Shown here: piece by piece, positions 1 through 64,000 of the stretch
How the letters are laid out: the number at the start of each line of letters is the position of its first letter
Numbering within the stretch: the first letter of the stretch is position 1
Assembly (NCBI GenBank): GCA_008933635.1
Contig: WBUQ01000001.1
Coordinates: 1-64,000, forward strand
Direction: 5' to 3'
Length of the DNA stretch: 64,000 nucleotides
From: Desulfobulbaceae bacterium
Lineage (GTDB): Bacteria > Desulfobacterota > Desulfobulbia > Desulfobulbales > Desulfocapsaceae
The notes under the pieces: model-generated
Told to the model about the DNA's origin: nothing
Database searches by the model: none
What the model saw: only the letters and a program-made list of their open reading frames with translations
Made by a program: the position numbers and the translations under genes

Positions 1-103
1 CCCCGATCTTCAGCTCGGCTGCATGCAGCGGCAGGACGAAAAACAGGAGGACAGCCAAAACCAGCAGGTGCCTTGGAGCCGGAAATGCAAACCATTTCTT
101 CAT
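1..103 (-). CDS. 5' end of a secreted protein (signal peptide MKKWFAFPAPRHLLVLAVLLFFVLPLHAAELKIG...), truncated by window edge
   Basis: Open frame on minus strand to the window edge; ATG at 103 with GGAGAG upstream; basic N-terminus, hydrophobic core, AxA-like cleavage site. Confidence 0.6.
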   Translation of the reverse strand, partial: MKKWFAFPAPRHLLVLAVLLFFVLPLHAAELKIG

Positions 104-255
104 CGTTTCTCTCCTCTGTGGAATATGCTCTGATCGGGGCATCATCGCCCGTTGCCATGTAACCACGCGTGGACCCAATGTAGTACAGCCCATCCGGATC
201 GGCAATATATTTGCCAGGTTTTCCCGCATTGCAGGACACTCCTCGACCTCATGAC

Positions 256-296
256 GCACAAAAGCCGCCTTGCCTGACGGCCTGGCGGCTTTGTGC
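256..296 (-). terminator. Hairpin downstream of the fumarate-reductase-like operon
   Basis: GCACAAAAGCCGCC ... GGCGGCTTTGTGC near-perfect inverted repeat just past the stop of the 320-1996 CDS. Confidence 0.6.
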
Positions 297-319
297 ATCG
301 GGATAAAAACTGCTTTTGC

Positions 320-1996
320 TCAGCGAAGAGCCGCCCGATCGGTCAGGGCCTCGGTCCAGCGCCGTTCGACGACCTCTTCGGTGGCATAGTCGGGCAACAG
401 GATCGGGGCGATCGCCGGATCCTCTATCCCGGCCTCGGCCAGCTCCTTTTCGAATTTCACCACATGGTCCAGGGTCAGCCCCTTCAGGGCCACACCGCCC
501 TGAATATACGCGGCGGCGTTCTTGCCGGCCCGGCGGCCGAAGGTGATGATGTCCTGCAGGCTGTTGCCCATCAGGCGGTTTTCGCCATGGACGCCGCCGA
601 TAGCCTCACCGGCGGCATAGAGGCCGGGGATGACCGTCTCGGAGTTGCCATTGACGTTGATGCCGCCGTTCTGGTAGTGCAGAGTCGGATAGACCAGCAT
701 CGGTTCCTTGCTGATATCGATGCCGTGCCGCTCGAACTGAATGAATTTGGCCGGCAGTTCCTTTTTGACCGTGCCCGGTCCATGCAGTTCCTCGATCATC
801 GGCGAGTCGAGCCAGAGTCCGACCCGGCCGGTGGGCGTTATGATGCCCTTACCGACATCCATGGCCTCGCGGATCAGCTCGGCCGACTCGACATCGCGTG
901 GCTCGAGCGGGAAACAGAACTGCTCGCCGTCGATGTTGAGGACATGGGCGCCGAGTCCGCGGACTTTTTCGGTGATCAGCAGACCGACATTCTGCTCGGG
1001 ATAGGCGACGCCGGTCGGATGGTACTGGGTGGAATGCAGGCATTTGTTGCCGACCCCGGCCCGGTAGGCCATGACCACGCCGTCCATCGTCGCCCCATAG
1101 TGATTGGTGGTGGCGAAGCCCTTGATGTGGAGGCGGCCGAATCCGCCGGTGGCGATGACCACAGCCTTGGCCCGGACGACGGAGAACTCGCGGGTCTCCA
1201 TGTTCATCAGAATGGCACCGGCACACTTGCCCGCTTCGTCGAGCAGCAGCTCAACCGCCGGATGGAACTCGAGGGTGGTGATCAGGTTCGAGCGGTTGCG
1301 GACTTCGTCGCGGATGACCCGCATGATCTCGGCCCCGGTCATATCGCCGGCAGACTGCATCCGCTTGCGGCTGGAACCGCCACAGTGGCGGACCGAGGTC
1401 CGGCCGTCGGGCATCTTGTTGAACATCATCCCAAGGCTCTCCAGCCAGGCGATGGACAACGGCGCGTCATGGGCGAGGGCGGCCACAAGATCGCGCTGAT
1501 TGGTGAAATGGCCGCCGCCGATGGTATCGAGAAAGTGGTAGTACGGCGAATCGCACTCCTGGGTGGCTGCCTGGATACCGCCTTCGGCCATGATGGTGTT
1601 CGAATCGCCATGCCGCAGCTTGGTGGAGACAATCACCCGGCAGCCGGCCTCGCTGGCCATGATCGCCGCCGAGGTACCTGCCCCGCCGCCGCCGATAACC
1701 AGCACATCGGTGTCGAAATCGACCTTGTCCAGCCTGACCTTGTCCGGCCTGACAAGGGAGCGGGACTCCAGCAGGCGGGCGACGCCCTCCTGGAAGGTGT
1801 CGCCCTTGTTCGGCCCCACCTGGACGGTCCGCTTGGCGTCGGCCTGATAGTCGGGATGATATTTGCTCAGGACCTGTTCGCGCTCGGCCATGGTCAGTGC
1901 CGGGAAATTTTCGCCGCGTCGGGCCATGGCGACCCGTGCCGGACGGGTTGCTTCCACTCTCTTGATCAGTTCTTTCAGTTCCGGGGTATATGCCAT
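320..1996 (-). CDS. Fumarate reductase/succinate dehydrogenase-type flavoprotein subunit (TfrA/SdhA/FrdA-like)
   Basis: GGGGAGTSAA dinucleotide fold; QYHPTG, TEKVRG, PRDVES, HYQNGGI and HGENRLMGNSL active-site motifs; ATG at 1996 with GGAG upstream. Confidence 0.9.
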   Translation of the reverse strand: MAYTPELKELIKRVEATRPARVAMARRGENFPALTMAEREQVLSKYHPDYQADAKRTVQVGPNKGDTFQEGVARLLESRSLVRPDKVRLDKVDFDTDVLVIGGGGAGTSAAIMASEAGCRVIVSTKLRHGDSNTIMAEGGIQAATQECDSPYYHFLDTIGGGHFTNQRDLVAALAHDAPLSIAWLESLGMMFNKMPDGRTSVRHCGGSSRKRMQSAGDMTGAEIMRVIRDEVRNRSNLITTLEFHPAVELLLDEAGKCAGAILMNMETREFSVVRAKAVVIATGGFGRLHIKGFATTNHYGATMDGVVMAYRAGVGNKCLHSTQYHPTGVAYPEQNVGLLITEKVRGLGAHVLNIDGEQFCFPLEPRDVESAELIREAMDVGKGIITPTGRVGLWLDSPMIEELHGPGTVKKELPAKFIQFERHGIDISKEPMLVYPTLHYQNGGINVNGNSETVIPGLYAAGEAIGGVHGENRLMGNSLQDIITFGRRAGKNAAAYIQGGVALKGLTLDHVVKFEKELAEAGIEDPAIAPILLPDYATEEVVERRWTEALTDRAALR

Positions 1997-2032
1997 TGTC
2001 GTTCTCCTTGATCCCAAACGATCGTCTTGGTT

Positions 2033-2830
2033 TTACAGGTAGCGGGTCTCTTTGGGCTGCCAGGTGCCGGGGGGGGCCAGATCCGGCTCCCTCTCCCGTT
2101 CGACATAGCACTTCTCCAGATCTTCCTTGCTCATCGCGCTCAACTCCTGGAGCATCGCGTCGTATTTGCCCGACTCGATCTCCCCGACCCGCTTCTGCAG
2201 GTGTTCGGCCCGCGGCTGGATATACCGGCCGTAGACCCGGCGTGCCAGCTGGGCGATGTGATACTGCGGGATTTCACCCATGCAGCGGCTGGCGCAGAGG
2301 CCACACTGGATGCAGTCGAAGCTCAGTTCGGCCGCCTTCTTGATATTGCCCTGCTTGAGCGCCGAGATATAGCCGAGGACATCGACGTCCATCGGACAGG
2401 CCTTGGTGCACAGATTGCAGGCCACGCAGCGGAACAGTTCCGGATACAGGGCGTGAATGGCCTCGGCGGCACCGCCGATCTCTTCAATGTTGTATTCCGC
2501 CCGGTTGGCCGGGAAAAAGGGGATCTGGGCCAGGTACATATCGGCCTCGACCACCGTCTGGCAGGCCAGGCCGAAGTGCAGCTTGTAGTCACCGGCCATC
2601 CGGTAGACGGTCGGGCAGGCGCCGCAGATACCGCCACGGCAGCCGGCACCGCGAAGGAATTTGAAACCGGCATACTCCATCGCCTTCATGATGGTCAGGG
2701 TCTCGGGCACCTCGTACTTCTTGCCCATGATGTAGACGGGAATGGTCTTCGCCCCTTCCGGCAGGATGGCCCGGTCGCCGGTTGCGACCCGGATGGTCTT
2801 CTTCGTTGTCGTGTTGTCAGCGTCACACAT
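2033..2830 (-). CDS. Fumarate reductase/succinate dehydrogenase-type iron-sulfur subunit
   Basis: 2Fe-2S motif CRGGICGAC...C followed by two CxxCxxCxxxC motifs (CVACNLCTKACP, CIQCGLCASRCM). Confidence 0.9.
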   Translation of the reverse strand: MCDADNTTTKKTIRVATGDRAILPEGAKTIPVYIMGKKYEVPETLTIMKAMEYAGFKFLRGAGCRGGICGACPTVYRMAGDYKLHFGLACQTVVEADMYLAQIPFFPANRAEYNIEEIGGAAEAIHALYPELFRCVACNLCTKACPMDVDVLGYISALKQGNIKKAAELSFDCIQCGLCASRCMGEIPQYHIAQLARRVYGRYIQPRAEHLQKRVGEIESGKYDAMLQELSAMSKEDLEKCYVEREREPDLAPPGTWQPKETRYL

Positions 2831-2890
2831 TGTCTTTTCTCCAGTTACTCTCGATTATCCCGGTCAGGGCAGAGATCATCATCGGGCCGC

Positions 2891-3775
2891 TCAGGCGGCG
2901 ACCAGGCAGTTCTTGTTCTTCAGCAGCGCAAGCGAGGCCGCATCGTTGAGGTCAAACAGGCAGGATTCGGGCGCAACTCCCAGTGCCACCGCCAGCAGCT
3001 GGGTGAAATAGAACGTCGGCACCGGGGCTTCGACCTGTCCTGAGGTTATCAGCTGCTCCTGCCGCTTGCCCAGATTGTACTCACAGAGCGGGCAGCTGGT
3101 GGCCAGGGCTTCCGCCCCGGCTTGCGCCGCATCATTGATAATGACCGCCGCGGTGCTCTTCGCTCCCCCCTCACCGTTGAGCACCTGATAGGACCCGCAG
3201 CATGTGTCAGCCGCTGCAAAAGGCACCACCGTCGCCCCCAGGGCCTCGAGGAGCCCCGTCATCAGGGAGAAGCTGCCGAACGGTTCGATACCGACGTCGG
3301 CCGGTCGCTGCAGGGTGCAACCATAGTAAGGTGAAACCCGCAGACCGGTGAGCGGGACCTTGACCGCCTCTCTGATCTTCTGCCAGCCAACCTCACGGGC
3401 CAGGAAGGTCAGCATATGGACGACCTCCACCTCACCGGCGTAATCGATCTCGTCGTCCATGAAGCGGTTGATGGTATCGCGCTTGACCGTGTCATCCCTG
3501 ACAATCCGATTAGCCCTGGCCAATGTGTTGTAGCACATCGAACAGAGCGTCACCAGCTGATCAGCGCCCTTTTCCTTGGCCCTGACCAGATTACGCACCG
3601 GTCCGACCTGATGGATGAGATCATCGGCAGTCAGGGAAAAAACGGCACCGCAGCAGTTCCATCTGTCAATTTCCTCCACCTCGACGCCCAGGACCGCAAG
3701 AGACGCCACCGCCGCCGCCTCCAGGTTGGCTGCCTTGGTCTTCAAGGTACATCCGGGATAATAGCTGATCTTCAT
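2891..3775 (-). CDS. Heterodisulfide reductase subunit B-like protein with two CCG domains
   Basis: Two complete CCG signatures (NCCG...CSMC; TCCG...CPLC) and YYPGCTLKTKA N-terminus typical of HdrB. Confidence 0.9.
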   Translation of the reverse strand: MKISYYPGCTLKTKAANLEAAAVASLAVLGVEVEEIDRWNCCGAVFSLTADDLIHQVGPVRNLVRAKEKGADQLVTLCSMCYNTLARANRIVRDDTVKRDTINRFMDDEIDYAGEVEVVHMLTFLAREVGWQKIREAVKVPLTGLRVSPYYGCTLQRPADVGIEPFGSFSLMTGLLEALGATVVPFAAADTCCGSYQVLNGEGGAKSTAAVIINDAAQAGAEALATSCPLCEYNLGKRQEQLITSGQVEAPVPTFYFTQLLAVALGVAPESCLFDLNDAASLALLKNKNCLVAA

Positions 3776-3783
3776 CGCTCTCC

Positions 3784-4191
3784 TTAACTCGTCAGTTTTC
3801 TGAATGCGGCAACCATGGCGATCTGAGGCAGTTCGGCAATCCTCTCCGCCGACAGTGCCGATGGTTCGATAAAATTCGTGTTTTTACGCAATACGCGTTG
3901 CCTCAAGGCTTCCATCACCTTGGCGATGTCGATGCCGCGCGGGCATTTTACCGTGCAGGCATGGCAGGAAGCACATTTCCAGTACGTATTGCTGCCGGCA
4001 AGCCTGTCAAGCATGCCGAACTGGCTCAGGTGCATGACCATCCTCGGAGAATGATCCATCTCCGCCGCCATCGGGCACATGCCGGTGCAGGTTGCGCACT
4101 GCATGCAGAGCTTGACGTTTTCCCCGCTGAGTTCCTCGAGCTGCTTGATGGATGGTATCGAGATGGTCGTGCCGGTGATTATCAATGTCAT
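3784..4191 (-). CDS. Heterodisulfide reductase subunit C-like protein with two 4Fe-4S clusters
   Basis: CMQCATCTGMCPM and CASCHACTVKCPRGID motifs; adjacent to the hdrB-like gene; ATG at 4191 preferred over the upstream ORF start. Confidence 0.85.
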   Translation of the reverse strand: MTLIITGTTISIPSIKQLEELSGENVKLCMQCATCTGMCPMAAEMDHSPRMVMHLSQFGMLDRLAGSNTYWKCASCHACTVKCPRGIDIAKVMEALRQRVLRKNTNFIEPSALSAERIAELPQIAMVAAFRKLTS

Positions 4192-4448
4192 GTTCGTTCC
4201 CACAGATGATACAGATGAATGGCCGCTACGATCAGCCTTTGCCCGCATTTCGCATTGTGCAGCGGGATACATGTTTCGTGCGGAGAGTAACAAGATTACA
4301 CGAACAACCGCAAAACTGTTAAAAACTCTCGCAATCTCCGCAGATGAGGAAAGAAAAGCGTCAGAGATGCAAGCGCTTCCGCGACATGCCCCTGACGCTC
4401 ATCTGTTTTCCATACCAAATAGTCCCGGAGAATTCAAGCAGGAATTTT

Positions 4449-5078
4449 TCACCGGTTTCCCGGGTAGGTCAGCCATCGGGGGTAATACAGCCCCCAGTGA
4501 ATTGCAGCCGCCCTGAACGCAAAAATCAAAGCTATGGCAGATACTTGCATATAACCATCGGCAACCGCCAGGTCCCTTGCCACCGCAAAGAAGGTACACC
4601 CGAAGATGACCGGTGTCGCATAGAGTTCCCGGCCAAAAAGCAGCGGCATCCGGGCTGTCAGGATATCGCGCAGCATCCCGCCGGAGATGCCGGTTATCAT
4701 CCCCATCAGCACCGCCACCGGTCCTGAGAAGCCCAGTAACAATGTTTTCTCAGTTGCCAGCACGGAGAAAAGCGCCATGCCCAGGCCGTCCGCATACTCC
4801 AGCAGCCTGAAGGTCCGGCTGATTTTCGGCACCAGGAAAAAGGCGAGGATGGATGCCCCGGTCGAGACCCAGAGATACGTGAGATCGGCTATCCAGTAGA
4901 TCGGGTTGACATCGAGGAGAATGTCCCTCAGGGTCCCGCCACCGATGGCGGTGACATTGCCGAGAATGACGATGGTGAGGATATCCATATCCCTTTTGCC
5001 GCCGGCTATCACGCCGGTGACGGCAAAGACGGCGATGGCAAGCATGCCGAGGGAGTAGGTCATGAGGTCAGCGGACAC
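4449..5078 (-). CDS. TRIC/UPF0126 (YicG-like) membrane protein
   Basis: AVTGVIAG...GGGTLRDILL...GMITGISGGMLRDIL repeated motifs characteristic of UPF0126. Confidence 0.9.
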   Translation of the reverse strand: MSADLMTYSLGMLAIAVFAVTGVIAGGKRDMDILTIVILGNVTAIGGGTLRDILLDVNPIYWIADLTYLWVSTGASILAFFLVPKISRTFRLLEYADGLGMALFSVLATEKTLLLGFSGPVAVLMGMITGISGGMLRDILTARMPLLFGRELYATPVIFGCTFFAVARDLAVADGYMQVSAIALIFAFRAAAIHWGLYYPRWLTYPGNR

Positions 5079-5090
5079 GGGCAGTCTCGC

Positions 5091-6047
5091 CTAGCGGGCG
5101 CCGGACGGCTGCCGTGACACGCCATCTGCGCAGTCCTCGAGAACGGTGCAGGAGCCATCGTCCTGCGTCGGTACGATGCTGCTGGGTGCCGGAGGCGAAG
5201 AACCGGTCTCGCCGGCTGGTGGTTCAGCCGGACAATACCGGTCGAGATAGCGGGAAATCGGCCCCTCTCCCTTCAGGATGCGAATCCCTTCCGCATCCCT
5301 TGCCATCAGGACCGGTATCTGGTCGATACCCAGTGTCTGCAGGAAGTTCCGGTTAATTGCCGGAGAATACCCGGGAGCCTGCTTCATCCCCGGAAATGTG
5401 AAGTCACCGATCTCCTCAACCGGCTGAAAACGAACGGTGCAACCGGGGCGCTCCTTCAGCGCTCCGATGACCTCTTCGCAGTAGCGGCAGGACGAGGAGA
5501 AGAACAGGTAAAGCTGCGGTCCATTCCCCGGCGCCGGGCGCAAACCATAGGTTCCCCCGGTCAACGGGGCATCTTCGGCCTGACCCGCGGCTGCAGATTT
5601 GAACTGCAGGCCGGAAAATACCATGAACACCGAGATGAAGATCAAGATCCCCGTGCCGATCTGCCGGGTGCCGAGGGATAGGTTGAGGAGCAGGACAAGG
5701 GCGAGGATGACCAGGCAGTAGAGGCAGAAGGCTTCCGAAATATAGTACTGGAACGCGACCAGGACTCCCTCGCAGGCCATGCCGGCAAGCAGCATGACCT
5801 TCACCGCCTTGATCGTCCGGCCGGGTTTTTTCCATTCTGCCATGGCACCCCAGAATATCGCCTGGAAAAAAACCAGACCGGCACAGTTGAACAGAATCGG
5901 CGGGACGGTGGTCAGGCTCTCGACAATTCTGCAACCGTCGCCGATACAGGCGGCCTCACCCCGGAACAGGACGAGCAGGATCTGCGCGGCGGTCAGCAGA
6001 CTGCCGCAGAGAGAAATCAGTACAGTCATCATCAGTGGTTGGGGCAT
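5091..6047 (-). CDS. VKOR-family membrane domain fused to a thioredoxin-like domain
   Basis: CxxxxC loop pair (CIGDGC), TM CLYC motif, then a thioredoxin-like LFFSSSCRYCEE segment and cis-Pro-like IPVL. Confidence 0.7.
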   Translation of the reverse strand: MPQPLMMTVLISLCGSLLTAAQILLVLFRGEAACIGDGCRIVESLTTVPPILFNCAGLVFFQAIFWGAMAEWKKPGRTIKAVKVMLLAGMACEGVLVAFQYYISEAFCLYCLVILALVLLLNLSLGTRQIGTGILIFISVFMVFSGLQFKSAAAGQAEDAPLTGGTYGLRPAPGNGPQLYLFFSSSCRYCEEVIGALKERPGCTVRFQPVEEIGDFTFPGMKQAPGYSPAINRNFLQTLGIDQIPVLMARDAEGIRILKGEGPISRYLDRYCPAEPPAGETGSSPPAPSSIVPTQDDGSCTVLEDCADGVSRQPSGAR

Positions 6048-6180
6048 GATCCAGGAAGAGCTGATAGGGGTAAGGATATTTCGCTCATCCTACTGCAAAA
6101 AATCACGCAGGTCACAGAAATTCCATGCAGGAAGACGGACAAGCGTGGTCGCGCTGGACGAGGGAATATTCTCGCTGGGA

Positions 6181-7647
6181 TCAGGCAGAGGGTTCCACGG
6201 TATTGCCGCCACGTTCCTTGCATCTGTAAAGGGCCTGGTCGGCTCGGGCAAGCATGCCGTCGAGGTTGTCCGCCTGCGTGCATGCGGTCACTCCGCAGGA
6301 AAGGGTGACCAGGTTTCTCGGATCATCGACCGCTGAATCCGGTCCGGCGAGAAGCTGCCCTGCAAGCGCCCGGCGGATTCGTTCGGCCATCTTCACCGCC
6401 TCATCGAGTCCGCTTGCCGTCAGAATGACAAACTCATCGCCGCCCCAGCGGGCCAGGATATCTGTCGGCCGCACCATGGCGCCGATCAGCCCCGCCACCT
6501 GAAGGAGAACCGCATCGCCGGCCTGATGACCAATGGTATCGTTGACCTTCTTGAAGCCATCGAGATCGAGCAGCAGCAGACTGAAGACCTTTCCTGAACG
6601 GGACTGCACGTACATCGCCCGCCCGAACTCCTTCTCGAGCTGACGGCGATTGGCGACACCGGTCAGTTCGTCGGTGACGATAAGCTTTTCCAGCCTGGAC
6701 TGGTATCGATTGATCGTCCCCAGGGTGAGGCCGATGATAACCAGCGAGGCGACAAGACCGGTCAGCACCGTCCTGATAAAGGTCGTCCTCTCGCCTGCCA
6801 GCGACCTCGTCTCGTTCTGCTCGACGAAGAGAATCCAGTCCAGGGAGGGGATGTAGCGGGCCGTAAGCAGGATCAGATCGCCATTGTGCAGGTATTCGAA
6901 GTTTTCCGGCTGGTCGCCGGTTTTCAGCATGCTCGGTGCGATCCCGCCGAGTCCTTCGATCTGGCCGATGCTTTTCTTTTCGATATAGTCAAGATTCTGG
7001 TGCACCTGAATAACGCCTTTTTTATCGGTGAGATAGACTGCTCGATCGTATCGCTCCTTATAGGTCCGGACGAGCTGGGCCATCATGTCCACTTTCAACC
7101 CGACTCCGGTCACCCCGAGAAGGCTGCCCTGGCCATCGAAGACCTTGTAGTTGATAAAAATGGTCAGGGTATTGCCCGAGGCCTCGTCGGTATCGACATC
7201 CAGATCATACTCCTTGTCGGATTCGACCAGGGAGTAATACCATACGTCATGGCTGTCGTTCGGTCCGATAGTCTTGTGGATACCCTTGAAGTGGTAGTAC
7301 TTCAGGGTCCTCGCCGAGATGAAGAAGGTCGAAAAGAAGCCGTAGCGCTTGCGGATCTGATCGAGATACCGTATGACTTTTATCGTCTCCTGTTCACCGT
7401 CGCGGACCCAGTCCTTGAGAAAGGTGTCGGAGGCCATGCTCGACGACACCAGGAGCGGACGCATCAACTCCGCAGTCAGTTCGGAATAGATATTGTCCAT
7501 CGTCAAGGGCAGGTCCTTGCTCAGGATCTCCCGGTGGATCCGTTCCCTGGTGAAGATATAGTTGAGATAGCTGACCCCGACAAAGGCGAGGATCAGGATG
7601 GTTGACAGGGCCAGCAGCAGCCTGTTTCGTGCGTTCAGTTTCTTCAT
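6181..7647 (-). CDS. Membrane diguanylate cyclase with periplasmic Cache-type sensor domain
   Basis: RWGGDEFVIL active site, RPTD five residues upstream (I-site), N-terminal TM helix, Cache-like extracytoplasmic region, second TM. Confidence 0.88.
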   Translation of the reverse strand: MKKLNARNRLLLALSTILILAFVGVSYLNYIFTRERIHREILSKDLPLTMDNIYSELTAELMRPLLVSSSMASDTFLKDWVRDGEQETIKVIRYLDQIRKRYGFFSTFFISARTLKYYHFKGIHKTIGPNDSHDVWYYSLVESDKEYDLDVDTDEASGNTLTIFINYKVFDGQGSLLGVTGVGLKVDMMAQLVRTYKERYDRAVYLTDKKGVIQVHQNLDYIEKKSIGQIEGLGGIAPSMLKTGDQPENFEYLHNGDLILLTARYIPSLDWILFVEQNETRSLAGERTTFIRTVLTGLVASLVIIGLTLGTINRYQSRLEKLIVTDELTGVANRRQLEKEFGRAMYVQSRSGKVFSLLLLDLDGFKKVNDTIGHQAGDAVLLQVAGLIGAMVRPTDILARWGGDEFVILTASGLDEAVKMAERIRRALAGQLLAGPDSAVDDPRNLVTLSCGVTACTQADNLDGMLARADQALYRCKERGGNTVEPSA

Positions 7648-7713
7648 TGCCTCTCTATGCGCGCTACCTTTTCACGGATCCGCATTCCCATCCAGCAACG
7701 TGCAGATCGCCCC

Positions 7714-8190
7714 ATGATATCGCGACAATGGTCATCTTTCCAGCAATTGAATTGTGAAGAGCTGTATGAAATTCTCAGGATCCGCCAGGAAATCTTCACC
7801 GTCGAGCAGCGTTGTGCCTACCAGGATGCCGACGGCCTCGACTTCTGCGCCCTGCACCTGCAGGCCTGGGAATCGGATTTCAACCGGCGGCGGATAGTCG
7901 GCTACCTCCGGGTGCTGCCCCCCGGAAGCCGTTTCGCTGAACCATCGATCGGCCGCCTGCTGGTGATCCCGGCGCTGCGACGATCCGGGCTTGCCAGGGA
8001 ATTGATGAAGGAGGCTCTGGAGCGGATTGCGGCTCTCCATCCCGGACTGCCGGTACGGATCTCTGCCCAGTGGTATCTGCAGAAATTCTATGCCAGCCTG
8101 GGCTTTACAGCCGCATCGGCCGTCTATGACGAAGACGGCATCCCCCATCTCGACATGATGCGGTTGCCAGAAGAACAGCTCCGAACCTGA
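7714..8190 (+). CDS. GNAT-family N-acetyltransferase, ElaA type
   Basis: LYEILRIRQEIFTVEQRCAYQDADGLD and IGRLLVIPALRRSGLARELM motifs. Confidence 0.85.
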   Translation: MISRQWSSFQQLNCEELYEILRIRQEIFTVEQRCAYQDADGLDFCALHLQAWESDFNRRRIVGYLRVLPPGSRFAEPSIGRLLVIPALRRSGLARELMKEALERIAALHPGLPVRISAQWYLQKFYASLGFTAASAVYDEDGIPHLDMMRLPEEQLRT

Positions 8191-8236
8191 AGGATGAACC
8201 GATGGACGGATGCCTTTACCCTCTGATCCAGTCCGG

Positions 8237-8722
8237 TCAGAGACAGGGTTCATCGCAGCAGGCTGCCTGAATCGTCATCACCGGACAGGCGGCCATCCGG
8301 ACGACCTGCTCGCTGACACTCTCTCCGCCATCGGCAGGGGGTTCCTTGCGGCCGTATGTCGGGATGACGATGAGATCCACCTGGTTCTCCAGGGCCGTGG
8401 TGACGATCTTTTTTGCTGGATCGCCAACCGCGACCACCGTCTCCTTCAGCAGCGAACTCCCCTCTTCCTCCGACACCCAGTTCCGGTACAGCTCGATCAG
8501 CGCCTTTTTCTCCCGCTGGACCAGGGTTTCCCAGTTCATCCCGGGGATGGAAAGCATTTCATCGGCTATTTCACGACGAATGACGTGCAGCAGCAGGAGG
8601 CTGGCACTGAGCGGCACGGCGAGGGATACAGCCCAGCCGATCGCCTCACCGGTGCAGGTGGAATAATCGGTCGGCACCAGGATTACCGAAATTGTCTTGA
8701 CCATACGCCACCTCCCGCCCAC
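8237..8722 (-). CDS. Universal stress protein (UspA) family
   Basis: ISVILVPTDYSTCTGEAI start; DLIVIPTYGRKEP; MAACPVMTI C-terminal motif. Confidence 0.8.
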   Translation of the reverse strand: MGGRWRMVKTISVILVPTDYSTCTGEAIGWAVSLAVPLSASLLLLHVIRREIADEMLSIPGMNWETLVQREKKALIELYRNWVSEEEGSSLLKETVVAVGDPAKKIVTTALENQVDLIVIPTYGRKEPPADGGESVSEQVVRMAACPVMTIQAACCDEPCL

Positions 8723-9406
8723 ATGATTGCGATATCCATTTTCCGAACGCCTCCCGCCTCAGTCGGCAGGTTCGCCATGAAGATACCGCATCCCATACTT
8801 CGATGGCCCGAGGATTCGAGCCATCCGGACTCTCCTCCAGTATAGCACAATTCCGACCGGCGTAAAAAACATCGCCCATTTTTATCTCGAATCGAAAATG
8901 AACGTGAAACCCACGGTGATCGGCCCTGATCGGACGCGTATGATGAGCGTCCATGATGGAATGGTCCCGGCGACAGCGCGGGACGGTGCGGGCAATCGGC
9001 CGCAAGGAACCCCCGAGTCGGATCACAGCCCGGTCACGGAGTTTCTCCCGGAGAAAGCCAATGGCTGCCAGGTCGAGATCATCAAGGCGAACAGGGGACA
9101 GATCCGGCATCGCCGCCGCTCAACCGATATTTCTGTTTCGTCGTCTAAGGGGAAATACAGGAGCCATCCCCGGCATTCGGGCAATGGTCATTCTCGAGGG
9201 GGCGGCTCTTCGTCGACAGGGTCTGGAGCATGAACCGTCATGCAGTTCGCCGAGCGCCATCATGCAGTTGGAGTCGAAAAATACCTTTGATACCGGCAAC
9301 ATCGTCAGGCTGCTGACAGGCTTCATCCCCACCGGCCCCTGTAGGTCGGTGCAGCCGAACGGCGAACCGGACCGAAATATCCGGCTCGCCGCAAAGCGAA
9401 ACGCCG

Positions 9407-9739
9407 TCAGATGTTCTGCAGGAACGGGCGGATCTTCTCGAGCTTCTTCGGACCGATGCCCTTTACCTCGACAAGATCATCCAGGCTTTTGAATTGGCCA
9501 TTGTCCTTGCGATAGGCGACGATGGCCTCGGCCGTCTTCGGTCCGATTCCGGGGATTCCGGTCAGTTCGGCAACGTCGGCGGTATTGACATTGATCTTGG
9601 CGTTGGCGTCAACCTCTTTCTTGGTCTCCTCCACTGCCGCCGGCGCCTTGTCGGCCTTGGTGACCGCCATCGCCGGAGCAAGGGAGAATGCAACCATCAG
9701 GGAAAGCAGCAGCGCTACGATTCCGGTCGTCCTGTTCAT
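9407..9739 (-). CDS. Secreted ComEA-like helix-hairpin-helix DNA-binding protein
   Basis: Signal peptide; INVNTADVAELTGIPGIGPKTAEAIVAYR and VKGIGPKKLEKIRPF HhH motifs. Confidence 0.88.
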   Translation of the reverse strand: MNRTTGIVALLLSLMVAFSLAPAMAVTKADKAPAAVEETKKEVDANAKINVNTADVAELTGIPGIGPKTAEAIVAYRKDNGQFKSLDDLVEVKGIGPKKLEKIRPFLQNI

Positions 9740-9952
9740 GAAAAGTCCTCTCTGTTAATGGTCCTTGTTTACTGATCATCCCACCGATATCCTCCATCCT
9801 GGCCAGGAAGGGCTTTCAGAAAACGGGAACGGATACTGCCGCAACATGGCAGGGGCGGCTTGAGCCGGCTTCCCGTTATTCTGAATGATCAGGGAAAGTA
9901 AGAAGACCTTCTTACAATTTCATAACAATAAATTGCAGAAGGACGGCCTGCT

Positions 9953-9983
9953 GAAAAAAGAAGCCCGGAGAAGAGACGGGCTC
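9953..9983 (-). terminator. Intrinsic terminator of ilvC
   Basis: On minus strand AGAGCCCGTCTCTTCTCCGGGCTTCTTTTTT: AGCCCG/CGGGCT stem followed by T tract. Confidence 0.65.
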
Positions 9984-10029
9984 TTTCCGGGCGCGGAGAT
10001 CTTTGCAGGTTGAACAGATGAAGATGATG

Positions 10030-11502
10030 TCAGAATATCGCCTTCATCGCCCGCATATGCGAGCGCAGCTCTTCGCCGACCGCCTCGACGGTGGTATAGC
10101 GGATCGCCTCGTTGACCTCGATCAACTCGATGTTGTCTACCCCGCAGTCCTTCAATTCCAGACCGTTGCCGATGACATCGGTGCCGACGGTCTTCATGAA
10201 ATCCTTGAGCAGCGGCACGGCGGCGTGGGCGAACAGGTAGTTGCCGTATTCGGCAGTATCGGAGATGACCACGTTCATTTCATACAGCTTTTTCCGCGCA
10301 ATGAGGTTGGCGATCAGCGGCACCTCGTGCAGGGATTCGTAATAGGCCGACTCTTCCTTGATCCCGGCCGCGACCATGGTGTCGAAGGCCAGTTCGACCC
10401 CGGCCTTGATCATCGCGATCATCAGGATACCGTGATCGAAGTACTCCTGCTCAGGGATCTCTCCTTCCATCGACTCCGCCTTCTCGAAAGCAGTTTCGCG
10501 AGACTCTTTACGCCATTTCAGCAACTTGGCATCGTCATTGGCCCAATCCTTCATCATTGTTTTAGAGAACTTGCCTGACATGATGTCGTCCATGTGCTTC
10601 TCGAACAACGGCCTGAGGATCACCTTCAGGTCCTCGGCCAGATAGAAGGCCCTGATCTTTGCCGGGTTCGACAGGCGATCCATCATGTTGGTGATGCCGC
10701 CGTGCTTCAATGCCTCGGTGACCACCTCCCAGCCGTGCTGCACCAGTTTCGAGGCATAACCGGAATCGATGCCCTCGTCGACCATCTTGTCATAGCAGAG
10801 CAGGGAACCGGCCTGCAGCATGCCGCAGAGGATGGTCTGCTCGCCCATCAGGTCAGATTTGACCTCGGCAACGAAGGAGGACTGCAGTACACCGGCCCGG
10901 TCGCCGCCGGTGGCGCAGCAGTAGGCCTTGGCCAGCTCCCAGCCCTCACCGTTGGGGTCGTTCTCGCCATGGACGGCGATCAGGGTCGGCACGCCGAATC
11001 CGCGCTTGTACTCCTCCCGGACTTCCGTGCCGGGGGCCTTCGGGGCCATCATGATGACCGTCAGGTCCTCCCGGATCTGCATCCCCTCCTCGACGATGTT
11101 GAAACCGTGCGAGTAGGACAGACAGGCCCCCTTCTTCATCAGCGGCATGATCGTCGAAACGACATTGCTGTGCTGCTTGTCGGGGGTGAGATTGATCACC
11201 AGGTCCGCCTTCGGGATCAGTTCCTTGTAGGTGCCGACCTTGAAGGCGTTGTCGGTGGCGTTCTTCCATGACTGGCGTTTCTCTTTGATGGCATTGTCGC
11301 GCAGGGCGTAGGCGACATCAAGTCCGCTGTCACGCAGGTTGAGGCCCTGGTTGAGGCCCTGGGCGCCACAGCCGACGATGACGATCTTCTTGCCCTTGAG
11401 AGCCTCGACGCCATTGAATTCGGACTCATCCATGAACCGGCACTGGGAAAGCTCCTCCAGCTGCCGGCGCAGCGGCAGGGTATTGAAATAGTTTGTGCTC
11501 AT
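10030..11502 (-). CDS. ilvC: Ketol-acid reductoisomerase, long (class II) form
   Basis: 490 aa; [31 protein letters not shown]; characteristic E. coli-type length and sequence. Confidence 0.97.
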
Positions 11503-11613
11503 TTTTTATCTCCTCGTTTTACGATGTTTTTCGATGACTGACCGGTGATCCTTCCTGTCAACACGATATATTGGCAATGAACTGTTGCGTCAAGTGATTT
11601 GTTCGTGATACTC

Positions 11614-11632
11614 TGTTGCAGATTCTGCAACA
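11614..11632. promoter_or_regulatory. Perfect 19-bp palindrome, candidate IlvY operator
   Basis: TGTTGCAGA-T-TCTGCAACA in the ilvC/ilvY divergent intergenic region. Confidence 0.6.
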
Positions 11633-11662
11633 ATCATCCGCTCCCCATGGAAAATACTGCCC

Positions 11663-12595
11663 ATGAATATCGATGAGCTCAGGGTGTTCCGCCACCTGGC
11701 CCGCTCCCTCCATTTCGGCAGGACCAGCCAGGCCTGCAACATCACCCCTTCCGGCCTCACCCGGACTATCCAGCGCCTGGAAGGCGAACTGGGCCGCCAG
11801 CTGCTGATCCGCGACCGGCGGTCGGTCAGCCTGACTCCCGCCGGCGTCATCTTCCGGGACTACGCCGAGGAAGCGATTCTGCATTGGAGCAGGCTGCAGG
11901 CCAGCCTCGCCGGGGACAACACCCTGACCGGCGAACTGTCGCTCTACTGTTCGGTGACCGCCATCCTCGGCATCCTCCCGGACATCATTTCCCGTTTCCG
12001 CAGAACCCACCCGGAAATCCTGATCCATCTGCAGACCGGAGATGCGGCAATGGCCATCGGCAGACTGCAGAACGGCGAAGCTGACATCGCCATCGCCGCC
12101 CTGCCGGAGCAGCTGCCGGAGCAGGTGGAATTCGTCGAAATCGCCAGGACCCCGCTCATCTTCATCAGTCCGTCGCGCTTTCCGGAAACGGTGATACGCA
12201 GCGGCCCGGACATCGACTGGCGGAAGACCCCGGTCATCCTGGCGGAGCGCGGTCTGAGCCGCCAGCGCGCCGACCGCTGGTTCAGGGACAAAGGTATCCA
12301 GCCCGCCATCTATTCCCAGGTAGCCGGCAACGAGGCGATCATCGCCATGGTCGGCATGGGCTGCGGGGTCGGCATCGTTCCCCTTCTGGTCCTCGACAAG
12401 AGTCCGCTGCAGGACCAGGTCGATATCCTCGAGGCAGAACCTTCCCTCGAACCCTTCCGCGTCGGCGCCTGCACACTGGCCAGGAACCGGCGGAATCCGG
12501 TAGTCCAGTCGTTCTGGCAGATACTGGAGACGGAGATACCGGCCCAGGGCGAAAGAACGGCCGGAGCAGCAGATGCCTCCGGCGGTCATGTATAA
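11663..12595 (+). CDS. ilvY: LysR-family transcriptional regulator of ilvC
   Basis: MNIDELRVFRHLARSLHFGRTSQACNITPSGLTRTIQRLEGELG wHTH; divergent from ilvC. Confidence 0.92.
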   Translation: MNIDELRVFRHLARSLHFGRTSQACNITPSGLTRTIQRLEGELGRQLLIRDRRSVSLTPAGVIFRDYAEEAILHWSRLQASLAGDNTLTGELSLYCSVTAILGILPDIISRFRRTHPEILIHLQTGDAAMAIGRLQNGEADIAIAALPEQLPEQVEFVEIARTPLIFISPSRFPETVIRSGPDIDWRKTPVILAERGLSRQRADRWFRDKGIQPAIYSQVAGNEAIIAMVGMGCGVGIVPLLVLDKSPLQDQVDILEAEPSLEPFRVGACTLARNRRNPVVQSFWQILETEIPAQGERTAGAADASGGHV

Positions 12596-12626
12596 ACTCA
12601 ATCTCTCTTTGCCGTAAAGGAGTGCC

Positions 12627-13418
12627 ATGCCATTGATCATGATCACCAATGACGACGGGATCGACAGTCCCGGGATCCTCGCGCTGCGGGAGGCCATGTC
12701 CTCCCTTGGCAGAACCGTGGTGGTGGCACCGGAGAGGGACAATTCAGCCGTCTCCCATGCCCTGACGATGAGCCGCCCGCTGCGGATCCGCCAGCGCGAA
12801 AGCGATATCTTCACCCTCGACGGCACCCCGACCGATTGCGTCGTCATCGGCCTCGGCAAACTGCTCGACACCAGACCCGACCTGCTGGTGTCGGGAATCA
12901 ATCCCGGCCCCAATCTCGGTGACGACATATCCTATTCCGGCACCGTCTCCGCCGCCATCGAGGGGACGATGTACGGCATTCCGTCCATCGCTTTCTCCGT
13001 GGCCGGCGAACCGCCATATGATTATTCGATGGCGATGCGTGTCGCCGTGGTGCTTGCCGACCGGGTACTGGCCGGCAAGCTGCCGGAAAACACCCTGCTC
13101 AACGTCAACATCCCGGAAGGGAAGGTCTGCCGCGGCCTGGCCATCACCCGGCAGGGGCGGCGACTGTGGGAAAACAGCATCCAGGAGACCTTCGATCCCT
13201 GGGGGAGACGGCACTATTGGATTGGCGGCGGCACCCCCCTCAGGGACCACGGTGAAGACACCGATGTCGCCGCCCTGCACCATAATCTTGTTTCCGTGAC
13301 ACCTATCCACCTCGACCTGACCAACCACCCCGGCCTCAACCTGCTGCGCCGGAGCTGGGATATCGGGAAGATGCAGGAAGATATCGGCGGAGGGCGGCAG
13401 GAAGAAGCAGGGTCGTGA
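12627..13418 (+). CDS. surE: 5'/3'-nucleotidase SurE
   Basis: MPLIMITNDDGIDSPGI; VVAPERDNSAVSHALT; SGINPGPNLGDDISYSGTVSAA. Confidence 0.96.
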   Translation: MPLIMITNDDGIDSPGILALREAMSSLGRTVVVAPERDNSAVSHALTMSRPLRIRQRESDIFTLDGTPTDCVVIGLGKLLDTRPDLLVSGINPGPNLGDDISYSGTVSAAIEGTMYGIPSIAFSVAGEPPYDYSMAMRVAVVLADRVLAGKLPENTLLNVNIPEGKVCRGLAITRQGRRLWENSIQETFDPWGRRHYWIGGGTPLRDHGEDTDVAALHHNLVSVTPIHLDLTNHPGLNLLRRSWDIGKMQEDIGGGRQEEAGS

Positions 13419-13424
13419 TTCTGT

Positions 13425-13955
13425 TCAGAGGGTCCGGCAGTGGCCGACGGTGATCGACAGCGGTTCCTTCTCGCCGCCATCCGGTTTGTCGGCCAGATCG
13501 CCATGCAGCGATGTCCGGTGAAACCAGCCATCGGGCCTGAAGCGGAAATTCTCGCAGGCAATATCGACGATCATCCACTTTTCTCCCGCTTTCTGCCATC
13601 GCTCCCTGCAGACATGCTCCGTTTCGCCGCTCTGGCCGCTGACCTCCCTGCGGACAGTATAACAGCCATAGAGAACCGCCAAGCCGGTCTCATCATCCAT
13701 CCGTGCACTGCCCGGCAGATTGCCGCAGATCGGAGACCGTTTTCCCTCATCGCCAGCCTTTGCGACACTATACCTTGCGGGAACGAAATCGGTGGATTTC
13801 CAGTCCCCCTTGACCCATCTGAAACCGATTGACTGCTCGCTGTCGCAGACGATTCTCGTACCGGCAGGAAGCCCGGAAGGCAGTTTCGGCTCGATGGCAG
13901 ATGCCTCCCGGCAGCCGATGACCAGCAATACTACCAGTGTCCAGAGTGTCTTCAT
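13425..13955 (-). CDS. Secreted hypothetical protein
   Basis: Signal-peptide-like N-terminus (MKTLWTLVVLLVIGCREASAIE); intact 176-aa ORF; no family recognised. Confidence 0.5.
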   Translation of the reverse strand: MKTLWTLVVLLVIGCREASAIEPKLPSGLPAGTRIVCDSEQSIGFRWVKGDWKSTDFVPARYSVAKAGDEGKRSPICGNLPGSARMDDETGLAVLYGCYTVRREVSGQSGETEHVCRERWQKAGEKWMIVDIACENFRFRPDGWFHRTSLHGDLADKPDGGEKEPLSITVGHCRTL

Positions 13956-14227
13956 ATTCCCCCGATTTCGCCCACCACCATTTGAGCCAGAGTCCTAAAC
14001 TGCCATTTTCCCGAATTCATGGATATTTTTTCATTCTCACCCAGTCATCCGCGACATCCTGACAACATTTCACCTTCTATCGACTGCATCAGCACATCAG
14101 GTTTTCCTGGCGTACGCTTGAAAAAACTTTGATTTTCAGTATGTTCGTGTAACAATTCATGCATTGGCGGTCGGGACTGCCCGTTCCCGGCCTCGAACAT
14201 TCACCATCCGCAGTAAAAGGATATTCT

Positions 14228-15241
14228 ATGAAATTGAACAGATGCAACAAAATCGCCGTCCTCGCCTGCGGGCTCGCACTTGCTGCCGCCGCCACGTCAG
14301 CGAGCGCCGCCTCCCAGGGAGTGGGAGCGGCCGGCGGTGAAGCCCCCAACTCGATCACCACGGATAACAGGGCCAGCTACGAACTGTCAGTCGGAACCGA
14401 GATGATGACCGGCGATACCACCTACCAGATTGGCTTTCCCCTTGTCTCGCCCACGGGCGTCGTCTACGAAGGCCACTTTCCCATCAGCGAACTGATATGG
14501 CCGCTCGATGTCTGGCTGGGCCGCATCGACGGCAGGGCCACCATCAACGACCAGTGGCGGATCAACGCCACGCTCAAGAAAGACCTGAGCACCCCTGACG
14601 ACAACATGGAGGATTCCGACTGGCTGACCGCGTCCAATCCATCCCGCCTCGACGTCTTTTCCGAATCGGAAATCTCCAGCTTCGATGCCATCATCGTTGA
14701 TACCGATGTCGAATGGGCATTCTTCCGGAGAGGGAATATGTCGGTCTATGCCGGCCTCGGCTATCTTTACCAGAACCTCGACTATGAAGGAGAACTCCTG
14801 CAACAGTTTTCGCCTTCGGGGATTCCGGGGGCTGAATACCATGGCGATGGCCGTGTCGGCATCACCTACGAAATGATCTATTCGATCCCCTATCTCAAAT
14901 TCGGCGGAGATCTGCAGGCCGGTCCCAATCTCACTATGGAGGGGAGTATCGCCTATTCCCCGATCGTCAATGCCGAGGATACCGACCATCACCTCCTCCG
15001 CGAATATGGCGGCAAGATCAGTTCCGGCGACATGGAGGGGGATGCCTTCATGCTCGAGATCTCAGGCAAATATCTCTTCACTCCCTCAATTTTCATGGAG
15101 GCCGGGTTCCAGTTGACAAAGATTGAGGTGGACGGCACCCAGGCCCAGGAGTACGGCTGGGGGTTTCCGATCGGCACGGTCGACGAAGAGGCGGAGAGTA
15201 CCCAGTCTTCGGGGTTTATCTCAGTTGGGTACAGTTTCTGA
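14228..15241 (+). CDS. Omptin-family outer-membrane protease
   Basis: Signal peptide; EDSDWLTASNP resembles OmpT VDQDWMDSSNP (D83/D85); IPYLKFGG...DTDHH resembles MPYIGLTG...DNDEH (D210/H212); C-terminal aromatic VGYSF. Confidence 0.8.
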   Translation: MKLNRCNKIAVLACGLALAAAATSASAASQGVGAAGGEAPNSITTDNRASYELSVGTEMMTGDTTYQIGFPLVSPTGVVYEGHFPISELIWPLDVWLGRIDGRATINDQWRINATLKKDLSTPDDNMEDSDWLTASNPSRLDVFSESEISSFDAIIVDTDVEWAFFRRGNMSVYAGLGYLYQNLDYEGELLQQFSPSGIPGAEYHGDGRVGITYEMIYSIPYLKFGGDLQAGPNLTMEGSIAYSPIVNAEDTDHHLLREYGGKISSGDMEGDAFMLEISGKYLFTPSIFMEAGFQLTKIEVDGTQAQEYGWGFPIGTVDEEAESTQSSGFISVGYSF

Positions 15242-15262
15242 CGGCAGCAAAGGGTAAATGGG

Positions 15263-15292
15263 CCGGAGGCGTTTTTCGGATGGCGCCTCCGG
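15263..15292 (+). terminator. Hairpin downstream of the omptin-like gene
   Basis: CCGGAGGCG ... CGCCTCCGG perfect 9-bp stem; lacks a clear 3' T tract. Confidence 0.4.
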
Positions 15293-15529
15293 TGCCGGCC
15301 GCTCCCTTCCCGTCACAGCATGGTGGCACCCGGTCCGGTATCCGCCGTGCAGCCCGAACGGATAAGGGTGGAGGGGATTCGGTCGCCAGGCCTCCATCAT
15401 CATCGAAGACAATCACCCGCACGACCTCAGACGTTCCGGCCACTTGAAGCGATCCGCAGAAAGCCCGCCCCGATCGTTACCGGGCCGCCGGCATCCCCCT
15501 CCTCGATCCCACGAACTCCTGGTTTCCGC

Positions 15530-16240
15530 CTATTGCCCTGCTCTGGCGATATCCTGCTGCATCATCTCCAGGACAGCGGCCGGATCTGCCGACCGGGTGA
15601 TCGGACGGCCGACGACCACATGGTCCGCTCCGGCACGAATAGCCATGCCGGCAGTGACTATCCGTTTCTGGTCGTCACTCCCGTCCCTGACATTGACTCC
15701 CGGCCTGATCCCCGGCGTGACGATCAGCAGACGCCGCCCCAGATCTCCCCGCAGACGCCCGGCCTCGAGACCGGAGGAAACGACACCGTCACAGCCGAGT
15801 TCAAGGGCCCTCTTCGCCCGGAAGTAGACCAGATCTTCAATGGAGCCGGTCATCCCCATGGCCCGCATGTCTTCCTCGCCGAAACTGGTCAGGACAGTGA
15901 CCGCCAGCAGCTTCATATCGCCCCTCGCCTCAACCGCTGCCCGGATGATCGGATCGTTGCCGTGGACGGTGGCGTAAGTCACGCCACGGCGGTTGACCTG
16001 CTCGACCGCCAACCGCACTGTTTCCGGAATGTCGAAGAATTTCAGGTCGAGCATCACCTTGTGGCCGCGGTCGACCAGCCAGTCGACCGTTTCGAACCAG
16101 CCGGCCATGAAAAGTTGCAGACCCACCTTGAAAAACCCGGTGTGCGACTCGCATTTTTTCACCATTTCCCTGGCCAGATCAGGGGTCTCGACATCAAGGG
16201 CGACTATGATCCTGTCCCGCAGGGGTATTTCGTGACTCAT
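15530..16240 (-). CDS. pyrF: Orotidine 5'-phosphate decarboxylase
   Basis: IIVALDVETPDLAREMV; VMLDLKFFDIPETV; TPGIRPG; DHVVVGRPIT; start chosen at MSHEIPLRD. Confidence 0.93.
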   Translation of the reverse strand: MSHEIPLRDRIIVALDVETPDLAREMVKKCESHTGFFKVGLQLFMAGWFETVDWLVDRGHKVMLDLKFFDIPETVRLAVEQVNRRGVTYATVHGNDPIIRAAVEARGDMKLLAVTVLTSFGEEDMRAMGMTGSIEDLVYFRAKRALELGCDGVVSSGLEAGRLRGDLGRRLLIVTPGIRPGVNVRDGSDDQKRIVTAGMAIRAGADHVVVGRPITRSADPAAVLEMMQQDIARAGQ

Positions 16241-16450
16241 GGCTCCAATCCTGTGTTTGTCGTCTTCCAACCAGTCTCTGGGTCTGGTTTTAAACCTTTA
16301 CAAAATCCCATGAAACCAATACCGTAAATACAAAGGGTTCGCCATCTCTTTATCGCGGCGGACGGCTGCGTCGACCGTGCCGCCATCCCCGGTCGCTTCA
16401 CCCCTCACCAGCGGAGCCCCGCAACTCACCTTCTGAAAAGGAGCCGACCC

Positions 16451-16735
16451 ATGACCGTTAAAATTTTCATCAAGCGCCGAGTTACCCCTGAACATGTCAT
16501 TGAACTGTCCGCCCTCCTGAAGAAACTCAGGAGCCTTACCCTGAGCCAGCCCGGATATATCTATGGCGAGACATTGAGGAGACTTGACGCCCAGGACGAA
16601 TGCATGGTCATCAGCACCTGGCGATCACTGGAAGACTGGAACGCCTGGCTGAACAACGAACGGCGGATGCAGGTCCAGCATGAGATAGATCAGCTGCTTG
16701 GCACCAAGACCGAATATGCCGTTTATGAAGAATAG
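16451..16735 (+). CDS. Antibiotic biosynthesis monooxygenase (ABM) domain protein
   Basis: 94 aa; LTLSQPGYIYGETLRR...VISTWRSLEDWNAWL, ABM-like pattern. Confidence 0.75.
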   Translation: MTVKIFIKRRVTPEHVIELSALLKKLRSLTLSQPGYIYGETLRRLDAQDECMVISTWRSLEDWNAWLNNERRMQVQHEIDQLLGTKTEYAVYEE

Positions 16736-16967
16736 CTAACTCGCTATTTTTCTTCTTTTCTTATATTCACAGCCGATTCCCCCGTGAAGGGAGACGGTCT
16801 CCTTCCTGCAGACTGCCATACAAGCATTCACTTGTACTGTTTTTTACGTACAGCATAACTGATAAATTTCCTTACATATTTTTTTTGAACACTTGTTCTG
16901 CTTGATGTAGACTTTTGACAATACAATCTTCTTCCAGCTGCCATTCCATCAACAGGTCAAGGAAACC

Positions 16968-17237
16968 ATGATCTTCGAAGGCGTCAAACTGGCATTCATC
17001 GGCATGGGCACTGTTTTGCTTTTCTTGTCCCTGATGATCCTGCTCATCCACTGGGTTTCCGTTCTCACCCGCGAATCCGCCCGACGCGAACTCGAAGCCA
17101 TCAGGCTGGCAAAGGACCTCAAGGCCCGGGCCAAGCCATTGAAGGCAGCCATGGATGAAGATACCGATATCGACATCGCCGTCATAGCCGCGGCTGTCGC
17201 TGCCTATGAGGAAGAACGGTTTTCACTTCAGCGATAG
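16968..17237 (+). CDS. oadG: Oxaloacetate decarboxylase gamma subunit
   Basis: Single TM MIFEGVKLAFIGMGTVLLFLSLMILLI plus charged C-terminus; directly upstream of oadA and oadB. Confidence 0.8.
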   Translation: MIFEGVKLAFIGMGTVLLFLSLMILLIHWVSVLTRESARRELEAIRLAKDLKARAKPLKAAMDEDTDIDIAVIAAAVAAYEEERFSLQR

Positions 17238-17309
17238 GGCTCGATCTCCCACCAGGGGGACAGCCTCCTGAAGATCTGTACAGAATACTTACCGAACAAG
17301 GAGAAGACA

Positions 17310-19115
17310 GTGGGCAAGAAAGTCATCAGATTTCTGGACACATCCTTTCGCGACGGTTTCCAGTCGGTTTTCGGCGCCCGGGTCCTGACCGACGATTTTA
17401 TCGGTGCCGTCAAGGCAACCGTCGAAGCCGGCATAACCCAGATCGAGGCCGGCGGCGGGGCACGGTTTCAGAGTCTCTTCTTCTACTGCGGGGAATCGGC
17501 CTTCGACATGATGGACCGGTTCCGGGCCGAAGTCGGTCCCGATGTCGATCTGCAGACGCTGGCCCGCGGCATCAATGTCGTCGCGCTCAATCAGTGCCCG
17601 CGCGACATCATCGACCTGCACGCCAAGATGTTCAGGAAGCACGGCATCACCACCATCCGGAACTTCGACGCCCTCAACGATGTCCGCAACCTCGAATATT
17701 CCGGCGAGCGCATAGCTCACCACGGCCTCAAACATCAGATCTGTGTCACCATGATGGATCTGCCCCCCGGTTGCAGCGGCGCCCACACCCCGGAATTTTA
17801 CATCGATCGCCTCCGCCAGATCCTCGACGCCGGCATCCCGTTCCACTCGATCTGCTTCAAGGACGCCACCGGCACCGCCAACCCGCGGAAAGTGTACGAG
17901 ACCCTGAAGCTGGCGCGGCAGCTGGTGCCGGCTGAAACCGTGCTCTGGTACCACACCCACGACACCGCCGGGCTTGGCATTTCCCAGAACCTCGCCGCCA
18001 TCGAGGGCGGGGCGGACGGGATCGATCTCGCCAAGAGCCCGGTCAGCGGCGGCACCTGCCAGCCCGACATCCTGTCGATGATGCATGCCCTGAAAGGCAC
18101 CGATTTCACCCTCGACCTCGATTACGAGAAGGTCCTCGCCGCTTCGGAAGTCTTCGAGGATGCAATGAAGGACTATTTCTTTCCTCCCGAGGCCAAGATG
18201 GTCTCACCGACCGTCACCCTGTCGCCGATGCCCGGCGGTGCTCTGACTGCCAATACCATGATGATGCGGGATACCGGCACACTGCATCTCTTCCCCCAGG
18301 TCATCAAGGAAATGTCGGACGTGGTCCGGCTCGGCGGCTTCGGCTCCTCGGTGACCCCGGTCTCCCAGTTCTACTTCCAGCAGGCCTATCTCAACGTCAC
18401 CCAGGGTAAATGGCAGAAGATCAACCCAAGCTACGGCAACATGGTCCTTGGCTATTTCGGGCGCACCCCTGTGCCCGCTGATCCGGAAATCATCCGCCTG
18501 GCATCCGAGCAGCTCGGCAAACCTGTATTCACCGCCGATCCTCTCGACATCCTCGAGCCGGGCATCCCGAAAGCGGTGAAGATCCTCGAAGACAACAGGC
18601 TGCCGGTCAACGACGAGAATATCTTCATCATCGCCAGCTGCGAACAGAAAGGGCTCGATTTCCTCCTCGGCAAGGCCACCGTCAATATCCGTAAGATCAC
18701 CGACAAGGCGCCGGCAGCCGCCAAGAAGGCGGAACCGCCGCCACCTGCGGCCCAGCCGGCCCGCCCCATGGGACCCCGCAGCTACACGATCACCGTCAAC
18801 GACCGGCCCTATGCGGTGACCGTCAACGAGGCCGGAGGAATCCAGGCCGCCCCGCTCGCCGCTGCTGCGGCGACGGCCGCCGAGCCTGCCGGGAGCGCAG
18901 AAGGGACCGAGATCGAAGCCCCCACACCGGGCATGATCGTCAAAATCATGGTTTCGGTCGGCAGCAGGATCATCAAGGACCAGCCACTGCTGATCCTCGA
19001 GGCGATGAAGATGGAATCCGAGGTCAAATCACCCTGCGAAGGAACCGTGCAGACCATTCATGTCTCGGTCGGCGAAACCGTCCAGTCGGGCGAACCGCTC
19101 CTTGTCATCTGCTGA
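17310..19115 (+). CDS. oadA: Oxaloacetate decarboxylase alpha subunit / pyruvate carboxylase subunit B, biotinylated
   Basis: FLDTSFRDGFQSVFGARV; carboxyltransferase domain; C-terminal biotin motif ILEAMKMESEV. Confidence 0.93.
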   Translation: MGKKVIRFLDTSFRDGFQSVFGARVLTDDFIGAVKATVEAGITQIEAGGGARFQSLFFYCGESAFDMMDRFRAEVGPDVDLQTLARGINVVALNQCPRDIIDLHAKMFRKHGITTIRNFDALNDVRNLEYSGERIAHHGLKHQICVTMMDLPPGCSGAHTPEFYIDRLRQILDAGIPFHSICFKDATGTANPRKVYETLKLARQLVPAETVLWYHTHDTAGLGISQNLAAIEGGADGIDLAKSPVSGGTCQPDILSMMHALKGTDFTLDLDYEKVLAASEVFEDAMKDYFFPPEAKMVSPTVTLSPMPGGALTANTMMMRDTGTLHLFPQVIKEMSDVVRLGGFGSSVTPVSQFYFQQAYLNVTQGKWQKINPSYGNMVLGYFGRTPVPADPEIIRLASEQLGKPVFTADPLDILEPGIPKAVKILEDNRLPVNDENIFIIASCEQKGLDFLLGKATVNIRKITDKAPAAAKKAEPPPPAAQPARPMGPRSYTITVNDRPYAVTVNEAGGIQAAPLAAAAATAAEPAGSAEGTEIEAPTPGMIVKIMVSVGSRIIKDQPLLILEAMKMESEVKSPCEGTVQTIHVSVGETVQSGEPLLVIC

Positions 19116-19190
19116 CAGCCGACCAGGCCCGAAAGATGGAAAAGGCCTTCTCCCATCTTTCTTCTTTCCACGTCGACAAGAAAAGGCACA

Positions 19191-20702
19191 ATGAACATTC
19201 AAGCGATTCTCATCACACTGATCGCAGGTTTCCTGCTCACGGCATCCGCCCAGGCGCAGGAAGAGCTCCTGCAGATCGTCTCCCCGGCCGAAGCCAGGGT
19301 CATTCATGTCGACATCAGAGGCGGCTCCTATGTCTACAGCGGCGACACCCTGGCCACCCTGAAAAAGGACGATGGCACCATCATCGTCCTCCGGGCCGGG
19401 CTCGCCGGAAAGGTTGTGTCTTTTGATGTCGTTCCGTATCAGAAGGTAGAAAAAGACAGCATTCTCGGTACCATTCAGCCCTCCGCCGTCGTGGTGGACA
19501 TCCCCGAGTCAGGGACCAGCCGCGCCCTGCCGTCCCTGTCACAGCTTGCCGGAAACCTTTTCCGGACCACCGGGATCTATGGCATCGTTGACGGCCAGCT
19601 GCACCAGGACTGGACCGTCGGTATCGGTCGTGTCCTGATGATCATGGTCGGCCTGGTCCTGCTTTATCTCGGCATCTTCAGGCAATTCGAACCACTGCTG
19701 CTGGTACCGATCGGTTACGGCGCCATCCTCAGCAACATTCCCCTCGCCGGCATGGTCGATCCCGGCGGCATCCTCGCCTATATCTACGATGTCGGCATCA
19801 GCTCCGGAGTTTTTCCCTTGCTGATCTTCATGGGCGTCGGCGCTCTCACCGACTTCGGCCCGATGATCGCCAACCCCAAGACCATCCTGCTCGGCGGCGC
19901 CGCCCAGCTCGGCATCTTTATCACCCTGATCGGGGCCCTGCTGCTCTCCGACCTGATCCCCGGCATCAACTTCTCGCTGCGGGATGCGGCCAGCATCGGC
20001 ATCATCGGCGGCGCCGACGGGCCGACGGCCATCTTCCTGGCCAGCCGCCTGTCACCCAGGCTGCTCGGCTCGATCGCCATTGCGGCCTACAGCTACATGG
20101 CACTCGTCCCTCTGATCCAACCACCGATCATGAAGTGGCTTACCACCGAGGAGGAACGGAAGATCCGGATGGTCCAGCTCCGCCACGTGTCGAAGCTGGA
20201 GAAGATCATCCTGCCATTGCTCGTCCTGCTGATCTGTGCCCTGCTCCTGCCATCGGCCGCTCCGCTGATCGGCATGTTCATGTTCGGCAACCTGGCCAAG
20301 GAATGTGGCGTGGTCGACCGGCTCTCCGACACGATCAAGAACTCGCTGATGTACACTGTCATCGTCTTCCTCGGGCTCGGCGTCGGCAGCAAGCTCTCCG
20401 CCGACAAATTCCTGAATCTTGAAACCATCGGCATTCTGGTGCTGGGCATGCTGGCCTTCGGAATCGGCACCGCCGGAGGGGTTCTGATGGCCAAAGTGAT
20501 GAACCGCTTCTCGTCGACGCCGCTCAATCCGCTGATCGGGGCAGCCGGGGTGTCGGCCGTACCGATGGCGGCCAGGGTCGTCAACAAGGTGGGTCTGGAG
20601 GCCAACCCCCAGAACCACCTGATCATGCACGCCATGGGTCCCAATGTCTCAGGGGTCATTGGATCGGCCGTCGCAGCCGGCGTCCTGCTCGCTCTGCTGT
20701 AG
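19191..20702 (+). CDS. oadB: Sodium ion-translocating decarboxylase beta subunit with N-terminal extension
   Basis: [31 protein letters not shown] and [14 protein letters not shown] motifs; N-terminal signal-like helix plus about 75-aa lipoyl/biotinyl-like segment. Confidence 0.9.
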
Positions 20703-20720
20703 ACTGTCCGTGCCAATAAA

Positions 20721-20749
20721 AAAGGCTGGAGATACACCCTCCAGCCTTC
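20721..20749. terminator. Bidirectional terminator between oadB and the IscA-like gene
   Basis: AAAAAAGGCTGGAGATACACCCTCCAGCCTT: GGCTGGAG/CTCCAGCC stem between convergent genes. Confidence 0.8.
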
Positions 20750-20777
20750 TCAATTTCCCGGATATATAGAAAAGAGC

Positions 20778-21179
20778 TCAACCGCAGCTGCCTGAACTGC
20801 AGGATCCCCCGCACCCACCCGTTTTCGGCAATGCCCTCTCCGACGTCACGGAAAAGCCGGAACCACCGCTCCCGCTGCAACCGCACCCGGAAGTCTCTTC
20901 CACATAGTCGACCCTGATCTCGCCGCAGGTTGCGGTCACACCATTGTCGACAAGAAAACGGATCCCATCGAAATCAAACACCTGGTCAAGATCCTTTGTT
21001 TCATCCAGGGCCAGGGCCAGCGCCGGTCCGGAACAGCCACCGGGCATGATGGCCACCCTGACCGCCGAACTGATACCGTTTTCATTGAGATATTCCTTCA
21101 CCTTGGCTACCGCCAGATCGCTTACCGCCAGCATATTCCCTCCATTGTGATGAACCCCTGATCTGCCCTGCGATATCAC
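20778..21179 (-). CDS. IscA/HesB-family protein with Cys/Gly-rich C-terminal tail
   Basis: MPGGCSGPALALAL; GCGCSGSGGSGFSV; tail KTGGCGGSCSSGSCG; ORF start may be slightly downstream (MLAVSDLAV). Confidence 0.85.
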   Translation of the reverse strand: MISQGRSGVHHNGGNMLAVSDLAVAKVKEYLNENGISSAVRVAIMPGGCSGPALALALDETKDLDQVFDFDGIRFLVDNGVTATCGEIRVDYVEETSGCGCSGSGGSGFSVTSERALPKTGGCGGSCSSGSCG

Positions 21180-21472
21180 TTGATACGCAGATTCGCCGTT
21201 GCACTTACGATCGCTACAACCGACTATTTTAATCCGATATTTCTATATGTCAATTCGGCCCAGACTATGATTTGGCATGGTGCAAGGACTTCGCCGCAAG
21301 AAATCCGGCCGCTTTCGCGCCATGGATTATTGATCGAAAACACGATATACTCACGTCAGAGGAGACTGCCTCCGCCGATTCACCGAACCTTGCTGCGTGA
21401 CACCCGTCTTCCATCAATTCCGAACAGTGTTCTGATCAAAAATTCATTTCCGTGTGCAATATGAAAAAGATA

Positions 21473-21500
21473 TTGACTTTCTGTTCTTTTTCCATATTAC
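21473..21500 (+). promoter_or_regulatory. Candidate sigma-70 promoter of the polyamine operon
   Basis: TTGACT-N16-TATTAC upstream of speA. Confidence 0.4.
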
Positions 21501-21565
21501 TGGCAGCCCTGAAATGTCGTATGGCCGAGGCCATAATGGCAAACACCTCCGACAGTTGAGACAGG

Positions 21566-23500
21566 TTGCAGAACATGTGGCAGGATATTTTCAAGAAAGA
21601 CCAGTGGAACGCAGACAAGGCCTCGCAACTCTACGGCATTGACAAATGGGGAGCCGGCTACTTCTCCATCGATGAACAGGGCGATGCCGTGGTCACTCCC
21701 TTCGGCGCCGACCATGGCCCCAAGGTCAGCCTGTACCGGATCGCCAAGGAGATCGAGGAGCGCGGACTGGCGATGCCGGTCCTGCTGCGCATCGAAAACA
21801 TCCTCGGCTCGCAGATCAAACTGCTGCATGAGACCTTCCGCAAGGTCATCAGGGAAAACAATTACGGCGGCGAATACAAAGGTGTCTTCCCGATCAAGGT
21901 CAACCAGCAGGAAGAGGTGGTCGAGGCCATCGCCCAGTTCGGCAAGGACTTCAACCACGGGCTCGAGGCCGGCAGCAAGTCGGAGCTGATCGCCGCCATC
22001 TCGATGATGAAAAGCCGCAAGGCCTGCCTGGTCTGCAACGGCTACAAGGACGAGGAGTTCATCGATCTCGGGCTGTATGCGATCAAGATGGGCTTTCAGG
22101 TCTTCTTCGTCATCGAGGTCCCTGGCGAGGTGGACCTGATCATCGAGCGGGCCAAGCACCACAAGGTCGCTCCCTTCCTCGGCCTGCGGATCAAGCTGTC
22201 GACCCAGGCCGAAGGGCTGTGGACCGAGTCCGGCGGCGACGCCAGCGTTTTCGGCCTCGGCATGAACCATATCGTCGACGTCATCGACCGCCTCAAGGAA
22301 GAGGAGATGCTCGACTGCCTGCAGCTCCTCCACTACCACATCGGCTCGCAGATCCCCAATATCCGCGACATCCGGGCCGGGGCGATGGAGGCCTGCCGCA
22401 TCTACGAAGAGCTGGTCAACGAAGGGGCGAAGATGGGCTACCTCGATCTCGGCGGCGGCCTCGCCGTCGATTACGACGGCTCCAACACCAATTTCCACTC
22501 CAGCCGCAATTACTCGATCGAGGAGTACTGCAGCGACATCGTCGAGTCGATCATCACCGTGCTGTCGCGCAACAACATTCCCCACCCGACGATCATCACC
22601 GAATCTGGCCGGGCCATCGTCGCCTACTATTCGGTGCTGCTCTTCAACATCCTCGACGTGTCCTCATTCCTGCCGCCGCCGATCCCCGAGCAGCTGCCCA
22701 AGTCGACCAACGACCTGCTCGAAAACCTGATGATCGCCTACGACATGGTGTCGCCGAAGAACATCCAGGAATGCCTCAACGACGCCCTGTTCTACCGGAC
22801 CCAGGCCCGTCAGCTGTTCAAGCACGGCCAGATCACCATCCGCGAACGCGCCCTGGCCGAAAACCTGGCGCAGCACACCCTGATCAAGATCTCCAAACTC
22901 TCGCGGGACATGGAACACATCCCCAAAGAGATCAAGGAGATCAACAAGCTGGTCTACGACATCTATTACGGCAACTTCAGCCTGTTCCAGTCGTTGCCGG
23001 ACGTCTGGGCGATCAACCAGATCCTGCCGGTGATGCCGATCCACCGCCTGACCGAGCCGCCGTCCCGTTCGGCGATCATCTCCGACATCACCTGCGACTG
23101 CGACGGCAAGATCGACTCGTTCCCGGACTATTCCCACGAAAAGAACAGCATCATGCTCCATGACCTCAGGGAAGACGAGGAATACTATATCGGCGTCTTT
23201 CTGGTCGGGGCCTACCAGGAAACCCTCGGCGACCTGCACAACCTTTTCGGCGACACCAACGTGGTGTCGATCCACGTCAACGAGGACGGCAGCTACAAGT
23301 TCCTGCGGGAACTCGAGGGCGATTCGGTGGCGGATGTCCTGTCCTACGTCGAGTACGATGTCAAGTCGCTGAAGAAACGCCTCAAGCACATCGCCGAGGA
23401 CGCCATCCACAAGGGCCTGATCACCACCAAGGAACGTAAATCGATCCTGGCCGAGTTCGATGAGGGCCTGCGAGGCTATACCTATTACGAAAAGGAATGA
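21566..23500 (+). CDS. speA: Biosynthetic arginine decarboxylase
   Basis: 644 aa; GVFPIKVNQQEEVVEAI, GLEAGSKSEL, HYHIGSQIPNIRDI, TESGRAIVAYYSV. Confidence 0.97.
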   Translation: MQNMWQDIFKKDQWNADKASQLYGIDKWGAGYFSIDEQGDAVVTPFGADHGPKVSLYRIAKEIEERGLAMPVLLRIENILGSQIKLLHETFRKVIRENNYGGEYKGVFPIKVNQQEEVVEAIAQFGKDFNHGLEAGSKSELIAAISMMKSRKACLVCNGYKDEEFIDLGLYAIKMGFQVFFVIEVPGEVDLIIERAKHHKVAPFLGLRIKLSTQAEGLWTESGGDASVFGLGMNHIVDVIDRLKEEEMLDCLQLLHYHIGSQIPNIRDIRAGAMEACRIYEELVNEGAKMGYLDLGGGLAVDYDGSNTNFHSSRNYSIEEYCSDIVESIITVLSRNNIPHPTIITESGRAIVAYYSVLLFNILDVSSFLPPPIPEQLPKSTNDLLENLMIAYDMVSPKNIQECLNDALFYRTQARQLFKHGQITIRERALAENLAQHTLIKISKLSRDMEHIPKEIKEINKLVYDIYYGNFSLFQSLPDVWAINQILPVMPIHRLTEPPSRSAIISDITCDCDGKIDSFPDYSHEKNSIMLHDLREDEEYYIGVFLVGAYQETLGDLHNLFGDTNVVSIHVNEDGSYKFLRELEGDSVADVLSYVEYDVKSLKKRLKHIAEDAIHKGLITTKERKSILAEFDEGLRGYTYYEKE

Positions 23501-23543
23501 TGTCTTCCCGATTCCCGACCATCATTTTCCAGAGGAGGAGACC

Positions 23544-24761
23544 ATGTCACGGATACTGATCATAGGGGCCGGCGGTGTCGGCAACGTCGTCGCCAAGAAA
23601 TGCGCCCAGCATCCCGAGGTCTTTGCCGAGATCTTCCTGGCCAGCCGTACAAGGGCCAAGTGCGATGCCATCGCCGCCGAGATCAAGCAACTGTATAACG
23701 TCACGGTGCAAACCGCCCAGGTGGATGCCGACAGCGTCACCGAACTGGTGATCCTGCTGCGGGAGATCAAGCCCCGGCTGGTGATCAACGTCGCCCTGCC
23801 CTACCAGGATCTGGCCATCATGGATGCCTGCCTGGAATGCGGCGTCCATTACCTCGACACTGCCAATTACGAGCCGCCCGATACCGCCCATTTCGAGTAC
23901 AGCTGGCAGTGGGCCTACCAGGACCGGTTCCGGGAAAAAGGCCTGATGGCAGTGCTCGGCTGCGGCTTCGACCCGGGGGTCACCAACATCTTCTGCGCCT
24001 GGGCCCAGAAACACCACTACGACAGCATCGAGACCATCGACATCCTCGACTGCAACGCCGGTGATCACGGCCACCCCTTCGCCACCAACTTCAACCCCGA
24101 GATCAATATCCGCGAAGTCACCCAGGTGGTCCGCCACTGGCAGGACGGGCAGTGGATCGAGACCCCGCCGATCCTCGACGACAACTGCGTCCATTTTTCC
24201 TTCGACTACCCCGAGACCGGTCCGCGTGAGAGCTACCTGCTCTACCATGAGGAAATGGAGTCGCTGGTCAAACACATCAGGGGACTCAAGCGCATCCGCT
24301 TCTGGATGACCTTCGGCCAGCCCTACCTCACCCACCTCAAGGTGCTGGAGAACGTCGGCATGACCCGGATCGACGAGGTCGACTACGAGGGTCACAAGAT
24401 CATCCCGCTACGCTTTCTGAAGGCGCTGCTGCCCGACCCCGGTTCGCTCGGCACCAACTACACCGGCAAGGCGGTGATCGGCTGCGTCTTCAAAGGTATC
24501 AAGGACGGCAAGGAAAGCCGCAAATACATCTACAACGTCTGCGACCATGCCGAGGCCTATCGCGAGGTCCAGGCCCAGGCCGTTTCCTACACCACCGGCG
24601 TGCCGGCGATGATCGGGGCGATGATGATGGTGACCGGCGAGTGGCAGGGGGCCGGGGTCTACAACGTAGAACAGCTCGATCCCGACCGCTTCATGGACTG
24701 TCTGAACAGGTACGGTCTGCCCTGGCAGATCGTCGATTTCGACGGCCAGCTGCCGGACTGA
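23544..24761 (+). CDS. Carboxynorspermidine/carboxyspermidine dehydrogenase (saccharopine dehydrogenase family)
   Basis: MSRILIIGAGGVGNVVAKKCAQ; ARTRAKCDAIA-like motif; GCGFDPGVTNIFCAWAQKH; adjacent to nspC. Confidence 0.93.
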   Translation: MSRILIIGAGGVGNVVAKKCAQHPEVFAEIFLASRTRAKCDAIAAEIKQLYNVTVQTAQVDADSVTELVILLREIKPRLVINVALPYQDLAIMDACLECGVHYLDTANYEPPDTAHFEYSWQWAYQDRFREKGLMAVLGCGFDPGVTNIFCAWAQKHHYDSIETIDILDCNAGDHGHPFATNFNPEINIREVTQVVRHWQDGQWIETPPILDDNCVHFSFDYPETGPRESYLLYHEEMESLVKHIRGLKRIRFWMTFGQPYLTHLKVLENVGMTRIDEVDYEGHKIIPLRFLKALLPDPGSLGTNYTGKAVIGCVFKGIKDGKESRKYIYNVCDHAEAYREVQAQAVSYTTGVPAMIGAMMMVTGEWQGAGVYNVEQLDPDRFMDCLNRYGLPWQIVDFDGQLPD

Positions 24762-24767
24762 TCCCCG

Positions 24768-25949
24768 ATGGTGAGACCTCAGGACAACAGGCTGCGGCAC
24801 GACTTTCCGCCGGCCTTCACCGACCGGGTGGAGACGCCCTGCTACCTGCTCAGCGAGGACGTCATCGCCGCCAACTGCCGGATTCTCGAGACAGTGCAGC
24901 AGCGGACCGGGGCGAAGATCCTGCTGGCGCTGAAGGCCTTCGCCCTGCCGGCCCTCTTCCCGCTGATCGCCCGCAGCCTGCAAGGGGTCTGCGCCAGCGG
25001 GCCGATCGAGGCCCAGCTCGGGCTGGAGGAATTCGGCCGCGAGGTCCACACCTACGCCCCGGCTTACACGGCAGGTCAGATGGAGAGGGTGATCCGCTAC
25101 TCGGATCATATCCTCTTCAACTCGGTGGCCCAGTGGCACCGGCACCGGGATTCCATTGCCGCCAGCGGCAGGGCGATCGAGGTCGGCCTGCGGGTCAATC
25201 CCGGCCGCTCCGAGGTCGAAGTCGATCTCTACAACCCCTGCCTGCCGGGATCGCGTTTCGGCATCCTGGCAGAGGATCTCGACGGCGTCGACCTGGCCGG
25301 CATCGCCGGACTGCATTTCCACGCCCTCTGCGAGCAGGGGGCCGATGTGCTGGTGCGGGTGCTGGACAGCTTCGAAAAAGGATTCGGCCGCATCCTGCCC
25401 CCTCTGAAATGGGTGAATTTCGGCGGCGGCCACCACATCACCCGCGACGACTACGACCTCGACCTGCTCTGCCAAACCATTGCCGGCTTCAGGAAGCGGC
25501 ACGGCAACATCGAGGTGTATCTCGAACCGGGCGAGGCGGTGGTGCTGCACGGAGGGGTCTTCGTCACCACCGTCCTCGACACTATCCGTAACGGTATGGA
25601 CATCGCCATCCTCGACTGCTCGGCCGAAACCCACATGCCCGACGTGCTGGCCATGCCCTACCGGCCGCATATCCTCGGTGCCGCGGGTCCCGGCGAACTG
25701 CCCCACACGTACCGGCTCGGCGGCATCTCCTGCCTGGCAGGAGACATCATCGGCGACTATTCCTTCGCCAGCCCGCTTACCCCCGGCGACAGGCTGGTTT
25801 TGGCCGACATGGCCCTCTACTCCTTTGTCAAGAACACCACCTTCAACGGGGTCGAGCTGCCGTCACTCTATACCTTCAGCCGGGAAAAGGACTCCCTCTC
25901 GCTGCAGCGAAAATTCGGCTATGCCGACTACCGGAACCGACTGGCATGA
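24768..25949 (+). CDS. nspC: Carboxynorspermidine/carboxyspermidine decarboxylase
   Basis: TPCYLLSEDVIAANCRIL; ALKAFALPALFPL; WVNFGGGHHIT; EPGEAVVLHGG. Confidence 0.95.
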   Translation: MVRPQDNRLRHDFPPAFTDRVETPCYLLSEDVIAANCRILETVQQRTGAKILLALKAFALPALFPLIARSLQGVCASGPIEAQLGLEEFGREVHTYAPAYTAGQMERVIRYSDHILFNSVAQWHRHRDSIAASGRAIEVGLRVNPGRSEVEVDLYNPCLPGSRFGILAEDLDGVDLAGIAGLHFHALCEQGADVLVRVLDSFEKGFGRILPPLKWVNFGGGHHITRDDYDLDLLCQTIAGFRKRHGNIEVYLEPGEAVVLHGGVFVTTVLDTIRNGMDIAILDCSAETHMPDVLAMPYRPHILGAAGPGELPHTYRLGGISCLAGDIIGDYSFASPLTPGDRLVLADMALYSFVKNTTFNGVELPSLYTFSREKDSLSLQRKFGYADYRNRLA

Positions 25950-26860
25950 GTGGCACCGGCACAGCTCTCAATTTCCACGGCAGCGACGTTTCCCCCTCTC
26001 CACCGGAAACCGCACTCTTTCACGTCATCCCGGTCCCCTATGAGGAGTCGGTGTCCTACGGCACCGGCACAGCGGACGGGCCACAGGCCATCCTCGAGGC
26101 CTCGGCCCAGCTCGAACTCTTCGATGGCCGACTGATCCCCGCCAATTACGGCATCCACACCGCCGCGCCGATCGATTGCACCGGCCCCCCGTCAACGGTC
26201 CTCGGCCGGATCGAGGAGGTCGTGGACCGTTGCCTTTCCCTGGGCAAGCTGCCCGTGGTGCTGGGCGGCGAGCACACCGTCACTGCCGGCGTCATCCCGG
26301 CCATGACTCGTCACCACGACCGTTTCGGGGTGATCCAGTTCGACGCCCATGCCGACCTGCGCGACAGCTACCAGGGTTCGCTCTTCAGCCATGCCTGCGT
26401 GATGCGGCGGATCGCCGAGAAAAACATCCCCATCCTCCAGATCGGGACCCGCAGCTATTGTCTGGAGGAGCAGCAATACCGCAGAGATCGCGCCATCCCC
26501 TGCTACGACGCCGAGTCAATCTGGCGCCGGGGTATCGATGCGGTCACCTTGCCGGTTGATTTCCCCGACAAGATCTATGTCACCTTCGACGTCGACGGCC
26601 TCGACGCGTCAGTCATGCCGGCAACGGGCACCCCGGTGCCCGGCGGTCTCAGCTGGTACCAGGCGATGTGGCTGATTGAGAGAATCATGGAGAAGAGGGT
26701 CTGCATCGGCTTCGACGTGGTCGAGTTCGCCCCCCTGGCCGGCATGCACGGAGCGGCTTTCACGGCCGCCCAGCTCGTCTACAACATCATGGGGTACCTG
26801 GTCGGCAGCCCCCTGAACAGAAGCTATCGGCAGCTGCCGGACTGCGAACTTCGCCCCTGA
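25946..26860 (+). CDS. speB: Agmatinase (ureohydrolase family)
   Basis: VVLGGEHTVTAGVI; IQFDAHADLRDSY; FDVDGLDASVMPATGTPVPGG metal-binding motifs. Confidence 0.95.
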   Translation: MSGTGTALNFHGSDVSPSPPETALFHVIPVPYEESVSYGTGTADGPQAILEASAQLELFDGRLIPANYGIHTAAPIDCTGPPSTVLGRIEEVVDRCLSLGKLPVVLGGEHTVTAGVIPAMTRHHDRFGVIQFDAHADLRDSYQGSLFSHACVMRRIAEKNIPILQIGTRSYCLEEQQYRRDRAIPCYDAESIWRRGIDAVTLPVDFPDKIYVTFDVDGLDASVMPATGTPVPGGLSWYQAMWLIERIMEKRVCIGFDVVEFAPLAGMHGAAFTAAQLVYNIMGYLVGSPLNRSYRQLPDCELRP

Positions 26861-27378
26861 CCGGCACGTTCGCCGGCATCGCGCTGGATAAGCACCACGC
26901 CGAGGGCAAACGACCCGAAAAGAATCCAGACATCGGCCAGATTGAAGATGCCGGTGCGGAAGCCGCCAAGACCGATATTGAGAAAATCGATCACCCGCCC
27001 GTCGTTGACCAGCCGGTCGACGAGATTGCTCAGCCCGCCCCCGAGAACAAGAATCGCCAGAATCGCCGTCGAAAGCCGCAATGCCGTTGACCACAGGATG
27101 CCGATCAGGCCGGGAACAACCAGACCCGCCACGCCGCAGGTCAGCAGTAGAAACCGGAAGTTTTCGGGCAGGCCTCCGAGCAGACCGAGAAAGCCGCCGC
27201 TGTTCTCGACATAGGACAGACGCAGGGTATCGCACAAGAAGGACAAGGACCCGGCAGGCGCGAGATACCTCGCCGCCAGCCACTTGGTCAGCTGGTCGCT
27301 GCCGATGCAGGCCAGCAGGATGGGGATAAGACAGGCGGCCCTGGACAGCCGCACGCCCATCAAGGCTCGAGGCGTCAT
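26824..27378 (-). CDS. lspA: Lipoprotein signal peptidase (signal peptidase II)
   Basis: SDQLTKWLA; YVENSGGFLGLL; GGGLSNLVDRLVNDGRVIDFLN...FNLADVWI catalytic Asp motifs. Confidence 0.93.
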   Translation of the reverse strand: MTPRALMGVRLSRAACLIPILLACIGSDQLTKWLAARYLAPAGSLSFLCDTLRLSYVENSGGFLGLLGGLPENFRFLLLTCGVAGLVVPGLIGILWSTALRLSTAILAILVLGGGLSNLVDRLVNDGRVIDFLNIGLGGFRTGIFNLADVWILFGSFALGVVLIQRDAGERAGQGRSSQSGSCR

Positions 27379-27391
27379 CGGGAGGGCGGGA

Positions 27392-28207
27392 TCAATCGCC
27401 GACCGCCTTCCGCACGATCTCCCGGTCGAAATAGTTCACCTCCATGCCGGCATCGACGACAATGGCCTGGGCATTGATACCGGAGGACCGCCGGGACAGC
27501 AGGAAGGCTGCCGTATTGGCCACTTCCTCGGTAGCCAGCGCCTGCTTGCGGGGAATCACTTTTTCGGCGAAGAGGTAGCTGTCGACGTATCCCGGGATTC
27601 CGGCAGAGGCCGAGGTCTTGAGCAGGCCCGGGGCCACGGCATTGAAGCGGATGCGGGAAAAGGCGGAGAAGCTCTTGGCGAGAAAGCAGAGCGACGAGTT
27701 CAGCGCTGCCTTGATCGGCGCCATATAGCCGTAATTTTCGGCGGCCATCCTCGTCGTTGAAATCGAGATGGTCACCATCGATGCGTCGCTATCAAGCAGG
27801 TCTTTGAAGTGATCGGCAATACTGACAAAGGAAAAACAGGAGATGTCGACGGCCTGGAGAAAATCCTTTTTCAGCGTCTGGTGAAAGGGTTTGAAGCCGT
27901 CCGAGTAGTTGGCAAAGGCGATGGAATGGACGATGCCGTCCAGACGCCCTCCCTGCGCCGCATCGATCGCCGTAGCGATCTCGCCGCTCACCCGCTCGAT
28001 ATTGGCTTCCTCCTCGACGTCGCAGAGAAACACCTGTGCTTCCGGGAACAGTTTGCGGGCCGTTGCCCGCCGTTCTTCCGAGCGCACGACATGGATGACC
28101 TCGGCGCCCTCAGCCGTAAGTACCCTGGCGATGGCACAGGCCACCGATTTTTTGTTGGCCAGACCGAAGACCACGAAACGTTTGCCTTCCAGCTCGAGAA
28201 AACCCAT
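27392..28207 (-). CDS. fabI: Enoyl-[acyl-carrier-protein] reductase
   Basis: [39 protein letters not shown] catalytic Y/K region; [15 protein letters not shown]. Confidence 0.95.
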
Positions 28208-28454
28208 AGTCGCCCAATCACGGTAGATATTTGATATAACCCGTTTGTTGTCGGCAACAGGATACACTACCAGGTTGAGGGAGACAAGGCGCAACTCCCC
28301 CCGGGATTCCACCACCGGCCCGCACGTCTGCCGCAACCGGTGTTTTCCGTTGTCGTATGGCATCGGAGTAAGGTATATGAACGGCAGACAGAAGACAGCG
28401 GCCGGATTGGCACCGACCGGCGCAGATCACCTCACTGGATGCAGCCCAATCACC

Positions 28455-30134
28455 ATGCAGAAGTATGTTATCGGTATCGACACCGGCGGCACCTTCACCG
28501 ATGCCGTCCTGATGGATGTCGAATCCGGCAGAATCATCTCCTCCGCCAAGAAACCGACCACCCATTACCGTCTGGCCGAGGGCACCGGCGCGGCCCTGGC
28601 CGCACTGCTGGAGCAGGCGGCAGTACCACCCGCCGAAATCAGTGCGGTGGCCGTTTCCTCTACCCTTGCCACCAACAGCGTCGTTGAAAACAAAGGGGCC
28701 CGGGTGGCCCTCTTCGTCATCGGCTATGTCAAGCACTTCAAACTGCCGGTCAAGGCGGTGATTTTCGTCAAGGGCGGGCACACCATCATGGGCGAGGAGG
28801 AAGAGCCGCTCGAACTCGACTATCTGGTCAACCTGCTCCACAGCCTGAAGGATGAAGTCGATGCCTACGGCGTCTGCGCGGCGATGTCGATGGTCAACCC
28901 CACCCATGAAATGGTGGCGGAAAAGGCGATCGCGATGATTGACCCCAAACCGGTCTTCTGCTCGCACCGCATCAGCCAGGTGGCGGGGATGCAGGAGCGG
29001 GCGGCGACGGCCGGGCTGCACGCCAAACTGATGCCGATCATGCAGGAGTATGTCGCCGGGGTGCAGACGGCGATGGCGGCCCATGGTCTCACCTGTCCGA
29101 TGATGATCATCGGCGGCAACGGCCGTACCATTTCAGCCGAAGACGCCGTGGAACAGGCGGGAACGACGGTAGCCAGCGGTCCCGCCTGTACGGCCTGCTT
29201 CGGGGCACACCAGACAGGTGGCAGCGCCCTGGTCGTCGATGTCGGCGGTACCACCACCGATATCGCGATGATCGAGGATGGCCGGCCGCTGATGGCGGCT
29301 GAAGGCTGCAAGATCGGCCAGTGGCGGACCCATGTCGAGGCCATCGACATGAGTACCGGAGGCATCGGCGGCGACTCGCACGTCCATATCAGTGCCAAGG
29401 GGGCGATCTCCATCGGCCCAGCCCGCGTCATCCCCCTGTCCATGGCGGAGGGCATCCCCCCGGTTGCCGAATGGCTGGGCCGGGAAGACCGGAGCAGACT
29501 GGTCATCTATCGCCGCGGACCCACCGTCCGGGATGACAACAAGCTGACGGCCTTCCTCCGCACCCGGGGACAGGCCACCCCTGAGCAGATCCGCCAGGCC
29601 ACCGGTCTCAGCGGCGTCACCCTCGAGCGGGACCTCGAACGGCTGGAACGAAGGCAACTGACTGACGAATGCGGTTTCACCCCGACCGACGCGCTGCATG
29701 TCCTCGATCGCATCAGCCTCGGGAACCGCGACAGAGCCCTGGCCGGAGCCACGGTGCTGGCCGCGGCGGCAGCAATGGCAGTGGAAGACTTCTGCCATCT
29801 GGTAATCAGGAAGACAGAAGAGCAGATAGAGAATCTCGTCATCGACCACCTCGTCCAGCACTACTGGGGCAATTCGCTGGCCAGCTTCATCCCGGCCCGC
29901 GACGACCATCCCGTGCTCAGGGTGGCTTTCTCGCTGAAAATCCCCCTGATCGGCATCGGCGCCGCTGCCAGATATTTCCTGCCGGCCGTCGCTGCCCGGC
30001 TCGCCACCACGGTTTCCTTCCCGCCATGCAGCGAGGTGGGCAATGCCGTCGGCGCAGCCATTCTCTGCCGAAAGGCGCTGGCTGATCGAGGAGAAGACAC
30101 GCCGTGCCCACCTTCTTCTCCGGAAAGACCATGA
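28455..30134 (+). CDS. Hydantoinase/oxoprolinase-family (ASKHA-fold) protein with internal wHTH-like segment
   Basis: YVIGIDTGGTFTDAVLMD; VVDVGGTTTDIAMI; later segment LTAFLRTRGQATPEQIRQATGLSGVTLERDLERLERRQL resembles a winged helix. Confidence 0.85.
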   Translation: MQKYVIGIDTGGTFTDAVLMDVESGRIISSAKKPTTHYRLAEGTGAALAALLEQAAVPPAEISAVAVSSTLATNSVVENKGARVALFVIGYVKHFKLPVKAVIFVKGGHTIMGEEEEPLELDYLVNLLHSLKDEVDAYGVCAAMSMVNPTHEMVAEKAIAMIDPKPVFCSHRISQVAGMQERAATAGLHAKLMPIMQEYVAGVQTAMAAHGLTCPMMIIGGNGRTISAEDAVEQAGTTVASGPACTACFGAHQTGGSALVVDVGGTTTDIAMIEDGRPLMAAEGCKIGQWRTHVEAIDMSTGGIGGDSHVHISAKGAISIGPARVIPLSMAEGIPPVAEWLGREDRSRLVIYRRGPTVRDDNKLTAFLRTRGQATPEQIRQATGLSGVTLERDLERLERRQLTDECGFTPTDALHVLDRISLGNRDRALAGATVLAAAAAMAVEDFCHLVIRKTEEQIENLVIDHLVQHYWGNSLASFIPARDDHPVLRVAFSLKIPLIGIGAAARYFLPAVAARLATTVSFPPCSEVGNAVGAAILCRKALADRGEDTPCPPSSPERP

Positions 30135-30538
30135 AGAAAGTCAACGTTGACAATCCAGCTGGCGTCAGGCGATTTGTCCGCGATATCCTTGGCTGTGGCT
30201 GCCCGGAGGAGGTTTTCGACGAGCTGGTCCTGGCTGAGGAGACGATCGCTGACGGCAGCACGGCCACCAGGACGCTGCTCGTCGGCAACCGGCTGCTGGT
30301 CGTGCTGCTCTGCTGCAGGGACTGGGATAGTCTGAGCGGCATCCTGCCGCAACTGGTCAGCCACTACCGGCAGGAACGGGATGAGAGGGGTTTGAACCGG
30401 GTGCGAATTGTTGTCGCTTGCGACCAGCCGGCAGCACTGCAGCCAGCCGCCTCGCTTTGTTTCGCCGGCCTGCCGGGGGTCGACGAACGGATGCACCTCC
30501 ATATCCTCGCGCCGGCCGATCTCGCCGGAGTCGCATGA
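30131..30538 (+). CDS. Conserved-looking hypothetical protein (DILGCGCPEEVF motif)
   Basis: ATG overlaps the preceding TGA (ATGA); intact ORF. Confidence 0.65.
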   Translation: MKKVNVDNPAGVRRFVRDILGCGCPEEVFDELVLAEETIADGSTATRTLLVGNRLLVVLLCCRDWDSLSGILPQLVSHYRQERDERGLNRVRIVVACDQPAALQPAASLCFAGLPGVDERMHLHILAPADLAGVA

Positions 30539-30729
30539 GCGGCCGCAAGCCTCAACCGCACTGTCCCTTCTGCCACGGCAGCGGCCAGATATCCACATTC
30601 AAAGGAGTGAGCCGCTTTCTGCTGACTGTCGAAGAATGCCCAAACTGTTGCGGTACCGGTCATGAAACAGCCGGCGCGAAGAAAAAGCCAGCCCCTCGGC
30701 CACAACGGAAGAAACGCCATGACAGCTGA
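30535..30729 (+). CDS. Small DnaJ-like CxxCxGxG zinc-finger protein
   Basis: 64 aa with CPFCHGSGQ and CPNCCGTGH; ATGA overlap with the upstream gene. Confidence 0.7.
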   Translation: MSGRKPQPHCPFCHGSGQISTFKGVSRFLLTVEECPNCCGTGHETAGAKKKPAPRPQRKKRHDS

Positions 30730-30752
30730 CATCTCCGCCTGAGCCTCTTCTA

Positions 30753-31208
30753 ATGGACTTTCCCGCTCTGTTCTCTCCGCCGTTTGGCCTGGCTTCCCTG
30801 TTCGGTCTCAGCTTCCTCGCCTCAACCGTTATCCCGCTCGGTTCGGAATGGCTCCTGGTCATGCTGCTTCTTCAGGGACATCCTGCCATTGCGGCGGTTA
30901 CCGTCGCCACCCTCGGCAACACGCTCGGAGCCTGCACCACCTATCTGATCGGAGCCCTCGGCTCCGGATTTCTCACCCACAGAATCCTGCGACTCTCCGA
31001 ACCGGAACTCGAAAGGAGCAGACGCATCTACCAGCGGTTTGGCGTCTGGTCGCTGCTGTTCACCTGGATCCCGGTGATCGGCGACCCTCTCTGCCTCCTT
31101 GCCGGAGCCATGCGGTCCTCCCTGCCCCTGTTTCTTGTACTTGTTCCGATCGGCAAGGCCTGCCGGTATGCTGTCCTTGCCCTGATCACCCGACAGGGGA
31201 TGCCCTGA
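30753..31208 (+). CDS. YqaA-family (DedA-related) inner-membrane protein
   Basis: IPLGSEWLLVMLLLQGHPAIAAVTVATLGNTLGACTTYLIG; WIPVIGDPLCLLAGAMR. Confidence 0.88.
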   Translation: MDFPALFSPPFGLASLFGLSFLASTVIPLGSEWLLVMLLLQGHPAIAAVTVATLGNTLGACTTYLIGALGSGFLTHRILRLSEPELERSRRIYQRFGVWSLLFTWIPVIGDPLCLLAGAMRSSLPLFLVLVPIGKACRYAVLALITRQGMP

Positions 31209-31300
31209 ATCGAAAATCATCCCGCCGCAGGGATGACAACATGAGGATAGACCTTATGGTTGATCAATGTCATGCCAATCCATCTGTCTCGAGAACAACA

Positions 31301-32053
31301 ATGAAAGAAGCGACATACCTGACAATCATCGATGAATTCGACCGCTGGGCGGGGCAGTACGGCCGTATCTGCACCAGGGGCTGCAGTTGCTGCTGCACCG
31401 GCAGTGTCACCATCACCGCTCTGGAAGGGGAGAGGATCCTCGACTTCGCAGTCAAGAACGGCATGGAGCAGTGGCTGGCGGATCGTTTGCGGCAACCGGT
31501 GCAGACCCGGCGACTGCGCATGACCACCAACGAGTTCGCCCGCGCCTGCCTGAGCGGCCAGGAAGCCGCTCCCGGCACCTGCGAAAAGCTGACCCCCTGT
31601 CCCTTCCTTGCAGACGATATCTGCCGGGTCTATCCGGTGCGCCCGTTTTCCTGCCGCTGTTTCATCTCGATCAGCCGGTGTTCGGCAACGCGGCCGGCGC
31701 AGGTCGACCAGCTCTACCTCTCCGCCAGCACCGCCGTCCTCCAGCTGATCGAACACCTCGGCCAGAAACAATACTGGGGCATCATGACCGACGTGCTGTT
31801 GTCGCTGCTGGATATCTCGACCTACCAGGGGATAGCGACAGCCCTTGCCGACCCGGCGAGGGTAATGGAAGGACGGCTCCGCACCCTCACCGCCCGGCCA
31901 CTTCCCGGCTTCCTGTTCACCGAGGAGGAGGGGCAGCACCTGCAACCGCTGCTGCACGCCATCTTCAGCTCCCGGATTGGCAGCGTCAGCGTTGAGGACG
32001 TTCTCAACGGCAGGATCCCACCCGAGAACGGGCCGGGAGCTCAGACAATATGA
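31301..32053 (+). CDS. YkgJ-family cysteine cluster protein
   Basis: CTRGCSCCCTGSV; CPFLADDICRVYPVRPFSCRCF. Confidence 0.75.
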   Translation: MKEATYLTIIDEFDRWAGQYGRICTRGCSCCCTGSVTITALEGERILDFAVKNGMEQWLADRLRQPVQTRRLRMTTNEFARACLSGQEAAPGTCEKLTPCPFLADDICRVYPVRPFSCRCFISISRCSATRPAQVDQLYLSASTAVLQLIEHLGQKQYWGIMTDVLLSLLDISTYQGIATALADPARVMEGRLRTLTARPLPGFLFTEEEGQHLQPLLHAIFSSRIGSVSVEDVLNGRIPPENGPGAQTI

Positions 32054-32682
32054 GCGGAAACACACCAACCACCGCAGAGAGCGAGCAGATCACCATCCTG
32101 CTGCCGGCGGGCCGGCTTCCGCGGGCGATCCTGGCTGAAGTCAACGCACTGGCTGCGCGGCATGGCTTTGCGATCTACCTCACCACATTGCAGAACCTGC
32201 GTCTGCTCGACGTCCCGCGATCGGCCGCCGTGGAGATCAGGGAGCGCCTCGCCGCCCTTGGCGCCGAGTTCAAAGCCGCCGGCAGGTTCCCGGTTCCCCG
32301 GATCTGTATCGGCAGTCCCTATTGCAGCCTTGGACGTATCGACACGAAGGCGCTGAGCGACACGATCCAGGAACGTTTTTCCGGACGGGCAAAGACCAAG
32401 GCCAAACTGAAAATCGCCATCTCCGGCTGTATCCTCAGCTGTTCCGGGACCCGAACCAGCGACATCGGCGTCGTCGCCGCCAGGCACGGCTACGACGTCT
32501 ATGCCGGCGGCAAGGGAGGCCCGGCACCGAAGATCGGCAGGAGGATCCTCAAGGAGGGGACAGAGGAGGAGGTGCTCGCGGCCATCGCGACCCTGATCGA
32601 TTTCCACGATCGCCGGACCACCAGTAAACAACGGATGGCCAAACTGATCGACGATCCCGGGTTTCCTTTTGCCGAAGTCTGA
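32050..32682 (+). CDS. Small sulfite/nitrite reductase-like siroheme/4Fe-4S protein (alSiR-like)
   Basis: CIGSPYC (Cx5C) and SGCILSC (CxxxC) ligand motifs; single-module about 210-aa protein; ATGA overlap with the upstream gene. Confidence 0.75.
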   Translation: MSGNTPTTAESEQITILLPAGRLPRAILAEVNALAARHGFAIYLTTLQNLRLLDVPRSAAVEIRERLAALGAEFKAAGRFPVPRICIGSPYCSLGRIDTKALSDTIQERFSGRAKTKAKLKIAISGCILSCSGTRTSDIGVVAARHGYDVYAGGKGGPAPKIGRRILKEGTEEEVLAAIATLIDFHDRRTTSKQRMAKLIDDPGFPFAEV

Positions 32683-32715
32683 ACAGTTGGGCAGCACCCT
32701 CTTCCAGGCAACTGA

Positions 32716-35314
<2,599 letters not shown>

Positions 35315-35465
35315 CATCAGGATAATCCAGACGACAATGACCGATTCATGCTCCACCGCCAGCCCCTGTCCCTACCCGTCCGACTGCGAGGTCATGGAAG
35401 GCTACCGGACAATTGCCCGTGATCGGCGCCAGCAGCCGGGCCCGGCCGGCGAAAACCGGATAGTG

Positions 35466-35981
35466 ATGGAAAAGGCAAAAGATATCAAGATCATACTTCT
35501 TGATGTTGACGGCGTTATGACCGATGGCACTATTCACTACACCGGCAACGGGGCAGAAGGGAAGAGTTTCAACACCCAGGACGGTTTCGGTCTCAGGCTT
35601 CTCCGGGAAGCAGGTATCGATACCGGTCTGATCACTTCCCGGAGCTCTGAGGCCGTCTCTCGCCGCGCCGAGGAATTGAACATGTGCCATGCCTACCAGG
35701 GATCTTCAAACAAGCTGGCAACATTTCAGGAAATACTCAAAAATACCGGCTATAAGCCCTTTCAGGTCGCCTATATGGGAGACGACTGGCTTGACCTCTG
35801 CCTCCTGACCCGGGTCGGCCTGGCGCTGGCGCCGGCGAATGCCGTCGCCGCGGTGAAGGATGCTGTGCATTACGTGACTGCACACCAGGGCGGGGCGGGC
35901 GCAGTCCGTGAGGCCTGTGAGGTTATCCTGGAAGGGAAGGGGCTTCTCAATGAAATGCTGCAGCGATACCTGAGCCGATGA
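35466..35981 (+). CDS. kdsC: 3-deoxy-D-manno-octulosonate 8-phosphate phosphatase (HAD)
   Basis: IILLDVDGVMTDGTIHY; ITSRSSEAVSRRAEEL; VAYMGDDWLDLCLL; an in-frame ATG at 35337 is an alternative start. Confidence 0.92.
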   Translation: MEKAKDIKIILLDVDGVMTDGTIHYTGNGAEGKSFNTQDGFGLRLLREAGIDTGLITSRSSEAVSRRAEELNMCHAYQGSSNKLATFQEILKNTGYKPFQVAYMGDDWLDLCLLTRVGLALAPANAVAAVKDAVHYVTAHQGGAGAVREACEVILEGKGLLNEMLQRYLSR

Positions 35982-36556
35982 TCAACCAGCGCAACATAAT
36001 CTGGCTCATCCCCCTGGCCCTGCTGATCACCTTTCCGCTCTGGAGGCTGCCGCTGGGCGCCTTCCTCACCCCCCGCGGTGGCTATGACCCTGCCTATGCC
36101 AATCTGGATGCCGATACCCACAACTTCACCATGGACAAGGTCCGGATCCAGCAGATCCACAGCGGGAAGAAATCAGCGGAAATACGGGCGGAAAGCGCCC
36201 GAACTGGCGACAAGCCGGATGAATACATCATGACCAAGGTGGATACCGACGTGTACGACAACGACGGGGAGATCACCAATATTACCGCCGACCGCGGCAT
36301 CTACAACGTCGAAACCAAGCAGCTGACCCTGATCGACAACGTTGTCATTCTCAAGAGCAAGGACCAGCAAAGCCTATATACCGACCTTCTCTATTACGAC
36401 GATGAGAAACGAACGGTCTGGTGTCCGGGACCGACCAGGATGGTGGCAGAAGACGCAGAGATCCGCGGCGGCAACCTCCGGTACGAGGTTGAAAGCGGCC
36501 AGTACGAAATAGGCGGCCGGGTGCATTGCCTTATCGAAGGCTTCAGCCAGCCTTGA
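35978..36556 (+). CDS. lptC: LPS export protein LptC
   Basis: Single N-terminal TM plus beta-rich ITADRGIYNVETKQLTLIDNVVI; downstream of kdsC. Confidence 0.85.
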   Translation: MINQRNIIWLIPLALLITFPLWRLPLGAFLTPRGGYDPAYANLDADTHNFTMDKVRIQQIHSGKKSAEIRAESARTGDKPDEYIMTKVDTDVYDNDGEITNITADRGIYNVETKQLTLIDNVVILKSKDQQSLYTDLLYYDDEKRTVWCPGPTRMVAEDAEIRGGNLRYEVESGQYEIGGRVHCLIEGFSQP

Positions 36557-37283
36557 TCCGCTCGCAACTCAGCACGAAAAATCCTCCCCCCTGGACCTGC
36601 CAGCGGATATTGACATCCCAGAGCATCATCCCGAACTCTCTGCCATCCCCCTTCTGACTGGGCGGGCGCGGATCCTGCCGCAGGATCTGCCAAATCAGGC
36701 CGAGCAGATCTCGCCCCGACTCGCTCTGATACGACTGAATAAAGACTTTGGCCTGGTCGCTGAAACCGACTTCCACCGGTTCCCGCATCTCCGTTGTAAA
36801 AGCGCTGCCGGCGGCGTCGGCTATGCTGTCGCTGTAGGGGAGATAGGGCTTGATATCGAATACCGGGGTCTGGTCCAGCACATCGATTCCTTCCAGATCG
36901 AGAAAGATTTTCTTGCCGCAGTTGCGGATCGCTACCAGCCTGACCACCGACATGCCGAGAAAATTCGGCCGGTGCGGGCTGCGGCTGGCGAAAACCCCCA
37001 CCCGCTTCTGACCACCGAGCCCGGGTGGCCTGACGGTACTTCTCCACCCCTCGGAAATGGTACCGTGAAAGAGAAAATGGATCCAGATGTGGGAATACCG
37101 GTCGAGACCGACGAACATCTCCGGCCGGTCATAGGGAGGAAGCATCTCCAGCGTCCCCACGGATTTCGTGACTAGACCCGGCTGCCGTGGAATACCGAAT
37201 TTTTCGGCAAAACAGGAATGGATGCGGGCGATCGGAACAATGTTCCAGGCTGCCCCGGCATCGGCTCCCAGCTCAGCTGGCAT
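36543..37283 (-). CDS. TrmO/YaeB-family tRNA (N6-threonylcarbamoyladenosine37-N6) methyltransferase-like
   Basis: PIARIHSCFAEKFGIPRQPGLV; SHIWIHFLFH; FASRSPHRPNFLGMSVVRLV. Confidence 0.88.
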   Translation of the reverse strand: MPAELGADAGAAWNIVPIARIHSCFAEKFGIPRQPGLVTKSVGTLEMLPPYDRPEMFVGLDRYSHIWIHFLFHGTISEGWRSTVRPPGLGGQKRVGVFASRSPHRPNFLGMSVVRLVAIRNCGKKIFLDLEGIDVLDQTPVFDIKPYLPYSDSIADAAGSAFTTEMREPVEVGFSDQAKVFIQSYQSESGRDLLGLIWQILRQDPRPPSQKGDGREFGMMLWDVNIRWQVQGGGFFVLSCERIKAG

Positions 37284-37782
37284 TCTGCCAGCCGTATTCC
37301 GGTTTCGGGCGAACAGCCAGCCCACGGAATCTTCTCGACATGGTCCGGTAGGTCCAGAAGGCGCTGCCGGGAATAAAATTGAAGGCCCAGGCCGACTCGT
37401 CATTCTTGATTTCACAGCTCCAGACGTCGGTCGGTTCGATGCCGAACAGGGGGCTGATTTGATGTTTTCTGATATTCTTCCTGTACAGCCCGCCTAACTG
37501 CTCCAAGGTCGGCAGCCCCCAAGCCTTTCCTCTGCAGTTCAGTCCGTCAACCCAGGCCTGAGCTTCATTCCAACTGGTGTCACGATCAGGGCCCACCATC
37601 CATTCGAGCCTGCTGTAACAATCGCAGATCAGCCCGTTTGCATAGGCCACATAGCGCCCATCCCTGGCAACGATTTCCGGTGGTCGCAGCAAGGTGAGAT
37701 CATATATCCGGCTTGAAGCACCCTCCTGCGGATCCGGTGCATTGTACAGCGATTGCGGTAATTGAACAGGCTGTTCCATCAT
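37273..37782 (-). CDS. Lcl / DUF1566 domain protein
   Basis: NGLICDCYSRLEWMVGPDRDTSWNEAQAWVDGLNCRGKAWGLPTLEQL...WSCEIKNDESAWAFNF pattern. Confidence 0.7.
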   Translation of the reverse strand: MMEQPVQLPQSLYNAPDPQEGASSRIYDLTLLRPPEIVARDGRYVAYANGLICDCYSRLEWMVGPDRDTSWNEAQAWVDGLNCRGKAWGLPTLEQLGGLYRKNIRKHQISPLFGIEPTDVWSCEIKNDESAWAFNFIPGSAFWTYRTMSRRFRGLAVRPKPEYGWQNAS

Positions 37783-38007
37783 GTCCTCGGCAGAAATGAG
37801 TCACCCTGATTTTCGCCAGCATTACCGTTTCTATCGGTCCATGATATCGATACTTTACATTTTTATCGAGATGCGACTGAAAAACTGTGCACTGATTGCC
37901 TGTTGCTTTTCTTGCCGTCTCAGCTCTGGTACCGTTTTCCAGCCCGAAAACCCTCTTCAGGCTGGCCATTCATCAAGCCGAAACGGCCGCCCTGTCACTA
38001 TAACGGC

Positions 38008-38535
38008 TCAATCCCCCGAGGGCACGACGACCCGATCGGGATCGTTGGGAGCGTCGACAACCTGCCATTCCTGCTCCTGATGATCGAAATCGGCTATCTT
38101 CCCGATATCCATCTTGAGGTATCTGCCCTTGCCCTCAATGGCCACAGTGCCGTCTTCAAGTATGATTTCACCGGTCCCCTCGAAGCTCCTCTTGCCGTCA
38201 CTGACGATCCTTCCTATCACCCTGACCTCGCGATCTATCGGCACCGGCTTGCGCAGCTTCATCGAGAAATCTACCGTCACCCCCCAGATATTGTCGGAAT
38301 AGGCTACCATGATCGCCCTGCCGATGGTTTCGTCAAGAATGGTTGCCGCAAGTCCCCCATGCAGACGGCCGGGATATCCCTGATGCTCGCTGGCAGGCTG
38401 GAATATCGCCATCAATTCGCCATTCTCCAGTTCATAGAAACGGCTCTTCAAACCGAAGGCGTTTTTCAAGCCGCACACAAAACACATCTTCGAGTTCGGC
38501 TGTTTTTTCCTTACGTTGAGTTCCATTATCGTCAT
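38008..38535 (-). CDS. PaaI-like hotdog thioesterase
   Basis: FQPASEHQGYPGRLHGGLAATILDETIGRAIM. Confidence 0.8.
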   Translation of the reverse strand: MTIMELNVRKKQPNSKMCFVCGLKNAFGLKSRFYELENGELMAIFQPASEHQGYPGRLHGGLAATILDETIGRAIMVAYSDNIWGVTVDFSMKLRKPVPIDREVRVIGRIVSDGKRSFEGTGEIILEDGTVAIEGKGRYLKMDIGKIADFDHQEQEWQVVDAPNDPDRVVVPSGD

Positions 38536-38643
38536 ACCCCCTCTATTTCCCCAAAGAATGCCTCGGGGTGGAACACGCCTGTGTATCCACCCGGCGTATT
38601 CCCGTCCATGTTCGACATTCATCAAACCAACGCCATCTCCATT

Positions 38644-39252
38644 TCATGGCAGCGTCGGTGGCCCCTTGGCCAGCATTTCAGCGATGGTCATCCTGATTTT
38701 GGGGCACCGGTCTCGAAGATCCAGCACCAGTTCATTTTCCAGCAGTGCCAGTTGCCGGAGCAGAGGCGTGCGCTCGACCATGGGGATCGTCCCCGCCTCG
38801 GATTCGCGCTCACTGGTGATTTTCTGGCAGCGAAAACAGCCGGGAAAGGTCAGGCGCCTGCCGTCGGGCCTCGTCATCGTCGCCGGCACCCCATGGGTCC
38901 TGCAGACCAGAAGCCTGAATGGATACAGGACGCACAGCCCTTCCTCGTTGAGCGGACACATCATCACCGGTCGCCGCTCCTGGGCCAGCTCATCCGCATA
39001 TTGCCGGACAACCCGGTGGGCCCGGTCGAGAATTTCCTGCTGTTTCTGGAGCGGCAGCTGCCGCATTCCCTGCCACAGATAGATCCATTCAACGTAGGTG
39101 TAATGGAGGAAATAGGAGTCACAGCAATTATCCGGGCAGCCCTTGCAACTGAATTCCAGCCGGCGGGCCACTTCATCGTATTCCTCCTCCATGGCCTGAT
39201 AGATTTTCTTCAGACGCTCGGTCAGTTTCTCCGGCAGGGTCAACTCTCTCAT
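38644..39252 (-). CDS. YkgJ-like cysteine cluster protein
   Basis: FSCKGCPDNCCDSYF; MCPLNEEGLCVLYPFRLLVCRTHG. Confidence 0.75.
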   Translation of the reverse strand: MRELTLPEKLTERLKKIYQAMEEEYDEVARRLEFSCKGCPDNCCDSYFLHYTYVEWIYLWQGMRQLPLQKQQEILDRAHRVVRQYADELAQERRPVMMCPLNEEGLCVLYPFRLLVCRTHGVPATMTRPDGRRLTFPGCFRCQKITSERESEAGTIPMVERTPLLRQLALLENELVLDLRDRCPKIRMTIAEMLAKGPPTLP

Positions 39253-39812
39253 CGCTCTTCCTCCAGGCACTGAACCCTGTAGATCCGGATTACCGGGTGG
39301 GAATCGCGCCAGGCAGTGTCTTTCAGACCCGCTTTCCGGCAAAGATTTCCGAGAAAATCCTCTGGCTGTGGCAGCTGCTGCCATACCTGGGGCAAAAATG
39401 TCGCCCTGGCGCTGCCGATAGTGAGAATGACTCCGTCCAGCCCGGGATGGAGTTTGGCCAGGAGGTCGTCGGCATCGCTGTAATCCAGGGGAATTGACGG
39501 ACCGAGTATCGAGATGTCTATATGGATATCGTCGAACTCCTCCGCCCTTACCGGCGCAAAACGATAATCGTTGAACGCAGCGTTGAGGGCATTATCCCTG
39601 ACTCCTTGCCAGAGCGTGCCCACCGGCTCCAGATTGCCAATGCAGCCACGCAGCTGACCTTGTTTTCTCAAGGTGACAAATGCGGCACGCCGCTCCTCCA
39701 GGTCAGGATCTTCCGACTGACTCTTCGGCATGTCACCAAGACCGAGTCGTGAGGCGATGGTCTGCCGGGCGAGCCTGAGCAGAGTTTTCCCCTGTTCAGC
39801 AGTGAGTTCCAT
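39249..39812 (-). CDS. AMMECR1-domain protein (AmmeMemoRadiSam protein A-like)
   Basis: AAFVTLRKQGQLRGCIGNLEPVGTLWQGVRDNALNAAFNDYRFAPV; HPGLDGVILTIGSARATFLPQVWQQLP. Confidence 0.88.
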   Translation of the reverse strand: MELTAEQGKTLLRLARQTIASRLGLGDMPKSQSEDPDLEERRAAFVTLRKQGQLRGCIGNLEPVGTLWQGVRDNALNAAFNDYRFAPVRAEEFDDIHIDISILGPSIPLDYSDADDLLAKLHPGLDGVILTIGSARATFLPQVWQQLPQPEDFLGNLCRKAGLKDTAWRDSHPVIRIYRVQCLEEER

Positions 39813-40857
39813 CCGAGACCCTCCACTCAACACCGAGCATCATGCAATTGATCCCGCTGCCGATCCCCAACAGGGCAGCCTTCTCTCCGGGGACATAGAT
39901 CCCCTGCTCGATCGCCATGGCCATGGTGATCGGAGCAGAAACCGATCCGACATTTCCCAGCGTCTCCAGCGTCTCGAAATTTCGCCTACTGTCGAGTCCG
40001 AGTCGTTCGAACAGCAGGCGTGCATGCGCAGTGCCGACCTGGTGGCAGAAAAAGCAGTCGATATCGTCCCTCCCCCAGCCAGGGGAACTGGCGAACTGTT
40101 CCCAGGTCTGGCACGCCGTCTCGACGCCACGGTGCATCAACTCTTCGGAATTGGTCTCCATTAAGGTGGTGCGTGCTCCCCGCTGATTGCCGTGACAGAG
40201 ATCGGAATGGGCGGTGTTGGCCCTCCAGCTGCCATGGACCAGCCGCAAACCTGCATCCGTACTCTCGGCCTTTTTCATCACCAGCGCAATGGCCCCCGAG
40301 CCGATGGTCAGCGAAGCGAAGGCTGGCTTGATCGCCTTCCTGCTCAACCCCGTATCCTGAATCAGAGAATTCATTGTTGATTCCAGCAGTTCCTCGGCTG
40401 TTTCGCCGGAGACGACAAGGCCATTTCTCACCTGGCCCAGCTCGATCATATTGGCAAGCATCACCATCCCGTCAAGAAATCCCAGGCAGGCATTGGAAAT
40501 ATCGAAGATCAGACAGGCAGCGGGGAGTCCCAGTCCCAGGTGGACAAACGAGGCAGTCGCCGGCTCCATCATATCCCGGGAAACCGAGGTGAATATCAGG
40601 CACTCAATGCTCGATGGGTCCCAATTTCCTTTGTCGAGGGCAATTTTTCCGGCCATTGTCGCCGCCTCACTCGGCCGCGTTCCCGGTGGCCAGAGGCGCC
40701 TCTCCCGTATCCCCGTCATCAGCTCAAGCCGCCCCGCCGGCAGTTTCAATCGCTGATAAAGAGGGCCAAGACGGTCTTCTATCTCCTGTGAAGAGAGGAT
40801 TCTTGGGGGAAGCTTATAGCCGAAGGTGTCGAGGCAGACCTGGGTATAGCGCAGCAT
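39796..40857 (-). CDS. OleA-like / KAS III-like condensing enzyme (thiolase superfamily)
   Basis: FTSVSRDMMEPATASFV, FDISNACLGFLDGM (Cys), CHQVGTAHA (His), LGNVGSVSAPI (Asn), AALLGIGSGINCMMLGVEW. Confidence 0.8.
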   Translation of the reverse strand: MLRYTQVCLDTFGYKLPPRILSSQEIEDRLGPLYQRLKLPAGRLELMTGIRERRLWPPGTRPSEAATMAGKIALDKGNWDPSSIECLIFTSVSRDMMEPATASFVHLGLGLPAACLIFDISNACLGFLDGMVMLANMIELGQVRNGLVVSGETAEELLESTMNSLIQDTGLSRKAIKPAFASLTIGSGAIALVMKKAESTDAGLRLVHGSWRANTAHSDLCHGNQRGARTTLMETNSEELMHRGVETACQTWEQFASSPGWGRDDIDCFFCHQVGTAHARLLFERLGLDSRRNFETLETLGNVGSVSAPITMAMAIEQGIYVPGEKAALLGIGSGINCMMLGVEWRVSDGTHC

Positions 40858-40973
40858 AAGAAAAGAATTTTGCGGAGGTAAAAGACAGGCCGTTTTCAGG
40901 AAATCCAGAAATGGCATGGAGGTATGATCACAACCAGTACTGTGATCGCACCACAATCCAGACGCCTTTCCTC

Positions 40974-42728
40974 CTATTCGAAGAGGGAAAGCTTCTGATG
41001 CAGTTCGGTGCCGGTTATTGGCCTCTGCAGGTACGCATCGAGTCCGTTCTCAAGCAGCTTCTTCCCCTCTTCCGGTTCAAGGCTGCCGATTCCGAGGATG
41101 TAAGAATGCCTTCCGGAGTAGTCTTCAAGTTTTCTTATTATTTTAGCGATTTCTACGCTATCCCCCTGAGACATCTGGGTATCCAGCAGAATCAGGTCAA
41201 AATTGGTGAGAGACGCCTCGTACATCGCCGACCTGCCGGACTCGGCGATAGTCACATTCCACCCGTTCTCGATCAGGGAGCTGATGATGAAATTCTGGCT
41301 CTCCGGGTCGCTGTCGACAATGAGTGCCGAATTGGTCAGGTATTTGACCAGAATATCAATCAGCTCCGACTTCTCGACTGGCTTGGTCAGGTAATCATCC
41401 ATGCCTGCCTGGAGGCATTTTTCACGATCTCCACGCATCGCCAGGGCAGTCAAAGCAATTATGCATTGATGACCGCCATGCTGCCGTTCATAGTCTCGAA
41501 TTTTCCGTGTAGCCTCAAGGCCGTCCATTATCGGCATCTGCACATCCATCAGGATGACATCATAATTGCCGCTTTTCGCCTCCCGCACGGCCAGCTGGCC
41601 ATTTTCAACCGATGTCACCGTCATCCCTGCCTGCCGAAGAATAGTCTCCGTCAGAACCCGGTTGATCGGTTCATCCTCTGCCAGCAGGGCTCTCGCCCCT
41701 TTCAAGGCATACACCGATTTCTCTTCGGGAATCTCGAAGGTGCGATCAGTTATGTCCTCAAAGGCGGTGAAGTCGGAAACTTCTTTCACCGGTACGGTAA
41801 ACCAGAAAGTCGACCCCTTCGACCCGCTCTCCAGACCGATCTCTCCTCCGAACAGTCTGACCAGTTGGGAGGAAATTGTCAGACCGAGACCGACCCCGCC
41901 GGTCGCGAGGGCGCTCTCTGTTTCGATTTGCTGGAAGGTGTGGAGGATCTGCTGCCGACGCTCGGGTTTGATGCCGACGCCAGTATCCGTCACCGCAAAT
42001 TTCAGGATCAGCATGCCGTTGTCATCATAACCGGCATTCGAGACCTTTACCGTGACACTGCCTTTTTTCGTGAACCTGATGGCATTGGCAACCAGATTGG
42101 TCAGGATTTGAAAGAGACGGATGGAATCTGTATTGATGAAATACGGTACATCCTTGCCGATTTCGCACAACAAGGAGATATTCTTGTCCCGGGCGGAAAG
42201 GTCTTGCAGGTAAAGCTCAAGATCAAGGCTTTCTTTGAGATTGAAATCTTCCAGTTCGAGGGCCAGCCTCCCTGCTTCTATCCGTGAGAAGTCGAGGATG
42301 TCATTTACGACATCGAGGAGTCGGTCCACCGACTCGTCGACCATTTCGAGGTATTGGCGCTGCTCCGAACTCAGTTCCGTTTCCAGGACAAGTCCGGTCA
42401 TCCCCATGATGCCATTCATCGAATTACGCAACTCGTGGCTCATGTTTTCAAGAAACTCGGCTTTCAGCCTGTTCGCGTTTTTGGCCTGGTCGAGGGCAGC
42501 CTGCAGGTCCCTGGTCCTTTTCTTTACCTCTTCTTCAAGCAACACATTTTCTATGACTCCGCCAGGCCGTTCTCCACAGAGAATTGATTTTTTCACCTGT
42601 TCTCGGAGAAAGGTGTTCGCCTTTTTCTGGGCACTTACCTTATCCTGCAGATCCTGAATCTGCCGCTGAAGTCTCCTTGTCTCTGACACCTGCGACCTCC
42701 CCTTGCTCTGGTTCCCTGGACTCCTCAA
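40974..42728 (-). CDS. Hybrid histidine kinase, cytosolic, with two receiver domains
   Basis: LENMSHELRNSMNGIMGMTG H-box; GVGLGLTISSQLVRLFGG; REC1 DVILMDVQMPIMDG/YLTKPV; REC2 DLILLDTQM/YLQRPI. Confidence 0.92.
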   Translation of the reverse strand: MRSPGNQSKGRSQVSETRRLQRQIQDLQDKVSAQKKANTFLREQVKKSILCGERPGGVIENVLLEEEVKKRTRDLQAALDQAKNANRLKAEFLENMSHELRNSMNGIMGMTGLVLETELSSEQRQYLEMVDESVDRLLDVVNDILDFSRIEAGRLALELEDFNLKESLDLELYLQDLSARDKNISLLCEIGKDVPYFINTDSIRLFQILTNLVANAIRFTKKGSVTVKVSNAGYDDNGMLILKFAVTDTGVGIKPERRQQILHTFQQIETESALATGGVGLGLTISSQLVRLFGGEIGLESGSKGSTFWFTVPVKEVSDFTAFEDITDRTFEIPEEKSVYALKGARALLAEDEPINRVLTETILRQAGMTVTSVENGQLAVREAKSGNYDVILMDVQMPIMDGLEATRKIRDYERQHGGHQCIIALTALAMRGDREKCLQAGMDDYLTKPVEKSELIDILVKYLTNSALIVDSDPESQNFIISSLIENGWNVTIAESGRSAMYEASLTNFDLILLDTQMSQGDSVEIAKIIRKLEDYSGRHSYILGIGSLEPEEGKKLLENGLDAYLQRPITGTELHQKLSLFE

Positions 42729-42925
42729 CCTTGTCTGACTGGTTTCAACTTACCAGAATATGCAAAAAGGTACAGAACAAACATTGACTTATGGAGGATG
42801 ATCAACCAAAAATGGCGGTCTGGGAAATGGCAAATGCGATATTCCAACGGATTTTTTCTCCTTGGGAAAAACTGGAGCAGGACCATGCGGGCCATCCGCT
42901 CCCGGGATGACAGGAGGGGAAATTG

Positions 42926-43321
42926 CTACCGCCCGTATTCCACTATGGCCGACGTCGCTGACCTGATTCTCCCGAGTGGAACTGAATAGTCTCGAGACTC
43001 TCCAGCCCTGGCCGCGAATTCAACTGCCCTGGCTATATCCGCCCATCCCGGCTCTCCCATGTTGAGCAGCAGTCCCTTGAGGCTGTGCGCCATCCTGGTC
43101 AGGGCGGCCTGTTGTGATTCATCGCCGGTCAGAATCTGCTGCACCGACTCGAAGGTTGCCCGCAATGACTGGGCTGAACTCTTTACCATGAAATCGACCT
43201 GCTCCTCATTCAATTTGTAGGTTTGTGAAAAATGACGACGTAATCGTTCGACCGTGACATCCGTCAAATCGAGGTCATCCGAAGACAGCCTCCAGAGCTT
43301 GAGAGCATCAGTGTTATCCAT
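42926..43321 (-). CDS. Hpt-domain phosphotransfer protein
   Basis: LTRMAHSLKGLLLNMG Hpt motif; adjacent to hybrid kinase and REC protein. Confidence 0.75.
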   Translation of the reverse strand: MDNTDALKLWRLSSDDLDLTDVTVERLRRHFSQTYKLNEEQVDFMVKSSAQSLRATFESVQQILTGDESQQAALTRMAHSLKGLLLNMGEPGWADIARAVEFAARAGESRDYSVPLGRIRSATSAIVEYGR

Positions 43322-43379
43322 AAAAATCCTTCAGAGCGAGAATACAGAGGATTGAGGCGAAAAGGAATGCGCCATATTC

Positions 43380-43778
43380 CTACTCAATCAAACCGAGGTC
43401 GCGGATATGGGTGATCAGCTTTTCCCGATCCAATGGTTTGGTGAGATAGGCCTCGCACTGTCCCTGGCGAAAGGCCTTCATGATATTTTTTGAATCGTCC
43501 GCCGCGGTAACCATGATCACCTTGGCCGTATCCAGTCCCCCGATCCCGTGCTGCTCCTCCATCCTGCGGATTTTCTGCAGCGCCTGCTGCCCATCCATGA
43601 CCGGCATCATGATATCCAGGCAGATCAGATCATAGGGGTCGTTCTCGACCAGTCCCCGCTCCACGGCATTCAGCGCCTCCTGCCCATTGACGGCCACATG
43701 GCAGACGCCAAATTCCGAAAGCAAGGTTGAAAGCAGGGATCGAGAGAGAAAATCATCTTCAACTATCAACGTCTTCAT
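43380..43778 (-). CDS. Single-domain response regulator (CheY-like)
   Basis: LIVEDDFLSRSLLSTLL; DLICLDIMMPVMDG; AYLTKPLDRE. Confidence 0.92.
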   Translation of the reverse strand: MKTLIVEDDFLSRSLLSTLLSEFGVCHVAVNGQEALNAVERGLVENDPYDLICLDIMMPVMDGQQALQKIRRMEEQHGIGGLDTAKVIMVTAADDSKNIMKAFRQGQCEAYLTKPLDREKLITHIRDLGLIE

Positions 43779-43948
43779 CGTTGCTGCTCCTTTCGCGCAC
43801 GGGAGTAATGATGGATAATCCAGGGATGCCGAATTTCGTTGTCATCTTCTGTTGCATGATAGCATGGACCACTGGGCATGAAAAATTTTCAATAATTATT
43901 CCCAAACAGTTAATCAAGTACAAAAAATGTTTTTGATTCCTCTGATCA

Positions 43949-46165
43949 TCACGGCACTTTCCCGGTTATTTCCCAGCAGGTGTGCACCTTCGTGTTCCTG
44001 TGGAAATCGTAGGGTATTGTCTCTTCACTGATGTTTTTGACATGAAACTGTTCCGACAACGACGGATCGAGCCTGAAACGCCGGAAATTGGTAGAGAAAA
44101 GGAGCAGTCCGCCTAGCGCCAGCCTCTGCATCGCCAGGGTCAGCAACCGAACGTGGTCGCGCTGGATATCGAAAACCCGTTTTTCCTTTTTGGTGTTGGA
44201 AAAAGTGGGAGGATCAACAAAAATGAGGTCGTAGAAATCGCGATCCTCCTCGAGCCATTGCAGGCAATCAGCCCTGACCGTTCGGTGGGCGAAACCGGAA
44301 AAACCGTTCAATGCCAGATTCATCCTCGTCCACTGCAGATAATTGGCAGAGAGGTCGACAGTGGTCGTGGTCACCGCTCCTCCCATTGCCGCGTGGACCG
44401 TCGCCGTACCCGAGTATCCGAAGAGGTTGAGAAATTTCCTCCCCGATGACTCCTTTTCAAGACGCAATCTCACTGGACGATGGTCGAGAAAGAGTCCGGT
44501 ATCCAGATAACCTGCAAGGTTGACAAGAAACCGGCAACTCCCTTCCCGGATCTCGATCATCCTCGTTTTTCCCTCCTGCTTCCGATACTGCTCGCTCCCC
44601 TTCTGGCGCCTCCTGGTCTTGATGAAAATTCTGTCGCGCCGTATCCCGAAAAGGTCTCTGACCCCCTGCAGGGCATGATCAAGCCTGAGTCTGGCCAATT
44701 CTGGATCAACCGAGGCCGGTGGTGCATATTCCTGCAGATGCACCCATTTTTCATAGAGGTCGATACTGAAATTGTAATCCGGCAGATCGCGATCGTAGAT
44801 TCGGTAACAGTTAACCCCTTCTTTCCTGGCCCACTTCTGTATCCTTTTCATATTCTTCCGCAGGCGATTGACAAATTCATCATCGCTTGCCCCAACCGCT
44901 TCTGTCATGTTCCAGCAGAATGGCTCATCTTCAGCAGCCGGCACCGCACCTACCAGTAAACGGCAGGCGATATCACCGTTGAACAGCCGGTATTTCTTTT
45001 CCCAGGATATGGCAAACGCATCGGTAAGATCCGGACTGGAAAGAAAGAAGGCCAGCCGCCAGCCGGCGAATCTCTCGCGGGCGATCCTGCCGGCGGCCCT
45101 GTAGAGCAGCGCCACCTCTTCCTTTTCCGACAGCCGCTCGCCAAAGGGAAGGTTTGACAGCAGCACTCCGTTTCCGCCGGGAGATGCCAGCCTGGCGATC
45201 TCTCGCTTTTCAATCCTGATCTGATCCGAGAGTCCGGCCTTATCTATGTTCTTCTTCGCCGCAGCGACCATCGCCGGGTCGGCGTCATAACCGAGGAGAA
45301 GTGGCCACTCCTTCAGCAGACCCGCCTCTTCACGGGCAATCGCTTCCTCGACCAGGGTCTGCCACAGGGCGGGATCATGCTGTTTCCATCCCATGAAACC
45401 GAATTGACGGCGGGACAACCCAGGCGCCGAATCTCCGAACATCAATGCCGCCTCGATGAGGAGCGTTCCCGTCCCGCACATCGGATCCAGCAATGTATCC
45501 CCCGTCCTGCCTTCCAGCCAGCCGCTGAAGGCAACCAAGGTCGCAGCCAGGGTTTCCTTGAGCGGCGCAGGCCCGCCACTCACCCTATACCCCCGTTTAT
45601 GCAGACTCTCTCCGGAGAGATCCAGAGAGATCGTGGCCCGGTCGTCTTGGATATGCAGATGCAGTCGTAGCGACGGGGATGCAACATCAACCGATGGTCT
45701 TACACCGAAGCGATCCCTGAATGTGTCGACTATCGCATCTTTGAGCCGCAAGGCGGCAAATTTACTATGGGTGATGAGTGGCTCGCCGGACAACGTACAA
45801 TCTACGGCAAACGTGGTTTCTATTCCCAGGTGATTCTGCCAGGCAACTTCCCGGCTGCGGGAATACACATCTGACGCATCCGCCAGCGCGAAGGATTCAA
45901 GCTCCAGAAAAACACGCGAGGCGAACCGCGACCAGAGGCAGGCCCTGTAGCCGCTCGCCAGATCACCTTTCCAGGAGACCAATCCCTGGAAGACCGTGGA
46001 ATCCCCCCCTCCGAAGGATTCAACCTCCCGGGCGACCAGCTCCTCCATGCCCCTCGCACAACTAGCCGCCATCCTGAATATCTGTCCGCCACCCATCATC
46101 TTCCCGTATCCTGGTATCAATTGCGATGTGCAACAGAGAGAGATCCCTGTCTGCTCCGGTTCCAT
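43949..46165 (-). CDS. rlmL: Bifunctional 23S rRNA methyltransferase RlmKL
   Basis: THUMP plus two methyltransferase domains: LLDPMCGTGTLLIEA...LLSNLPFGERL and NLFGYSGTATVHA...LIFVDPPTFSN. Confidence 0.93.
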   Translation of the reverse strand: MEPEQTGISLCCTSQLIPGYGKMMGGGQIFRMAASCARGMEELVAREVESFGGGDSTVFQGLVSWKGDLASGYRACLWSRFASRVFLELESFALADASDVYSRSREVAWQNHLGIETTFAVDCTLSGEPLITHSKFAALRLKDAIVDTFRDRFGVRPSVDVASPSLRLHLHIQDDRATISLDLSGESLHKRGYRVSGGPAPLKETLAATLVAFSGWLEGRTGDTLLDPMCGTGTLLIEAALMFGDSAPGLSRRQFGFMGWKQHDPALWQTLVEEAIAREEAGLLKEWPLLLGYDADPAMVAAAKKNIDKAGLSDQIRIEKREIARLASPGGNGVLLSNLPFGERLSEKEEVALLYRAAGRIARERFAGWRLAFFLSSPDLTDAFAISWEKKYRLFNGDIACRLLVGAVPAAEDEPFCWNMTEAVGASDDEFVNRLRKNMKRIQKWARKEGVNCYRIYDRDLPDYNFSIDLYEKWVHLQEYAPPASVDPELARLRLDHALQGVRDLFGIRRDRIFIKTRRRQKGSEQYRKQEGKTRMIEIREGSCRFLVNLAGYLDTGLFLDHRPVRLRLEKESSGRKFLNLFGYSGTATVHAAMGGAVTTTTVDLSANYLQWTRMNLALNGFSGFAHRTVRADCLQWLEEDRDFYDLIFVDPPTFSNTKKEKRVFDIQRDHVRLLTLAMQRLALGGLLLFSTNFRRFRLDPSLSEQFHVKNISEETIPYDFHRNTKVHTCWEITGKVP

Positions 46166-46296
46166 GTCAAATTTCCTTGACCTCCCGTCGAATAGGGATA
46201 AAATATATGATTTGTTGAATTCTGTATATAATCATGCAGTATCACTTTCAATATTGCTTGCCTTCGAACCCCCATCTCTCGACAACAGGAGAACGT

Positions 46297-46887
46297 ATGA
46301 AAAAGACACTCTGCGGTACAGCCGTACTCATCACCCTCATCGGGACTCTCGCCCTGTTCGGCAGCGGCTGCAGCAAAAAGGCAGTCATTCCTCCTGACAG
46401 CAGCAACGCCGGCGCCATGGGCGGAGGAGCCGGGAGCAGCGGTTATGACGAAAACAACCTGGCATCGGAAGGAACGCTGGATGATGCGTCACTGGCAGGC
46501 GGTGCAGGAGCGGACTCGGCCTCTGATGAATACAAGCGCCTGCATGGCCGCTGTTCGGACAACCTGTTCCCGATCTATTTCGACTTCGATCAGTTTGGCA
46601 TTCGCGCCGACATGACGGAAGTCCTGGTCAAGAATGCGGAGCATATGCAGTCGGTACCCGGCGCTCCGATAGTCATCGAAGGCAACACCGATGATCGGGG
46701 GACAAATGAATACAACCTCGCCCTGGGCGAGAGGAGGGCTATGGCCGCTAAACAGTATCTCGTCGATCTTGGCGTCGACGCATCCAGAATACAGACCATC
46801 AGCTACGGAGAAGAACGTCCTCTGTTCACCGGACAGGATGAAGACAGCTACAGCCAGAACCGTCGAGACGATTTTATCATGAAATAA
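46297..46887 (+). CDS. pal: Peptidoglycan-associated lipoprotein, OmpA-like
   Basis: Lipobox LFGSGCSKK; IVIEGNTDDRGTNEYNLALGERRAMAAKQYL. Confidence 0.9.
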   Translation: MKKTLCGTAVLITLIGTLALFGSGCSKKAVIPPDSSNAGAMGGGAGSSGYDENNLASEGTLDDASLAGGAGADSASDEYKRLHGRCSDNLFPIYFDFDQFGIRADMTEVLVKNAEHMQSVPGAPIVIEGNTDDRGTNEYNLALGERRAMAAKQYLVDLGVDASRIQTISYGEERPLFTGQDEDSYSQNRRDDFIMK

Positions 46888-46893
46888 CCCGAA

Positions 46894-46930
46894 CTAGCCC
46901 GTGGGGCATCTGCAGCGTCCCGCGGGCTAG
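46894..46930. terminator. Hairpin between convergent pal and cmk
   Basis: CTAGCCCG ... CGGGCTAG perfect stem; overlaps the cmk stop codon. Confidence 0.5.
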
Positions 46931-47625
46931 CGCTCCCTCCCCGGACTTCCTTTCCTCACCGACTCGAGAACCAGAGCGGCGACCTCATCGATATCCCTGT
47001 TGGTCGTATCGATTGCCAGGGCGTCTTCTGCCTGCCGCAGCGGGGCAATGACCCTCTCCCTGTCATTTTTATCCCGCTCAAGGGTCATCTGAAGTATCTG
47101 TTGCTCATCCACAGCCTCTCCTCGCGCACGAAGCTGCAGGACCCTGCGCCTGGCTCGTTCCTCTGGCCTGGCATCGAGGAAAAACTTATGTCTGGCCGAG
47201 GGAAAAACCACCGTCCCCGTATCCCTCCCCTCAGCTACCACACATCCTTCCGCGCCTATATCCTGCTGCAAGGCTGTCAGCCTTGCCCTGATCAGTGGCA
47301 GTGCAGAAACCCGTGATGCGATCATCGCCATTTCAGGGGTTCGGATGGCCGCACTGACATCGACCCCATTCAATAGCACCCGGGTTTCTTCATTTTCACC
47401 AGGGGATGGCAGCAATTCGATCCTGATGTTCTCCAGGGCACCCTGAACCGCCAGATCATCCGACAGATCAAGCTCGTTCTCGACCAGGTACAAACCGACC
47501 GCCCGGTACATGGCACCGGTATCCAGGTAGGTATATCCCAGAGCCTGAGCAATCTTTCTGCTGATGGTGGATTTACCGACTCCCGAAGGCCCGTCGATGG
47601 TTATCACATTCATCGTTTCTGGCAT
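46927..47625 (-). CDS. cmk: Cytidylate kinase
   Basis: ITIDGPSGVGKSTISRKIAQALGYTYLDTGAMYRAVGLY; VAEGRDTGTVVFP. Confidence 0.96.
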   Translation of the reverse strand: MPETMNVITIDGPSGVGKSTISRKIAQALGYTYLDTGAMYRAVGLYLVENELDLSDDLAVQGALENIRIELLPSPGENEETRVLLNGVDVSAAIRTPEMAMIASRVSALPLIRARLTALQQDIGAEGCVVAEGRDTGTVVFPSARHKFFLDARPEERARRRVLQLRARGEAVDEQQILQMTLERDKNDRERVIAPLRQAEDALAIDTTNRDIDEVAALVLESVRKGSPGRER

Positions 47626-47777
47626 GAGAAGATAATCTCCCTGTCACTACCATGGCTTCATCATGATCTTGCTGGCCAGAGCATTGTCTGTGGCAGGACA
47701 ATGCATTCCATATCTCTTGTCAAAGAGGTGGCTCGAACTGGATCGCAGGTGGCTTTCCTGACCCCGCTGGAAGCGGT

Positions 47778-49253
47778 CTATTCTATCACAGGCAACCTCG
47801 TGGCCTCCAATCCTTTCTCGAGGGCGAAGGCCACTTTCAGCAGCGTATCCTCCCGAAAATGAGGGCCCTGGAGCTGGATACCGATAGGCAGACCTTCCTT
47901 GCTGAAACCGCCTGGAACGGACATCCCGGGAATACCGGCCAGGTTTGCGGAGATGGTGAGTATGTCGGACAAATAGACGGCAAGCGGGTCATCGCTGTTT
48001 TCACCCATTTTCCAGGCCGGTGTCGGGGTGACGGGAGATACCAGCACATCACAGCGCTTGAAGGCCTCCTGGAAATCACGAAGAATCATCGTCCGGACCT
48101 GTGACGCTTTTTTATAATACGCATCGTAGTAGCCGGAAGAAAGAGCATAGGTCCCGATCAGAATGCGCCTTTTTACTTCGGCGCCGAAACCGGCAGAGCG
48201 GGTATCTTTGTACATCGCCATCAGTGTATCGGCCTTCATGTCGCGCATGCCGAAATTCACCCCGTCATATCGGGCAAGATTCGAACTGGCCTCGGCCGGG
48301 GCAATCAGGTAGTAGACAGCAACACAGTACTCGGTATGGGGCAGGCTGATCTCAACCACCTCGGCTCCCGCCCGCTGCAGAAAATCAATCCCCTCCTTGA
48401 CGACCCTTTCGACTTCCGGGTCGAGACCGGCAACGAAATACTCCCGGGGCACGCCAACCCGTAAACCGCGGACCTCGCCACGGAGAAACGATCTGAAGTC
48501 GGGCAGTTCAACCCGGACTGAGGTTGAATCCCGCCGGTCATAGCCGCCGATGGCGTTCATCATGATCGCGCAATCGGTCACATCGCGGCACAAGGGACCA
48601 ACCTGATCCAGCGACGAGGCAAAGGCTACCAGGCCAAAACGGGAAACCCTGCCATATGTCGGTTTCAACCCGACTATCCCGCAGAGCGAGGCCGGTTGCC
48701 GAATCGAGCCACCGGTATCGGACCCCAGTGATGCCAGGCATTCACCGGCAGATACGGCGGCAGCTGAACCGCCGGAAGAACCGCCGGCGACATATCCTTT
48801 TTTCCAGGGGTTTTGTGGCACGCCAAAGGCACAACTCTCTGAAGTTGAGCCCATTGCAAATTCATCCATTGCCACCTTGCCAAGAATGACCGCCCCCTGG
48901 CTCTTCAACTTTTCCACGACCGTCGCATCATACGGAGGGATAAAATTCCCGAGGATGTTTGAACCACAGGTGGTCTTCATTCCTCTGGTGCAGAGAAGGT
49001 CTTTCAGGGAAAGGGGAATGCCACAGAGAAGGCCGACATTTCCCCTTTTTCTTGCAAGATCCGCCTCTCTCGCAGCCTCCAGTGCTCCGTCGCGGTCCAG
49101 TGTGATGAAGGCCTTGATATTCTTCTCAACCTGATCAATTCGTTCAAGACAACTTCGGGTCAGATCTTCGGAGCAGATATCGCCGGTCGCCAACTTTTCC
49201 ATCGCATCAGCGACGGTCAATGCATACAAATTCATGTACCCCTCAAAAAACAT
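47778..49253 (-). CDS. gatA: Aspartyl/glutamyl-tRNA amidotransferase subunit A
   Basis: GIPLSLKDLL; GGSSGGSAAAVSAGECLASLGSDTGGSIRQPASLCG amidase signature. Confidence 0.97.
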   Translation of the reverse strand: MFFEGYMNLYALTVADAMEKLATGDICSEDLTRSCLERIDQVEKNIKAFITLDRDGALEAAREADLARKRGNVGLLCGIPLSLKDLLCTRGMKTTCGSNILGNFIPPYDATVVEKLKSQGAVILGKVAMDEFAMGSTSESCAFGVPQNPWKKGYVAGGSSGGSAAAVSAGECLASLGSDTGGSIRQPASLCGIVGLKPTYGRVSRFGLVAFASSLDQVGPLCRDVTDCAIMMNAIGGYDRRDSTSVRVELPDFRSFLRGEVRGLRVGVPREYFVAGLDPEVERVVKEGIDFLQRAGAEVVEISLPHTEYCVAVYYLIAPAEASSNLARYDGVNFGMRDMKADTLMAMYKDTRSAGFGAEVKRRILIGTYALSSGYYDAYYKKASQVRTMILRDFQEAFKRCDVLVSPVTPTPAWKMGENSDDPLAVYLSDILTISANLAGIPGMSVPGGFSKEGLPIGIQLQGPHFREDTLLKVAFALEKGLEATRLPVIE

Positions 49254-49294
49254 GCCGCCAATCGGCTAGCTGGAAAATAGTCGTCATGCACAGA

Positions 49295-49579
49295 TCAGAT
49301 GATCCTGGGCACCTGGAACATCGCGCCATTGTGTCTCGCCGAGCAGGAGAGAGCCTCGTCCGTGGGCAGCGAAGAATGAACCTCATCTTCGCGAAAGGCA
49401 TTGCAAACGGAAAACGCATGGGTTGTGGGGGAGACGTCTCGGGTATCCAATTCCTCCAGCTTTTCCACGTAGGAGAGAATTGTATCGAGCTGTGCTGTCA
49501 TTTTTTCCAGCTCATCTTCACTTAGATGCAGACGTGCCAGATGAGCGACATGTTCTACTTCCTTTCTCGAGATTTTCAT
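49295..49579 (-). CDS. gatC: Aspartyl/glutamyl-tRNA amidotransferase subunit C
   Basis: MKISRKEVEHVAHLARLHLSEDELEKMTAQLDTILSYVEKLEELDT. Confidence 0.95.
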   Translation of the reverse strand: MKISRKEVEHVAHLARLHLSEDELEKMTAQLDTILSYVEKLEELDTRDVSPTTHAFSVCNAFREDEVHSSLPTDEALSCSARHNGAMFQVPRII

Positions 49580-49609
49580 ACATTCAGCCCAAAACCGGGA
49601 AAGACCCGG

Positions 49610-50716
49610 TCAATTACCTTTGTTATATACCGATTCCAGGTATTCTTGTGAGAAAACGCTTCGTGCCGGCGTAAATTCAGCGATACTTCGTGAGAACACC
49701 TCAACAATACGAGAATCAAATTGGCTGCCGCTGCATCGCCGCAATTCCGCCACAGCCTCTTCCATTGTGAGGTTTTTCCTGTAATTTCGACGAGACGTCA
49801 TGGCGTCATAACTGTCAACAACAATGAGGATTTTCGTCAGGTCGTCGAGGTCATCAGCCTTCAAGCCATCAGGATACCCTCCGCCATCCATGCGTTCGTG
49901 ATGATGTCGGATGATGAACTGCTCGCGTTCCATGAATCCCAGTGGTCCGATAATGTTCGCTCCGACGCTGGGATGCTTCCTGATCAGGAACCATTCATCC
50001 TCGGTGAGTTTTCCAGGTTTCTGGATACAGGAAAGATCAATGACGAGTTTTCCGATATCATGGAACTGAGCCGCCCGCCGCAGAACCAGGATATCTCTTT
50101 CAGCAAGCCCCATCGCCATACCGAGCATTACGGCATATTCGGTGACACGCATGGTATGTCCTGCTGTATAATAATCCTTTTCTTCCATCGCGTTCTGGAA
50201 ACTGCTCATCAGTTGGACGGTCGCGTTTTCCAGACTGTTGCTGTAGGTCAACAGGAGTCTGTTCTGCTCCTCAAGCTGCTGTGCTTTCTTGCGGATATCA
50301 TCCTCGAGAGATTCCTTGTAGCGCCTCTCCTGCAGCACATACATTCGCTTTTCGATGGCCCTGCGGATCTTGACATTGAAAATATCCAAGTCCTCAATCG
50401 GTTTGGTAAGAAAATCATACGCCCCAAGATTTATGGCCTTAACCGCATAATCCATCGACCCTGCCCCGGTAAGAAACAGTACCGGGATATCATAATCCAA
50501 TTCATTTAAGGCGTTGATGGTTGCAAACCCATCCATGTCCGGCATGTTGATGTCCAGGATGATGACATCAAAGCTGTCGTTGACAGTTTCCAGAACCCCC
50601 CTGCCGTCAGATGCCGCGGTCACGTTGTGACCGAACATCTCCAAAATCCGTGATACGGTGGAGCGGACCATGAAATCATCGTCCGCAAGGAGAATCTTTG
50701 CCTGCGTTTTTATCAA
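49610..50716 (-). CDS. REC-HD-GYP response regulator (putative c-di-GMP phosphodiesterase)
   Basis: REC (ILLADDDFMVRSTV, DVIILDINMPDMDG, FLTKPI); HDIGKL and HHERMDGGGYPDGL. Confidence 0.93.
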   Translation of the reverse strand: MIKTQAKILLADDDFMVRSTVSRILEMFGHNVTAASDGRGVLETVNDSFDVIILDINMPDMDGFATINALNELDYDIPVLFLTGAGSMDYAVKAINLGAYDFLTKPIEDLDIFNVKIRRAIEKRMYVLQERRYKESLEDDIRKKAQQLEEQNRLLLTYSNSLENATVQLMSSFQNAMEEKDYYTAGHTMRVTEYAVMLGMAMGLAERDILVLRRAAQFHDIGKLVIDLSCIQKPGKLTEDEWFLIRKHPSVGANIIGPLGFMEREQFIIRHHHERMDGGGYPDGLKADDLDDLTKILIVVDSYDAMTSRRNYRKNLTMEEAVAELRRCSGSQFDSRIVEVFSRSIAEFTPARSVFSQEYLESVYNKGN

Positions 50717-50827
50717 CGAAACCTCTCCAATCTGGAAATATCAGACCAACAGCAGTTGAAAGTCTACAATTTTCACAGTCCTTTTGCAACTCTCCGACCA
50801 GAAGGCAAACAAAGCCGACTTCTCTCG

Positions 50828-51457
50828 TCATTGACCCCGATTATCTATTTTCATCAGATCTCTTGGCGCCTTGATAATCCGGTTTTCAGTAATGATGAAA
50901 TCGACCGGCATATCATGGGGCTGTTGCGGGACCTCAACCAGAATCTGCATATCAAAGGCCAGTGCAACCCTGAGAGCTGATGGACGGATTTCCAAGGCAA
51001 GAAAACGATCGTAAAACCCACCCCCATATCCCAGCCTTCCTCCCTTCTCGTCGAAAACCGATCCAGGCAGCACGACAATATCAATGCTCGCAGGATCGAT
51101 TTTACGTTCTTCGACTATTTTCCTGCTTGGTTCGAGAATCCCGTAGTATCCTGGTACAAGGTCCTCTTCGGGATTGATCAGACGAACCGCTGTCATTTTT
51201 TTCTCCCTGACCGAAACAAGCGGTACGGTGACTATCTTTCCCCGTCCAAGGAGCTGATTGATCAGACCCAGAGTCTCTACTTCGCTTCTGAAGCTGACAA
51301 AGAGAAAGTATGACCTCAGATCATATTGTTCGGTCAACCGCAAGAATCGTTGATGAATTTCGTCACTTTTTACCTTCCTTACAACAGGATCCAACAGATC
51401 TCTGTTGGCTAAAATCCGTCTCCGAATCTCATCCGATTTTTGTTTCAAAACATCCAC
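50828..51457 (-). CDS. 5-formyltetrahydrofolate cyclo-ligase family
   Basis: IVVLPGSVFDEKGGRLGYGGGFYDRFL signature. Confidence 0.92.
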   Translation of the reverse strand: MDVLKQKSDEIRRRILANRDLLDPVVRKVKSDEIHQRFLRLTEQYDLRSYFLFVSFRSEVETLGLINQLLGRGKIVTVPLVSVREKKMTAVRLINPEEDLVPGYYGILEPSRKIVEERKIDPASIDIVVLPGSVFDEKGGRLGYGGGFYDRFLALEIRPSALRVALAFDMQILVEVPQQPHDMPVDFIITENRIIKAPRDLMKIDNRGQ

Positions 51458-51480
51458 ATCGCCCTTCCTTTACCGCAAAA

Positions 51481-51517
51481 AAAATCGCCAGCCCTGTTTG
51501 CTGCAGCTGGCGATTTT
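51481..51517 (-). terminator. Terminator downstream of the YeeE/YedE gene
   Basis: AAAATCGCCAG ... CTGGCGATTTT perfect 11-bp stem. Confidence 0.7.
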
Positions 51518-51541
51518 CTGAGCTGGTTATATTTTCGTCGG

Positions 51542-52786
51542 TCACATTGGGACAATAAGTTTATTGGTTTCCTCGTTCCAGGTAACAACCAGATACCATA
51601 TCACCATGACGGCCATGATAAGCAACAAGGTACCGCCATATCCCATGGCGTCTGGGAGATAGACATAGGAACCAAGAACACCATCCGCCTCGAAATCGTT
51701 ATCACGGAACCAGGATGTCATTATGGATGTTGAAATCCCGAAGAAGGGCACCACCATCAGGAGCTTCACCTGTCCCTCACCGACACGCCAGAGGGTCCCG
51801 GAACCGCATCCACCGGCAAACATCGCACCAAGGCCAAAGATAAAACCACCAACGACCCCGCCCCAGCCAAACGTGCCTCTGACATAGTTTATGGGGGCGA
51901 GCACCGCTTCTCCTTCCGCCCGCATTGGCACAGCATACTTCAGTATCGCGGCACCGACAGCAACAAGAACTATCGACAGCATGACCGATTTCGCCATCGT
52001 GCAATCGCCCGTCATGTGCGGTTCTCTAAAACCCTGGACCATGCACCACCTACCTCTCTGCATGGCGTATCCGAGAGCTGCCGCGAGAAGTATCACGCCT
52101 CCCAGTGAAGCGATGTAATCATCCTCCTCATTGCCCGAAAACGCGTTTGCCACATACATCAGGAAGATTACAGCCGCCAACCCTATATAAGGAAGAAGGT
52201 TGGAGGGGATGCTCAGTGTCTTTGCTCCACCCTCTCCCCATTGAATATGCTCCATCTCGAGATACAGGAGCTTCAGTCCCAAAATGACACCGAAGAAAAG
52301 TCCCAGCATCATGGCAAAACCGTTGGCGGCGAGGTTTCCGACAGCGTTGTAAAAACCGCCGACATTACACCCACCGGCAAGAGAGGCGCCTATCCCCATA
52401 AGGATTCCTGCAATTACAGCCTTAACCATTTCCCGGTATGGCGGGATTCTCAAGGCGAAATCCTTTCCCAGGCAGGCCGAAATAAATGCACCGCCGATGA
52501 AACCCAGTCCGATTACTGAACCAGAATCTATAAAAATAGATCTCGGGGCCTCTTCATAGAAGGCAAACACACCCGAATCGGCTCCAAGCAAACTGGTGAA
52601 ACCATACATGATCCAGTCGCCCCAGTTTCTCAAGGCACCGACTGCCCCCCAAGGTCGCCACCAAGCCATCATCATAACGGAGAAAAAAGCCACCACAACC
52701 CCCGTTACAGTGGGATTCCATTCACTCTGGCAGATTGTCTTGTAGAGTCCTTCGGCCTTACTTTTTACAATGCTTCCGTCACCCAT
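51542..52786 (-). CDS. YeeE/YedE (TsuA-like) sulfur-transport-family membrane protein
   Basis: Many TM helices; GASLAGGCNVGG, RGRWCMVQGFREPH, AGGCGSGTLWRVGEGQ Cys motifs; ATG at 52786 with GGAGG upstream. Confidence 0.9.
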   Translation of the reverse strand: MGDGSIVKSKAEGLYKTICQSEWNPTVTGVVVAFFSVMMMAWWRPWGAVGALRNWGDWIMYGFTSLLGADSGVFAFYEEAPRSIFIDSGSVIGLGFIGGAFISACLGKDFALRIPPYREMVKAVIAGILMGIGASLAGGCNVGGFYNAVGNLAANGFAMMLGLFFGVILGLKLLYLEMEHIQWGEGGAKTLSIPSNLLPYIGLAAVIFLMYVANAFSGNEEDDYIASLGGVILLAAALGYAMQRGRWCMVQGFREPHMTGDCTMAKSVMLSIVLVAVGAAILKYAVPMRAEGEAVLAPINYVRGTFGWGGVVGGFIFGLGAMFAGGCGSGTLWRVGEGQVKLLMVVPFFGISTSIMTSWFRDNDFEADGVLGSYVYLPDAMGYGGTLLLIMAVMVIWYLVVTWNEETNKLIVPM

Positions 52787-52978
52787 AAGTTTCATCCTCC
52801 AAAAATAATGATTTGCCCTTGTTTTCAAACGATTTTTTAAAGCTCTACTCTCCGAAATTTCTTTTGTCAAGACAGTATGAAAGCGGTATCGGCAATGACA
52901 GTCTATTTTCATCAAAATCTCGCAATAATTTCATCAATAACACCTATTAACGGTATAACCAGGCTGGGAAATTTGGCC

Positions 52979-53007
52979 TTGACTTTACATTTTTGCTACA
53001 GTATAGC
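52979..53007 (+). promoter_or_regulatory. Sigma-70-like promoter upstream of tusA
   Basis: TTGACT-N17-TATAGC. Confidence 0.5.
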
Positions 53008-53099
53008 TCATAGAGCACATTTAAAATCCGAAAGAAATATGTTTACTTAGACCGTGTAACCGCCTAACAGATTACCTATTTAATCCCAGGAGGACAATC

Positions 53100-53357
53100 A
53101 TGAGTGAGTTCAAAGTAGCCGACGATGGAATCAAGCCAAACGTGGTACTTGATGCAAAAGGTCTGAGTTGCCCCATGCCTCTTCTTCGTACAAAAAAAGA
53201 AATTGGAAAACTTTCTGCGGGTGAAATCCTGCAGGTCGACGGCACAGATCCGGGCTCCCGCAATGATATCCCCGGATGGTGCGAGCGCTCAGGACACGAA
53301 TACCTAGGTGAGAAAGAGCACTCGGGATATATCAGCTTCTATATCAAGAAGGGGTGA
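53100..53357 (+). CDS. tusA: TusA-family sulfurtransferase
   Basis: LDAKGLSCPMPLLRTKKEIGKL signature CPxP. Confidence 0.93.
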   Translation: MSEFKVADDGIKPNVVLDAKGLSCPMPLLRTKKEIGKLSAGEILQVDGTDPGSRNDIPGWCERSGHEYLGEKEHSGYISFYIKKG

Positions 53358-53455
53358 TACTCCCTTTTTCAGCCGAAACAGACAAGATATATCTCTGTAA
53401 CGGTTTGCCTGAAAGCTTTCTTCAGTAAGTGAATAACTTTCGCCGGAGGATTATT

Positions 53456-53770
53456 ATGGCAAAGAGTCTAGGTATTTTTGTCACAACCAAAGAGAGCCTT
53501 CCCCATGTTCTTGGCATTACCAAGGCTGCCAAGGCAAAGGGGTCTTCAGTAAAAGTCTTCTTCACATGGATCGCCACCCATGCAAGCAAGGATCCTCTTT
53601 TTCCTGAGCTTTGTGAATTAGCAGATGACGTTTCCATTTGTGTCGACAGCTATCGAAAACAGGGATACGACATGAACGACATCCCTATCGGTCTCACAGC
53701 CAAAAAAATGGCAACCCAGGCACAACATGGTATAATAATTGAGGATTTTGACTGTTATCTCAGTCTCTAG
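53456..53770 (+). CDS. DsrE-like protein
   Basis: SLGIFVTTKESLPHVLGITKAAKAKGSSVKVFFTW; VSICVDSYRKQGY. Confidence 0.75.
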   Translation: MAKSLGIFVTTKESLPHVLGITKAAKAKGSSVKVFFTWIATHASKDPLFPELCELADDVSICVDSYRKQGYDMNDIPIGLTAKKMATQAQHGIIIEDFDCYLSL

Positions 53771-53781
53771 AGGAGGGTGCA

Positions 53782-54084
53782 ATGTCCTTTAAAAAAGTTT
53801 GCTTCATGTACAGACATAAAGATTACGCCGTGGATGGGATCCGCTCCGCCTTGGGTCTGGCTGTTGAAAACATGTATTCATACGGTGTCGTTATGGATAA
53901 CGAGTTGGCATCGTTAGATGAAAACACCCAAGAGAGTATCGAGATGCTGCGGGATATGGAAGGAGAGATTTTTTCCACGATCCCAGCAAATGTCGAAAAT
54001 CTCGGTCTTGCCTCTATTACCCTGGAAGAACTTGGAGAAAAACTGCGTGAGATGACCCATGTTATTCCTTATGGCTTGAAGTAA
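53782..54084 (+). CDS. DsrE/DsrF-like small protein
   Basis: MSFKKVCFMYRHKDYAVDGIRSALGLAVENMYSYGVVMDNEL, DsrEF-like fold pattern and context. Confidence 0.6.
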   Translation: MSFKKVCFMYRHKDYAVDGIRSALGLAVENMYSYGVVMDNELASLDENTQESIEMLRDMEGEIFSTIPANVENLGLASITLEELGEKLREMTHVIPYGLK

Positions 54085-54111
54085 TCCCTCTCTTCTTTGG
54101 AGACCCTTGTC

Positions 54112-54285
54112 ATGAAGATTTTGAATGTCTATAGATCAGAACCCGACGAGACGACGAAAAAACTCATAGAAATTGTCACGAGAGATAGAGAAAAAGATGA
54201 TTTTTTCCTGAATGTGGATAATCCCGATTACGATTTGCTAGTAGAAAAAATATTTGCAGCGGACCAGACTATCAGCTGGTGGTAA
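54112..54285 (+). CDS. Short DsrH/TusB-like protein
   Basis: 57 aa; MKILNVYRSEPDETTKKLIE start and YDLLVEKIFAADQTISWW end resemble DsrH/TusB termini; last gene of the relay cluster. Confidence 0.5.
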   Translation: MKILNVYRSEPDETTKKLIEIVTRDREKDDFFLNVDNPDYDLLVEKIFAADQTISWW

Positions 54286-54309
54286 TTCCTATCAATGGTG
54301 ATCGGTGTC

Positions 54310-54341
54310 AAGGGGGATGCCCATATCGCATTCCCCTTTTT
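54310..54341. terminator. Bidirectional terminator between dsrH-like and serine hydrolase genes
   Basis: AAGGGGGATGC ... GCATTCCCCTTTTTT stem with T tract. Confidence 0.75.
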
Positions 54342-55495
54342 CATTCTGCGATCTTGATCAGTTTTTCCATCAGTCTATCGTGAAAGACCGGCCTGAATTC
54401 CTTAATTTTTTCATTCTCTCTGCTGGGATGAACCCTGTTGGTGAGCAACACGATCACAATCCCCCTGTACAGGTCTATCCAAAAAGAGGTCCCTGTAAAT
54501 CCAAGATGGCCAACTGTCATTCTTGAAAAATATTTTCCACTGCTTGATTTTTCCCCGGAAGGAGTGTCGAATCCGTAACACCATTCTTCATTTTCTTCTC
54601 GCCCGAACGTTTTTTTCAGCAGTTGCGGAGAACAATGCGAAAGGATTTTTTCTCCCCTCCAAGTCCGTAACAGAAAACCACATAGTTCCATTACCCCCTC
54701 TACTGTCCCGAATAGGCCTGCATGGCCTGCAATTCCGCCTAGACTGCGACAATTCTCGTCGTGTACCTCTCCACATAGAGTTCTCTTCATCCACTGGCAC
54801 TTTTCGGTGGCAGCTATGTTTTTGATGTCTACTTTAAGCAGTGGCTGAAATAGCAGTCTGTCTTGTAATAATAGAGGTATTGCAATGTTTTTGGACCAGA
54901 ACACTTCCAGTGATTCTGAAGATACTACTTCTATAATATGGCCTAAAAGGATAAATCCTAAATCACTGTAAACGGAGACTGTTCGAAGTGGCTTTTCAAG
55001 TGGTTCTGCCAAGATAAATTCTACAATTTTTTCCTTTCTCTTATTGAATCCTTCGCAGGTATTCAAATCAAGAAAATAAGGCCTGTATGCAGGTAATCCT
55101 GATTTATGCCGCAATAAGTCGCCAACAGTAATGTTTCTCTTAGATTTAGGAATAGGCCCCTTTAAAATCGCTTTTAAAGGCGTGTTAAATTGAATTTTTC
55201 CCCTCTCAATGAGTATCAGGATTGACAGAGTTGTAACCAGCGGTTTTGTCAATGAAGCCAGGTCAAAAAATGTATTTTCACTGACAATAAACTTCTTTTC
55301 TTGTTCCGTATATCCTGCAGTCCATACATACATCCCCTTTTTCCCAGGCCTATCAATCAATATTCCCGTGACGCCTCCAGAGAACACTCTTTCAGACAAA
55401 GCCTGCTCGAAAAGAATCTTTATCACATTTTCAATATCTTGGGCTTCTTTGTCAGGCAATGCCATGCTATTCAAATGTATTGAAAAATTTGCCAT
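54341..55495 (-). CDS. Serine hydrolase, class C beta-lactamase / EstB-like family
   Basis: SLTK (SxxK), YSD and HLGFTGTSFW motifs. Confidence 0.88.
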   Translation of the reverse strand: MANFSIHLNSMALPDKEAQDIENVIKILFEQALSERVFSGGVTGILIDRPGKKGMYVWTAGYTEQEKKFIVSENTFFDLASLTKPLVTTLSILILIERGKIQFNTPLKAILKGPIPKSKRNITVGDLLRHKSGLPAYRPYFLDLNTCEGFNKRKEKIVEFILAEPLEKPLRTVSVYSDLGFILLGHIIEVVSSESLEVFWSKNIAIPLLLQDRLLFQPLLKVDIKNIAATEKCQWMKRTLCGEVHDENCRSLGGIAGHAGLFGTVEGVMELCGFLLRTWRGEKILSHCSPQLLKKTFGREENEEWCYGFDTPSGEKSSSGKYFSRMTVGHLGFTGTSFWIDLYRGIVIVLLTNRVHPSRENEKIKEFRPVFHDRLMEKLIKIAE

Positions 55496-55805
55496 TTTCT
55501 GATATTATTGAATGGAATCTCTTAATATTGTATATTGTTGTTATATTTAAATAAATTTCCATACATAGTAAAGATTGTCCTTGTTTTCAACATGTATTAA
55601 CACAGTTTCCTCTTTTCTGTCTTTAATCTTATTATAATCGACTGTTGAAAAGCTGTTAATTTCTCTCATTCCCCTGAAAGATGATTTTTTCCAGCAGACG
55701 TTGTGTTTAGAAAAAAATAATTGAAATAAGACACTTATGTTGTTTTTGCAATTTCTAACCTGTTTAATAAAAATAATGTAAAACAATACATATAAGGAGT
55801 TAAAA

Positions 55806-56939
55806 ATGAAAATTCATTGTTCCATTGCCAGAGATGTACTGATTGAAGGATTGAATAGCCTGCAAAACATTACATCAAAAAAGAGCACAACAATGGCTAT
55901 TCTTTCCAATGTTCTTATCGAAACAACTCAAGGTGGCCTGATTATTACTGGAACAGATCTGGAAGTAGGTCTTCGTTTATTTGTAATTGCTGAAATCCAC
56001 GAAGAAGGTCGAATCACTCTTCCATCAAAAAAACTTTTTGAAATAGTCCGTGAATCAGGAAATCATCAGATTTCCATCGAGGAAAAGGAAAATAACTGGG
56101 TTGTGATAACAGCCGGAATGAGTACTTACAATTTGGCAGGAATGTCGGGTGAAGATTTCCCGGATTTTCCTGAAATTGAAGAAGATACCTTTGTTTCTCT
56201 AAAGTCTCAGGTATTTCTCGAACTTATTGACAAGGTAATCTATTCGATAGCTAATGAACAGGAAAATATTTATTCACTTAATGCTGTGCTTTTTGAAAAA
56301 GAACAGCGAGATGACCAAACTTTTCTAAGAATGGTTTCGTCAGACGGGCACAGGCTTTCCATCATGGAAAAAGCTGTTGATGAATCATGTAATGCTCTTT
56401 CTCTCAATCCGGTAACCTTGATACCAAAAAAAGGAGTTCAGGAATGGAAAAAATTCTGTGAGGGAAGAGATGTTGTTAATATTTCTTTTGAAAAGAAGCA
56501 AATGGTTCTCAAGGACGACAAAGCAACAATGGTAATTCGTCTTAAAGGAGGAGAGTTTCCAAATTACCAGGCTATTGTCAATACTATCCAACTTGAAAAC
56601 AAGTTGGAGTTACAGAGAATCCCCTTTCTTGAATCTTTGAAAAGAATAAACCTTTTCACTGAAGATAACTTCCATACTATAACGATAAGTCTGGAAAGCG
56701 ATAAAATGATACTCTCTTCGCAAAATGCAGAACTTGGCAATGCCAAGGATGAACAGCAGATAATATATTCGGGTGACCCCATGATATTGGGTTTTAATTG
56801 CCGTTACTTCATTGAAACCCTTCAAGTCATGGAGGGAGAACATTTAGAGGCCTACATAAACAGCAGCAGCAGTCCCTGTATGTTGAAATCAGATCAGGAT
56901 TCAGGTTTTATAAGTATTATCATGCCAATGCAGCTATAA
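55806..56939 (+). CDS. dnaN: DNA polymerase III beta subunit (sliding clamp)
   Basis: Clamp architecture; TSKKSTTMAILSNVLIET; C-terminal IIMPMQL. Confidence 0.96.
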   Translation: MKIHCSIARDVLIEGLNSLQNITSKKSTTMAILSNVLIETTQGGLIITGTDLEVGLRLFVIAEIHEEGRITLPSKKLFEIVRESGNHQISIEEKENNWVVITAGMSTYNLAGMSGEDFPDFPEIEEDTFVSLKSQVFLELIDKVIYSIANEQENIYSLNAVLFEKEQRDDQTFLRMVSSDGHRLSIMEKAVDESCNALSLNPVTLIPKKGVQEWKKFCEGRDVVNISFEKKQMVLKDDKATMVIRLKGGEFPNYQAIVNTIQLENKLELQRIPFLESLKRINLFTEDNFHTITISLESDKMILSSQNAELGNAKDEQQIIYSGDPMILGFNCRYFIETLQVMEGEHLEAYINSSSSPCMLKSDQDSGFISIIMPMQL

Positions 56940-56972
56940 ATTTAAGTTTTTGAAAGCTCAAACATACAGGTA

Positions 56973-59396
56973 GTGACAATGACAGGTTCAGAAAATTCAG
57001 TAAGTTACGGTGCAGAACAGATTAAAGTTCTTGATGGATTAGAGGCTGTAAGGAAAAGACCATCAATGTACATAGGAAACACCGGGGAGGAAGGACTTCA
57101 TCACCTGATATGGGAGGTAGTTGACAATAGTATCGATGAAGCTCTTGCCGGCTTCTGTTCACATATAAGGGTGACCATACATCCCGACAACTCGGTTTCT
57201 GTAGAAGATAATGGTCGCGGTATACCCGTTGATATGCACCCGACGGAGAAAATGTCTGCTCTTGAACTTGTAATGACCACGCTTCATGCGGGCGGAAAGT
57301 TTGACCATTCAACCTACAAGGTTTCCGGAGGATTACACGGAGTGGGAGTGTCTGTTGTGAATGCTCTCTCCTCCTGTACAGTTGCTGAAATTAAACGTAA
57401 CGGAAAGATTTACAGGCAAACGTATCGTTGTGGTGAAAAAACTTCTGAACTGGAGATTGTAGGAGAAAGTGAAAGAACTGGATCAAAGATCACCTTTCAG
57501 GCCGACCCTTCTATTTTTCAGGAGACGACAGTCTATAACTATGACACTGTAAAGAACAGACTGAGAGAATTATCATTTCTCAATAAGGATGTTCATATTT
57601 ATCTCAAGGATGAACGTAGCGGAGCTGAAGATAAGTTTCACGCCGAGGGAGGTATAATATCCTATGTTGAATACCTCAACAGAAACAGGACCCCGCTGTA
57701 TGCCGAACCCATCTATATTTCAGCTGAAAAAGATCAGGTAAAGGTTGAGATTGGAATACAGTATTTTGACGGATACTCAGAAAGACTTTTTTCTTTTGTA
57801 AACAATATTAATACAAAAGAAGGTGGGGCACACGTTGCTGGTTTTCGCGCAGCATTGACTAAATGCATAAACAGATATGCCAATGATGATATCATACCAA
57901 AGAATTTGCGGGAAAAGATGGGTGGGGATGATGTTCGTGAGGGGTTGACTTGTGTCATATCTGTTCATGTGCCTAATCCTCAATTTGAGGGACAGACAAA
58001 AACAAAACTCGGGAATTCTGAGGTCAAATCAATTGTTGAATCAGTTTGTAACGAAAAGCTGACAATTTTTTTTGAACAAAACCCAGCGATTGCAAAAAAA
58101 ATTCTCTTCAAGGTTGTCGAAGCGGCAAGGGCGAGAGAGGCCGCCAAACGAGCCAGAGACCTTTCAAGAAAGAAGGGATCCACAAGCCTTCTGATGGCAG
58201 GGAAATTGGCTGAGTGTCAGGAAAAAGATCCTAAAAGGCGTGAAATTTTCATTGTGGAAGGAGACTCAGCCGGTGGATCGGCAAAACAGGGAAGGGACAG
58301 ATCTATTCAGGCAATCCTGCCACTACGCGGTAAAATTTTGAATGTAGAGAAGGCTCGTTTTGATCGAGTCCTGGAAAGTGAAGAAATTAAGCAACTGATA
58401 GGTGCTTTAGGATGCGGTATCGGCGAAGATGATTTTGATCTGGAACGTCTTCGATACCACAAGGTCATTATTATGACCGATGCAGATGTCGATGGCGCTC
58501 ACATAAGAACTTTGCTTTTGACTTTCTTCTATAGACAAATGCTCCCGCTTGTTCAGGGTGGGTATGTTTATATAGGGCAACCACCACTTTATCGATTGGG
58601 TAAAGGGAAAAAGGAACAGTACTTTCTCGAGGAAGGAGAATTGAACAGCTATCTTTTCAGTCAAGCCAGTGAAAAGATGAGCATGAAATACGGCAGCGAA
58701 AAAATCATTATCGAAGGCCAGGAGTTTGTCTCTTTATTGGAAAAGCTTTCCGTATATCAGCGAATCGCCTCCTTCATGCAGCGGATGAACATAACGGAAG
58801 AGTTGCTGTACCTTTTACTCGACAACAACGTTCATTCAGCAGATCAATTTGCCGATGAAATGTTTGTCAGAGAGCTTGTTGCAAAAATTCCTGAGAAGAG
58901 TTTCGTCATTGGCAATATACGATCGTGTCGGTGGCGCGCTACCTGTTATGAGGTCGATATTGCGATCAAGGGCAGAGTCCAGGCAATGACAACCCTTGGA
59001 CCCCAGATACCCTTGATAAATGAATACCGGAAAGCCATTACTCTTTTTCCTATGATCAAGTCGTACCTGAAAGAATCTTTTGATCTTATCATGCAGACAG
59101 GAACGCCCCAGGAATCCGTACTACCAATAAGTGACTGGAATGATTTACTGAAGTCCGTCAGAGAGGAGTCGTTTAAAGGGAGTCACCTGCAGCGTTATAA
59201 AGGTCTTGGCGAGATGAACCCGGAACAACTCTGGGACACAACGATGAATCCTGTTAATCGACGGCTGGTAAAGGTAACGATAAGCGATGCCGAGCAGGCA
59301 GATGACATTTTTACAACGCTTATGGGTGATAAAGTTGAACCGCGGAGGGATTTTATCCAGAACCATGCCCTTGAGGTGGTTGATCTCGATATATAG
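56973..59396 (+). CDS. gyrB: DNA gyrase subunit B
   Basis: VRKRPSMYIGNTGEEGLHHLIWEVVDNSIDEA; EGDSAGGSAKQGRDR; IMTDADVDGAHIRTLLLTFFYR. Confidence 0.98.
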   Translation: MTMTGSENSVSYGAEQIKVLDGLEAVRKRPSMYIGNTGEEGLHHLIWEVVDNSIDEALAGFCSHIRVTIHPDNSVSVEDNGRGIPVDMHPTEKMSALELVMTTLHAGGKFDHSTYKVSGGLHGVGVSVVNALSSCTVAEIKRNGKIYRQTYRCGEKTSELEIVGESERTGSKITFQADPSIFQETTVYNYDTVKNRLRELSFLNKDVHIYLKDERSGAEDKFHAEGGIISYVEYLNRNRTPLYAEPIYISAEKDQVKVEIGIQYFDGYSERLFSFVNNINTKEGGAHVAGFRAALTKCINRYANDDIIPKNLREKMGGDDVREGLTCVISVHVPNPQFEGQTKTKLGNSEVKSIVESVCNEKLTIFFEQNPAIAKKILFKVVEAARAREAAKRARDLSRKKGSTSLLMAGKLAECQEKDPKRREIFIVEGDSAGGSAKQGRDRSIQAILPLRGKILNVEKARFDRVLESEEIKQLIGALGCGIGEDDFDLERLRYHKVIIMTDADVDGAHIRTLLLTFFYRQMLPLVQGGYVYIGQPPLYRLGKGKKEQYFLEEGELNSYLFSQASEKMSMKYGSEKIIIEGQEFVSLLEKLSVYQRIASFMQRMNITEELLYLLLDNNVHSADQFADEMFVRELVAKIPEKSFVIGNIRSCRWRATCYEVDIAIKGRVQAMTTLGPQIPLINEYRKAITLFPMIKSYLKESFDLIMQTGTPQESVLPISDWNDLLKSVREESFKGSHLQRYKGLGEMNPEQLWDTTMNPVNRRLVKVTISDAEQADDIFTTLMGDKVEPRRDFIQNHALEVVDLDI

Positions 59397-59440
59397 ACTG
59401 CACCTTTTATCCCGACTTAAATGAATCACCCAGATAAACA

Positions 59441-61915
59441 ATGACGACTGAAAAGAATATGACGGATAACGTATCTATTGAAAACGAATTAAAAAAATCA
59501 TACCTCGAGTACGCCATGAGCGTAATCGTCGGCAGAGCTCTACCCGATGTGCGTGATGGACTGAAACCTGTTCACCGCCGTGCACTTTTTGCTATGCGTG
59601 AACTTGGAGTTTTTTATAACAGACCGTATGTAAAGTCGGCGAGAATTGTTGGTGACATTATCGGTAAATATCATCCACACGGTGACACCGCTGCGTACGA
59701 CACGATCGTCCGCATGGCGCAGGATTTTTCAATGCGCTATCCACTCGTCGATGGCCAAGGGAATTTTGGGTCTTTGGATGGCGATTCTGCCGCTGCCATG
59801 CGGTATACCGAGGCACGAATGACCCGAATTGATCGTGAGGTTGTTGGTGATCTGGACAAGAACACGGTTGATTTTGTACCAAATTACGACAATTCTCTCA
59901 CCGAACCTTCGGTCATGCCGAGCAAGATCCCGAACCTCCTTGTGAACGGAAGCTCAGGTATCGCCGTCGGCATGGCGACGAATATACCTCCGCACAACTT
60001 GACGGAAGTTTTGAACGGCCTCATCGCGTTGATTGATGAACCGAATATAACCGTCAGTGAATTGATTAAAATCATTACCGGACCTGATTTCCCAACTGGT
60101 GGCTTGATATGTGGCAGAGCCGGAATTCGTGAAGCCTATGAAACAGGTAAAGGTGTGATCGTCATGCGGGCATTGACCCATATCGAGCGGTCAAAGGATG
60201 CCAAGAAAGAGTCAATTATCATTACCGAGATACCATATCAGCAAAACAAGGCAGTCCTGGTAGAAAGAATAGCCCAACTTGTAAAAGACAAGAAGATCAA
60301 CTCGATATCAGAAGTAAGAGATGAATCTGATCGTCACGGTCTGCGGATAGTCCTTGAATTAAAGAAGGACGAAATTGCGGATATCGTCATCAATCAGCTG
60401 TACAAGATGACACCGATGCAGAAATCTTTTGGCATAATTTTCCTTGCCATCGTCAACAACAAGCCTGAAATACTCAATCTTAAAGAAATACTCGAACACT
60501 TTGTCCTGCATCGGAAAATTGTCGTTTATCGACGTACTGCCTACGAATTGAATAAGGCTGAAGAAAGAGCCCATATTCTTGCCGGCCTAAATGTTGCCAT
60601 CAGCAACCTTGATGAAGTTGTCGCGTTGATCAAGGCCGCAAAGAACCCTCAGGAAGCAAAGGAAGGCTTGATTGCGAAATTCGACCTTTCAGAAATACAA
60701 GCCCAGACAATTCTTGAAATGCGTTTGCAGAGGTTGACTGGTCTTGAAAGAGAGAAAATCGTATCTGATTATAATGAGGTATTGCTTGAAATTGAGCGAT
60801 TGAAAGGCATTCTTGGTGATGAAAGCCAAGTTATGCAGATTATCAAAGACGAGTTTTGTGAGATCCGTGAAACGTATGGAGATGAGCGGAGGACAGAAAT
60901 CGTCGATGCCGCGGATGAGATCTTGCCGGAGGATCTGATTGTACCTGAAGACATGGTCGTTACAGTTACCCATTCAGGATATATAAAACGCAATCCGGTG
61001 AGCCTCTATAAATCGCAGAATCGCGGTGGTAAAGGAGTAACCGGAGTAAAAAACATTGAGGAGGATTTTGTTTCGAACCTGTATGTAGCCTCCACTCTCG
61101 ATACATTTCTTTTTTTCACCAACCATGGAAAGGTTTTCTGGCGGAAGGTTTACCAGATTCCGCTGGCAGGCAGGATTGCCCGTGGTAAAGCTGTTGTCAA
61201 CCTCCTTCATCTCTCTGAGGGTGAACGTGTAGCCGCCATACTCCCGGTAAGCTCTCTCGATACCGACAACAGTGAGAAAACCATCATGATGGTGACAAGT
61301 TCCGGGCGAATAAAAAAGACAGACATGCAGGAATTCAGCCGTCCCTTGCGAAAGGGAAAAAGAGCTCTCACCATTAACGAAGGAGATGAGATCATCGCCG
61401 CTCACATTTTGAGTGGAAATGACAGCATCCTGATGTACACCCAAAAAGGAATGTGCATCCATTTCCATGAATCAGATATCAGAACAATGGGGCGCACTGC
61501 CGCCGGTGTCAGGGGAATTCGTTTGATTGGTAATGATAAAGTGGTCAGCGCCATTGTTGTCTCCTCGGATCAGTCCATCCTTACAGTTACTGAAAATGGA
61601 TATGGAAAACGTAGCCCCATAGACGAATTCCGGATTCAACGGCGTGGAGGCAAGGGCGTTTTCGGGATCAAAGCCAGCGAGAGGAATGGCAAGGTAATAG
61701 ATGCCAAACAGGTTAAGGATGATGATGAAATCATCGTCATCGCAGATTCCGGAAAAATGATACGAATGGATCTTTCCTCGATAAGGATCATTGGCCGGAG
61801 CACCCAGGGTGTGAAGATGATAAACCTTGAAGAGGGGGAAAAGGTCGTAGGAATGGATTGCGTTGCGAAAGAAACATCGGATGAACCCGATCTTGGCGAT
61901 GATGAACAAGATTGA
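59441..61915 (+). CDS. gyrA: DNA gyrase subunit A
   Basis: [44 protein letters not shown]; GyrA box QRRGGKG. Confidence 0.98.
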
Positions 61916-62918
61916 GAAAATCGCGGTCCTCGGTGCAGGCTCGTGGGGTACAGCCCTGGCAACCGTTCTTTCCTGCAAGTCCGGGAAGGTAATGCTATGG
62001 GGTCACAATGAAAATCATATTGGAGAGATCCTAAAAAATCGTGAAAACACGAGGTACTTACCAGGTGTGGCGCTTGCTGGAAATATTCAGCCGACGGCTC
62101 ACCTCGATGAGGCCTTGAAGGGTGCGGAACTCGTTTGTGCTGCTATCCCCTCCCATGCTTTTAGAACAGTTTTCGAGAATATACAGCTGCTCCTTGAAGA
62201 GGGAGTAACCATCGTCTCTGCTATCAAGGGAATTGAGAACACAACCCTCTTGACCATGACTCAGATCATGGAAGAGGTTCTGTCGGCGTACAACAAGAAA
62301 ACCGAATCTAAAATTGCTGTGATATCAGGTCCATCCTTTGCGAAAGAGGTAGCGCTTGGGATGCCGACAGCTGTAACAATAGGTTGTAAAGATATTGAAT
62401 GGGCCAGAAGGCTCCAGAAAATATTTGTAACAGATACGTTCCGTGTATATGCGAGTACCGACATCATCGGGCTGGAAATCAGTGCAGCCCTGAAAAACAT
62501 CATTGCCATCGCGGCCGGGATTTGTGATGGACTTGGCTACGGTATGAACACCAGGGCGGCCCTCATCACCCGTGGACTTGCAGAAATCACCAGGCTGGGT
62601 GTTGTTCTGGGAGCGGAAAAGGAGACATTTTTTGGCCTAAGTGGCCTTGGTGATCTAGTTTTAACCTGTACTGGAGATCTCAGCAGAAATCGATACGTTG
62701 GAATACAACTAGGAAAAGGAAAGAAACTCTCAGATATTCTGGATGAAATGCAGATGGTGGCCGAAGGAGTGAAAACGACCAAATCTGTTTATGATCTAAC
62801 TCGGCCGTTGAACATAGAGATGCCTATTCTCGAACAGGTTTACGCCATCCTGTACACAAACAAAGAGAGTTCCCTTGCCGTTAAAGATCTGCTGGCCAGG
62901 GAACTCAAGATCGAATAA
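61902..62918 (+). CDS. gpsA: Glycerol-3-phosphate dehydrogenase [NAD(P)+]
   Basis: [34 protein letters not shown]; overlaps the gyrA 3' end. Confidence 0.96.
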
Positions 62919-62925
62919 TCAAAAA

Positions 62926-63597
62926 TCACGATGACCAGTCGTTGTCTTCAAACTGACTGTGATCCGGTTTTGGAGGTTTCACCTCGGCGAGCCTCTGAGC
63001 TACCCATTTCATGACCTTAGGAAACTCGGAAGCGAGTTCTGCAACTGCCTTTGCGCGATGGCTTACCATGTTTTTCTCCTCTGCTGTCATCTCAGCGAAT
63101 GTTTTGCCTAAAGCAGGGAAGAAAAACAGGGGGTCATACCCAAAGCCGCCCTCACCTTGCAAGGTTTCGGTGATAATTCCTTCACATGTAGCCTCATAAG
63201 TCAGGGCAGGACCTGATGGAACGGCAAGAGACAGAACACAGTGAAATGATGCAGTGCGATCTGTGACCCCTTCCATATTTTTCAATAGCTTTAGACAATT
63301 ATCCATATCTGTTGCCTTTTCTCCGGCGTATCGTGCAGAATAGACACCAGGTTGTCCACCGAGTGCATCAACAACAAGACCTGAGTCGTCAGCGATTGCA
63401 GGAACGCCGAGAACCTTCGCATAATGAAGTGCTTTTTTATAGGCGTTGTCGTCAAAAGTTTCTCCATCTTCAACCGGTTCAGGGAGAGGTCCAAAGTCGG
63501 CGACACATTTGAATTCGATATCATATTTGCCGAGTATCTGTTCGAACTCCTCAACTTTCTTTCTGTTATTTGTTGCAAGAACTATCATTGTTGACAT
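62926..63597 (-). CDS. XTP/dITP diphosphatase (RdgB/HAM1 family)
   Basis: IVLATNNRKKVEEFEQIL; AIADDSGLVVDALGGQPGVYSARYAGEKATD; GFGYDPLF. Confidence 0.95.
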   Translation of the reverse strand: MSTMIVLATNNRKKVEEFEQILGKYDIEFKCVADFGPLPEPVEDGETFDDNAYKKALHYAKVLGVPAIADDSGLVVDALGGQPGVYSARYAGEKATDMDNCLKLLKNMEGVTDRTASFHCVLSLAVPSGPALTYEATCEGIITETLQGEGGFGYDPLFFFPALGKTFAEMTAEEKNMVSHRAKAVAELASEFPKVMKWVAQRLAEVKPPKPDHSQFEDNDWSS

Positions 63598-64000
63598 TGG
63601 TTTTTCTCTTTCCTTGAAAGTTTATCATATCGATCCTGTTCGCTATAGATGCAACCACAATAGGATTGCCGATAGAACCCTTGTGAAATGGATGCTTCTA
63701 TTCCCTCTTTCCACCCCAGGCGAAAGTCGTGGTAAATAAATTTTATACCAGTAAGACCTGCGTAGTCGGCGCACTGTTTACGTATTTCATCGTGCTTTTG
63801 ATATTTACTGTAAAGAAGACTTGTCGAAAAATTTCTAAATCCATTTTCCCTGGCAACTGTCGCGGCCTTGCTTATCCGAAGCTCCTGACACACCTGACAC
63901 CGTGCGTTCTCTCTGAAAACTACAGCTCGCAGAAATTGTGCGAGATGATATCGTTCATCAGCAATGAGAGAGAGATTGTAACTTTTTGCAAAATCTTGTA
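63585..64000 (-). CDS. queH: Epoxyqueuosine reductase QueH (DUF208), truncated at window edge
   Basis: Frame stays open to the window edge (...ADERYHLAQFLRAVVFRENARCQVCQELRISKAA...); FSTSLLYSKYQKHDEI; QSYCGCIYSEQD. Confidence 0.85.
   Translation of the reverse strand, partial: QDFAKSYNLSLIADERYHLAQFLRAVVFRENARCQVCQELRISKAATVARENGFRNFSTSLLYSKYQKHDEIRKQCADYAGLTGIKFIYHDFRLGWKEGIEASISQGFYRQSYCGCIYSEQDRYDKLSRKEKNQCQQ

Follow-up and report, generated by a model that had tools for sequence, protein, structure and literature searches.

A colinear string between fabI and pyrG in one Desulfobulbales family: probably independently useful accessory genes

The window analysed here, a 64,000-nucleotide (64 kb) stretch from the genome of a sulfur-cycling Desulfobulbales bacterium, contains six confirmed open reading frames that run head-to-tail on the forward strand from 28455 to 32682 (Table 1). 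They encode, in order, a HyuA-type ATPase (HyuA), the orphan protein P0002, a CxxCxGxG protein (P0003), a YqaA-like membrane protein, a YkgJ-like cysteine-rich protein (YkgJ) and a small siroheme-type protein (SiR), and are followed by pyrG. Upstream, fabI is directly divergent to HyuA, both in the window and in 13 relatives, while pyrG is the syntenic downstream gene in most relatives retaining the string. The three 4-base ATGA overlaps noted in the first-pass annotation, at 30131, 30535 and 32050, are all real. Among the called genes of the window, a set that lacks the CxxCxGxG gene, 8 of 38 same-strand neighbour pairs overlap; hence the cluster is tight in the way that ordinary operons are. 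No RNA element was matched when positions 27000-34000 were scanned against Rfam.

Table 1. Genes and sequence features of the locus, in window positions.
Feature	Position	Strand	Basis or remark
FabI-type enoyl-ACP reductase	27392..28315	-	Pfam adh_short_C2 E 3.4e-54; divergent from HyuA
Promoter-like site before HyuA	28350..28379	+	TTGTCG, 18 bases, TATATG; alignment
HyuA-type ASKHA ATPase, 559 aa	28455-30134	+	Pfam Hydant_A_N E 2.6e-31, Hydantoinase_A E 1.5e-25
Winged-helix-like insert in HyuA, about residues 360-408	29532..29678	+	AlphaFold, H-H-H-E
P0002, orphan family, invariant LGCxCP motif	30131-30538	+	5-member alignment
P0003, CxxCxGxG protein, 64 aa, single DnaJ-type zinc module	30535-30729	+	Two CxxCxGxG
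VTT-domain (DedA/YqaA-like) membrane protein	30753-31208	+	Pfam VTT_dom E 5.1e-11
Promoter-like site before YkgJ	31233..31260	+	ATGACA, 16 bases, TATGGT; conserved
YkgJ-like cysteine-rich protein	31301..32053	+	Likely start 31301 instead of 31241
Small siroheme-type protein (SiR), 210 aa, single sulfite/nitrite reductase half	32050-32682	+	NIR_SIR
CTP synthase pyrG	32821..34479	+	First of pyrG-kdsA-kdsC-lptC

The first gene is predicted to encode an ATPase of the HyuA fold that stands alone and has a winged-helix-like segment inserted into it. Its scores against PF05378 and PF01968 (109.1 and 90.5 bits, against curated cut-offs of 25.2 and 22.9) place it in the HyuA/hydantoinase A family, both ASKHA phosphate (ATP) motifs are conserved in a 23-member orthologue alignment, and by fold it resembles N-methylhydantoinase (9h03) and acetone carboxylase beta (5svc/5m45). 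It had been described as a lone HyuA, and indeed no HyuB partner was found among the cluster proteins, with the genome's two HyuB matches lying on other contigs (C32 and C83). No cut-off was reached against the NCBIfam equivalogs, the best score being 86 of 1000 bits. With neither a HyuB alongside nor a full-length equivalog score, HyuA was rejected as an N-methylhydantoinase, oxoprolinase or acetone carboxylase enzyme. The winged-helix-like segment, also anticipated from the sequence, was recovered in the AlphaFold model as helices at residues 363-371, 376-383 and 387-399 and a strand at 403-407, with sub-threshold HTH matches for the isolated fragment (HTH_11, E 0.011). In alignment, the insert is also found in a DUF1638-HyuA paralogue, and is missing from HDAC-linked paralogues.

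The next three genes are small. P0002 had no match in the Pfam and NCBIfam family libraries; many of the best Foldseek matches of its AlphaFold model (pLDDT 90.4) were PD-(D/E)XK-like nucleases, but with E values of at least 0.015 and TM below 0.5, none of them significant, and no conserved (D/E)xK signature was found in the third-strand segment of the 5-member alignment. Its relatives are scattered over several phyla, and at 27 loci, where many short genes were missed by the caller, their neighbours included no common partner beyond closely related pairs. P0003 has the invariant residues C10, C13, G15 and G17, and C35, C38, G40 and G42, in a 12-member alignment, and its profile matches the DnaJ zinc domain 1exk (E 6.6e-7), making it a member of that domain family. 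As a DnaJ chaperone it was rejected, having two modules rather than four, no J domain and a length of 64 aa. The YqaA-like protein carries a VTT domain (PF09335, 43.5 bits against a cut-off of 33.9).

In most YkgJ orthologues the alignment begins only at about residue 16-28 of the longer version of this protein, and the promoter-like site of five genus members covers the region of the upstream ATG; the YkgJ start is therefore most likely 31301 rather than 31241, with the end at 32053. Hence the gap between YqaA and YkgJ is 92 bases and has its own promoter-like site. Nine cysteines are invariant among 13 YkgJ orthologues, no relative was found among solved structures, and a literature search returned no matching paper. 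The match to Pfam CxxCxxCC (PF03692) is under the cut-off (E 0.004, 18.2 bits against 23), whereas HyuA, the VTT domain and NIR_SIR all exceed theirs. The first-pass description of small metal-binding or redox-type proteins beside an ATP-binding HyuA fold is supported.

SiR matches Pfam NIR_SIR (E 9.7e-18, over the cut-off) and NIR_SIR_ferr (E 2.7e-6). When 25 sequences of the window type were compared with 11 of the alSir type, C86-x5-C92, C127-x3-C131 and K119-x-K121 were conserved in each set with at most one exception. Being a single half that has both C-x5-C ... C-x3-C and Lys-x-Lys, SiR belongs by sequence with the predicted small siroheme sulfite reductases (alSir-like). Contig C106 of the same genome carries the gene for an alSir-type protein, and in a tree the SiR and alSir-type proteins of the same genomes form separate clades (support 100/100, about 22-32% identity). 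SiR was accordingly rejected as an alSir orthologue proper, as it lies on the other side of the 100/100 branch from the alSir-type clade, which is assumed to be that of DVU_1597. From these comparisons, miniature siroheme proteins (sulfite or nitrite reductase-like) would come in a second and distinct kind, represented by SiR, the string's most notable member.

Transcription of the string probably involves two or more units. Ahead of HyuA, the promoter-like site has an invariant core, TA-GGTATATGA, in five genomes of two genera; at 8/12 consensus positions it falls under the scan threshold, and was found by alignment alone. Between YqaA and YkgJ, [AC]TGACA-N16-TATNNT occurs at the same place in 5/5 genus members and is the sole match in the window, where 0.13 would be expected by chance. 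From this conserved site we infer the two or more units: HyuA, P0002, CxxCxGxG and YqaA would be read from the site before HyuA, and YkgJ and SiR from that at 31233-31260. The six genes had been proposed as one coupled unit; the tight packing stands, but the conserved internal promoter-like site and the loss of genes singly do not fit a single unit.

Across the family the neighbourhood is kept, but not as a six-gene "module". Neighbourhood conservation had been suggested as a check, and both order and strand of the string members are retained in 19/19 genomes compared, though members drop out singly, leaving the six-gene set piecemeal in relatives. Of 58 genomes, 23 have the HyuA gene, 5 P0002, 31 CxxCxGxG, 48 a YkgJ match and 26 SiR. 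Where both partners are present, they lie no more than 6 kb apart in 3/13 genomes for HyuA and SiR, 8/21 for HyuA and YkgJ, 12/28 for CxxCxGxG and YkgJ, and 7/21 for YkgJ and SiR, this last pair being far apart or on different contigs in the other 14. In all seven genomes with adjacent YkgJ and SiR, the two share a strand, with a spacing of -4 to 78 bases. SiR occurs without HyuA in 13/26 genomes, and HyuA without this SiR in 10/23. Co-occurrence of HyuA and CxxCxGxG is above expectation in the 58 genomes (Fisher p 0.02), and for HyuA and SiR in the family Fisher p is 0.04, both values being uncorrected for phylogeny or number of tests. Across the order, the HyuA, CxxCxGxG, YkgJ and SiR genes are each also found solitary in unrelated contexts: HyuA adjoins fabI without the other five genes in several relatives, the CxxCxGxG gene has folD-like or SUI1-like neighbours in other families, and SiR is solitary in most genomes. 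Even in the window's own genus, one member lacks both SiR and P0002 (G001), another has P0002 as a remnant (G004), and a third has three genes inserted between HyuA and P0002 (G002). Of the cultured relatives, a Desulfoprunum strain retains the string, whereas Desulfofustis glycolicus DSM 9705 has just P0002-YkgJ. Overlaps of HyuA with P0002 and of P0002 with YkgJ recur in another genus (G008, G024), hence part of the coupling arose before the window's genus did. Selection holding the set together could also explain the strict order across genera.

What is observed comprises the order of the genes, their piecemeal loss, the conservation of the promoter-like sites, and intact ATPase and siroheme/cluster motifs. 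As the genes are kept, lost and separated one by one in relatives, they behave as neighbours at one address, not as one machine, and the locus is probably a run of colinear accessory genes, each useful independently, held between fabI and pyrG in one Desulfobulbales family. The two flanking genes are conserved housekeeping landmarks. HyuA would be an ATP-binding ASKHA protein acting alone on a substrate of its own, the CxxCxGxG protein a free-standing DnaJ-type zinc module, and YkgJ a nine-cysteine metal-binding protein. SiR would be a small hemoprotein with siroheme and [4Fe-4S], its most likely reaction being the reduction of sulfite or nitrite and its most likely electron source a ferredoxin-like donor. 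YkgJ and SiR are the only likely functional pair, and may be in contact.

The first-pass annotation instead suggested an activation or maturation module for a sulfur/nitrogen redox enzyme. In this model of a dedicated six-gene set, HyuA would activate or mature the enzyme at the expense of ATP, the small cysteine proteins would carry metal or clusters, and the siroheme protein would be the client. The tight ATGA overlaps in the window, the order retained in 19 genomes, the ATP motifs conserved in 23 HyuA orthologues and the weak family co-occurrence of HyuA and SiR speak for such a joint module, but we consider it very unlikely: each of HyuA and SiR is often found without the other, the two are seldom close where both occur, a conserved promoter-like site parts YkgJ-SiR from HyuA, P0002 is missing or a remnant in close relatives keeping the rest, and homologs occur in unrelated contexts, which is largely the outcome that the first-pass annotation had named as refuting its proposal. 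Less improbable, though doubtful, is a two-gene redox unit in which YkgJ gives electrons or iron to SiR and the remaining string is incidental. The same-strand spacing in 7/7 genomes with adjacency, the pair's own conserved promoter-like site and the nine invariant cysteines suggest this, against which YkgJ is far more widespread than SiR, the two are apart in 14/21 genomes having both, and in G008 and G024 YkgJ overlaps P0002, not SiR. A stronger form, in which SiR represents a second, Desulfobulbales-only class of miniature siroheme reductase that has a substrate site laid out differently (Asn49/Arg51) and relies on YkgJ as its dedicated nine-cysteine electron or iron donor, is unlikely.

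Other roles were considered for HyuA itself. It could be a regulator in which a winged-helix insert is joined to an ASKHA sensor, working as ROK repressors do, and which controls both its own gene and the divergently placed fabI. The modelled insert, the divergent arrangement and the conserved promoter-like sequence between the two genes are consistent with this; however, the HTH profile matches remained under threshold, the common words in the fabI-HyuA intergenic regions resemble promoter elements, with no common palindromic operator recognised there, and HyuA lies away from fabI in several genomes (L050, L059-L062), so we regard this as quite unlikely. It is highly improbable that HyuA serves corrinoid methyl-transfer metabolism, with the redox proteins unrelated, although HyuA is 37% identical over 329 columns to the DUF1638-HyuA on contig C177 of the same genome, whose neighbours are MttB, a corrinoid protein, a pterin-binding protein and RACo, and which has a similar insert at the same position. 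Glycine betaine corrinoid clusters have been drawn with a hydantoinase gene (PMC9768040), and a DUF1638 protein has been predicted to aid cobalamin recharging (PMC12478193). However, the presence of HyuA in the 58 genomes is unassociated with DUF1638 (Fisher p 1.0) or MttB (p 0.38), no corrinoid genes were recognised near HyuA in the loci examined, and the paralogue tree, with long branches and weak inner forks, does not settle which paralogue is closest. A corrinoid role was rejected on phyletic profile, despite the close paralogue in an MttB cluster.

Read as a string of independently useful genes, the locus is mostly a caution that family-wide strict gene order may persist without a single pathway, and what merits following up is the small siroheme protein. 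Genomes of this order often carry both of two deeply divergent kinds of the simplest siroheme-[4Fe-4S] enzyme. To our knowledge, such small enzymes have no settled physiological role; where a genus has both, with one lodged in a compact YkgJ-SiR unit that has its own promoter-like site, their division of labour becomes testable.

The proteins of the string resemble known systems to differing degrees. HyuA shares the fold and both ATP motifs with the HyuA subunits of N-methylhydantoinase, caprolactamase and acetone carboxylase (COG0145), but unlike them is about 560 aa long, has no adjacent HyuB and contains the winged-helix-like insert; unlike the C177 DUF1638-HyuA, it has neither a DUF1638 domain nor corrinoid neighbours. 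P0003 has paired CxxCxGxG modules in common with the cysteine-rich zinc domain of DnaJ and with anti-TRAP (RtpA), along with the sequence match to 1exk, yet differs in its one module pair, conserved GQI..F.GVSRF linker and lack of a J domain. The YqaA-like protein shares the VTT domain of the VTT/DedA superfamily (YqaA), with no notable difference. YkgJ aligns with the putative zinc- or iron-chelating CxxCxxCC (YkgJ) domain in the Cys-rich N-terminal motif region, but is longer, with nine invariant cysteines and a score under the Pfam cut-off. Finally, alSir (DVU_1597; PMC3448663) is a small sulfite reductase of assimilatory type from Desulfovibrio vulgaris; it and SiR are alike in being small single halves that carry all four cysteines for the [4Fe-4S] cluster coupled to siroheme. 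The Lys-x-Lys before the third cysteine is likewise common to SiR and the alSir-type proteins of these genomes, whereas SiR has Asn49 and Arg51 where those proteins have Arg and Ala.

The six ORFs and three ATGA overlaps that the first-pass annotation had described are present in the source genome (4.55 Mb, 240 contigs), with the start of YkgJ needing correction. The proposed tight coupling is borne out as operon-like packing, but not as anything unusual, given that overlaps occur in 8/38 same-strand pairs of called genes in the window. An [AC]TGACA-N16-TATNNT pattern is common to the YqaA–YkgJ gaps of five genus members, and is matched only once in the 64 kb (0.13 expected, with the pattern derived from the alignment itself). 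As the ATG at 31241, the upstream start candidate, falls inside this promoter-like site, and most YkgJ orthologues begin near residue 21, translation most likely begins at 31301. Upstream of HyuA, TA-GGTATATGA is invariant across five genomes of two genera, and in the window is preceded by TTGTCG, 18 bases ahead. Hence the conserved promoter-like sites before YkgJ and HyuA make it likely, judging from sequence, that the string comprises two or more transcription units.

The string is best read as a set of colinear but independent accessory genes in at least two units; a joint maturation pathway for all six, as originally proposed, is not supported. When the region was retrieved from relatives and its gene content compared, order and strand were identical in all 19 genomes where two or more of the string genes are grouped or a single one sits between fabI and pyrG: fabI (divergent), HyuA, P0002, CxxCxGxG, YqaA, YkgJ, SiR and pyrG. 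The neighbourhood is therefore conserved in arrangement, but not in gene set, with membership differing one gene at a time. P0002 and SiR are missing from G001, while P0002 in the congeneric G004 is a truncated remnant between HyuA and the CxxCxGxG gene (28 aligned residues, 50% identity). HyuA is separated from P0002 in G002 by apparent ECF sigma and anti-sigma genes and a 295-aa gene, named by eye from sequence; lies 0.9-2.3 kb from the next string gene in G029, G016 and G032; and is on a separate contig in G021. Just YqaA–YkgJ remains beside pyrG in G017, and likewise in G030 within the DNA examined. In several genera, genes of ~190-200 aa (MEKVGIHKRDIMVDRV...) turn up repeatedly close to the string or to HyuA.

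The 58 genomes surveyed include 23 with HyuA, 5 with P0002, 31 with CxxCxGxG, 48 with YkgJ and 26 with SiR. Pairs lay within 6 kb in 3/13 cases for HyuA–SiR, 8/21 for HyuA–YkgJ, 12/28 for CxxCxGxG–YkgJ, 7/21 for YkgJ–SiR and 5/5 for P0002–YkgJ, part of the missing adjacency reflecting contig ends in draft genomes. Slight enrichments of HyuA with CxxCxGxG (p 0.02) and, inside the family, with SiR (p 0.04) are uncorrected for phylogeny or multiple tests. Elsewhere, the SiR gene is solitary, and the CxxCxGxG gene adjoins a folD-like or SUI1-like gene (names read from sequence).

HyuA matches both hydantoinase A domains, retains its phosphate motifs in 23 orthologues, and has an AlphaFold model (pLDDT 87.5) with Foldseek matches to N-methylhydantoinase, acetone carboxylase and caprolactamase. 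Its insert (~363-407) is H-H-H-E, winged-helix-like, with weak HTH profile matches. A similar insert occurs in a 944-aa DUF1638-HyuA fusion on contig C177 of the same genome (37% identity over 329 columns), within one cluster of MttB, a corrinoid protein, a pterin-binding protein, RACo and a sigma-54 activator. In the literature, corrinoid clusters for glycine betaine contain a hydantoinase gene (PMC9768040), and DUF1638 is predicted to act in the recharging of cobalamin (PMC12478193). The presence of the window HyuA tracks neither MttB nor DUF1638, and therefore a corrinoid-type role was not carried over from this paralogue. Another paralogue (L068-L070; ~570 aa) lacks the insert and is followed by a 435-438-aa gene, histone deacetylase-like in the L068 copy (Pfam E 4.9e-67).

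Family searches with P0002 gave no match. Its model, built from five sequences, is confident (pLDDT 90.4), and its best fold matches include many PD-(D/E)XK nucleases, none significant. A pattern scan of GTDB contigs found 27 loci, assigned by record titles to Nitrospirota, Acidobacteriota, Proteobacteria, Chloroflexi, Planctomycetes and Desulfobacterota, across which no common neighbour was seen. The CxxCxGxG protein matches the DnaJ zinc structure 1exk, its cysteines and glycines being invariant in a 12-member alignment. Its strong matches are confined to the order (345 genomes of the phylum), and weaker ones are mostly ~300-420-aa frames, as DnaJ itself would give.

Coordinates of features in the window, in other loci examined (L), and in other contigs (C) of the source genome
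Feature	Location	Strand	Remark
Promoter-like site before YkgJ	window 31233-31260		
Cysteine-rich protein	window 38644-39252	-	CKGCPDNCC motif; block with neighbours conserved in several relatives
Sulf_transp (YedE-like)	window 51542-52786	-	near TusA and DsrE-like ORF
TusA	window 53100-53357	+	near Sulf_transp and DsrE-like ORF
DsrE-like ORF	window 53782-54084	+	without Pfam match
P0002 remnant (G004)	L041 8807-8899	-	
Genes between HyuA and P0002 (G002)	L043 6737-9146	+	
~190-200-aa gene	L044 10390-10989	-	
~190-200-aa gene	L049 12281-12844	-	
~190-200-aa gene	L056 15205-15771	-	
MttB/DUF1638-HyuA cluster	C177, L067 1391-11090		
alSir-type second small siroheme protein	C106, L229 about 7811-8371	+	same genome as window SiR

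The Sulf_transp, TusA and DsrE-like genes of the window resemble the YTD genes, for which a part in sulfur disproportionation has been discussed (PMC12998232). Within the string, the one pair that could plausibly work together is YkgJ, with nine cysteines invariant in 13 orthologues, and SiR. The SiR motifs C86-x5-C92, C127-x3-C131 and K119-x-K121 are conserved both in its family and in alSir-type proteins of the same genomes; the two types form separate clades (support 100/100). Matches to the window type at E 1e-90 or better occur only inside the order, with a second tier (E ~1e-36 to 1e-40) in other families. The alSir of D. vulgaris is described as a small monomer with a siroheme-coupled cluster as its sole cluster (PMC3448663), an architecture that, going by this description, the window SiR shares.
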